From: Nitrospirota bacterium
GTDB taxonomy: Bacteria > UBA2233
Reading direction: 5' to 3'
Assembly (NCBI GenBank): GCA_011620345.1
Contig: WOZJ01000049.1
Coordinates: forward strand, 4,469 to 41,025
Length of the DNA stretch: 36,557 bases
Shown here piece after piece: positions 1 to 36,557 of the stretch; the first letter of the stretch is position 1, and each line of letters starts with the position of its first letter. The translations under genes and the position numbers were made by a program. Below the pieces are notes generated by a model. The model was not told where the DNA came from. It saw only the letters and a program-made list of their open reading frames with translations, and ran no database searches.

Positions 1-160
1 CAAGGTGGGGCTTTATACCGACCAAGATCGTCTGCGTGCCAAGGATCCGGACGGCCTCGTACACCCTACCAGTTTGGTCCACGACGAGCATCGGCTCGGT
101 TGCGTTTTCGAAAATTTCGCGCCAGTAAAGATCGTTGGCCTTGGTATGTTCGCTTGTCAT
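1..160 (-). pseudogene. Partial PAS/STAS (RsbR-like) protein, probably internally deleted; runs off the left edge
   Basis: An open frame starts at the ATG whose complement is 158-160 and stays open to base 1, giving about 53 residues and no stop in the window. The first part (LYWREIFENATEPMLVVDQ) reads like the start of a PAS sensor domain. It then passes directly into AVRILGTQTILVGIKPHL, which matches the late part of an RsbR-type STAS domain (compare B. subtilis RsbR, ...VRLVGAKCLLAGIRPE). A normal protein would have most of the PAS domain, a linker and half the STAS domain in between. The start lies nine bases past the arsM stop, and an AAGGGA ribosome site overlaps that stop, so the two are probably co-transcribed. 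The domain calls rest on short motifs. An in-frame internal deletion or an assembly collapse would both explain the join. Confidence 0.5.
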
Positions 161-169
161 CGTCGTCCC

Positions 170-889
170 TTATTTTCGCAGCACGTAAGACAGGCTCTGA
201 AGCTTTCCCTTCAGACGGTCATCCATCCCCTCTTTTCCGAATGAAGTCTCGCTCATCACCTCGATTCTTGAAAACCCAGCCTCTTGGGAAAGCTCTACGT
301 AGGTTTCTTTCAGGAGAGCGCCGGCGATGCATCCAGCCCAGGCTTCAGGGTCTTTTTGGACGTCTTCGGGCAAGGGAGAAAGCAGCACGACATCCGAAAT
401 GCAAGCCCTTCCTTCTGGCTTGAGCACGCGGTATATCTCTTTGAACGCGGCAAGCTTGTCCGGAACGAGGTTGAGGACGCAGTTGGAGATCACGACATCG
501 ACGCTCGCACTATCCACGGGGAGGTGCTCAATCTCGCCAAGACGAAACTCTACGTTGGCTACGCCAAGCTTGGCCTTGTTAGCGTTTGCCTTGGAGATCA
601 TCTCCGGGGTCATGTCCACCCCGATCACAAGGCCATGCTCTCCTACGCGCGCGGCAGCCAGGAAACAATCCAGCCCGCCGCCAGAGCCTAGGTCCAATAC
701 GACCTCTCCGGCCTGCAAGCTAGACAGCGCAACGGGGTTGCCGCAGCTCACGCCCAGGTTAAGTTCCCGAACGATATCTTCCTGTTCGCCGTAAGGGTTT
801 GGTTTTGACTTGCAGCAGGTTGCTTGCCGTTCTTTTGCAACGCCTGCATAGAAACTTCTAACCGTCGTTTTAATATCTGCCTGTTCCAC
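170..889 (-). CDS. arsM: Arsenite S-adenosylmethionine methyltransferase
   Basis: A 239-residue class I SAM-dependent methyltransferase that transfers methyl groups to trivalent arsenic, a cytosolic detoxification step giving methylated or volatile arsenicals. The SAM-binding glycine motif is VLDLGSGGGLDC (about residues 64-75), followed by the acidic ribose-binding residue in GVDMTPEM (D92). The three cysteines that bind As(III) in characterised ArsM proteins are all present: C49 in VSCGNP, C137 in ISNCVLNL and C187 in AGCIAGAL. An extra CC pair sits at 25-26. The start is GTG at 889, preceded by AAAGGGA at a suitable distance; the nearby upstream ATG is out of frame. No arsR, arsB or arsC gene is adjacent, so regulation by ArsR cannot be argued from this window. 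Family assignment is confident. Confidence 0.93.
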   Translation of the reverse strand: MEQADIKTTVRSFYAGVAKERQATCCKSKPNPYGEQEDIVRELNLGVSCGNPVALSSLQAGEVVLDLGSGGGLDCFLAAARVGEHGLVIGVDMTPEMISKANANKAKLGVANVEFRLGEIEHLPVDSASVDVVISNCVLNLVPDKLAAFKEIYRVLKPEGRACISDVVLLSPLPEDVQKDPEAWAGCIAGALLKETYVELSQEAGFSRIEVMSETSFGKEGMDDRLKGKLQSLSYVLRK

Positions 890-987
890 GTCTTGTCCCT
901 TTTGCTCATGAATTACCTATACAAAATCCTGCATGATACCATTCTAATCTATTAAGAACATGGGGATCAATCAAGACGGCGTGTTGT

Positions 988-1290
988 ATGCGGCTTGCCA
1001 AAATCGTCGTGGGGGACATCAACCAGCTTACGGGTGGCTATCTTTACCAAAAAAAGCTTGTGGATTCCCTAAGGAAGACGGGCCAGCACGCCATTGTTCC
1101 GCTCGGCATCGACGAGGGCAGGTGCGGATCGTCTACCCTGGGTTTCACCTGCTTGGAAAGCCAAGAAAAAGAATACGGGGCTTCCAATCTCCCCTCAAGC
1201 TCCTCTTTGCAGTATCGGTGGTACCCAATAAAGGCCTCCATCTCCTGATCGATGAAATGGGCCAGCTCCATACCCAGCTCGTTGTTCTAG
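988..1290 (+). pseudogene. Decayed GT4-type glycosyltransferase remnant
   Basis: Two frames on the plus strand carry glycosyltransferase-like stretches. From 988 one frame gives MRLAKIVVGDINQLTGGYLY then QKKLVDSLRKTGQ, a typical N-terminal Rossmann opening of GT4 enzymes. A different frame, about 1125-1290, gives IVYPG... PLKLLFAVSVVPNKGLHLLI and QLVVLDV, resembling the start of the second nucleotide-sugar-binding domain. An intact enzyme would be near 350 residues; here head and tail lie within about 300 bases and in different frames, so at least one deletion and one frameshift have occurred. The 3' end runs into the convergent PTPS-like gene. No good ribosome site precedes 988. It is most likely a dead gene. 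The former partnership with the neighbouring pterin-synthase-like and dehydrogenase genes is inferred from position. Confidence 0.6.
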
Positions 1291-1670
1291 ACGTTCTCGG
1301 TAATCCTGACGAAGGCCTGTGGCGACTCCCAGAGCGTGACGTCGCTAAGGAAAACGCCTTTTGGGAGGCGGCCCTGAAGGCCGGCTTCGAGTTCTTTCCA
1401 TAAAAACCCGGCAAGCAATTCGGCAGTCGGGTTTTGTGCCGTGAAGGGCTCAGTATCGTTTAGATGCCTTGCTTCGATCTTGGAAACGACCGAGCCTAGC
1501 GCCAGTTCAATCAAGGTAATGTCCACGAGAACCCCGTCTTGATTCAAGCCCCCTCCAGCGAAGACCGCACGAACCCTGTAATGGTGGCCGTGGGTGAGGC
1601 TTGCCTTTCCAAAGTCCCCCCTCAGGGCGTGCGTGGCGTAGAACTGAGCCTCGATGCCGACTTCAATCAT
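1287..1670 (-). CDS. 6-pyruvoyl-tetrahydropterin synthase-like (QueD superfamily) protein lacking the catalytic cysteine
   Basis: A 127-residue T-fold protein of the PTPS/6-carboxytetrahydropterin synthase superfamily. The three zinc-ligand histidines are visible: H14 in YATHAL, and H27 and H29 in THGHHY. The conserved NPTAE (80-84) and the substrate-anchoring Glu in TLWESP (E115) are also present. The catalytic Cys expected four residues before HGH is Ala (A23), and the protein has no cysteine anywhere. The usual LDHxxLN motif is IEARHLN, so the catalytic His is also replaced. Normal PTPS or QueD chemistry is therefore doubtful; it may bind a pterin or run a different aldol or dehydration reaction. 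Its ATG overlaps the end of the upstream dehydrogenase gene by 8 bases, which implies translational coupling. Superfamily is confident, substrate unknown. Confidence 0.8.
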   Translation of the reverse strand: MIEVGIEAQFYATHALRGDFGKASLTHGHHYRVRAVFAGGGLNQDGVLVDITLIELALGSVVSKIEARHLNDTEPFTAQNPTAELLAGFLWKELEAGLQGRLPKGVFLSDVTLWESPQAFVRITENV

Positions 1671-2670
1671 AAGCGAACACTACTTGGAGCGCCTCGTAAG
1701 GACGCTTCTCCAAGAGCGAAAATGCCTCTTGCGCCCTGCCAAGCGGGAAGGTGTGCGTGATCAAAGAACCCAGCGCAAGGCGCTCAACCAGCGTAAGGGC
1801 AAGCTGGATTCTCCGGGCCTTATCCCACCGTCTAGAAAGAAAAGGCGGCAGAAAGGAAACCTGAGAGCCTTTGAGAGACAATCGGTTCTTATGAAAGTTT
1901 CCGCCCAGGTGTAGGCTTGCCGCTCGCGTTCCGTACCAGGACAAGACAACAACCCGCCCGTCGAGTCCGGCAAGAGAAAGGGCAGTATTCAGGGTGTTTG
2001 GTTTGCCCGAAGCCTCGATCACAATGTCTGCCCCCTCCTCGCTAAGGGCCTGCCCGAGCGCTGCCAATCCTGCCTCGTCCGGGCCAAACGCGGCATCCGC
2101 CCCAAGAAGGCTTGCCGCTTCCCTACGCGCTTCGATTGGGTCGAGCCCGAACACCTTCTCGGCGCCGGCCAGCTTGGCCAGCCCGACAACCAAAAGGCCG
2201 ACCACTCCAAGCCCGAGGACTACGAGTGTCTCGCCGAGGAGAAGGCTTGCATCCCAGAGCCCGTTCAATGCCGTTTCGGCGTTCGCCGCGAACACTCCCA
2301 AGCGAGGCTCGAGCCCTTCCGGCAAGGGGTAAGCCTGGGCTTCTTCCACAAGGAACGCCCCTTGGTGCGGATGATGGGCAAAAACGCGCATGCCGGGCTC
2401 TAGGCGCTTCACGCCCGGGCCAACCTCAAGAACCTCGCCAACAAGCGCGTATCCGTACTTTATAGGGTAGGAAAACGACCCGGAAACCGTTGGGAGCGTA
2501 GGGTAAAACCCTTCGGGAACTTCTCCTTTGTATACCAACAGCTCTGTCCCGGCGCTAATACCCGAATACAACGCCTTGACAAGCACTTCTCCCGCCTTGG
2601 GCGGGCCGACGCTCTCCGAGCGAAGAGCAAGCCTTCTTGGGGATTCGACCCAAAGCGCACGTGCTTCCAT
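1663..2670 (-). CDS. BchC-like medium-chain dehydrogenase/reductase without zinc-ligand cysteines
   Basis: A 335-residue MDR-superfamily NAD(P)-dependent oxidoreductase. The N-terminal GroES-like domain contains SGISAGTELLVYKG, the signature of the MDR subgroup related to bacteriochlorophyllide dehydrogenase BchC. The Rossmann domain is marked by VVLGLGVVGLLVVGLAKLAG (about residues 150-169) and an acidic residue in FGLDPIEARR. There is no cysteine in the whole chain, so both the catalytic zinc site (usually Cys-His-Glu) and the four-Cys structural zinc lobe are missing. This agrees with the zinc-less nature reported for the BchC-like subgroup. It lies 19 bases downstream of the AAA+ regulator gene and overlaps the PTPS-like gene by 8 bases, so the three form one operon. 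The ribosome site is weak. Substrate unknown; a pterin or sugar-alcohol side chain is possible but speculative. Confidence 0.85.
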   Translation of the reverse strand: MEARALWVESPRRLALRSESVGPPKAGEVLVKALYSGISAGTELLVYKGEVPEGFYPTLPTVSGSFSYPIKYGYALVGEVLEVGPGVKRLEPGMRVFAHHPHQGAFLVEEAQAYPLPEGLEPRLGVFAANAETALNGLWDASLLLGETLVVLGLGVVGLLVVGLAKLAGAEKVFGLDPIEARREAASLLGADAAFGPDEAGLAALGQALSEEGADIVIEASGKPNTLNTALSLAGLDGRVVVLSWYGTRAASLHLGGNFHKNRLSLKGSQVSFLPPFLSRRWDKARRIQLALTLVERLALGSLITHTFPLGRAQEAFSLLEKRPYEALQVVFAYD

Positions 2671-2689
2671 GGCAGACGGTACGTTCCGT

Positions 2690-4186
2690 TCAGCTCTCTT
2701 CCTTGGGCCAGAGGTTAAACTTCTTTACCCGGTACTCGAGCTGTCTCCTTGTTATCCCAAGTTCTCTGGCAGCCTTGCTCAGCACCCAGCGGTTCCGGGC
2801 AAGGGCGCGATTGATCTCGCCAAAATCCTCATCCTTGACCCTTCCTGCGCCCATGAGCACCTGCTTGCGGCTGCCACGTTTCTTTCCCTGGAAAGCCTCC
2901 TGGATCTCGACAGGGAGATGCCCCAAATCGACCACCTCATCGGCCATGACAAAGGCATACTCTAGGACAGCATGAAGCTGCCGCAAATTGCCTGGCCAAG
3001 GGTACCGGGCCACGAAGGCAAGCAATGCCTTGCTCGGGCGCTTTTTTTGGCCGTACCGCTCCGAGAGGGACTGCACGATGCCCTCCACGAGCCGCCCCGC
3101 TTCGCTCTTTCTTTCCCGAAGTGGCAACAGGTGAAGCTTCGCCGCGTTCAGCCTGTAATACAGCTCCGGGCGGATGCGCCCTTCCTTAAGGTCTTGCTCT
3201 AAGTCATGCTCTGCAGTCCCCACGATGCGTACATCGGCATCCAGCACATCTTGCCCGTCTTTCTTGGCGAAACGCTTGTGCTCCAAAAGGTCCACAAGCT
3301 TGGCCTGAACACCCAAAGGAAGGGCTCCTACCCCTTCAAGTACCAGCGTCCCCCCGCAGGCAAGCTCAAGCTTACCGTACCTTAGAGGGTCTCCTTCGGA
3401 GCCAAAAAGCTCTTCCTCGACGTCCTCCGGAGGAAGGTTCTCTACGTCGAGAACAAGAAATGGTTCGTCTTTCCTTTGGCTTAGCTCATGCAGCCTTCTT
3501 GCAAGCGTCGTCTTTCCTGTGCCGCTCTCTCCCACAATCAAGACGGGCAAACCCGAGGAGGCAAGCTTCTGTACGATGCAGGAGTCCGGCAAAAACGGCT
3601 CTAGAGTAGCATTGCGATTGCAAAGCATTCCGCCCAAAGACTTCAGTTGCACCTTGAGCGATTCGAGGCGTAGGTTTTGTTCCGCGAACTTCTCCAAGAG
3701 AGTGCCCAGAATCACCACAGCTGCCTTTAGGAACTCCAGCGCCCCAAACTCGCCCCCCGGGATGGTCTCAGGGCTAAACGTCGCCACGACAACCCCTAGC
3801 TTCACCCTGCTCGCCCCCCGAATCGGCATAAGCAGGACTCGAATTGGAGCGTCGCCATCTTTGAACATGAGGGGCAAAGATTCTTCAGGCTCGGCAACGA
3901 CGGCGACTCCCGTTCGGAGGGCGTTAGCCAGTATCCCCTCGGAAGAAAGCTCCAACCGAGAGGCAGGCTTGAGGCGTTCCCCATGAAAAAAGGCGCTTGC
4001 AAAAGAATGGGAAGAAGAATATGAGAGCCAAATGCCTAAGTCCTCAAAGGGCCAGTAAGCCAAAAGGTTTTGTGCCCATTTCGTTGCGAGCCGCTCGGGC
4101 AAGTCTGAGGGGTTGACGTCACGCAAGAACTGGCAAAGCCAGGTAAGGGTTCTGTTGCAATGACCAAGGTATGCTTCGCGTTTCAT
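2690..4186 (-). CDS. NifA-like GAF/AAA+/Fis-HTH transcriptional regulator with degenerate sigma-54 contact loop and Walker B
   Basis: A 498-residue protein with the layout of a bacterial enhancer-binding protein: GAF-like sensor (about 20-165), AAA+ module (about 195-430), Fis-type helix-turn-helix (about 455-492, KAARELGITRRQLEYRVKKF). Walker A is intact (GESGTGKT, 219-226), as are the arginine-finger region (GRIRPELYYRL, 336-346) and sensor II (YPWPGNLRQL, 395-404). Two hallmarks are broken. The GAFTGA loop that touches sigma-54 is absent: the stretch is EELFGSEGDPLRYGKLELA. Walker B, normally LFLDE, is LVLEG (281-285). Similar loss of GAFTGA is known in regulators acting on sigma-70 RNA polymerase, such as TyrR and some NtrC or HupR proteins. 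It is the first gene of an operon with the BchC-like and PTPS-like genes. The start is ATG with AAGGGA about 8 bases upstream. The ligand is unknown. Confidence 0.88.
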   Translation of the reverse strand: MKREAYLGHCNRTLTWLCQFLRDVNPSDLPERLATKWAQNLLAYWPFEDLGIWLSYSSSHSFASAFFHGERLKPASRLELSSEGILANALRTGVAVVAEPEESLPLMFKDGDAPIRVLLMPIRGASRVKLGVVVATFSPETIPGGEFGALEFLKAAVVILGTLLEKFAEQNLRLESLKVQLKSLGGMLCNRNATLEPFLPDSCIVQKLASSGLPVLIVGESGTGKTTLARRLHELSQRKDEPFLVLDVENLPPEDVEEELFGSEGDPLRYGKLELACGGTLVLEGVGALPLGVQAKLVDLLEHKRFAKKDGQDVLDADVRIVGTAEHDLEQDLKEGRIRPELYYRLNAAKLHLLPLRERKSEAGRLVEGIVQSLSERYGQKKRPSKALLAFVARYPWPGNLRQLHAVLEYAFVMADEVVDLGHLPVEIQEAFQGKKRGSRKQVLMGAGRVKDEDFGEINRALARNRWVLSKAARELGITRRQLEYRVKKFNLWPKEES

Positions 4187-4320
4187 AAAATATATCCCTT
4201 GTTTATCTCTTTGCTGATCGTTGAGACATGATTTTCGCCTAAAAAAGACGCCCCCTGGCTACCAATGTTTAAGAATACCACTTCCTTACAGCTTACAATA
4301 GGATCTTTGCAATTCTTTGC

Positions 4321-4368
4321 TCGAACACCTTGGCCAAGCAGCACATGCGGCCTTGGAAGGCCGTAGCG
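4321..4368 (+). repeat. Diverged copy of the GGCCGTAGC intergenic repeat (copy D)
   Basis: This lies in the 276-base gap between the divergent regulator and acyl-CoA dehydrogenase genes. The run ACACCTTGGCC...AGC..CATG then AAGGCCGTAGCG aligns with the right half of the better-preserved copies near 11.4 and 12.5 kb. It contains its own palindrome, GGCCTTGGAAGGCC. No convincing sigma-54 (GG-N10-GC) promoter was found in the rest of the gap. Confidence 0.4.
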
Positions 4369-4462
4369 AAAACCTCTTCCCAGGATGTCGGAGTATCGTG
4401 TATGCTAATAAATATCTTTGAGTACATCGAATGATTCACCTTGATCCTAGCGAGGAGTGGCT

Positions 4463-6298
4463 GTGCCAAACTTTATCGTCCAAGAAAGAGACCAACGCTT
4501 CCTTCTCTTTGAGGTTTTGAACGTTCAGTCCCTGTTCTCTCATCCGAAATTCTCCGAGCTTTCCGAAGATGTTGCCTCGATGGTCCTCGATGAGGCGCAA
4601 AAGCTGGCCACAGAGGTCGTTTACCCTACGCTTAGCACGGGAGACAAAGAGGGCTGCCGTTTGGAAAACGGGCAGGTCTACGTCCCCAAGGCTTTCCATG
4701 CGTGCTACAGGGCTTACTGCGAGGCCGCCTGGAACAGCATAGACATCAGCAAAGAAGCAGGCGGTCAGGGGTTTCCGAGGATTTTGGGCACCGCCGTGCG
4801 AGAGTGGTTTTCCCACAACTTCGCATTCCTTAGCTACCCAGACCTTACCCAGGGTGCATCCCATCTCATCGATGGCTTCGGCTCCGAGGAGCAGAAGAAC
4901 AAATACCTCCCCGGTATGGTTTCTGGCAAATGGGCCGGCACGATGTGTTTGACCGAGCCGCAGGCGGGATCGGACGTAGGCGCCCTCACAACCAAAGCCA
5001 TCCGCCAGCCCGACGGAACGTTCCGAATCAAAGGCACGAAGGTGTTCATCACTGGCGGAGACCATGATTTAACAGAAAACATTATCCATCCCGTGCTAGC
5101 GAGAATAGAGGGCGATCCCGCTGGTACGAAGGGCATTTCTCTGTTCTTGGTTCCCAAATTTCTCGTCAATAAAGACGGAACCTTGGGCAATAGAAACGAC
5201 TTCGAAATAGGCAAGATCGAAGAAAAGCTCGGCATCCACGGCAGCTCGACCTGCCTGATAAATTTTGGCGATAACGGTGAGTGCTACGCCGAACTTTTGG
5301 GCAACGAGCGCGAAGGCATGAAAATCATGTTCTTGATGATGAACGGCGCAAGGCTAAGCGTCGGGATGCAGGGCGTTGCCAGCGCTTCCGCCGCTTATCT
5401 TCACGCGCTTCAGTACGCCAAGGAACGTCTTCAAGGGACTTCGATCGAACGCTTCAAAGACCCGACCGCCCCTCGCGTCCCGATCATCGAGCACCCGGAC
5501 GTCAGGCGGATGCTCCTTTGGATGAAATCCCACGCCGAGGCTATCCGTGCGCTCCTATACTTCACCTCGTTCTGCCTTGACAAGTGGGAAACGGCCGCGA
5601 GCGAAGAAGAAGGGGAGTCTTGGCGGGGACTGGTTGAAATCCTAACCCCTGTATGCAAGGCGTTCGCCTCGGAAGCCGGCTTTCAGGTGGCCGACATGGC
5701 GGTCCAGGTGTACGGCGGGGCCGGGTATACCCAGGATTACCCCGCGGAGCAGCTCTTGAGGGACTCGAGAATCGCGCCGATCTACGAGGGGACAAACGGC
5801 ATCCAGGCGCTCGATTTGGTCGGAAGGAAGCTTGCGATGAAATCTGGCGCCTACTTTAGGGGGCTCCTTGAACACATGGGGCAAAGCTTAGGCGAGTTCG
5901 AGGAAACCCCTGCAACGGCCGAGATTGCGAAGGCTGTACGCAAAGCGCTAGGGCGCATCGAGGAGGCGGCCTTTATATTCATGCAGGCCTCCGCCGAAGG
6001 AAGGCTCGTCGTTCCGTTGAGCTATGCGCATCCATTCTTAAGGATGTTCGGGACTGTAGTGTGTGCTTGGCTTTTGACGTGGGAGGCTGCCGTGGCAGCC
6101 AAAAAGCTTGAAGAAGCAAAGTCTGCCGGGAAGGCGCTTGAAGTCGGCGAGGATAAAGAGGCCGCCTTCTACCAAGGCAAGCTACTTTCGGCGCGTTATT
6201 TTGCGACCAACGTCCTGCCGCAGGTTGAGGCACTTTTCCAGGGCATTCAATCGCAGGATTTGTCCATGGTGGAGATGCACGAAGAGAGCTTTGCCTAG
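4463..6298 (+). CDS. Acyl-CoA dehydrogenase with C-terminal extension, DmdC-like
   Basis: An FAD-dependent acyl-CoA dehydrogenase of about 611 residues that introduces the 2,3-double bond into an acyl-CoA and passes electrons to ETF. Its length and C-terminal extra domain match the DmdC branch (3-methylmercaptopropionyl-CoA dehydrogenase and relatives), well above the roughly 380 residues of short-chain enzymes. FAD-binding segments include MCLTEPQAGSDVGA and KVFITGGDHD. The catalytic Glu lies in APIYEGTNGIQA (about E442). Two in-frame GTG codons exist at 4457 and 4463. AGGAG at 4453-4457 is correctly spaced only for 4463, so that start is preferred. Substrate cannot be fixed from sequence; fatty-acyl or branched or thioether acyl-CoA are all possible. 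It is followed 62 bases later by the MEMO-family gene. Confidence 0.93.
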   Translation: MPNFIVQERDQRFLLFEVLNVQSLFSHPKFSELSEDVASMVLDEAQKLATEVVYPTLSTGDKEGCRLENGQVYVPKAFHACYRAYCEAAWNSIDISKEAGGQGFPRILGTAVREWFSHNFAFLSYPDLTQGASHLIDGFGSEEQKNKYLPGMVSGKWAGTMCLTEPQAGSDVGALTTKAIRQPDGTFRIKGTKVFITGGDHDLTENIIHPVLARIEGDPAGTKGISLFLVPKFLVNKDGTLGNRNDFEIGKIEEKLGIHGSSTCLINFGDNGECYAELLGNEREGMKIMFLMMNGARLSVGMQGVASASAAYLHALQYAKERLQGTSIERFKDPTAPRVPIIEHPDVRRMLLWMKSHAEAIRALLYFTSFCLDKWETAASEEEGESWRGLVEILTPVCKAFASEAGFQVADMAVQVYGGAGYTQDYPAEQLLRDSRIAPIYEGTNGIQALDLVGRKLAMKSGAYFRGLLEHMGQSLGEFEETPATAEIAKAVRKALGRIEEAAFIFMQASAEGRLVVPLSYAHPFLRMFGTVVCAWLLTWEAAVAAKKLEEAKSAGKALEVGEDKEAAFYQGKLLSARYFATNVLPQVEALFQGIQSQDLSMVEMHEESFA

Positions 6299-6360
6299 GA
6301 TCATACAAACAAAGACAACCAAGCGGCTCAAAGTGGAGGCAGGCAAGGGGATATTCTGCC

Positions 6361-7176
6361 ATGGCAAGGGTCCGGAAGGCTCGGTTTTCAGGTATGTTTT
6401 ATCCTGGATCGATACCCAAGCTGGAAGCCTTTTTTAAGGAGACGTTGCAAGATCTTGAGGGCCTAGGTTCGGTTCCGGCCAAAGGGGCGATCGTTCCGCA
6501 TGCCGGATATGCCTACTCTGGCCGGGTCGCCCTGCAAACGCTCGGGGTCTGCCGGATCCCCAAACATGTCGTCCTCATTGGGCCAAACCACACGGGCCTA
6601 GGGAAAAACATTGCGCTCTCTAGCGTCGATGCCTGGGAAACTCCCTTTGGCGACGTTTTATGCTCGGAGCCCTTAAGGAGGCTTTTGCTCGAGGCGTGTC
6701 CGCTGATCGAGCTTGACGACACGGCCCATCTCAATGAACACTCCTTAGAAGTCGAGCTGCCCATGCTTGCCTACTTCCACCCGAAAATCGAAATCGCGGC
6801 GCTTTGCCTTTCCATCCTTAGCAAGCCCCATTTAAAGATGTTAGGGGGAGCCTTGGCCAAGGCGCTCAAAGAGGCCGAGGGAGGGGCGATGATCGTTGTA
6901 AGCTCGGACATGAGCCACTACGTTAGCGAGGCAGAGGCCAAGCGCTTGGATTCAATCGCCCTGGAGCCCATCCTTCGGCTGGATGCAGAAGGGCTTTACG
7001 ATGCGGTTTTGGCGAACGGCCTTACGATGTGCGGGTTTATCCCGGCCACCGCTCTTTTGTTCGCACTCGAGGCGTTCCGGCCGGTCAAAGCGAAGCTCAC
7101 AGCTTACGCCACCTCGGCGGAGGCCACAAAAAATACCGAAGAGGTGGTGGCCTACGCGGGCGTCGTGTTCGTATGA
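6361..7176 (+). CDS. MEMO1-family protein (AmmeMemoRadiSam system protein B)
   Basis: A 271-residue protein of the MEMO family, structurally related to extradiol dioxygenases and class III LigB-type enzymes. The metal ligands of human MEMO1 (two His and one Cys) have counterparts: H47 in VPHAGYAY, H77 in GPNHTG and C224 in MCGFIP. Other family blocks are ETPFGDV, EHSLEVELPML and SSDMSHY. In many bacteria this family is encoded with an AMMECR1-domain protein and a radical SAM enzyme, but neither partner is in this window. The biochemical role of the bacterial family is not settled; metal binding and a redox function have been proposed. The end overlaps the next gene by ATGA, implying coupled translation of the secreted proline-rich protein. 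Confidence 0.92.
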   Translation: MARVRKARFSGMFYPGSIPKLEAFFKETLQDLEGLGSVPAKGAIVPHAGYAYSGRVALQTLGVCRIPKHVVLIGPNHTGLGKNIALSSVDAWETPFGDVLCSEPLRRLLLEACPLIELDDTAHLNEHSLEVELPMLAYFHPKIEIAALCLSILSKPHLKMLGGALAKALKEAEGGAMIVVSSDMSHYVSEAEAKRLDSIALEPILRLDAEGLYDAVLANGLTMCGFIPATALLFALEAFRPVKAKLTAYATSAEATKNTEEVVAYAGVVFV

Positions 7177-7655
7177 ACCTTCAAAGGGCGGGGCCTTTGG
7201 TGCCCCTCCTTTTTTTGGGCAGTCTACTTGCCCCCTACGCTCTTGATGCCCAAACGCTCCGGGCCCCACAACCTAGACCTCCAAGCCTAGGCGTTCCACA
7301 CCCGGCTCTTCCAAGGGTCACGGCTCCTCGAGCCAGCCCTCCAAGCGTCCCTTCGCCCGGCTCGCATGCTCCAAAGCTCTCCTCTCCAGCACTTAGGACA
7401 CCTTCCCTGCCAAGGCCTCACGCGCAACCGCTCCCTAGGGCAACCGCCCCAACCCTTTCTCCTCCTAGGATGCAAAGGCCGGGCCTTCGGCAAATGTCCG
7501 TTCGCCCGCCCGTGATACGCGAGCCGTCCATCCCCAAATCGAGAACGCCCTCACCTAGGTTCTATCCTCCCGCCATGAGGCCGCCCGCAGTGCAAGCGCC
7601 TCGCACGCCGCCCCTTCGTATCCGGCCCCCGAACGTTCGCTACCGCCCTTATTAG
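7173..7655 (+). CDS. Secreted proline-rich low-complexity protein
   Basis: A 160-residue protein starting at the ATG that overlaps the MEMO-gene stop as ATGA. The N-terminus (MNLQRAG, then the hydrophobic PLVPLLFLGSLLAPYAL and DAQT) is a clear Sec signal peptide with likely cleavage after ALDA. The mature part is almost entirely short Pro-, Arg-, Ser- and Ala-rich units (SPALRTPSLPRP, RPPNVRYRPY and similar), strongly basic, with no recognisable domain and no cysteine. Such chains are expected to be extended or disordered and to sit in the periplasm or on the surface. I do not recognise a family. Coupling to MEMO suggests co-expression. The ORF is credible because of the exact overlap, the signal peptide and the lack of a competing antisense gene. 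Confidence 0.75.
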   Translation: MNLQRAGPLVPLLFLGSLLAPYALDAQTLRAPQPRPPSLGVPHPALPRVTAPRASPPSVPSPGSHAPKLSSPALRTPSLPRPHAQPLPRATAPTLSPPRMQRPGLRQMSVRPPVIREPSIPKSRTPSPRFYPPAMRPPAVQAPRTPPLRIRPPNVRYRPY

Positions 7656-7882
7656 AGCGCTAACAGACGAAATAGGCTAGGCAAAAAAACGATTTCTTGG
7701 AGGTTGCGCCGAAAACGACGCCGATACCGAGGCTTTTCCACCCCAGGCGGGCAAGGCCTTCTTTATTTCATTGCGGGACAAGTTTGGCAAGCTTATCGTT
7801 TGCTTGGGCGAATATCTTGCCCATCGCGTGGGTCGAGCCCGTGCTTCCAAGGCCAAGGCAACCACCCGCGAAGCCGACACGC
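7656..7882. other. Non-coding gap with no recognised gene
   Basis: About 230 bases after the proline-rich gene. Several short overlapping frames exist on both strands, but none has a ribosome site, family signature or consistent composition. I see no RNA gene or repeat here apart from the stem-loop that follows. Confidence 0.5.
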
Positions 7883-7922
7883 ATACAAGAAAGCCCCAGG
7901 GGCTACTGAGGCTTTCTTGTAT
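7883..7922. terminator. Perfect 13-bp stem-loop between convergent genes
   Basis: ATACAAGAAAGCC and its exact reverse complement GGCTTTCTTGTAT flank a 14-base loop. It lies 13 bases past the stop of the minus-strand exported protein and downstream of the plus-strand proline-rich gene, so a shared transcript-end or mRNA-stabilising role fits. Neither strand shows a clean T-run immediately after the stem, so classical intrinsic termination is not certain. Confidence 0.6.
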
Positions 7923-7935
7923 AACCAAAAAACGG

Positions 7936-8160
7936 TTAATTCTTGGTCAGACTCTCAAGCCCGGTAAAGCCTTCCAAAAGCTTCGACGACGGCTTCTGGC
8001 CTGCATCTTTGGGGCACTTTGCCAAATTTGCATCGGTGTGGCACGTCCCCCCGCAACCCGGCTTCGCGTTAGAGCAGTACTGGGGCATCGCGGCCAAGGG
8101 GCTAACTACAAGAACAGCCGCGCCTAAGCCAAGCCCTAAGTTTTTTAACGTCACTTTCAT
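7936..8160 (-). CDS. Small exported Cys-rich protein with a CxxxCH motif
   Basis: A 74-residue protein. The start is the ATG at 8160, because AGGAGGT lies 7 bases before it; a TTG directly upstream (8163) is less well placed. Residues 1-25 form a signal peptide (LGLGLGAAVLVVSPLAA). The mature chain has cysteines at 29, 36, 40 and 49, arranged as YCSNAKPGCGGTCH then KC. The block CGGTCH is CxxxCH, one residue longer than the usual CxxCH haem c site, although variant CX(3-4)CH haem sites are known. It could be a tiny periplasmic c-type cytochrome, another metal-binding peptide or a disulfide-bonded peptide. It has its own strong promoter and is followed by a stem-loop, so it is a monocistronic unit. 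No family recognised. Confidence 0.75.
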   Translation of the reverse strand: MKVTLKNLGLGLGAAVLVVSPLAAMPQYCSNAKPGCGGTCHTDANLAKCPKDAGQKPSSKLLEGFTGLESLTKN

Positions 8161-8207
8161 CAAGGCACCTCCTGCGAAATGGTGGATTGAAGATATGTAT
8201 GTAAATT

Positions 8208-8236
8208 ATTATATACAAGCTCTTTTAGGTCGTCAA
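8208..8236 (-). promoter_or_regulatory. Strong sigma-70-type promoter for the small Cys-rich exported protein
   Basis: On the minus strand: -35 TTGACG, a 17-base spacer and a perfect -10 TATAAT. The -10 lies about 50 bases upstream of the ATG at 8160. It sits just past the tolC-family stop, so the small gene is expressed independently of tolC. Confidence 0.75.
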
Positions 8237-8264
8237 GCCTGCCTATCTTACAGACGATTGCCTC

Positions 8265-9923
8265 CTAATTTTCTTGGTTTGCTAGCTTTGAAAGCCTGGT
8301 ATCGAGAAGGATTCCCTTGGCCCTGTCGAGATCGACGAGCGCGCGCATGTACTGGTTCTGAGCCTGGGATAGCTGGGATTTCTGGGCAATCAGACGCTCT
8401 TGCATCTGCAACACATCGAAGGACGTAGAAAGGCCGTAGTGAAGCTTGCGCTCTTCCTCGGCAAGTCGCCGCTCGCTCAAGGCCACCGATACGGTTGCCG
8501 CATCGACCTGGTCTTTCGAGCTCTCCACCCTCCGGATAATTTCTCTGAGCTCTGTCGCCACCTGCTGCTGGATCTGCGCCTGCTGGGCGACCGACTGTTT
8601 GATTCGCAAGTCTGCCTGGGCCAAGTCTGCCTTGGCGGCCCTGTTCCCTATGGGGTACTCAAACTGGAGCCCCACCACCCATTCTGGAAAATCCGCGCTC
8701 CCTAGAACGTCCAGGCTTTGGTTGTAGCCTCCCTGAAAACGCTGCGGCAAGTTCTGAAAGCCTCCTAACCCGCCTAACCCCAAGATATCGCCCATCCGCT
8801 GGTTGCCAGAGAGCCCCTGCAGGGAGTAGCTCGCCTGGAGGTTCAACGCGGGCAATGTTGCGTTCTTTGCAACCTTTCGGGCCACATAGCCGCCCTTTAG
8901 GTTTAGCTCGTTCGTAATGACCTCCACCCGCTTCTCGAGCGCCACCTGGACCGATCGAAGAAACGACAGGTCAACGTCCATAAGTCTTGGCTTGTCCACG
9001 GGGAAGACCGATTTTTCCCACAACGCGGCGCCCGGAGGCAGGTTAAGCATCATCTTGAGCTGCTCGTCCATGTCTTTGATCTGCTTTTTGGCCGCGATTA
9101 TGTTGCTCTCCCTTGCGGCCACCTCGGCTTCGGCCTGGACCACCTCGACTTCTGGAAGCTGTCCCAAACGGACCCTGGTTCGGTTTTCCTCCAAAAGCAT
9201 CCTTGCCCGCTCCCTGGATTCTTTAGCCTCATCGAGCTGGGCGTAGGCCAAAACCAAGTCCCAATAGGCCTTTTCGGTCTGTTCGGCCACCTGGATGGCG
9301 CGCTGCTTGAGGTTTAAATCCTCGACCTCTGTCTGTATCTCCGCAAGCGTGATCCGAGAGCGCGTCACATCAATACCAAAACCTTTTAAAAGAGGCTGAG
9401 TTAGGCTAAGCCGAGTCATCGCCCGGTATTCTGGGTTAAGGAATGAAACGGGCGCGTTCGTAAGCGTTCGGGTGTTGTCGAACCGGAACTCGAGCTGCCC
9501 GCCCACGGGGATTCGCTGCCTTAAGCCTACGCTTACCCCTAGGGTCTCCATCCTCGTGCCGGCAATCGTCGTAGAGGTCGGGAATTGGTTGTTGTCGAAG
9601 TTCGCCTGCCCAAACGCGGTCGGGTCAAAGATTCCCTTTTCAAACGAAATCCTAGTCTTCTGGATCATTGGGTCATACCGTCCCACCTGAAGCCCGAGGT
9701 TGTTCTCGAGCGCCAACCCTACCACGTCCGCCACGCCAAGATGAATACGGTCTTCCTCGAGACGCTCTAGAAGGGCCGCGTACGGGTCAGAAACGGCGAG
9801 GGCGCTCCCCGAAAGGGCCACGCAGGCCATGACACCCATGAAGGCCATGAAAAACCTGGACTTGCGTTCCATAAAAGACATGACCGGCATGAAAGCGGGC
9901 ACTTTTTTGGGCCAACGTTCCAT
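8265..9923 (-). CDS. TolC-family outer membrane efflux protein
   Basis: A 552-residue outer-membrane channel of the TolC/OEP family, which trimerises and connects inner-membrane efflux or type I secretion pumps to the outside. It has an N-terminal signal region (a hydrophobic run ending MACVALSGSALA, preceded by about 25 extra residues) and the two repeated OEP halves with long amphipathic helices, for example the helix around RERARMLLEENRTRVRLGQL and the second-half equivalent with LHYGLSTSFDVLQMQERLI. The start at 9923 is supported by AAGGGA six bases upstream, although a later internal ATG would give a more usual signal-peptide length. No periplasmic adaptor or inner-membrane pump gene is adjacent, so it may serve a pump encoded elsewhere. 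It is divergent from rsmI. Confidence 0.92.
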   Translation of the reverse strand: MERWPKKVPAFMPVMSFMERKSRFFMAFMGVMACVALSGSALAVSDPYAALLERLEEDRIHLGVADVVGLALENNLGLQVGRYDPMIQKTRISFEKGIFDPTAFGQANFDNNQFPTSTTIAGTRMETLGVSVGLRQRIPVGGQLEFRFDNTRTLTNAPVSFLNPEYRAMTRLSLTQPLLKGFGIDVTRSRITLAEIQTEVEDLNLKQRAIQVAEQTEKAYWDLVLAYAQLDEAKESRERARMLLEENRTRVRLGQLPEVEVVQAEAEVAARESNIIAAKKQIKDMDEQLKMMLNLPPGAALWEKSVFPVDKPRLMDVDLSFLRSVQVALEKRVEVITNELNLKGGYVARKVAKNATLPALNLQASYSLQGLSGNQRMGDILGLGGLGGFQNLPQRFQGGYNQSLDVLGSADFPEWVVGLQFEYPIGNRAAKADLAQADLRIKQSVAQQAQIQQQVATELREIIRRVESSKDQVDAATVSVALSERRLAEEERKLHYGLSTSFDVLQMQERLIAQKSQLSQAQNQYMRALVDLDRAKGILLDTRLSKLANQEN

Positions 9924-10049
9924 TTCAGTTCCCTTAGGCGGTATGATAGTCTCTAGACAAAAAAATAAGCCAAAGTACGCTTTGGTAAGCTATCCAACGA
10001 GATGCGGCGCGGTTTTTCTCAAACAAACGCCTTCAGGCCAAAGTAGCAC

Positions 10050-10895
10050 ATGCAGCCCAAGAACGCAAAAGCCGCGGGCACCCTGTATATTGTCGCCACG
10101 CCGATCGGAAACCTTCAAGACATCACGCTTCGGGGCCTCGAGACGCTACGGGTCGTTGACACGATTCTTGCCGAAGACACCCGCGCTACAAGGAAGCTGC
10201 TGAGTCATTTCGGCATCAAAAAGCCGCTTGAAAAGTTCGAGCGTTTCAGCGAAAAGTCCAAAGAAGCTAGCCTGATCGAAAGACTATCACAAGGCGAGTA
10301 CATTGCGCTCGTAAGCGACGCGGGAACGCCCGCCATCCTCGACCCAGGGGCCTCTTTGGTGCTGGCCTGCCACAAGTCTGGCATCACGGTCGTCCCCATT
10401 CCGGGGCCGAGCGCGTTGACGGCCGCGTTGAGTGCAAGCGGCCTGATCGAGGACGGGTTCGTGTTCTTTGGCTGGGCGCCCAGAAAATCAAACGAACGCA
10501 AGGCGTTTGGGCTCAGGGTAAGTCAAGCCCCCTTTCCGTCCGTCTTGTTCGAGGCCCCAAGAAGGCTAGCCGGGCTTCTGAAGGCGCTCGTCCCAAGCCT
10601 CGGAGGGCAAAGGGCCTTCATCGCCAGGGAGCTCACAAAAATCCACGAAACGCACTATTTTGGCACTCTCGAAGAGCTTGCGGCACAATTCTCCAAAGAA
10701 GGCGCGCCGCTCAAAGGAGAGCTGGTCGTGGTGATCGAGGCGGCCAAGCGGCCCTTCCACGTCCTGCAAGAGCCCGAGCCTTTAGGCCAAGCAGGCACGA
10801 AGGCCACGGCCAGAGCACTCTCTCGAATGCTTGGGCTTACGACCAAGGAGGCCTACGGCATCCTTCAGGCCGTCCGAAAAAGAAAAGACGCTTAA
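10050..10895 (+). CDS. rsmI: 16S rRNA (cytidine1402-2'-O)-methyltransferase
   Basis: A 281-residue member of the tetrapyrrole-methylase fold family that 2'-O-methylates C1402 of 16S rRNA in the ribosomal P site. Family blocks are clear: LYIVATPIGNLQDITLRGLE near the N-terminus, AEDTRATRKLLSHFGI, LVSDAGTPAILDPG, and PIPGPSALTAALSASGL. The C-terminal part (TKATARALSRMLGLTTKEAY) is the usual helical RsmI tail. The ATG at 10050 gives the normal length; the ribosome site is weak. The stop TAA shares the four bases TTAA with the stop of the convergent xseB. Confidence 0.96.
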   Translation: MQPKNAKAAGTLYIVATPIGNLQDITLRGLETLRVVDTILAEDTRATRKLLSHFGIKKPLEKFERFSEKSKEASLIERLSQGEYIALVSDAGTPAILDPGASLVLACHKSGITVVPIPGPSALTAALSASGLIEDGFVFFGWAPRKSNERKAFGLRVSQAPFPSVLFEAPRRLAGLLKALVPSLGGQRAFIARELTKIHETHYFGTLEELAAQFSKEGAPLKGELVVVIEAAKRPFHVLQEPEPLGQAGTKATARALSRMLGLTTKEAYGILQAVRKRKDA

Positions 10896-11146
10896 GCTTT
10901 CTGGGGGGAGGCACTGCCGTCCAACGAGGATAGGTCGGCCAAGACCAGCTCTACCTTGGCGTTGGCCTGCTCGAGCTTTCTTTTGCAGTAGGCAAGAAGC
11001 TCCGAGGCACGCTGCACGAGGGCGACGAGCTCTTCGATGTCCAGCTCGTCGCCCTCGATGGCCTGTAATATCCGCTGGACTTCCTCAATGGCCTCTTTGT
11101 AGCTCGCAACGCCCTCGGGGACATCTTTGGTTTTGAGCTTTGCCAT
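10892..11146 (-). CDS. xseB: Exodeoxyribonuclease VII small subunit
   Basis: An 84-residue protein with the typical XseB core: SYKEAIEEVQRILQAIEGDE, LDIEELVALVQRASELLAYC and KRKLEQANAKVE form the two-helix hairpin that packs on XseA to make ExoVII, which degrades single-stranded DNA processively. Length (70-85 residues) fits the family. The start ATG has AAAGGAG upstream. No xseA gene lies in the window, so the large subunit must be encoded elsewhere. It is convergent with rsmI, with mutually overlapping stop codons. Confidence 0.93.
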   Translation of the reverse strand: MAKLKTKDVPEGVASYKEAIEEVQRILQAIEGDELDIEELVALVQRASELLAYCKRKLEQANAKVELVLADLSSLDGSASPQKA

Positions 11147-11218
11147 GTATAGACTCCTTTCTTCTGTCGGCGCAAAGGAAGGGAGAACCCGGATACCCCG
11201 CCCTTTGGCCCTTTCTTT

Positions 11219-11338
11219 TCAGGATACCATGCCGCCTTTCATGTTGACGTGGCCGTCCAGTCCCTGACCAACGGAGAAGGCCTTGAGCTTGTCGTTGCTT
11301 ATGACCATTATCTGGAGACGGGCCGCAGACATCCCCAT
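11219..11338 (-). CDS. Short unrecognised ORF, possibly the tail of a decayed gene
   Basis: A 39-codon frame begins with ATG and ends TGA 72 bases upstream of xseB. Its peptide (LQIMVISNDKLKAFSVGQG, then LDGHVNMKGGMVS) has ordinary protein-like composition. It faintly recalls the conserved core of SYLF/YSC84 lipid-binding proteins, where a stretch like VVMNDKALxAF is common. An in-frame TGA lies directly upstream and there is no clear ribosome site, so a gene remnant is at least as likely as a real small protein. Function not assigned. Confidence 0.25.
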   Translation of the reverse strand: MGMSAARLQIMVISNDKLKAFSVGQGLDGHVNMKGGMVS

Positions 11339-11360
11339 TGCAGCTACTCACACCCCTCCC

Positions 11361-11456
11361 ACGATAGGCTAGACATTCACCCCGCGTGGCATGCACCCAT
11401 TCTGTATGTTTCGATAGGCGGGACATTCTTGTCCAGCATGAAAGGCCGTAGCATGG
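11361..11456 (+). repeat. Intergenic hairpin repeat, copy A
   Basis: Aligns along its full length with copy B at 12431-12530. Shared blocks are CGATAGGC, GGCATGCACC, GGACATTCTTGTCC, CATGAA and GGCCGTAGC. The core GGACA-TTCT-TGTCC (11421-11434) is a perfect 5-bp hairpin. CGATAGGCnnGACATTC occurs twice inside the copy (about 11362 and 11411), so the element is itself a degenerate tandem of a 49-base unit. Confidence 0.75.
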
Positions 11457-11564
11457 GGCATAAAGCAGGCCTTTGCCTTCCATGTAGTCAGTCGCCTTTA
11501 TTTGCGCTATGCTTTTCTCCATCGGCGTCTTCTTTTTATTTTTAACCGCCTGGAGGGCTTTCGC

Positions 11565-12440
11565 ATGGACCAAATCGGGTTCGTGGGTCTTGGCAAGATG
11601 GGGCTCCCCATGGCGCTCAACCTCTTGAAGGCGAGGTTCTCGCTCTCGGTCGTTTCCCGCTCGAGGCCGCCCGTCGAAAGGGCGCTGGAGATGGGGGGCA
11701 AAGAGGCCCCTTCGCCAAGGGCGCTCGCAATACAAACCAAGACCGTCATTACCTGCCTGCCTGATCTCGAGGCGCTCGAGACCGTCTATTTGGGCACAGA
11801 TGGGCTTTTTGAAGGTGCAAGGCCAAACCAACTCTTCATCGACCACTCGACTATCTCGCCAAAATTGGCCAGGACGCTTTTTGAAGAGGCAAGGCAAAAA
11901 GGCGCGGATTTTCTGGATGCACCGGTAAGCGGCGGGCCCGAAGGGGCTAAAGCGGGCAGCCTTAGCATCATGGTGGGGGGAGAACCCTCGGCGTTTGAAA
12001 AGGCCAGACCAATTCTTGACGTCCTAGGCAAGCATATCGTCCATTTCGGGCCGCCAGGGGCCGGAAGCATGGCCAAGCTTATAAATAACATGTTTGTGGG
12101 CATCTTGAACTTCGCCGTTGCCGAGGCGTTTTTTTTGGCCGCAAGGGCCGGCCTTGATGCCGAAACGCTCTACGCGACGCTCATGCGCTCGACAGCAAAA
12201 AGTGCCATGCTCGAGCGGAATTTCCCTTTGTTCCAAAAAGAAGACTTCGCCCCGCGCTTCAGCATGGCCCATCTCTTGAAAGACCTAAGGCTCCTCCAAG
12301 AAGCCGCAAGCGACATCGGGTTTGTCCCGGAATCGCTACAGCCGCCCCTTCGAGCCGTTACGCAGGCAGTGGAGGGAGGAATGGGCAAGATAGACATTTC
12401 GGCAGTCACCATGCTGCTTCAAAAGCTCAACCCCCGATAG
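11565..12440 (+). CDS. Beta-hydroxyacid dehydrogenase family NAD(P)-dependent oxidoreductase (HIBADH/GarR-like)
   Basis: A 291-residue enzyme of the 3-hydroxyisobutyrate/tartronate-semialdehyde/GLYR family. The N-terminal Rossmann motif is IGFVGLGKMGLPMALNLL. The substrate-binding signature is FLDAPVSGGPEGAKAGSLSI. The catalytic Lys lies in GSMAKLINNMFVG, where family members have GxxxKxxxN. The start ATG at 11565 is chosen because GGAGGG sits eight bases upstream and the glycine motif then falls at the usual position; an upstream ATG at 11502 gives an implausible tail. The exact substrate (3-hydroxyisobutyrate, glyoxylate, succinic semialdehyde or tartronate semialdehyde) cannot be decided. 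The gene stands alone, flanked by repeat copies A and B. Confidence 0.92.
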   Translation: MDQIGFVGLGKMGLPMALNLLKARFSLSVVSRSRPPVERALEMGGKEAPSPRALAIQTKTVITCLPDLEALETVYLGTDGLFEGARPNQLFIDHSTISPKLARTLFEEARQKGADFLDAPVSGGPEGAKAGSLSIMVGGEPSAFEKARPILDVLGKHIVHFGPPGAGSMAKLINNMFVGILNFAVAEAFFLAARAGLDAETLYATLMRSTAKSAMLERNFPLFQKEDFAPRFSMAHLLKDLRLLQEAASDIGFVPESLQPPLRAVTQAVEGGMGKIDISAVTMLLQKLNPR

Positions 12441-12530
12441 GCGAGAAATTCACGCCGCGCGGCATGCACCTACTCCCCATGTATCGACAGGCTGGACATT
12501 CTTGTCCCGCCATGAAGGGCCGTAGCGTTT
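12431..12530 (+). repeat. Intergenic hairpin repeat, copy B
   Basis: Starts inside the last codons of the preceding gene: its CGATAG contains that gene's stop. It matches copy A block for block. Its hairpin is longer: GGC-T-GGACA-TTCT-TGTCC-C-GCC (12490-12511), one mismatch in nine pairs, followed by CATGAAGGGCCGTAGCG. A second palindrome, GCCGCGCGGC, lies in its left half. Confidence 0.75.
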
Positions 12531-12629
12531 TGCCGAGTCCGCCGGGCTAGAAAGCCGAGCCTGCCTTTTTCCCGCGGCGATATCTGGCATTGTATGATTT
12601 TTCTTGCTGATCTTTTAGGCATTGGTCTA

Positions 12630-12659
12630 TTGACTTTTCTCCCAAAACTGCGCTAAATT
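12630..12659 (+). promoter_or_regulatory. Promoter of the DtxR-type regulator/feoAB operon
   Basis: -35 TTGACT and -10 TAAATT separated by 18 bases. Transcription should start near 12666, inside the palindrome that follows and about 35 bases before the regulator's ATG. Confidence 0.6.
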
Positions 12660-12661
12660 GT

Positions 12662-12674
12662 TTTGTAAGACAAA
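12662..12674. promoter_or_regulatory. Candidate metal-regulator operator
   Basis: TTTGT-AAG-ACAAA is a perfect 5-bp inverted repeat directly downstream of the -10 box and over the expected start site. Its position suits repression by the DtxR-type protein encoded just downstream. The sequence is not the classical DtxR or MntR consensus. Confidence 0.45.
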
Positions 12675-12700
12675 CTTTTTGGGCGCGCCAAACCTTGACG

Positions 12701-13189
12701 ATGCTGACTTCAAGCCTAGAAGACTACCTCAAGGCAATCCTGATCCTCGAGCGGCAGAAAGGCGCTGCTAGGCCCGCCGACATCGCAAGGGTCGTACGGG
12801 TAGGAAGGCCTTCTGTGAGCCTAGCCCTAAGGAGGCTCAAGGGAAAGGGGCTGATCTCCCACGATGCCTACGGAGACGCGACGCTCACGCCAGAAGGAAG
12901 CAAGGCCGCAAAGAGCGTCCTTTTCAGGCATGAAGCCTTGAGCGTGTTCTTTGTCAACGTCCTTGGCGTTCCAAAAGACCAAGCTAACGCGAACGCCCAC
13001 AGGCTCGAGCACGCCATCGACGATACGGTGCTCGAGCGCCTCGTCGCTTTTACCAATACTCTGGTTGCGTGTCCTGGTCCGCTTGAAGGCCCGCAGGGCT
13101 TCTGCAAAGAAGAAGCCCGACCTTACGATCTTTACGGTGCCCCTTGCTTCAACCCGCATGAAGATGCAACCCAGGAACCGCTCGGCTAG
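12701..13189 (+). CDS. DtxR/MntR-family metal-dependent transcriptional repressor
   Basis: A 162-residue iron- or manganese-responsive repressor. The winged helix occupies roughly residues 1-65 (SSLEDYLKAILILE, RPSVSLALRRLKGKGLI). The metal-binding and dimerisation segment follows (LFRHEALSVFFVNVLG, RLEHAIDD), with the expected Asp, Glu and His positions. A Cys-containing tail (VACPGPLEGPQGFCKE...) takes the place of an SH3-like domain, and length is near the short MntR type. ATG 12701 is preferred; a TTG at 12695 is the alternative. No strong ribosome site is visible. It is first in an operon with feoA (one base gap) and feoB, so its likely role is Fe(II)-dependent control of ferrous iron uptake, and the palindrome at 12662 may be its target. 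Confidence 0.88.
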   Translation: MLTSSLEDYLKAILILERQKGAARPADIARVVRVGRPSVSLALRRLKGKGLISHDAYGDATLTPEGSKAAKSVLFRHEALSVFFVNVLGVPKDQANANAHRLEHAIDDTVLERLVAFTNTLVACPGPLEGPQGFCKEEARPYDLYGAPCFNPHEDATQEPLG

Positions 13190-13190
13190 G

Positions 13191-13442
13191 ATGCGCAAGC
13201 TAACAGACATCCAACCGGGAACGAGCGTCATTCTCAAGGAAGTTTTGGGGGGCAAGCGCCTCCAGACAAGGCTCATCGGCCACGGCCTTCTTGAAGGAAG
13301 GGCATTTCTGGTGCTCGAGCGCTTGGGTCAAGGGGGGCCCGTGCTGGTTGAAATCGAAGGGAGCAAGCTTGCCATAGGAAGGGGCATAGCAGAAAAGATC
13401 CTCGTCCAGCCCGAAGAGGGCCTAGCTGGGCTTTTCGGATAG
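13191..13442 (+). CDS. feoA: Ferrous iron transport protein A
   Basis: An 83-residue SH3-like cytosolic protein of the FeoA family (MRKLTDIQPGTSVILKEVLG at the N-terminus; a family-typical LxEG turn in HGLLEGRAFLVLERL; ending VEIEGSKLAIGRGIAEKILV). FeoA is thought to interact with and support FeoB. ATG 13191 follows the regulator's stop by one base, so it is probably translated by reinitiation. An upstream in-frame ATG within the regulator gene would add an unnatural basic leader and is not chosen. FeoB begins five bases after its stop. Confidence 0.9.
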   Translation: MRKLTDIQPGTSVILKEVLGGKRLQTRLIGHGLLEGRAFLVLERLGQGGPVLVEIEGSKLAIGRGIAEKILVQPEEGLAGLFG

Positions 13443-13447
13443 CCGTC

Positions 13448-15499
13448 ATGCTGAAGGCCGCGCTGATCGGCAACCCAAACGCGGGAAAAACGACGCTGTT
13501 CAACGCGCTGACCGGCGCAAGGCAGCGGGTGGCCAATTACCCCGGCACAACGGTGGAGCGAAAGGAAGGGGGGTTCCAAGCCCTGGGGGAGGATGTCGCG
13601 CTGATCGATTTGCCAGGCATCTACGACCTCACGCCGCTTTCCCCCGACGAGGCGGTTGCCAGGGCCGCGCTGATCAAAGAAAGGCCAGACGTCATCGTCC
13701 AGGTGCTCGATGCTTCCAACTTGGCACGCGGGCTTTATCTGACGCTCGAACTTTTGGCCCTCGAAACACCGCTCGTCCTTTGCCTCAACATGCTCGATGT
13801 TGCCGAGGCAAAGGGGGCGCACGTGGACCCAAGGGCGCTCTCCAAGCTTTTGGGCGTCCCCGTCGCCGAGGCAATTGCCTCCAAGGGCGTCGGCATGGAT
13901 GCGCTCAAGCGCACGATCCGCGAAACGGCCAAGGAGGGACGCGCCCCTAGGGCACGCGTGGCATACGGCGAGCCTCTCGATTTTGCGCTCAAAACGCTCC
14001 AGAGCACGCTCGAGGCCGCCCCTTCGCTGGAATCGGACTTTCCCGCTTCCTACCTCGCCCTCAAACTCTTGGAAGGCGACGAGCTCCTCGCCAAGGCCAT
14101 TCAAGGCGGAGCTGGGTACGCTCCGCTCGAGGCCGCGTTTCAAGCCATTCGGGAGCAGATTGGCCAGAACACGGACATGATGCTCAAGCAAAGGCGCTAC
14201 GAAAAGGCATCGCAAATCGCCAAGAGTGTTACCCTATTGGCCCCCAAACCTGCCCAAGAAGCTGCGGGCGACAAGCTGGATCGTTTGCTCTTAAACCCGA
14301 AAGTAGGGATCCCTGCCTTCCTAGTCATGCTTTTTAGCGTGTTCGCCCTGACATTCCTTCTAGGCAACCCTTTGGCCGAAGGTATCGAGCGCATCATCGG
14401 CGTGCTCGGCGCGTGGATGATCGGCGTGCTCGGGACGGCCTCCCCGCTGCTCGCATCATTTTTGACGGACGGCGTGCTGGCCGGAGTCGGGGCGGTGCTT
14501 ACGTTCCTTCCGCAGATCGCCATTCTCTTTTTGGCGCTCGTGGCGATGGAAGATTCCGGGGCCATGGCCAGGGCGGCCTACCTGCTGGAGGGCTGGATGT
14601 CCAAACTAGGGCTTCACGGCAAGAGCGTCATCCCGATGGTGCTCGGGTTTGGATGCGCCGTGCCCGCGATCATGGCCACAAGGATTGTCGAGTCCAGAAA
14701 AGAGCGGCTGATCACCATGTTCGTCATGCCGCTTTTTAGCTGCAGCGCAAGGTTTCCCATTTACGTGTTGATCGTAGCCGCCTTCTTTCCAAAGCCTTTG
14801 CAACCGCTAGCGCTGTTTGGCGTGTACATGCTAGGCGTCCTACTGGCCTTTTTGATCGCGGTGCTATTCAAGGGGGCCTTCGATAAGGAAGAAGAGGGCT
14901 TTTTTTTGCTGGAGATTCCACCCTACCGCATGCCATCCAAAAAAACGCTCATTTTCTTCACCTGGCAGCGCGTAGGCCAGTTCCTCAAGCGTGCGGGTAC
15001 GATCATCTTCGCCTTCAGCGTGCTCATGTGGGCGATGAGCCGGTTCCCCTCCCCTCCCGCAAGCGAGCTTGCAGCCGTGCCGGAGGGGATGAGGCCTGCC
15101 TACCGGCTCGGCTACTCGTTCACTGGCAGGCTTGCTAAGGGCATCGAGCCCATTCTAGAGCCCATCGGGTTCGACGGCAGGATTGGGATGGCGCTTGTCG
15201 GGGCGACGCTCGCCAGGGAGATCTTCATCTCGCAACTCGGCATCGTCTACGCGCTAGATGCCCCGGAAGGAGTAAGCCCAAGCCTAGCGGACCGGCTACA
15301 GAAAGACTACGGCCCGCTCACGGGCGTTTGCCTGCTGCTGTACTTTTTGATCGCCAGCCCTTGCGTTTCGGCCTCCATCGTGATGACCAAAGAAAGCGGC
15401 TCACCCATGCTCGCCTTCTTGCAGGCGGGGTTTTTGTTCGCGCTCGGCTACGCGGCTGTGTTCGTGGCGTACCGGATCGGCCTGATGCTCGGGGCCTAG
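13448..15499 (+). CDS. feoB: Ferrous iron transporter B
   Basis: A 683-residue inner-membrane Fe(II) transporter with an N-terminal G domain. G1 is GNPNAGKTT (8-16), G2 lies in NYPGTTVE, G3 is DLPGIYDL, and G4 is NMLD, a variant of the more usual NxxD context. A helical spacer domain follows to about residue 270, then the membrane part with two conserved Gate segments: VLGFGCAVPAIMATR and FSCSARFPIYVL, each with the cysteine considered important for transport. Length is within the family range. No FeoC is present. It is the last gene of the regulator-feoA-feoB operon. Just after its stop lies an inverted half copy of the intergenic repeat. Confidence 0.97.
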   Translation: MLKAALIGNPNAGKTTLFNALTGARQRVANYPGTTVERKEGGFQALGEDVALIDLPGIYDLTPLSPDEAVARAALIKERPDVIVQVLDASNLARGLYLTLELLALETPLVLCLNMLDVAEAKGAHVDPRALSKLLGVPVAEAIASKGVGMDALKRTIRETAKEGRAPRARVAYGEPLDFALKTLQSTLEAAPSLESDFPASYLALKLLEGDELLAKAIQGGAGYAPLEAAFQAIREQIGQNTDMMLKQRRYEKASQIAKSVTLLAPKPAQEAAGDKLDRLLLNPKVGIPAFLVMLFSVFALTFLLGNPLAEGIERIIGVLGAWMIGVLGTASPLLASFLTDGVLAGVGAVLTFLPQIAILFLALVAMEDSGAMARAAYLLEGWMSKLGLHGKSVIPMVLGFGCAVPAIMATRIVESRKERLITMFVMPLFSCSARFPIYVLIVAAFFPKPLQPLALFGVYMLGVLLAFLIAVLFKGAFDKEEEGFFLLEIPPYRMPSKKTLIFFTWQRVGQFLKRAGTIIFAFSVLMWAMSRFPSPPASELAAVPEGMRPAYRLGYSFTGRLAKGIEPILEPIGFDGRIGMALVGATLAREIFISQLGIVYALDAPEGVSPSLADRLQKDYGPLTGVCLLLYFLIASPCVSASIVMTKESGSPMLAFLQAGFLFALGYAAVFVAYRIGLMLGA

Positions 15500-15540
15500 G
15501 TGTATGGCGGGACATTTTTACCTCGCCTATCGGGGGGGGG
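15498..15540 (-). repeat. Intergenic hairpin repeat, inverted half copy (copy C), ending in a G9 run
   Basis: Read on the minus strand, CCCCGATAGGCGAG then AATGTCCCGCCATACACC aligns with the left half of copy B (CCCCCGATAGGCGAG...GGCATGCACC). It can fold as GGCG-GG/CC-CGCC around an A/T-rich loop. It directly follows the feoB stop. The adjacent nine-G run (15532-15540) is a spot where sequencing length errors are likely. Confidence 0.55.
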
Positions 15541-15594
15541 TTTTGGTGGCTCCACGATGAACGAATGGCATAAACGTGCGAACAGGGCCTAAAA

Positions 15595-16119
15595 GTGGGA
15601 CGTTCAATCTTAATCTTGGGGGGCGTTCGTTCCGGCAAAAGCAGCCTTGCGTTAAGGCTAGCAGGAGATGGGGCAAAAAAAGCCTTCGTTGCAACGGCCG
15701 AACCGTTCGATGAGGAGATGCACCGGCGCATAAGGCGTCATAAGCTAGAAAGGCAAGACGCATTCCTCACGATGGAAGCGCCAGAAAACCCAGGGGAGGC
15801 CGTTGCATCGCTTTCGGAGGGCATCGAAACGCTCGTTATCGATTGCATCGGCGTATGGCTTGGCAACCTCTTTGCCAAGCGTGGCCTCGAGGCAAAGAAC
15901 GCCCCGGAAATAGAGGGCCTTCTAAGCGCTCTTAGAGCTTTTGGCGGAAACACCCTCGTCGTCAGCCAGGAAGCAACCATGGGGCTCGTCGGAATGGACC
16001 CCCTCACCCGCGCCTACCAAGAAACGCTCGGGCTCGTCAACCAACGCCTCGCGGCCCTCGCCGAAACGGCCGTCTTGATGGTGGCTGGCCTGCCGATTTG
16101 CCTGAAAGGGGGGCTTTAG
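15595..16119 (+). CDS. cobU: Adenosylcobinamide kinase/adenosylcobinamide-phosphate guanylyltransferase
   Basis: A 174-residue bifunctional enzyme of the CobU/CobP family that phosphorylates adenosylcobinamide and then adds GMP, in the nucleotide-loop assembly stage of cobalamin synthesis or salvage. The P-loop is GGVRSGKSS (9-17). The guanylylated His lies in RRHKLERQ. Other blocks are EAPENPGEA, VIDCIGVWLGNL and VSQEATMGLVGMDPLTRAYQ. The start is GTG at 15595 with AGGG upstream. No other cobalamin gene and no cobalamin riboswitch core were found nearby, so it is an isolated pathway gene here. Its stop shares TTAG with the stop of the convergent RNase G gene. Confidence 0.93.
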   Translation: MGRSILILGGVRSGKSSLALRLAGDGAKKAFVATAEPFDEEMHRRIRRHKLERQDAFLTMEAPENPGEAVASLSEGIETLVIDCIGVWLGNLFAKRGLEAKNAPEIEGLLSALRAFGGNTLVVSQEATMGLVGMDPLTRAYQETLGLVNQRLAALAETAVLMVAGLPICLKGGL

Positions 16120-17654
16120 AGCGAGGTAACTTCGTAGCCTTCTTCGGGTGGGCGCGAAAGCACCTTGACGGCGATCCTTTTTTGGCTGAGCCGTTCGATC
16201 TCTTCGAGCACCCCCCGCTCCTCTTGCTCCAATAGCTTGGCAAGCTCCTCGCTCAAGGCAAGAACGACCTTTGCGTAGGGGGTACGGAGGGCTTCTTTTT
16301 TGAGCGCCCGGAGCGCCTCGTAGAGGATGACGCTGGGGGATTTGATGTAGCCGTTGCCCCGGCAGTGCGGGCAGGACACGCTCATCATACTAAGGAACGA
16401 CTCTCGGGTGCGCTTCCTTGTCATCTCAACGAGCCCAAGCTCGGAGATCTTGAGGATCGTCGTCCTGGCCCTGTCGACCTTGAGCGCATCCTTGAGTGCC
16501 GAGAATACCTTTTCCCTGTTCGTCTCGCGTTCCATGTCGATGAAATCAAGGATGATAATCCCGCCCAAGTTGCGAAGCCTCAACTGGTAAACGATCTCCT
16601 TGATCGCTTCGAGGTTCGTCTTGAGGACGGTATCTTCAAGGTTATGCGACCCGACAAACCCTCCGGTGTTAACGTCGATCGCGGTAAGCGCCTCCGCCTC
16701 GTCGATCACGATCGAGCCCCCCGACTTCAGCCGTACCTTACGTTTTAGCCCCTCCTTCAGCCGGGCCTCGATACCCCTGACCTCGAACAGCGGCTGGGTC
16801 CCGTCGTAGTAGACGAGCGGGGGAAAGGGGATGTGCGGAAGCGTCGTTTCGATGAAAGTAAGGACGTTCTCGTAGGTCTTTTTGTGGTCGACGATGATCC
16901 GTTCGACGTCAGGGCCTACGAGGTCGCGGATCGTGCGAAGCTCCAGACGCAAATCCTCAAGCAAAAGCGAAGGCGCCGGCCTTTTGTCTTTCTGCTCCAG
17001 CAAAACCCTCCATAGGTTCAGAAGGAACTCCATGTCCTGCCTGAGCTCCTCTTCTTTCGCGCCATCGGAGGCGGTGCGCGCAATCAGCCCCCCGCCCCCC
17101 GCCGGACGAATGGCGTGGAGGATATCCCTTAGCCTTCGCCTTTCCGCTTCGTCACCAAGCCGCCTTGAGATGCCCACGTGGTTGACGGTAGGCATGTACA
17201 CTAGGAATTTGCCGGGTAGCGTCACCTTTGAGGTAAGCCTTGCACCCTTTGTGCCCAGGGGCTCCTTGGTCACCTGGACGGGGATTTCCTGGCCCTCCTT
17301 GAGGAGGTCTTGAATCTTCGGCCTGCCTTGTGCGGCGTGGGCTTCTTGCGGCGGTTGGGCTTCGGGTTGGAGATCCCCTTCCCCTTCCTCGATGAACTCC
17401 AGTTCGTCGACCCCCTCTTCTTCGGGGAGCTCGAAGAAGTCTGAGACGTACAAAAAACCGGCTTTTTCGAGCCCGATGTCTACAAAGGCCGCCTGGATGC
17501 CCGGAAGAACCCGGACAACTTTCCCTTTGTACACGTTCCCGACGATGCTGCCGCTACCTTGGCGTTCCAGGTAGAACTCGACCGGCAAGCCGCCCTCAAG
17601 CAGCGCAACCCGAGTTTCCTTGCCCGTAACATTGATGAGAATTTCTTGGTTCAT
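16116..17654 (-). CDS. rng: Ribonuclease G (Rne/Rng family)
   Basis: A 512-residue endoribonuclease that cuts A/U-rich single-stranded RNA and matures rRNA 5' ends. In order: N-terminal S1-type RNA-binding domain (GNVYKGKVVRVLPGIQAAFV) interrupted by an acidic Gln/Pro linker (about residues 75-110), the 5'-sensor/RNase H-like core, the catalytic DNase I-like part with AIDVNTGGFVG and ILDFIDME carrying the Mg-binding Asp residues, and the Zn-link CPHCRGNG. It lacks the long C-terminal degradosome scaffold of RNase E, so RNase G fits better. The start ATG at 17654 begins MNQEILINV, as usual for the family. Confidence 0.95.
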   Translation of the reverse strand: MNQEILINVTGKETRVALLEGGLPVEFYLERQGSGSIVGNVYKGKVVRVLPGIQAAFVDIGLEKAGFLYVSDFFELPEEEGVDELEFIEEGEGDLQPEAQPPQEAHAAQGRPKIQDLLKEGQEIPVQVTKEPLGTKGARLTSKVTLPGKFLVYMPTVNHVGISRRLGDEAERRRLRDILHAIRPAGGGGLIARTASDGAKEEELRQDMEFLLNLWRVLLEQKDKRPAPSLLLEDLRLELRTIRDLVGPDVERIIVDHKKTYENVLTFIETTLPHIPFPPLVYYDGTQPLFEVRGIEARLKEGLKRKVRLKSGGSIVIDEAEALTAIDVNTGGFVGSHNLEDTVLKTNLEAIKEIVYQLRLRNLGGIIILDFIDMERETNREKVFSALKDALKVDRARTTILKISELGLVEMTRKRTRESFLSMMSVSCPHCRGNGYIKSPSVILYEALRALKKEALRTPYAKVVLALSEELAKLLEQEERGVLEEIERLSQKRIAVKVLSRPPEEGYEVTSL

Positions 17655-17681
17655 AGGGTTCCATTTGTCTATCTCTTTGTC

Positions 17682-19046
17682 TTATTGTAGCAGGTTTGAG
17701 ACTCCGGACGTTCCAAAGAACAGAAAGCCGACGAGTGCGAGCACAGGCAGCAGGATCGGGATTGAGTACTTCATGATGTACCCAAGAAAGCTTGGCGTAG
17801 GAACTCCCAGCGATTCGGCAATTGATTTTACCATGAAATTGGGGGCGTTCCCGATGTAGGTCATGGCGCCAAAAAACACGCAGCCCATCGATACGGCCTC
17901 GATGAACAGCGCGAGCTCGGGCGTCGTCAGGAACTCGTTCATGTGCGCGCGGTTGTCGACGCTTTTACCGAAAAGCCCGAAGGCGGCGCTAAGAAAATTC
18001 AGGTATGTAGGCGCGTTGTCCAGGAAACCGGACAGTACGCCCGACCCAAAGTAGAACTGGAGGGGATGGGTGAGCCCAATGTGCCCGGCGTTGCGCTCTA
18101 AGTAGTCCAAAGCGGGCATCATCGTCGCAAAGATCCCGGCAAACAGGATGGCGACCTCTTGAATGGGGTGAAAGTTGAAGGCGTTTTTGGTTAACGCCTC
18201 CTTGTTGGCCGTCTTGAGGGCCAACAAGGACACAAGCACCATGAGCCCGGAAGTGGCAAGCGTGACGACCTCGACCGAAAGCCCAGCCCGAACGAGCGGG
18301 TTTTGGGCCAGCACTAGCGCAAGGATCGCAAGAAGCCAGCCGAAGTTGCGCTTTCCCATTAGCACGAAGTTCTTTCCCTTGGGCATGACCATGCCGGGCG
18401 CGGGGCTTTTCTTTCCTTGCGCTTTCGGCGCCATCCGCTCGAAGAGGTAAAAGATTAAAAGGATAAGCCCCACGGCAAAAAGCCACACGAAGACAACCCG
18501 GTCGAAGAGCCAGAAAAACGGAACACCCTTTAGATAGCCGAGGAACAAAGGAGGGTCGCCGATGGGCAGAAGGCCGCCGCCCATGTTGGAGACGAGAAAA
18601 ATAAAGAATACAACGTGGTAGGGGCGTATCCGGCCTTTGTTGATCCTTAAGTAAGGCCGAAGCAGCAGCATGCTCGCTCCAGCCGTCCCCATAATGTTGG
18701 CAATCACACAGCCTATGCCCAAAAGCCCCGTGTTGAGCATGGGGCTTGGTTTGGCCTGGATGTCTAAATAAATGCCGCTCGCGACGATAAAGAGCGAACC
18801 CACCAAGGCGATGAACCCTGCATACTCGATTGCGGTAAGGGCCAGCTTGTGCGGCCCGTAGTGGTGGGTTTCGGGGGTGTTGAGAAGCGTTAGGTAGAGG
18901 ACGACGACGATAAGCCCCAACACCAAAGAAAGCAGCGAGTAGACTCTTTCCCAGAAATGCGGGCTGACAAGCGGGACGAGCGCGATGCAACCGAGCAGGA
19001 ACGCGAATGGCAGCGTCCATAGAATAGGAACATCCGGGACGTGCAT
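17682..19046 (-). CDS. NhaD-like sodium:proton antiporter (ion transporter superfamily)
   Basis: A 454-residue polytopic inner-membrane protein with about 11-13 hydrophobic segments, related to NhaD and arsenite/citrate-type permeases of the IT superfamily. Conserved half-repeat loops include NIMGTAGASMLLLRPYL, NMGGGLLPIGDPPLFLGYLK and, in the second half, SGFLDNAPTYLNFLSA and MTYIGNAPNFMVKSIAE. The start is ATG 19046 (MHVPDVPILW), supported by AAGGAAGGAG just upstream. Longer upstream frames would prepend a non-membrane leader and are rejected. A cation/proton exchange role in pH or salt homeostasis is inferred from family. It is divergent from pncC and 27 bases downstream of the rng start. 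Confidence 0.88.
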   Translation of the reverse strand: MHVPDVPILWTLPFAFLLGCIALVPLVSPHFWERVYSLLSLVLGLIVVVLYLTLLNTPETHHYGPHKLALTAIEYAGFIALVGSLFIVASGIYLDIQAKPSPMLNTGLLGIGCVIANIMGTAGASMLLLRPYLRINKGRIRPYHVVFFIFLVSNMGGGLLPIGDPPLFLGYLKGVPFFWLFDRVVFVWLFAVGLILLIFYLFERMAPKAQGKKSPAPGMVMPKGKNFVLMGKRNFGWLLAILALVLAQNPLVRAGLSVEVVTLATSGLMVLVSLLALKTANKEALTKNAFNFHPIQEVAILFAGIFATMMPALDYLERNAGHIGLTHPLQFYFGSGVLSGFLDNAPTYLNFLSAAFGLFGKSVDNRAHMNEFLTTPELALFIEAVSMGCVFFGAMTYIGNAPNFMVKSIAESLGVPTPSFLGYIMKYSIPILLPVLALVGFLFFGTSGVSNLLQ

Positions 19047-19079
19047 CGAACTCCTTCCTTTAAGCGTTTCGTGATAGAA

Positions 19080-19085
19080 TATAAT
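19080..19085 (+). promoter_or_regulatory. Possible -10 box for the pncC-thpR-recA-alaS group
   Basis: TATAAT in the 73-base divergent gap between the antiporter and pncC genes, about 35 bases before the pncC ATG. The -35 region is poor, so this is only suggestive. Confidence 0.3.
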
Positions 19086-19119
19086 ATCTAAAACAAAAAA
19101 GGAACCAATCGGCCGCTCC

Positions 19120-19602
19120 ATGGTGAAACCGCTGTCCACACTCTCGCAAGAGCTAGGCGATGCGCTGGGGGCAAACAAACAAACGCTCGCTGTGGCCGAG
19201 TCATGCACGGGGGGGCTTTTGGCAAAGGCTGTCACGGACATCCCCGGTAGTTCCGCCTACTTCATGGGTGGGGTGGTCACCTACAGCAACGCTTCCAAAA
19301 TCAAGCTCCTTGGCGTCGACGTTGCAACGCTAGAGCGCTGCGGGGCCGTAAGCGAGCCCGTGGCGCTAAGAATGGCCGAGGGTGTTCGCGGCCTGCTCGA
19401 TGCGGACATCGGAGTCGGCATCACCGGAGTTGCGGGCCCAGAAGGAGGAAGCGTCGAAAAGCCAGTGGGCACGGTCTATATCGCCTGGGACATCCAAGGG
19501 GCGTTGAGCGTTCGCTTGTTCCAGTTCGGCGACATCGGGCGGAGTGCCGTACGCGAGGCCGCGGCCGAATCCGCAATCGAAGGCATCCTGGAGGCCCTTT
19601 AG
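19120..19602 (+). CDS. pncC: Nicotinamide-nucleotide amidohydrolase (CinA C-terminal domain)
   Basis: A 160-residue stand-alone CinA C-terminal domain protein that deamidates NMN to NaMN in pyridine-nucleotide recycling. Motifs: [20 protein letters not shown] (with the catalytic Ser), [33 protein letters not shown] and [10 protein letters not shown]. The N-terminal MoCF/ADP-ribose pyrophosphatase domain of full CinA is absent, as in E. coli PncC. ATG 19120 or GTG 19123 could start it. The gene is followed by thpR and then recA, the usual chromosomal neighbourhood of cinA-type genes. Confidence 0.95.
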
Positions 19603-19603
19603 C

Positions 19604-20179
19604 GTGCGAATGTTCACTGCATTCGAGCTGCCCGATTCGCTCAAGCGGGCGCTCGGCTCCTTTCAAGCATCGCTAAAGCAAGCCATCCCGGGGCCGGTTT
19701 CTTGGGTTCGCGAAGAAAACTTCCACATCACTGCATGGTTTTTGGGGGAGACGAACCCAAACGACGCGGCCTGTATCGAGGCTCGATTAATGGATGGCCT
19801 TGAGGGCATAGCGCCGATAGAGGTTCACCTAGGCGGGTTTGCCTGGATGCCCGGGGCAAAGCCAAGAGTGTTGTATATTGCCGTAAAAGACCCAGGGGCC
19901 CTCCAAGATGTAGCCTTGAAAGCCAAAGACGTCCTTTTGGAGGCCGTGCCATCGCTTGCGTTCGACAAACCCTTCCTTGCGCACGTCACGCTAGGGAGGG
20001 TCAAACAGCCAACGGCCAAGCTTGAGGCGCTGCTTGGGCGGCTTCCTGTCGAAACGCCCGAGTTCGAACCGTTTGTGGTCCAAGGCATAGGGCTTTTCGA
20101 GAGCAACCTTTCGCCCGCTGGGGCAAGGTACAGAAGGGTTGCGCTTGTTCCGTTCCAGCAACACCGTTTTATTGCATAA
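19604..20179 (+). CDS. thpR: RNA 2',3'-cyclic phosphodiesterase
   Basis: A 2H-phosphoesterase of about 191 residues (ThpR/LigT family) that opens 2',3'-cyclic phosphate RNA ends. Both HxTx motifs are present: FHITAWFLG and AHVTLGRV. The family's opening, [13 protein letters not shown], fixes the N-terminus. GTG 19604 is preferred because GGAGG at 19590-19594 lies nine bases upstream, while ATG 19610 would be 15 bases away. It starts one base after the pncC stop and ends 22 bases before recA. Confidence 0.92.
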
Positions 20180-20201
20180 CAGCGCGCAAAAGGAGTTGAA
20201 G

Positions 20202-21245
20202 GTGGCACAACCGCAGACTGAAGTCCGCTCGAAGGCGCTCGAGGCCGCTGTCGGCAAGATTGAGCGCCAGTACGGCAAGGGCTCGATCATGCGAATGGGG
20301 GAAGTCGCCCATGAGCAGGTAGAGGTTACTCCTTCAGGCTCGCTCGCCTTGGACGTGGCCCTCGGTGTAGGGGGTATCCCTAGGGGCCGGATCACGGAGG
20401 TTTTCGGGCCGGAGTCTTCCGGCAAGACAACGCTAGCGCTTCATATCATCGCCGAAACCCAGAAATTGGGCGGGGTGGCAGTTTTCGTGGACGCCGAGCA
20501 CGCCCTCGACCCGATCTATGCAAGGAGGCTGGGCGTCAAAACAGACGAGCTACTCATCTCTCAGCCCGACTACGGCGAGCAGGCGCTCGACATCGTAGAA
20601 TCGCTCGTCATGAGCGGTGCGGTGGATATCGTCGTAGTCGATTCTGTCGCCGCGCTCGTCCCGAAGGCTGAAATCGATGGCGAGATGGGCGATACGCACG
20701 TGGGGTTGCAAGCACGCCTCATGTCGCAGGCGTTGCGCAAGCTCACGGCCGCCATCCATCGCTCGAACGTCACCGTCGTGTTCATCAACCAGGTCCGCAC
20801 CAAGATCGGCGTGATGTTCGGCAACCCAGAAACGACCACGGGCGGGAACGCGCTCAAGTTTTACTCTACCATCCGAATCGAGGTACGCCGAATCGGCCCG
20901 CTAAAAAAGGGAGACGAGCAGGTTGGAAACCGCACGCGGGGAAAGATTGTCAAGAACAAGGTCGCCCCGCCCTTCAGGGAGGTCGAGTTCGACATCCTTT
21001 ACGGCGAGGGCATCTCCAAGGAAGGCGAAGCCCTCGACATGGGCACCGAGTTGGGCTTGGTCGAAAAATCGGGCTCTTGGTATGCCTACGAGGGCGAAAA
21101 GATCGGCCAGGGCAGAGAAAACGCCAGGCTCTACTTAAGAGAACACCCAGAGATCGTCCAGAAGGTCGAATCGAGCATCTTCGAGCGGCTCCACATCGTA
21201 AGGAACCTGGGACAAAGAGCCCAAAAACAGGAGACGAACTCCTAA
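20202..21245 (+). CDS. recA: Recombinase RecA
   Basis: A 347-residue DNA strand-exchange ATPase, also the LexA co-protease in bacteria that have an SOS response. Walker A is GPESSGKT; other hallmarks are [34 protein letters not shown] (Walker B and loop L1), [20 protein letters not shown] (loop L2) and [21 protein letters not shown] 20202 is the start: AGGAG lies six bases upstream and the protein then begins as family members do. An upstream ATG at 20139 lies inside thpR. I see no LexA-type operator in the short gap, so control is probably shared with the upstream genes. alaS follows 18 bases later. Confidence 0.98.
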
Positions 21246-21263
21246 GGAGGCGTTTGAAGCCCT

Positions 21264-23882
21264 ATGGAAGCCGTACGCGAAGCATTTCTTAAATATTTCG
21301 AACGGCGGGGCCATACCCTGGTCAGGAGCGCTCCGCTCGTGGCAAAGGACGACCCGACGCTGCTGTTCGTCAACGCGGGGATGGTTCCTTTTAAAGAGTA
21401 TTTTACCGGCAATAAAACGGCGCCGTTTCGAAGGGCAACCTCTTCGCAACGCTGCCTTAGGGTCTCCGGAAAGCACAACGATTTCGAGAACGTAGGCAGG
21501 ACGCCTCGCCACCATACGTTCTTCGAAATGCTGGGAAACTTCTCGTTCGGGGATTATTTCAAGGAAGAGGCCATCGCGTTCGCCTGGGAGTTTTTAACAA
21601 AAGAGCTCGGCCTTCCCGAGAAGAAGCTCTTTGCGAGCGTATACGTCGACGACGACGAGGCGTACGCGCTATGGCAAAAGATCGCCGCCCTACCCCAAGA
21701 CCGGATCGTCCGGCTGGGCAAGGAGCATTGCTTCTGGGCGATGGGAGACTTTGGCCCTTGCGGGCCCTGCTCGGAGATTTTGATCGACCTTGGAGCATCG
21801 CGCTCCTGCGGCAGGCCAGACTGTGGCGTGGGGTGTGATTGCGACAGGTACCTGGAGCTTTGGAACCTTGTGTTCATGAGCTACGACCAAGGCCCTTCCG
21901 GCGCCATTGCTCCATTGCCAAAACCAAGCATCGACACCGGCATGGGGCTCGAGCGAATCCTGTCCGTCGTCGAGGGCGCGCCGAGCAACTATGAGACCTC
22001 GCTGTTTACCCCCATCCGCAAGACATTGATCGGGTTGCTGCACAAAGAGCCCGATCTTGATAAGGAAGCACTGGGAACGGCCTTTCGCGTCATCTTGGAC
22101 CACAGCCGGGCGGCTAGCTTTCTTGTGCTGGACGGAGTGCTTCCAGCTAACGAAGGCCACGGCTATGTCCTCAAGCGGATCATCCGAAGGGCGCTTCGGT
22201 TTGGCAGGCTGCTTGGGCTGACGGAGCCTTTCTTGAACCGGCTCGTCCTGCCCGTCGCGGAGGTTTACGAAAAGGCCTACCCGGAACTCACGGCTCAGCT
22301 TCCGGCAATCCAGGGCATCATCCTTAAAGAAGAAGAGCGCTTCTTGGAAACGCTCGAGCGTGGCTTGAAGCTGCTGGAAGAAGAGGTTGCCCGCATTGGT
22401 TCCTCTGGAACGCTTCCTGGCGAGGCGGCGTTCCGGCTGTACGATACCTTCGGCTTCCCGCTGGACCTGATCGATGAGCTCTTGAAAGAGCAAAACCTTG
22501 GGTTCGACAGGGCCGGTTTTGAGGCGGCGATGAATCAACAGCGTGAGCGGGCCCGAAAAAAGAGTGCGTTCGGCCGCTCCAACCTCCTTGCCTCGGCCAA
22601 GGAAACGGCCAAACCCCGAGAAAGCACATTCATCGGGTACAATACGCTCAAATCAAGGGCCCGCGTGCTCGAAGTCCTTAGGCCTTCCGACGCTGGCGAC
22701 GAAGCGCTCGTCGTGTTCGACGAGACCCCTTTCTACCCTCAAGGCGGCGGCCAGCTGGCAGACCGAGGAGAAATTCTTGCCGAAGGGTTCTTGGGGCATG
22801 TCCAAGACGTCCAACGTCAAGACGGCAGCATTCTTCACCGGGTACGGCCCCTCAAAGGGGAGCTCAAAGAGGGCATGGAAGTCGAGCTCAAGGTCGACAA
22901 TGACTACCGAGAGGCCCTCATGCGCGCGCATACGGGCACCCACTTGCTCCACAGCGCGCTGCGCAGTGTGTTGGGGGAGCACGTCCGGCAGGCGGGATCT
23001 TTGGTCGATGCCGACAGGCTTCGGTTCGACTTCACTCATTTTGCTCCCCTGACAAGCGAGCAAGTTAAGGAGGTCGAGGTGCTAGCCCAAAAGACCATCC
23101 TTCAAGACCTCCCTGTTCGCATCGAGGAGACAAGCTACCAAGACGCGCTCAAGAGGGGGGCTCTCGCCTTCTTTGGAGAAAAGTACGCGGACGTTGTCCG
23201 TGTCGTCGAGATTCCCGGGGCGAGCATGGAGCTCTGCGGAGGAACGCACGTCGGACGGACGGGACAGATCGGGCCGTTCCGCATCGTGCAAGAGGGTTCT
23301 ATCGCCTCGGACGTCAGGCGAATCGAGGCCTACGTAGGCCTCTTGGCGCTCAAACACGTCCAAGAAGAATCATGGCTAATAGAAACGATCGCCTCAACGC
23401 TCAAAACGACACGAGGGGAACTCTTAAAAAGCCTTGAGGGCGTGCTTGGCGAACTAGACCGCCAACGCCGGCTCAACGCCTCGCTAAAACGCAGGCTATT
23501 GAATGCCCGCGCAGAGGAACTCCTTGCCGCCAACAAGCGCTTTGGTGATATACACTTGGTTTCCGGCTTTTTGGACGGTGTCGATATGCAGGGCTTGAGG
23601 GAGCTTGGGCTTTTGCTCCAAGAACGGCTCCCCAATTCGATTGCCGTCCTCGGGGCGGAGCATGAAGGCAAGGGTTTTTTGATAGTTCAAACCCGCGGTC
23701 AGAGCCCTAAAAACGGAAAGCCGGGCGCCCGGGCCATTCTGGACGCGCTCCTTTCGCGCATCGGGGGAAAAGGCGGCGGCAGGGAAGACTTTGCACAGGC
23801 GGGAGGGCTTGACCCTAAAGCCCTTCAGAGCCTTCTGCTGGAAGATCTCCCTGAGGTTCTTGAGCGGCTGGGGCTTGGTTGA
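21264..23882 (+). CDS. alaS: Alanine--tRNA ligase
   Basis: An 872-residue class II aminoacyl-tRNA synthetase charging tRNA-Ala. Domains in order: catalytic core (about 1-240; FVNAGMVPFKEYFTG, RHHTFFEMLGNFSFGDYF, SIDTGMGLER), tRNA-recognition helices to about 455, editing domain with zinc-site motifs HTGTHLLHSAL and CGGTHVGRTG, then a coiled-coil and C-Ala domain (from about 735) that ends in GGGREDFAQAGGL and a short tail. All hallmark motifs are intact. ATG 21264 has AAGGAGG 13 bases upstream, a long spacing. The last 68 bases are overlapped by the convergent bamD gene. Confidence 0.98.
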   Translation: MEAVREAFLKYFERRGHTLVRSAPLVAKDDPTLLFVNAGMVPFKEYFTGNKTAPFRRATSSQRCLRVSGKHNDFENVGRTPRHHTFFEMLGNFSFGDYFKEEAIAFAWEFLTKELGLPEKKLFASVYVDDDEAYALWQKIAALPQDRIVRLGKEHCFWAMGDFGPCGPCSEILIDLGASRSCGRPDCGVGCDCDRYLELWNLVFMSYDQGPSGAIAPLPKPSIDTGMGLERILSVVEGAPSNYETSLFTPIRKTLIGLLHKEPDLDKEALGTAFRVILDHSRAASFLVLDGVLPANEGHGYVLKRIIRRALRFGRLLGLTEPFLNRLVLPVAEVYEKAYPELTAQLPAIQGIILKEEERFLETLERGLKLLEEEVARIGSSGTLPGEAAFRLYDTFGFPLDLIDELLKEQNLGFDRAGFEAAMNQQRERARKKSAFGRSNLLASAKETAKPRESTFIGYNTLKSRARVLEVLRPSDAGDEALVVFDETPFYPQGGGQLADRGEILAEGFLGHVQDVQRQDGSILHRVRPLKGELKEGMEVELKVDNDYREALMRAHTGTHLLHSALRSVLGEHVRQAGSLVDADRLRFDFTHFAPLTSEQVKEVEVLAQKTILQDLPVRIEETSYQDALKRGALAFFGEKYADVVRVVEIPGASMELCGGTHVGRTGQIGPFRIVQEGSIASDVRRIEAYVGLLALKHVQEESWLIETIASTLKTTRGELLKSLEGVLGELDRQRRLNASLKRRLLNARAEELLAANKRFGDIHLVSGFLDGVDMQGLRELGLLLQERLPNSIAVLGAEHEGKGFLIVQTRGQSPKNGKPGARAILDALLSRIGGKGGGREDFAQAGGLDPKALQSLLLEDLPEVLERLGLG

Positions 23883-24891
23883 GGCCTTCTGTGTCTTCTT
23901 CGCCGTTGTCCACGCCTTGCGGCTCGCCTTGATCGCTCAAGTCAGTCTCTGCGGGCGGGGGCAAAGCCCTTTGCTCTTGTTCGTAGTCTCGATCGGCCTC
24001 GGTTTGGGAGGGGGCCTCTTTCTTCTCCTCCTGCCCTTCGGCCGCTTTTTCTTGCGGAACAAGCGCGCCGGATTGTTTGGCAGAGGGCTCTTCTTGCTTG
24101 GGTTTGGAGGCCCGCTCTTTGGACTCCCTTTCGCTTAGGCTGGTCAAAAGCCTCTTGGCATCATCGGTATCCTCCGCTTCCGGATAGGTTGATACAAGGT
24201 GCTCGAGCGTGCTTTTGGCCTTTTGGACATTGTTAGAGGCCTCGTAGCATTTAGCCAGGCCAAACAACGCCTTAGGAGCATAGCGTGAGGAAGGATACTT
24301 TTGAACGAGCCAGCCGTAACGCTCGCTCGCCCCTTGAAAGTTCTTACGCTTGAAATAAAAATCCCCAATTAGTATCTCTGATTTCGCAAGGCTTTCTATG
24401 CAGCTATTGAAATGACTCCTTGCCATATCGGCCCAGATCGAGTCTGGATAGCGAGAAAGGAGCTCGCCGAACGCGCTGGAGGCGTTCCTGGCCGGCGTTT
24501 GGTCTCTTTCGGCCTTAGGTTTTTGGTTAAAATAGCACATACCGAGTAAGTAATAGGCGTAGGGCGCATCTTTATGGGAAGGATGGCGTTTGATGAAATC
24601 TTCCAAGTACGCAGAGGCCTCGGCGTACTTTCCTTGGTAGTAGTAGAGCTCGGCCAGACGAACCTCGGCCATAGTTGACTTTTCGGAGAATGGAAACTCG
24701 AAGATGACCGCCGTGAATTTTCCCTCGGCCTCATCGTAGCGCCCCTTAAAGAACGACGAAAGCCCCTCTTCGTAGAGCTGGTCCACGTTCTTTTTGTGCG
24801 TAACGGGCTTAGTTTTGGCGCACCCGGCCGTAAGCCCGAAGCTCACCACTGCACAACACAAAACTATCCGTGAAAGCGCTTTTCCGGACAT
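23815..24891 (-). CDS. bamD: Outer membrane assembly lipoprotein BamD-like, TPR-containing
   Basis: A lipoprotein of about 358 residues. The signal peptide SRIVLCCAVVSFG ends in the lipobox LTAGC, so it is anchored to the outer membrane by its lipidated Cys. Residues about 35-240 form tetratricopeptide repeats of the BamD/ComL type (LYEEGLSSFFKGRYDEAEGK, AELYYYQGKYAEASAYLEDF, and YPSSRYAPKALFGLAKCYEA). BamD works with BamA in beta-barrel insertion. A long acidic, Gln/Glu/Pro-rich disordered tail of about 100 residues follows, not typical of the E. coli protein, and its last codons lie antisense to alaS. ATG 24891 is used; GTG 24900 is an alternative. A YbgF/CpoB-like or other TPR lipoprotein is possible but less likely. 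Confidence 0.8.
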   Translation of the reverse strand: MSGKALSRIVLCCAVVSFGLTAGCAKTKPVTHKKNVDQLYEEGLSSFFKGRYDEAEGKFTAVIFEFPFSEKSTMAEVRLAELYYYQGKYAEASAYLEDFIKRHPSHKDAPYAYYLLGMCYFNQKPKAERDQTPARNASSAFGELLSRYPDSIWADMARSHFNSCIESLAKSEILIGDFYFKRKNFQGASERYGWLVQKYPSSRYAPKALFGLAKCYEASNNVQKAKSTLEHLVSTYPEAEDTDDAKRLLTSLSERESKERASKPKQEEPSAKQSGALVPQEKAAEGQEEKKEAPSQTEADRDYEQEQRALPPPAETDLSDQGEPQGVDNGEEDTEGLNQAPAAQEPQGDLPAEGSEGL

Positions 24892-24943
24892 TGCATTCAC
24901 CCAGCGTGCTTAAAGATTTCCATAGAGTTTGAAGTTTCCTAAG

Positions 24944-24965
24944 GAGGGCCCGTAGCATTCCTGCC
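24944..24965 (+). repeat. Fragment resembling the GGCCGTAGC repeat (copy E)
   Basis: GAGGGCCCGTAGCATTCCTG shares GGCC(C)GTAGCAT with copy A. The rest of the element is not evident. It sits in the gap between bamD and the rhomboid gene. Confidence 0.3.
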
Positions 24966-25054
24966 TGCCATGAGGCGTTCTTATTAACAGGCTAAAAGAG
25001 TTTCTTCCCGTTGTCAACCGCCCGGCGGTGCAAAACGGCGTGAATGAGCGGCCG

Positions 25055-25741
25055 CTAAAGACGGACTCGGCGGAATTGCTCAATGCGTCTTCTTTTCTTT
25101 GGGATCAGAAACGCAAGCACGACGCCCGCCGCAAACCCCCCTACGTGCGCCCACCAAGCGATCGAGCCTGCTCCTGCCATGGACGAGCCCATACCATAAA
25201 GGAACTGCATCGCAAACCAAAGGACCAGAAAGATGGAGGCGGGGATATTCACAAACGTCAAGAAGATGAACACGGGAACGATCGTGAGCACGCTCGCGCG
25301 GGGGAACATCACAAGGTATGCCCCAAGCACTCCTGCAATCGCCCCGGAGGCGCCCACGATAGGGGTGGCATCGTAAGGGTTGATCGCCACTTGCAAAAGG
25401 GCAGCGCAAGCCCCCGATACGAAATAAAGCAACAGGAAGCGTCCGTGGCCTATTCTGTCCTCTACGTTGTCGCCAAAGATCCATAGAAACCACATGTTCC
25501 CCAAAAGGTGCAGGAGGCCCCCATGGAGAAACATGGAGGTCATGACAGGAACAGCTCTCTCTTTTAGCCCCGCTGCAAACGCGAAGTCCCTGGCAATGAG
25601 CCCGTAGGTACGAAAGAAAGGCTCCATTTGACCCTGGGGCACTCCCATTTCGTACAGGTAGACGAGCACATTCGCAAGGATCAAGCTAACCACTACGATC
25701 GGAAACGTATACGAAGGGTTTGAGTCGCGAATAGGGATCAT
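25055..25741 (-). CDS. Rhomboid-family intramembrane serine protease
   Basis: A 228-residue polytopic membrane protease with about six transmembrane helices. Family markers: HGGLLHLLGNMWFLWIFGDN (His-rich L1/TM2 region), the catalytic Ser in IVGASGAIAGVLGAY, and the catalytic His in WWAHVGGFAAG. It begins MIPIRDSNPSYTFPIVVVSL, typical of this bacterial subgroup, and ends in a short basic tail (KKRRRIEQFRRVRL) expected in the cytosol. It cleaves other membrane proteins; the substrate is unknown. It lies between bamD and the HU gene on the same strand. The start ATG has only a weak ribosome site. Confidence 0.93.
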   Translation of the reverse strand: MIPIRDSNPSYTFPIVVVSLILANVLVYLYEMGVPQGQMEPFFRTYGLIARDFAFAAGLKERAVPVMTSMFLHGGLLHLLGNMWFLWIFGDNVEDRIGHGRFLLLYFVSGACAALLQVAINPYDATPIVGASGAIAGVLGAYLVMFPRASVLTIVPVFIFLTFVNIPASIFLVLWFAMQFLYGMGSSMAGAGSIAWWAHVGGFAAGVVLAFLIPKKRRRIEQFRRVRL

Positions 25742-25766
25742 GGGATCAATCCATAAGGGGGCTCAA

Positions 25767-25800
25767 CAGAAAACAAGGGACATAGAAACCTATGCCCCTT
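25767..25800 (-). terminator. Intrinsic terminator after the HU gene
   Basis: On the minus strand AAGGGGCATAG-GTTT-CTATGTCCCTT forms an 11-bp stem with one G-T mismatch, followed by TGTTTTC. It lies about 25 bases past the HU stop and separates HU from the rhomboid gene. Confidence 0.7.
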
Positions 25801-25824
25801 TGTCGAACCGAACCAAGCGTTCAG

Positions 25825-26103
25825 CTACTTCTTCATGATGGATTCTTTCAGCGCCTTCCCTGCACGGAAGATAGGGGTGGACCTACCGGAGATCGTAATT
25901 TCTTCGCCGGTTTGCGGGTTGCGCCCCTTGCGCTCTTTCCGTTGAGACACCATAAAAGACCCGAACCCTGTCAACGTGACCTTTTCGCCCTTTTTTAGAG
26001 CATCGGTAACCGCCCCGACAAAGGCGTTGACGAGCGTTTCCGCCGCGCTTTTCGTCACGCGGGTTTTTTCGGCAAGTTGTTCGACCAGCTCTGCCTTCGT
26101 CAT
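25825..26103 (-). CDS. HU-family histone-like DNA-binding protein
   Basis: A 92-residue nucleoid protein that binds and bends DNA as a dimer. The N-terminal helices ([36 protein letters not shown]) are followed by the beta-saddle [20 protein letters not shown] and the DNA-contacting arm with the RNPQTGE motif, then [19 protein letters not shown] subunits differ in the arm and terminal regions, so HU is the better call. A GGGGGGGG run lies just upstream of the ATG as ribosome site. It is monocistronic, with its own terminator. Confidence 0.96.
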
Positions 26104-26171
26104 GTTCCCCCCCCTAACTAAACGTTTCTGTTTTCCGTTTGTCTACACGAACCTAATCAGCCACCCTCTCT

Positions 26172-26200
26172 TAAAAATCAAGGAAGACCAAGGATTTTTA
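26172..26200. repeat. 8-bp inverted repeat upstream of the HU gene
   Basis: TAAAAATC and GATTTTTA flank 13 bases. It lies about 70 bases upstream of HU and 185 bases upstream of the M20 peptidase start, in an otherwise featureless 280-base divergent gap. It could be a regulator site or a weak hairpin. Confidence 0.4.
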
Positions 26201-26385
26201 GGAAACTCCTAGCAGCAGAAAGCCTTCGTAAAACCCTCAAAGGGCTTAATGCCGGCCTTTTCCTGCTCCTTTGCCATTTACGCATATTTTTTGCGGAAAT
26301 TCAAGCTTTTTCTTCTAGTTTTCGGCTTTTCTGAAGGAGAAGAATCGAGGTAACATAGAAGGCAACAATTTAAGGGGGGTTTTTT

Positions 26386-27753
26386 GTGCAAACATCCCCT
26401 ACGCTGAGCACCCTCGGGCGAGATGTCCTGGAGCATCTTGCCGCCCTCGTTCGTTTCGATACCTCAAACCCTCCGGGGAACGAGCGGGAGGCATGTCTGT
26501 ATATCGCCCGTATCCTCGAAAGGGAAGGCGTCCCCTTTCAGACGGTCGAGCCCTCCCCTGGACGAATAAACCTTGTGGCCAGGCTCGAAGGAACCAAGGC
26601 CAAACGGCCCTTCTTGCTGAATGCCCATTTGGACGTTGTACCGGCAGAACGGGAAAAGTGGCGTCACGACCCTTTCGGTGCGGTCATTGAAGACGGATAC
26701 CTCTACGGCAGGGGTACGCTGGACATGAAGCAGATGGCGGCCATGGCCCTTGGCATCCTCGTTGCGCTCAAGCGTGAAGGGACAAAGCCGCCTAGAGACC
26801 TGATCGTGGCATTCGTGGCCGACGAGGAGGCTGGCTGCGGCATGGGCTCGGCTTATCTTGTGGCCCGTAACCCCGACTGGGTTGATTCAGAGTTCGGCCT
26901 GACGGAGGGCGGGGGGTTTGTCCTGCCCATCTTGGGCAAGACGTTCGTTACCGTTTGCGTGGCCGAAAAAGGCGTGTTTTGGGTTCGGCTGCACGCCTTT
27001 GGCAAGCCGGGGCATGCAAGCGTGCCCACGCCAGAGAGTGCCACGCTTCGGCTTGTCCACACGCTCGGCAGCCTGCTGAACCTCCCCCTTCCTCTGACCC
27101 TTACCCCCCCAATGCGGGCGTTTTTTGCAACACTAGGGGAAAAAGGCCCGTCGCCTTGGCAAGCAAGGGCGTTTATCCGGGCTATGCTGCGCACCAAAGG
27201 CTTGGAGCGCTGGCTATTGCCCTTAACCCTCAAAAAAGGCCCCGATTCCCATGCACTCGGCGCGATGCTTCGGAATACGATCGCGCTCACCCGGCTCGAG
27301 GCTGGAGTAAAGGAAAACGTGATCCCTTCCTCGGCAAGGGCGGACCTAGACTGCCGGCTACTTCCAGGGGAAACGTCCGGGCCGTTCCTCGAAACGCTGA
27401 AGGCGTGCATTCCCAAAGAAGACAAAGAGCACGTACGCTTCGAGGTCCTCCAGGACCAAGGAGCCTCCGCATCCCCTGCCGAATCCCCTCTTTACCGGGC
27501 GATCGGGAAAACGATCGAGCATTACCTTCCAGAATCCGGGCCGATCCCGTTCCTGACGCCAGGATTTACCGATGCCCATCACTACAGAAAACTCGGCATG
27601 ACGATGTACGGGTTCATACCGATGGAAGCCTCCTCGGGAACAGAGTTCGTCCGGCTGATCCACGGACATGATGAACGCATAAGCTTGAAGAACATCGATT
27701 TCGGGGCTACCGTGCTGATGGAATTGACTAAACGCATGCTGTTCGAGGTATGA
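26386..27753 (+). CDS. M20-family metallo-carboxypeptidase/deacylase
   Basis: A 455-residue di-zinc hydrolase of the M20 family (carboxypeptidase PM20D1-like, ArgE/DapE/aminoacylase clan). Metal and catalytic residues: H81 and D83 in LLNAHLDVVP, bridging D113 in GRGTLDMK, the Glu pair in VADEEAGCG, the TEGGG segment, and the final His in LIHGHDERI. The lid/dimerisation domain (about 200-320) contains GKPGHASVPT. The start is GTG 26386, with AAGGGGGG six to seven bases upstream. It cleaves an amide bond in a peptide or N-acyl amino acid; the substrate cannot be told from sequence. It is followed 58 bases later by an exported alpha/beta hydrolase. Confidence 0.92.
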   Translation: MQTSPTLSTLGRDVLEHLAALVRFDTSNPPGNEREACLYIARILEREGVPFQTVEPSPGRINLVARLEGTKAKRPFLLNAHLDVVPAEREKWRHDPFGAVIEDGYLYGRGTLDMKQMAAMALGILVALKREGTKPPRDLIVAFVADEEAGCGMGSAYLVARNPDWVDSEFGLTEGGGFVLPILGKTFVTVCVAEKGVFWVRLHAFGKPGHASVPTPESATLRLVHTLGSLLNLPLPLTLTPPMRAFFATLGEKGPSPWQARAFIRAMLRTKGLERWLLPLTLKKGPDSHALGAMLRNTIALTRLEAGVKENVIPSSARADLDCRLLPGETSGPFLETLKACIPKEDKEHVRFEVLQDQGASASPAESPLYRAIGKTIEHYLPESGPIPFLTPGFTDAHHYRKLGMTMYGFIPMEASSGTEFVRLIHGHDERISLKNIDFGATVLMELTKRMLFEV

Positions 27754-27811
27754 TCAAGCCATATCCTTCGATCGGAAAAAAACCTTTCTAAAATTAAAAA
27801 GGAGGAGAGCC

Positions 27812-28774
27812 ATGGCCCGTGTCATCAAGCCGCCGCTGGGACTTTGGCTTTTGCTAGCGATGCTCCTGGCCCCCTTGGCCGCCATGGTGCATGCTACCGA
27901 AGGCTGGAGGGCGTTTGCCGAGGACCCGAAGCATTCCAAATTCATCGACGTCGAGGGCGTTCGAACCCACTATATCGAGATGGGGTCGGGCAGCCCCGTC
28001 GTCTTCGTGCATGGCCTTGGCGCTTGGAGCTATTCCTGGCGCAAGAACCTCGAGGTCACGGCCAAGCTAGGATACCGGGTGATCGCCGTAGACCTCAAAG
28101 GGTTTGGCCTAAGCGGTAAGCCGGAGCCTGTCGCGAAGGAAGACTACTCGGTGGCCGACCAAACAAGGTTCTTGAAGCGCTTCCTAGAGGCGCTATGGAT
28201 CGGGAAGGCGGACATCGTGGGCAACTCTATGGGTGGTTCCGTTGCGCTGTACTTTGCGTTCACCTACCCGGCTTCAACCAACCGGATCGTCGTGGTAGAC
28301 CCGGCCTGCTACAAACAACGCTTCCCTTTGTTGCTCTGGGCCGTCAAAGCCCCCGTATTCGGCCGAATGTCCGAGGTATTCATGGGCCGCACCACAGCCA
28401 AGATGGTTCTCAAGCAGGTCTATGCCGACCCCAAAAAGATCAGCGATGACATGATCGAGGCGTACGCCATGCCCCTTTCGCTCAAAGGGGGCAAGAGAGC
28501 CTTTCGGATGGCGGCGAAACGCCTGTTGCCCCAAGATTACGACCGCGTCGTCGCCGCCTACAAGCAGATCCAGGCGCCTGCCCTCGTCGTTTGGGGGGAG
28601 AAAGACGGTTGGGTTTCGCCCGACATGGGAAGGCGGCTCGCAAAGGATCTTCCCAATGCCAGGCTCGTGATCATGAAAGGCTGCGGGCACATCCCCATGG
28701 AAGAATGCCCTCAAAGGTTCAACGAGGTGCTCTCCGCCTTCCTAAAGAAGGCGCCCAAAAGCAAAACGCCTTAA
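27812..28774 (+). CDS. Exported alpha/beta-fold hydrolase
   Basis: A 320-residue hydrolase with an N-terminal signal peptide (LGLWLLLAMLLAPLAAMVHA), so it probably acts in the periplasm or envelope. Catalytic triad: nucleophile S139 in GNSMGGSVA, Asp in WGEKDGWVSP and His in GCGHIPMEE. The oxyanion-hole motif is FVHGLGAW (65-72). A mid-chain cap region (about 165-235) is rich in Lys and Met. AAAGGAGGAG lies just before the ATG. The substrate is unknown; esterase, lipase or haloalkane-dehalogenase-like enzymes share this pattern. Its stop shares TTAA with the stop of the convergent V4R-STAS gene. Confidence 0.92.
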   Translation: MARVIKPPLGLWLLLAMLLAPLAAMVHATEGWRAFAEDPKHSKFIDVEGVRTHYIEMGSGSPVVFVHGLGAWSYSWRKNLEVTAKLGYRVIAVDLKGFGLSGKPEPVAKEDYSVADQTRFLKRFLEALWIGKADIVGNSMGGSVALYFAFTYPASTNRIVVVDPACYKQRFPLLLWAVKAPVFGRMSEVFMGRTTAKMVLKQVYADPKKISDDMIEAYAMPLSLKGGKRAFRMAAKRLLPQDYDRVVAAYKQIQAPALVVWGEKDGWVSPDMGRRLAKDLPNARLVIMKGCGHIPMEECPQRFNEVLSAFLKKAPKSKTP

Positions 28775-29814
28775 AGCAAGGCCTCGATCGCGGAACGCTT
28801 GCCTATTTTTTCTTCTTTGACCTTGTGCTGCAAGATGGCGGCGGCAAGGGCCTCGCGCAAGGAGGCGAACGTCTCGATATTGGCCAGCTCGACCCCCAAA
28901 TGGGCGAGCGTTTGGGCCATTTTGGGCGAAATTCCCGATAGGAAGGTCCTTCCTCCAAGAAGGGCGGCCGCCTCCGCCGTTCGGATCAGGCTGTCGGCCA
29001 CCTGCGTGTCCACGAGCGGAACGCCGCTCAAATCCACAATGACGGTTTCGGACTGCGTTACCACGATCCGCTCTAGCAGGGCTTCCATCACCGCCATCGT
29101 CCGCTCGGAGTCAATCGTTCCGACCAGCGGAAGGACAAGAATGCCTTCCCACACCTCCGTGATGGGCGTGGAGAGCTCTCTAATAAAGCGCTGCTGCGCC
29201 TCAAGCGTTTCTTGGAGTTGTGCGTTCGTTTCCTCAAGCTCTTTGAGAGCCTCCTTGGCAAAGATCGGGCGGTCTTCTCGCTCCTTCGCATCTTGTTTTG
29301 GTACGACCTCTAGCGTGCAGGCCTCCGCCCCAAGGGCTTGGCAGGAAGTCTCGATGCAATGCATTTCCTCCTCCCCCTTCAAGACCCCGAAGAAGCCGGC
29401 GATCATTCCGCAGGCAAAATCACAGGCGGGCCGCCCGGCTTCAACACCCAAGCGCTGCATCGCCCAGGCCTCTGGCAGGTCTTTCCCCTCGAGGACTGCT
29501 CGGCCCATCCCCTCTTCCAAGGACTTGAGCTCGACAACGCCACCGCCCAGGGATTCAAACGTGGCCAAGAGCTTCTTCAGGCCCTCTTCGCCCTTCTGAG
29601 CCTCGCTGGCCTCTACGAGCCTCTCGGCTACGGACCGGCCGTACTCTTTCCCGGACTCGTAGAAGATCCAGGCGGCCTCGGCCTCACCCTCGAGCCCTGC
29701 GATCGTCTGTTTTGTCCGGAATAACCCCCTGGTTATGGATATAAGGAACCGCCTGTCGCCAAACGCCTCCAATATGCCCCTTTGGGCTGCCTTGATTCCT
29801 TCTTGGTCCGCCAT
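28771..29814 (-). CDS. V4R-sensor/STAS (RsbR-like) stress regulator
   Basis: A 347-residue protein. Residues about 40-172 look like a V4R (vinyl-4-reductase) ligand-binding domain, including ACDFACGMIAGFFG and HCIETSCQALGAEACTLEV with four clustered cysteines. A coiled coil follows (185-212), then an RsbR-type STAS domain (217-335) with STPITEVWEGILVLPLVGT, VIVDLSGVPLVDTQVADSL and GGRTFLSGISPKMAQTLAHL. The two phosphorylatable sites of B. subtilis RsbR correspond to T216 (STPI) and S236 (DSER). The best start is ATG 29814, with AGGGA eight bases upstream, not the longer frame at 29850. No RsbS or RsbT partner is present. It is the last gene after gshA and dsrE on the same strand, so a redox or stress-sensing role is inferred. 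Confidence 0.85.
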   Translation of the reverse strand: MADQEGIKAAQRGILEAFGDRRFLISITRGLFRTKQTIAGLEGEAEAAWIFYESGKEYGRSVAERLVEASEAQKGEEGLKKLLATFESLGGGVVELKSLEEGMGRAVLEGKDLPEAWAMQRLGVEAGRPACDFACGMIAGFFGVLKGEEEMHCIETSCQALGAEACTLEVVPKQDAKEREDRPIFAKEALKELEETNAQLQETLEAQQRFIRELSTPITEVWEGILVLPLVGTIDSERTMAVMEALLERIVVTQSETVIVDLSGVPLVDTQVADSLIRTAEAAALLGGRTFLSGISPKMAQTLAHLGVELANIETFASLREALAAAILQHKVKEEKIGKRSAIEALL

Positions 29815-29896
29815 GGAACTATTCCCTTCTCCTGGTCCGTCACATTCCAAACTTATCCAATGTAGGCCACCTTGAGCGGCGCTTGCAAGAGACCTC

Positions 29897-30253
29897 CTAA
29901 AACACGAGGGCCTTGGTGCTCTCGAGCGTCAAGCGCGCCAAGTCGGCCATCGTTCCCGGCCGCACTCCCACGACAAGCTCTCCTTCGCCGATGCCCTTGG
30001 CCAAAAGGCAGGTCCCGCAGGCAATCACCTCGGCGCGCTTCTGGAGTAACCCCTCGATCTTTTGCCCAAGGTTGAGCCCTTCCAGCCCATCGGGCGAGTT
30101 TTGGTTCGATTTTGCCGCAAACACGCCGTCGTCAAGCAAAAAAAGCTTGAGCTTGGCCCCTTGATCGACAAGGCTTTCGGCAAGCCGAAGCGCGTTCATG
30201 GCCCTTAGCTTGTCCGGGCCGACGTCCAGCACGAGCAACACGAAGCCTTCCAT
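29897..30253 (-). CDS. DsrE-family sulfur-relay-like protein
   Basis: A 118-residue small cytosolic protein of the DsrE/DsrF/TusD fold (VLLVLDVGPDKLRAMNALRL, then VDQGAKLKLFLLDDGVFAAK). The active-site-like cysteines lie in EVIACGTCLLAKGI; TusD/DsrE proteins use a Cys here to carry persulfide. Members of this type often act in sulfur transfer or thiol redox reactions. It is encoded 19 bases after gshA and 82 bases before the V4R-STAS gene on the same strand, so it belongs to a thiol-stress operon. The partner DsrF/TusC or rhodanese is not in the window. Confidence 0.85.
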   Translation of the reverse strand: MEGFVLLVLDVGPDKLRAMNALRLAESLVDQGAKLKLFLLDDGVFAAKSNQNSPDGLEGLNLGQKIEGLLQKRAEVIACGTCLLAKGIGEGELVVGVRPGTMADLARLTLESTKALVF

Positions 30254-30272
30254 AAGGATTTTCCCCGATTAT

Positions 30273-31613
30273 TTAGATTAAGAAAAAAAGTCCGAGCGCC
30301 TCTTTGAGGTTTTTCCCGCAACCAAAGAAACGCTCCCTTAAGACCATCGCCGGGTTCTTCCCCTCGGCCATAAGCTCCATCAGCCCCTCTAAAAAGACCT
30401 CTTCGCCGTACCCTCGCCTTTCAAGCCCTCTTTTGGATGCATCGACAAGCGCCTTGGCGAGCTCTGGTAGGTCCGCTTCCTTGATCCTGCCATCAAGCCC
30501 AAGCCTTGGGACGGTTCGGTAGAGCGAAACGAACGCCTCCTGAGGAAAACCGTCCAGCAACCCCTCGGCCTCTTGGGTGGCCTGCTCATCGTAAAGAAGC
30601 CCCACGAGCAAGGCCGCGGGAGCGAGCACCAAGGCCTTTGGAAGGCTATCGGCCCCCCGCACTTCGAAGAACGTCTTGACCCGGACTTCCGGAAAAACCA
30701 AAGACAGATGGAGCACGAAATCCGAAAGCGTCGGACGACGTCCACCGAGCCCCTCTTCTAAAAACCTTCGGAAAGGGATGGGAGGCACGGGCAAAAGCCG
30801 GCCTTCTTCTTCTAGAAGGATGATTGGGATGTCGAGAACGTAGTCTAGGTAATCGCGAAGCGTTACACCTTGGCCCATGAGGGAAGGGACAAGCCCGCAC
30901 CTGTCGGGGTCGGTATCTTGCCAGATCGCCGCTCGTTCGGTCTGGTAGCCGTTTGGCCTTCCTAAACCGATCGGGGAGTTCGCAAACAGGGCTTGGTAGA
31001 CGGGCGTCAGACGAAAGCAAAGCCTCACCTTCCGAAGCAAGTCCTGTATGGAAGTATAATCCAGGTTCACCTGGATCGTGGCCGTCCGCTTCATCATGTC
31101 TAACGCCCTTGAGCCTTTTTTGGACAGATAGGGCGCCATGATGCCGTAACGCGGCTTAGGAACCGTCTCGATCGCGTAGCTCGGACTCACCGGATGAAGG
31201 CCTGCGCCTAGAAATCCAACCCCTTTGGCAAGAGGATGCCCGCTTACCTCCTGTAAGAACGCTTCATGCTCGTTCCGGCATTCCAGTAGGGTCTTAAGAG
31301 GAGAGCCGCTGAGTTCGAGTTGGCCTCCCGGTTCTAGGGCGACCAGGCGGCCCTCTTTCTCTAGGCCGATGAGCCTCCCCTCCTCACAAATGGGACCATA
31401 GCCGTGCGAACGGATGAGGTGGGTAAATATAGGAAGAATATGATCGGTGTAGCGAATCGCCTTAAGGGAATCGCGAAGAACGCCCAGCGCCTCAAACTCG
31501 ATCCCAATCCTTCGCTCTTCGGAAGGCTTTACGCCGTCTTTAAAGTATTTCTCGAGGTCTTGGATGCTCTCCAGAATTCGGTTACCATGCTCTAGGGTGA
31601 TCTTCGTGGACAT
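30273..31613 (-). CDS. gshA: Glutamate--cysteine ligase
   Basis: A 446-residue ATP-dependent ligase of the GCS2 (plant/alphaproteobacterial) family making gamma-glutamylcysteine, the first step of glutathione synthesis. Visible blocks: IGIEFEALGVLR, VALEPGGQLELSG, FLGAGLHPV, MKRTATIQVNLDY, TPVYQALFANSP and FFEVRGADSLP. Two Cys in the C-terminal half (DRCGLV and FFGCGKN) might be regulatory but this is not shown. It is divergent from gshB across 54 bases, which must hold both promoters. GGAGAAGGA lies directly before the ATG. dsrE and the V4R-STAS gene follow. Family call is strong. Confidence 0.9.
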   Translation of the reverse strand: MSTKITLEHGNRILESIQDLEKYFKDGVKPSEERRIGIEFEALGVLRDSLKAIRYTDHILPIFTHLIRSHGYGPICEEGRLIGLEKEGRLVALEPGGQLELSGSPLKTLLECRNEHEAFLQEVSGHPLAKGVGFLGAGLHPVSPSYAIETVPKPRYGIMAPYLSKKGSRALDMMKRTATIQVNLDYTSIQDLLRKVRLCFRLTPVYQALFANSPIGLGRPNGYQTERAAIWQDTDPDRCGLVPSLMGQGVTLRDYLDYVLDIPIILLEEEGRLLPVPPIPFRRFLEEGLGGRRPTLSDFVLHLSLVFPEVRVKTFFEVRGADSLPKALVLAPAALLVGLLYDEQATQEAEGLLDGFPQEAFVSLYRTVPRLGLDGRIKEADLPELAKALVDASKRGLERRGYGEEVFLEGLMELMAEGKNPAMVLRERFFGCGKNLKEALGLFFLI

Positions 31614-31667
31614 TCCTTCTCCAAACTCGCTTCTTGTCCTTAAAGGCTAGCACGGAAGGGTGCGAAC

Positions 31668-32621
31668 ATGAAACAATCGGGCAGCGATAGGCTTCTTTTT
31701 CTCATCGATCCTCCAAGCAAGCTAAACCCAAGAACCGACACAACCATCGCGCTGATGGAAGCGGCCATCAGGCGTGGGCTTTCGGCGTACTGGTGCGAGA
31801 TTGTAGACCTAGAAGCCCGCAACCATCTCCCCTTCGCTCGCGCAAAAAAGGCCGCGACCGGTGCCTTAAAAACGCTTTCTTTCGAGACGCATGCCCTTTC
31901 GGAAACGCTCCCGCTAGAAGCCTTCCGGCTAGTTTTCATGCGCAAAGACCCGCCCGTAAGCGCGGATTATCTCTACGCCACACAAATCCTCGAACTGGCC
32001 AGGGAGGCGAAGGTAATCAACACCCCAGAGGGTCTAAGGGCGGCAAATGAAAAGCTATTCGTCCTGCGCTTTCCAGCATTGACCCCGCAAACATTCGTAA
32101 GCCGAAAGACCGAATCGCTCAAGGCATTCCTAAAGGAACAGGGCGGAAGGATGGTCGTCAAGCCGCTTTGGGGGGCCGGTGGAGAAAGGGTTTTTCTGGT
32201 CCGAGAAGACGACCCAAACAAAAGCACGATCTTGGAGACGATCACCGAGCACGAAACCAGGCTTGCTATGGCCCAGGCCTACATCCCGGAGGTTATCCAA
32301 GGGGACAAGCGGATTTTACTCTGGAAAGGCGAGCCCGTCGGGGCCGTTCTACGTATTCCTCGGCAAGGCGAGCTTCGGGGCAACCTGCACGTCGGGGCCG
32401 CTTCGGCCATGGCCTCGCTCACTTCCAGAGACCTGATGATCTGCGAGGCGCTCAAACCCGCGCTCGTGTCCATGGGACTTTTCTTTGTCGGGATCGACGT
32501 GATCGGCCCTTATTTGACAGAGGTCAACGTAACCTCCCCGACGGGCGTGCGCGAGTACAACGCGCTCCACAAAGCTGCGCTCGAAGAGGAAATTCTCGAG
32601 CTGGCCCTTAAAGAGGGCTAG
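31668..32621 (+). CDS. gshB: Glutathione synthase
   Basis: A 317-residue ATP-grasp enzyme joining gamma-glutamylcysteine and glycine. Family landmarks: FLIDPPSKLNPRTDTTIALM at the N-terminus, VFMRKDPPVSADYLYATQIL, MVVKPLWGAGGERVF (ATP-binding loop), GDKRILLWKGEPVGAVLRIP and DVIGPYLTEVNVTSPTGV with the metal-binding acidic and Asn residues. GGAAGGG lies seven bases before ATG 31668. It forms a divergent pair with gshA, so both glutathione enzymes are encoded together. Its stop TAG shares the four bases CTAG with the stop of the convergent Rrf2-type gene. Confidence 0.95.
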   Translation: MKQSGSDRLLFLIDPPSKLNPRTDTTIALMEAAIRRGLSAYWCEIVDLEARNHLPFARAKKAATGALKTLSFETHALSETLPLEAFRLVFMRKDPPVSADYLYATQILELAREAKVINTPEGLRAANEKLFVLRFPALTPQTFVSRKTESLKAFLKEQGGRMVVKPLWGAGGERVFLVREDDPNKSTILETITEHETRLAMAQAYIPEVIQGDKRILLWKGEPVGAVLRIPRQGELRGNLHVGAASAMASLTSRDLMICEALKPALVSMGLFFVGIDVIGPYLTEVNVTSPTGVREYNALHKAALEEEILELALKEG

Positions 32622-33046
32622 GCCGCCTCGTTCGTATCCTTGCCGTTTTGCTTGGCAAACTTGCCGATCGTATGCTTCGAGAGCTCCACCTTGAACACCT
32701 CCTGAATTTTTACCCAGGCCGGATACACGTCGCAAATGGCCTCTCTGGAGCATGCCCCCTGGTAGCGAAGGCACTCGTTGAGCGCAATCTGCCCCTCGAC
32801 CGCCTCAATCACCTCGAACAGCGTGATTTTGGCCGGCTTCTTGTTCAAGAAAATCCCACCCTTGTTTCCCCGTACCGTACGGATCAACCCGGCCTTGGCA
32901 AGGGCCTGGATAATCTTTGAGAGGTACATCTTGGGAATATCCTGCCTCTTGGCAATGTCCTCGGTATGGATCGGGCCCTTCTCGTGATGTTGGGCAAGGT
33001 CGATCATTGCCCTGATGGCGTAATCGCCCTGTCTGGATAGCTGCAT
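32618..33046 (-). CDS. Rrf2-family regulator with a potential Fe-S cluster
   Basis: A 142-residue winged-helix regulator of the Rrf2 family, which includes IscR, NsrR and CymR. The N-terminus MQLSRQGDYAIRAMIDLAQ and RGNKGGIFLNK (wing) are typical. Three cysteines form C-x6-C-x5-C in ECLRYQGACSREAICD, close to the C-x5-C-x5-C of IscR and the C-x8-C-x5-C of NsrR, so it may bind a [2Fe-2S] or [4Fe-4S] cluster and sense NO, iron-sulfur status or oxygen. AGGAGGG precedes ATG 33046. It probably shares the promoter at 33340-33369 with the tiny exported peptide upstream. A palindrome inside that promoter may be its operator. Confidence 0.9.
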   Translation of the reverse strand: MQLSRQGDYAIRAMIDLAQHHEKGPIHTEDIAKRQDIPKMYLSKIIQALAKAGLIRTVRGNKGGIFLNKKPAKITLFEVIEAVEGQIALNECLRYQGACSREAICDVYPAWVKIQEVFKVELSKHTIGKFAKQNGKDTNEAA

Positions 33047-33165
33047 GCCGCTTCCCTCCTAAAAAATGGTTTTTGGTTAGTCCCTTGGCCTTGGCATTTC
33101 CTTCCCGGATGCAGAAAACATGGGAATAACGAGCGCATCTTTCGGCAGATGGCCTGTTGTACTCT

Positions 33166-33300
33166 TCAAGAATTCAGCTCTGGCAGGGGCCGAAAGAACG
33201 CCTTAGCCTTTTGCGCCAAGGGGTCTTCCTGCGCGCTCCCGAGCCCAACCATCCCTAGAACGCCGAGCAAACCGAATAAGAAAAAGGGCGATATCTTCAC
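33166..33300 (-). CDS. Tiny exported peptide, possibly the remnant of a cytochrome c peroxidase-like gene
   Basis: A 44-residue ORF with GTG start at 33300 and GGAGGG seven bases upstream. It has a signal peptide (KISPFFLFGLLGVLGMVGLG, cleavage near GSA) and a short mature part, QEDPLAQKAKAFFRPLPELN, then Ser and stop. The phrase AKAFFRPLPE resembles the start of mature MauG/cytochrome c peroxidase proteins. The next 120 bases up to the Rrf2 gene show no CxxCH or continuing frame, so it is either a truncated relic or a genuine small peptide kept as a leader of the Rrf2 unit. The strong promoter and ribosome site argue that it is expressed. Confidence 0.55.
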   Translation of the reverse strand: MKISPFFLFGLLGVLGMVGLGSAQEDPLAQKAKAFFRPLPELNS

Positions 33301-33339
33301 CCAAGCCCTCCAGACACTTTGAGATTGTATTTTCTATTT

Positions 33340-33369
33340 ATTATACCCTCTTTGGAGGGTAACCTTCAA
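33340..33369 (-). promoter_or_regulatory. Promoter of the exported peptide/Rrf2 unit
   Basis: On the minus strand: -35 TTGAAG, 18-base spacer, perfect -10 TATAAT. It lies about 40 bases upstream of the GTG at 33300. Confidence 0.65.
33344..33361. promoter_or_regulatory. Operator-like palindrome inside the promoter spacer
   Basis: TACCCTC-TTTG-GAGGGTA has perfect 7-bp arms and fills the region between the -35 and -10 boxes, overlapping two bases of the -10. A repressor bound here would block RNA polymerase. The encoded Rrf2 regulator is the obvious candidate. The short 4-base centre and symmetry would suit a dimeric protein. Confidence 0.6.
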
Positions 33370-33418
33370 ACAACGCATTTTTTCGGCCCGTTTGCTCCTT
33401 TCCCCCTCCGGCCGGAGC

Positions 33419-34249
33419 CTACAGGAAAAAATCCGGAATCAGCTCTTCTGGAGAAAGCGAGGGGTCGAGCTGATAGGAAGAAAAATCGCTCACCCCCTCT
33501 TCTTTGAGGACGTCTTCGTCCACAAAGAAATTCCCTGTACAGGTCCTGCTGTCCCGGGTAATGACGGCATAGGCCGCATCCGCCGTGATTTCGGGTTTTC
33601 GGCTTTTCCGGATGGATTCTTCGCCGCCTAGCATGTGCTGAACGGCCGCGGTGGCGATCATCGTTTTGGGCCAAAGGCAGTTGAAGGCTATGCCGTCCTT
33701 TTTGAACTCCTCGCTCATCCCGAGCGCCAGCAGGCTCATTCCGAATTTAGAGATCGTATAGGCGACGTGCGGGGCAAACCAGCGGGCCTCGAGGCTTGGA
33801 GGGGGAGAAAGGGTCAGCACATGCGGGTTTGATGACTTTTTTAGGAAAGGGATACAAGCTTTGGAGCAAAGAAACGTCCCCCGCGTATTCACGGCCATCA
33901 TCAAATCGTAGCGCTTCATCTCGGTCTCCAACGTCCCGGTCGGGCTGAGCGCGCTGGCGTTGTTTATAAGGATGTCTATCCCCCCGAAGGTTTCGACCGC
34001 CTTTGCCACGGCGGATTGAACCTGATCTTCAAACCGGATGTCTACCAGGCATGGAAGGGCCATGCCGCCCGCCTTCTCGACTTCTTCGGCTGCGTCGTAG
34101 ATCGTCCCCGAAAGCTTGGGATGGGGTGAAGAAGTCTTGGCGGCGATGACGATGTTGGCCCCGTCTATGGCCGCCTTCAGGGCGATGGCCCTTCCGATTC
34201 CACGGCTGGCACCCGTAATAAACAACGTTTTTCCACGAAGTGGTTGCAT
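33419..34249 (-). CDS. HSDL2-like short-chain dehydrogenase/reductase
   Basis: A 276-residue classical SDR using NAD(P)H. Motifs: FITGASRGIGRAIALKAA (cofactor), DILINNASALSPTG (NNAS), a Ser position in VLTLSPPPS, and the catalytic YTISKFG (Tyr-x3-Lys). The C-terminus ending GNFFVDEDVLKEEGVSDFS and EELIPDFFL matches the HSDL2-like bacterial branch, which often acts on fatty-acyl or steroid-like substrates; no SCP2 domain is present. A GAGGG ribosome site lies somewhat far from the ATG. It stands between the Rrf2 unit and the glucosylglycerate operon. Substrate unknown. Confidence 0.9.
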   Translation of the reverse strand: MQPLRGKTLFITGASRGIGRAIALKAAIDGANIVIAAKTSSPHPKLSGTIYDAAEEVEKAGGMALPCLVDIRFEDQVQSAVAKAVETFGGIDILINNASALSPTGTLETEMKRYDLMMAVNTRGTFLCSKACIPFLKKSSNPHVLTLSPPPSLEARWFAPHVAYTISKFGMSLLALGMSEEFKKDGIAFNCLWPKTMIATAAVQHMLGGEESIRKSRKPEITADAAYAVITRDSRTCTGNFFVDEDVLKEEGVSDFSSYQLDPSLSPEELIPDFFL

Positions 34250-34288
34250 CTTGGAGCGACCCTCTTAGCACACAGGACGTTGAAGGGT

Positions 34289-34294
34289 ATTATA
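34289..34294 (-). promoter_or_regulatory. Possible -10 box for the SDR gene
   Basis: TATAAT on the minus strand about 40 bases upstream of the SDR ATG. The -35 region is poor (T-rich). Confidence 0.3.
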
Positions 34295-34325
34295 CTCAAA
34301 TTCTCGAAAAACAAAAAATTTGGGT

Positions 34326-35147
34326 TCAGGGAACTTTGGATAAAACATCCGAGATCGCCTCGGCAAAGCCTTGGGGCGCGATGTGGAGCGCCCTTCTTTG
34401 GCATGGAACGGAGGCAAGCGCGCTTTGATCTACCCAGGGGTTGGGGATGACAAAGGGGATGTCTACGGCGTTCAGCATGGGAAGGTCATTTTGAGCATCG
34501 CCAAGCCCTACGCTCAAGCACTCGGGCCACAAGCGCGCAAAGAGCGAGCGCAGCGAAAGGACCGCTCGGCCTTTGTCGTTTGGGCCGAGCGCGTGCGCGA
34601 ACCTTCCTCCTTGGGTAAGGTGCAACCCTTCCTTGGCCAGGCAAGCCCTTAACCGCTCGAAGCTTTTCTTCATGGAGGCATCCATAACCAGCGGCTCGTC
34701 GTACTCTCTGGCCCTTGCAAGCCGGGCCAGCTCCAATGGTAGCCCCGTCCTTTCGGCAACCTCTGCGTCATCCATCGAGGCGAACCCTAGAAACTTTACG
34801 CCTAAGGCGCAAGAGGCACGCCCGAGAGCTTCCAGAATCCTTGCCCTCTGGGTCCCGAACTCCATAACGAAGTACCCCTCGGCTAACTCCCTGGCACCTT
34901 CCACAGGAAAGGGAAACGAGCCTTTCGGGATGAAGACGGCCGCGCCGTTTTCGACCACGAACGGGTCGTGATTGCAGAAAATGTTCCTGTAATGCTCGAT
35001 TTCCGCGCGCGTCTTGCTCGAGACAAGCACCAGTGGAACTCCCCTTGCCTTAAGGGCGTCAATGGCGGGCAAGGCCGCCTCGAACTCGTACGTCTTGGCA
35101 TGAAGGAGCGTGCCATCCATGTCTGAAAAAACGACGAGCCTAGGCAT
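34326..35147 (-). CDS. Mannosyl/glucosyl-3-phosphoglycerate phosphatase (HAD-IIB)
   Basis: A 273-residue HAD-superfamily phosphatase of the MPGP branch. Motif I is FSDMDGTLL (nucleophile Asp), motif II is in LVLVSSKTRAEIE, motif III is Lys in NDKGRAVLSL, and motif IV is GLGDAQNDLPML. VENGAAVFIPKG is typical of the branch. It dephosphorylates the phospho-sugar made by the upstream gene, giving glucosylglycerate. Its ATG overlaps the gpgS stop by 8 bases, which signals tight coupling. The substrate (glucosyl- rather than mannosyl-) is inferred from the GT81 partner. Confidence 0.9.
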   Translation of the reverse strand: MPRLVVFSDMDGTLLHAKTYEFEAALPAIDALKARGVPLVLVSSKTRAEIEHYRNIFCNHDPFVVENGAAVFIPKGSFPFPVEGARELAEGYFVMEFGTQRARILEALGRASCALGVKFLGFASMDDAEVAERTGLPLELARLARAREYDEPLVMDASMKKSFERLRACLAKEGLHLTQGGRFAHALGPNDKGRAVLSLRSLFARLWPECLSVGLGDAQNDLPMLNAVDIPFVIPNPWVDQSALASVPCQRRALHIAPQGFAEAISDVLSKVP

Positions 35148-36354
35148 TGTCTGCCTCGATCGCCTCTCTTAGCCTGTCTTGAAAATCAGGGATGGCCGAG
35201 GTAACACGGCTCCAGTTGGGGATGAGCGGCGTTCCGGCCGGGTCCGCTAAGAACGCCTCGCCGGCCGTCCGGATTGCCTGGGCGAATGTCTCGGCGGCGA
35301 GCTCCTCTGCATGCCGGTCGTAAGAAAGCCCGTTGATGGCCGAATCGTCGGAGTAACGCTTGATCGCATCCTGGGCGGAACGCAAGTAGACAACCATAAG
35401 CGTATCGAAAAACCCCTTCGTAAGCATCACCCCTTCGATGGCGAGCGAGCGGAACAGCATCTTTGCAATCTCAATGCTCATTTTCAAAAGCCCGGACGTT
35501 GGGTCTTCGTGCGAGACTTCCTTGTGCTTGTGCTCGTAGGTCTCGCAGACTTCCACCTGGCAAACGCGCACCGAGGACACCTTGCGGTAGACCTCCGAGA
35601 GAATCCCCACCTCGAGCCCCCAGTCCACTGGAATCCTGTGGAGCCTGGCCAAATCGGTCGTCATGGCGAATTCCCCGGAGAGTGCGTAGCGGAAGCTGTC
35701 TAGAAATTCAAGGAACGGGCTTTCTCCAAGAATACGGCGCGTCGCGCGCACGAACGGCGTAAAGAACAGCCGCATGACCCTTCCGTACATCTTTTCGGCC
35801 ACGCGGGCGTAATAGCCCTTGGAGAAGGCGTAATCGAGGTCCGGGCTGACGACGGGGTAGATGAGCCTGGCTAAGAGCTCTTTGGAGTAGTTCCGGATGT
35901 CGCAGTCGTGGAAGGCTATCACGTCGGCCGTTCCCTTTGCGAGCACATAACCCTCGGCTATCCAGATCGCCCTTCCCTTGCCAGGGGCCCCCAAAAACAA
36001 CCCGTTACTCTCGAGCTCGGCAAACATAGACGCGACTCTCGGGCTTTCGTGCCAAAGGATTGTCACCCTTTCCCCAAGCCCTGCAAAAAACGCCCTGGCG
36101 TGCAAGAACTCCTCTTCGCTCGCCCTGTTCAGGCTTACGACGATCTCTTGTAGGTAATCCGCCCCCTTAAGCTCCGCAACAATCCTTTGTAGCGCCTCGC
36201 GCTTGAGCTCTTCATAAAGGCATGGCAACACGAGCGCGGTGGGACAAGCCCGCACAAAGCGGCGGAGATCGTCTTCCAGACGCTTGAGAGCACCCGCCCC
36301 GGCATTCAGCCGGTGCAGCGTCGCGATCAGTTCGGTTTGATGAAAATCAGACAA
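35140..36354 (-). CDS. gpgS: Glucosyl-3-phosphoglycerate synthase (GT81)
   Basis: A 404-residue retaining glycosyltransferase that joins glucose from NDP-glucose to 3-phosphoglycerate, the first step in making the compatible solute glucosylglycerate. Visible features: ALVLPCLYEELKREALQRIV and EIVVSLNRASEEEF (N-terminal Rossmann), GKGRAIWIAEGYVLAKGTAD, the metal-binding DxD in IAFHDCDIRNYS, and IPVDWGLEVGILSEVY. VCETYEHKHKEVS is a family signature. The start is TTG 36354, with AAAGGGG six bases upstream; no ATG gives the family length. Glucosylglycerate is known to accumulate under salt stress and nitrogen limitation. The phosphatase gene follows with an 8-base overlap. Confidence 0.93.
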   Translation of the reverse strand: MSDFHQTELIATLHRLNAGAGALKRLEDDLRRFVRACPTALVLPCLYEELKREALQRIVAELKGADYLQEIVVSLNRASEEEFLHARAFFAGLGERVTILWHESPRVASMFAELESNGLFLGAPGKGRAIWIAEGYVLAKGTADVIAFHDCDIRNYSKELLARLIYPVVSPDLDYAFSKGYYARVAEKMYGRVMRLFFTPFVRATRRILGESPFLEFLDSFRYALSGEFAMTTDLARLHRIPVDWGLEVGILSEVYRKVSSVRVCQVEVCETYEHKHKEVSHEDPTSGLLKMSIEIAKMLFRSLAIEGVMLTKGFFDTLMVVYLRSAQDAIKRYSDDSAINGLSYDRHAEELAAETFAQAIRTAGEAFLADPAGTPLIPNWSRVTSAIPDFQDRLREAIEADNA

Positions 36355-36557
36355 AAGAGCCCCTTTCCCTTTTAAGGCGGCCTATGGAGCCTTTTGGGCC
36401 TGCTCGCTCTACTAGGCCGTCAAGGTATAACCGCAGCCTTTCCCCTTAGTGTACCAATATGCCCTGGACTTTAAAAAAGGAGCTAAGTGGAGCGCTCATG
36501 CCTCGCCCGTTTGTTTTCTTCTTGTTCTGCGCTATGATAATTTGCGGTTGAACCATT
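36355..36557. other. Right-edge intergenic region upstream of gpgS
   Basis: About 200 bases holding the presumed gpgS promoter region and the window end. A 17-codon plus-strand frame (MPRPFVFFLFCAMIICG, 36498-36551) resembles a signal peptide but stops at once. I see no clear promoter hexamer pair, RNA or repeat. Confidence 0.35.

Follow-up and report, generated by a model that had tools for sequence, protein, structure and literature searches.

The window, by which we mean the whole 36,557-nucleotide stretch of the Nitrospirota bacterium contig that was analyzed, contains three contiguous minus-strand genes, followed by two short pieces of a family 4 glycosyltransferase (GT4) and an ArsM-type methyltransferase gene (Table 1). 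The ORF coordinates bore out the arrangement described in the initial annotation: 19 bases (2671-2689) lie between the regulator and the medium-chain dehydrogenase (MDR), and the MDR overlaps the PTPS homologue by 8 bases (1663-1670). Pfam assigned the MDR to the zinc-binding dehydrogenases (3e-19) and the regulator to the sigma-54 interaction/AAA and Fis domains (9e-35). An acyl-CoA dehydrogenase gene is the divergent neighbour of the regulator, from which it is separated by positions 4187-4456.

Table 1. Features of the locus, with positions in the window
Feature	Position	Strand	Remarks
ArsM-type arsenite methyltransferase	170-889		288.7 bits vs cut-off 263
GT4 relic, N-terminal piece	988-1092	+	family model positions 5-39; HMM E 2e-9 to 2e-8
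GT4 relic, middle piece	~1110-1307	+	model positions 148-210, another frame; HMM E 8.5e-7 to 2e-5
Cys-less PTPS homologue (T-fold)	1287-1670	-	127 aa, frame intact; Pfam PF01242 1e-24
BchC-like zinc-less medium-chain dehydrogenase (MDR)	1663-2670	-	335 aa, frame intact
NtrC-type AAA+/Fis regulator	2690-4186	-	498 aa; adjoins the pair, judged a non-member of the cluster

All three genes had been described as lacking textbook catalytic residues while keeping intact frames, and this was indeed seen in the motifs of each. The PTPS homologue reads GKASLTHGH, which is the CxxxHGH motif without its Cys, and it has IEA at the site of the LDH of E. coli QueD, where the catalytic Asp-His pair is gone. 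All three zinc histidines (H14, H27 and H29) and the ring-binding Glu (E115) are retained. In the MDR, SGISAGTE and KYGYALVG stand at the sites of the usual zinc-ligand motifs, and the invariant residues of the SGISxGTE/YGY-type family (S39, G41, T42 and E43; Y72, G73 and Y74) are all present. Alignment of the regulator with NtrC1 revealed that the GAFTGA loop is missing and that the Walker B motif reads LVLEGVG, compared with LFLDEIG in NtrC1. The loss of these residues is thus real, but the accompanying proposal of selection for altered functions was overstated in that the altered residues run through the whole family and are not peculiar to this locus. They are a family trait and not a sign of decay.

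The initial annotation had proposed a gene-neighbourhood search for the combination of MDR, Cys-less PTPS and GT4, and this revealed conserved co-occurrence across bacteria and haloarchaea. Tblastn located MDR and PTPS genes side by side on plasmids of haloarchaea, rhizobia, Rhodobacteraceae, Thiodictyon, Methylosinus, Streptomyces and Microbacterium, and the gene layout was alike on the haloarchaeal, rhizobial, Streptomyces and Thiodictyon replicons. The neighbours annotated there were GT4, a class I methyltransferase, a RibD family protein and a CDP-alcohol phosphatidyltransferase, together with GTP cyclohydrolase II or IIa (IIa in the haloarchaeal clusters), a creatininase and a lysylphosphatidylglycerol (LPG)-synthase-like membrane protein. 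At least 586 relatives were confirmed when the MDR alignment was searched against genomes of 84,980 species, and neighbours were counted for the best 80 of these, taken as loci from named genomes. A PTPS gene was present at 73 of the 80 loci, GT4 at 69, a methyltransferase at 65 and a RibD-like gene at 56, followed by CDP-alcohol transferase (47), RibA, i.e., GTP cyclohydrolase II (35), FkbM (27), the LPG-synthase-like protein (26), creatininase (19, on which count it was rejected as a constant partner) and cytochrome b (15). The PTPS gene lay directly downstream of the MDR gene on the same strand at 70 of the 76 loci that could be judged (58 counted outright, and 12 more in which the frames overlap once the longest possible start codons are taken), and the remaining six had no PTPS there. 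Partial sets occur, with neither PTPS nor GT4 within reach of the MDR at 6/80 loci.

According to the record names, the clusters belong to Pseudomonadota, Actinomycetota, Acidobacteriota, Chloroflexota, Marinimicrobia and others as well as haloarchaea, and they are often on plasmids. A cluster-type MDR was detected in only 4 of 386 diverse genomes, including that of the window (E < 1e-120; next best 1.9e-49), and the cluster is therefore widespread but sporadic. PTPS and GT4 were also found beside the MDR in two of the three other positive genomes of this sample. A separate search of 59 genomes gave generic MDRs only (23-35% identity), which were rejected. The window MDR shares 37-42% identity with the cluster MDRs and matches their profile, in which it is itself included, with an E-value of 2.7e-131.

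The affiliation of the PTPS homologue was studied by sequence, structure and phylogeny. Its top PDB sequence match is SCO6650 (3d7j, 3.8e-10), with QueD behind at 6e-6, and a profile of the cluster PTPS proteins, the window protein included, matched the same SCO6650 structure at 6e-61. The AlphaFold2 model (pLDDT 96) was about equally similar to QueD 3qna and SCO6650 3d7j in Foldseek (TM 0.84-0.88). In the tree, the window protein falls outside the QueD clade (98/94) and is weakly joined (97/78) to cluster proteins from Haloarcula and from loci L071 and L072. It scores 52.5 bits with the QueD family model, against a cut-off of 89.25. Two further PTPS genes are present in the same genome, one with ExxHGH and one with CxxxHGH, the signatures given in the literature for PTPS-III of the folate type and for QueD, respectively (PMC5041015). 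Given its position outside QueD and these two motif-bearing paralogues, we take the window PTPS to be specialised, and the third of its kind in this genome. That it might instead be a QueD that decayed independently next to an unrelated MDR is suggested by the rows closest to it by identity, which are Cys-type QueD-like proteins (41-43%); we regard this as highly improbable in view of the MDR-PTPS adjacency, the 42% identity of the MDR to cluster MDRs, the top PDB match and the tree. Those QueD-like matches that were inspected are of the Cys type without an adjoining MDR, and were rejected as cluster kin. The annotation of the cluster PTPS as a '6-carboxytetrahydropterin synthase' for queuosine is probably wrong.

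A glycosyltransferase relic had been noted next to the three genes, and it proved to be real. The stretch gave no Pfam or NCBIfam match, and an HMM was built from the 69 GT4s of the homologous clusters, which located two pieces beside the PTPS gene. These scored far above every other non-Rossmann stretch of the window, and apart from them only the ArsM methyltransferase passed the threshold, through its Rossmann fold (E 0.002). About 108 codons before the middle piece are missing, as is the C-terminal part, and the end of the middle piece is uncertain because the match runs into the 3' end of the PTPS gene. The GT4 of locus L071 resembles the relic by eye (L071, MKIHFIIPGELEQLTGGYIYDRK; window, MRLAKIVVGDINQLTGGYLYQKK). 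On the strength of the cluster-specific model, the relic is this cluster's own GT4. It is oriented opposite to the MDR-PTPS pair, unlike the GT4 of most clusters. An intact cluster GT4 was found neither at the locus nor elsewhere in the window genome, which was searched one gene family at a time.

To learn how the locus has changed within the genus, it was compared with that of one genus mate (G001, the sister species below). The flanks are shared, with protein identities of 94.6% for ArsM, 88% for the regulator and 94% for the acyl-CoA dehydrogenase. In the sister species, the MDR has shrunk to two scraps (24 and 16 residues), and of the PTPS homologue ~57 residues with indels are left. Its GT4 has kept the N-terminus, with two one-base gaps; model positions 223-246 and 302-335 were also matched, but so weakly (E 0.13-0.23) that this is no more than suggestive. 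As the window has kept the middle piece (148-210) and the pieces in the sister differ, the common ancestor probably had a full-length GT4 gene, of which each lineage then lost its own portion by deletion. The N-terminal GT4 stretch is 87% identical between the two species over 102 sites, and this difference of 13% is close to the 14% divergence at four-fold sites. The divergence of the relic is near-neutral, as expected without constraint. Since the sister species holds MDR and PTPS as scraps only, the window locus is an eroding, partial copy in the course of loss in the genus, and not a thriving new operon. Together, the loci form a natural loss series from the complete cluster, through the pair with a dead GT4, to scraps only.

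The regulator had been proposed as a member of the same operon, and this was not upheld. Among the 80 loci a regulator was found at one only, far from the MDR, and in the sister species the regulator survives without MDR and PTPS; on these two grounds it was rejected as a cluster member. That regulator, MDR and PTPS form a new operon complete in itself, with the regulator as a cluster-specific switch, would account for the 19-base spacing, which the sister species has kept between the regulator and what is left of the MDR, but is very improbable given a regulator that is absent from the homologous clusters, outlives the pair and is itself constrained. The dN/dS check suggested for all three genes could be applied to the regulator alone, as the adjoining MDR and PTPS are eroded in the sister species. 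Its value of 0.32 (window vs sister), with 0.12 and 0.11 for the neighbours, demonstrated that the regulator is under constraint, but less so than its neighbours. The altered AAA motifs are common to the regulators of both species, and the protein therefore looks like a stable derived form, for which the usual mode of contact with sigma-54 appears unlikely. Sigma-54 itself (PF04552) is present in both genomes.

We consider it probable that this is a copy of the widespread cluster that has eroded except for its core pair, MDR and PTPS, which is still intact. The weak grouping of the window PTPS with the cluster proteins in the tree, its QueD-type nearest rows by identity and the reversed orientation of the GT4 relic speak against this reading. 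It has two branches, according to whether the pair is already dead weight or still serves in a role independent of GT4. In the first branch, the pathway has been lost in the genus and the frames are intact only through recent orphaning. The near-neutral divergence of the relic, the destruction of both genes in the sister species and the failure to find the other cluster genes in the window genome, among the families searched, all point this way. Against it, the neutral chance of both frames staying free of stops along the window's branch is ~0.05, even with indels left out of the count, and the MDR breaks 9 of 63 invariant columns, compared with 14 of 64 in both of its closest homologues. Codon-position GC is likewise ordinary in both genes, and at the conserved family columns the window's MDR and PTPS are no worse than those of L071 and L072. 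Together, these observations argue for selection on MDR and PTPS through at least part of the window's branch, though they fall short of proof that the two function today, and we give dead weight close to an even chance.

In the second branch, the pair is under selection for a task such as a two-enzyme modification of the side chain of a pterin or flavin precursor. The intact frames and conserved residues fit this, as do the partial sets seen elsewhere, and the two other PTPS paralogues make it probable that the window PTPS is unneeded for queuosine or folate. The sister species, however, lives without the pair, and no partner gene was found in the window genome; we regard this branch as a serious possibility, though one below even odds. 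With respect to partners, the cluster-type methyltransferase that follows GT4 is missing from the window locus, where the neighbour is of the ArsM type. No cluster-type RibD-like, RibA or CDP-alcohol enzyme or creatininase was found in the window genome, a draft in which genes may be unassembled; it has canonical RibD and RibBA only, and four CDP-alcohol enzymes, which the sister genome has too. RibD-like, RibA, CDP-alcohol transferase and creatininase genes are accessory in complete clusters too.

For the complete clusters, a most likely route can be proposed from the gene content. They combine MDR, PTPS, GT4 and a methyltransferase, usually with the RibD-like reductase; frequent additions are GTP cyclohydrolase II, a membrane protein of flippase-like type and the CDP-alcohol phosphatidyltransferase. 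The RibA-type enzyme would open GTP to a (ribosylamino)pyrimidine phosphate, the side chain of which may then be reduced by the RibD-like enzyme; the presence of these two enzymes in the clusters is what suggests a GTP-derived pyrimidine start. The triad-less PTPS homologue may bind the pyrimidine or pterin-like ring without carrying out the PTPS reaction, since the T-fold keeps the ring-binding Glu and has no triad. Together with the NAD(P)-dependent MDR it could bring about a redox change of the side chain, by metal-free hydride chemistry, as suggested by the lack of zinc ligands in the MDR. Decoration by GT4 and the methyltransferase would follow, and the CDP-alcohol transferase may couple the product to a lipid or alcohol, as the occurrence of these three enzymes in the clusters suggests.

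What the data show directly is which genes occur and in what order, the families to which they belong, the relic state of GT4 and the loss in the sister species. We infer every reaction and product of this scheme, and a GTP-derived glycoconjugate is put forward tentatively. The initial annotation had taken the relic as a hint of a glycosylated pterin-like product, and it is plausible that the RibA, RibD-like and GT4 partners make a glycosylated GTP-derived product in the complete clusters. In the window organism, where GT4 is dead and the cluster-type RibA, RibD-like and CDP-alcohol enzymes were not found, the pair would be either on a shortened reaction or recently orphaned. If shortened, the reaction would draw its substrates from standard riboflavin or pterin metabolism. 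A more speculative proposal, which we rate as less likely than not, is that cofactors or pigments of an undescribed class, derived from GTP, glycosylated and perhaps linked to lipid, are the product of the complete clusters, and that the window pair has outlasted the glycosylation step. If true, bacteria and haloarchaea would share a product class made by a triad-less PTPS with a zinc-less MDR. It is the orphan cluster, more than the window copy, that is of interest, and culturable carriers such as Streptomyces and Halomonas make its product and function directly testable.

The description of the operon as 'undescribed' holds for the product, as no product or description of the cluster was found in the literature searched, but not entirely for the kind of protein, which is partly known from the solved structure of SCO6650. 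This protein of Streptomyces coelicolor (3d7j) is, like the window PTPS, a T-fold without the catalytic Cys, Asp and His, and genes of its family adjoin those of a zinc-less MDR and GT4 in Streptomyces clusters. SCO6650-type proteins have HGA and have lost one zinc His, whereas HxH is kept in the window protein, L071 and Haloarcula. The structure was reportedly solved by Bandarian and co-workers, who are also said to have shown that SCO6655 makes a formyl pyrimidine, and the SCO6650 authors reportedly found neither PTPS activity nor zinc. SCO6655 is a GTP cyclohydrolase II and RibA paralogue, and its Met is reported to make it stop at the formyl-pyrimidine. A FAPy-forming RibA with Met for Tyr was rejected as a cluster-wide rule, as Met occurs only in the two Streptomyces clusters, with Tyr in all others. 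GTP cyclohydrolase II of this kind corresponds to the RibA counted above in the clusters, but is absent from the window locus.

QueD/PTPS-I and PTPS-III (COG0720) have the fold and the zinc histidines in common with the window PTPS, but their signature motifs, CxxxHGH and ExxHGH, are not found in it. BchC, the bacteriochlorophyllide dehydrogenase, is an MDR of like length with a related motif, and its model and that of IolM were the best NCBIfam fits of the window MDR; however, the score with the BchC model TIGR01202 is 76.2 bits against a cut-off of 291, and the chlorophyll context is absent. With the cyanobacterial pteridine glycosyltransferases (BGluT/PgtA, PMC3546692), the cluster GT4 would share the concept of placing a sugar on a pterin.

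The 1.8-Mb genome of the organism (G000) carries two PTPS-family genes besides the one in the window. One has the motif ExxHGH and is folate-type PTPS-III-like; the other, with CxxxHGH, is QueD-like and carries an unusual internal insertion. Only one genus mate was found among the genomes sampled, and all others share no rank below domain with G000, indicating that its lineage is deep and sparsely sampled.

At the window locus, the GT4 relic is adjoined by an ArsM-type methyltransferase gene, whose product is 94.6% identical to that of the sister species. A scaffold gap (a run of N at about 4370-4468 of contig C34 of G000) lies immediately ahead of window position 1. Apparently the same sequence, KVGLYTDQDRLRAKDPDG, is repeated on both sides of it, perhaps as an assembly artefact.

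Coordinates of genes discussed in the text
Feature	Position	Strand	Remark
ArsM-type arsenite methyltransferase	window 170-889	-	score above NCBIfam cut-off
Further PTPS-family gene (L060)	G000:C69:1912-2178
Further PTPS-family gene (L003)	G000:C18:1538-1699
RibA of L142	about 15.7 kb		Met/Tyr105 comparison
RibA of L066	13578-14237		Met/Tyr105 comparison

The cluster-type MDR also occurs in partial sets or has other uses, as it was found with neither PTPS nor GT4 in reach at six loci (L081, L091, L093, L097, L115 and L150). Among the cluster RibA proteins, only those of Streptomyces have Met at the Tyr105 position, all others having Tyr. Haloarchaeal clusters contain GTP cyclohydrolase IIa in place of bacterial RibA, the two enzymes being unrelated.

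A second branch of cluster PTPS was found in haloarchaea and at two further loci, L071 and L072 (L062, L063, L071 and L072). The HxH zinc histidines are retained in the L071 and Haloarcula proteins, the corresponding residues being HAH in L072, whereas PTPS of the SCO6650 type, named after the Streptomyces coelicolor homologue, has HGA.
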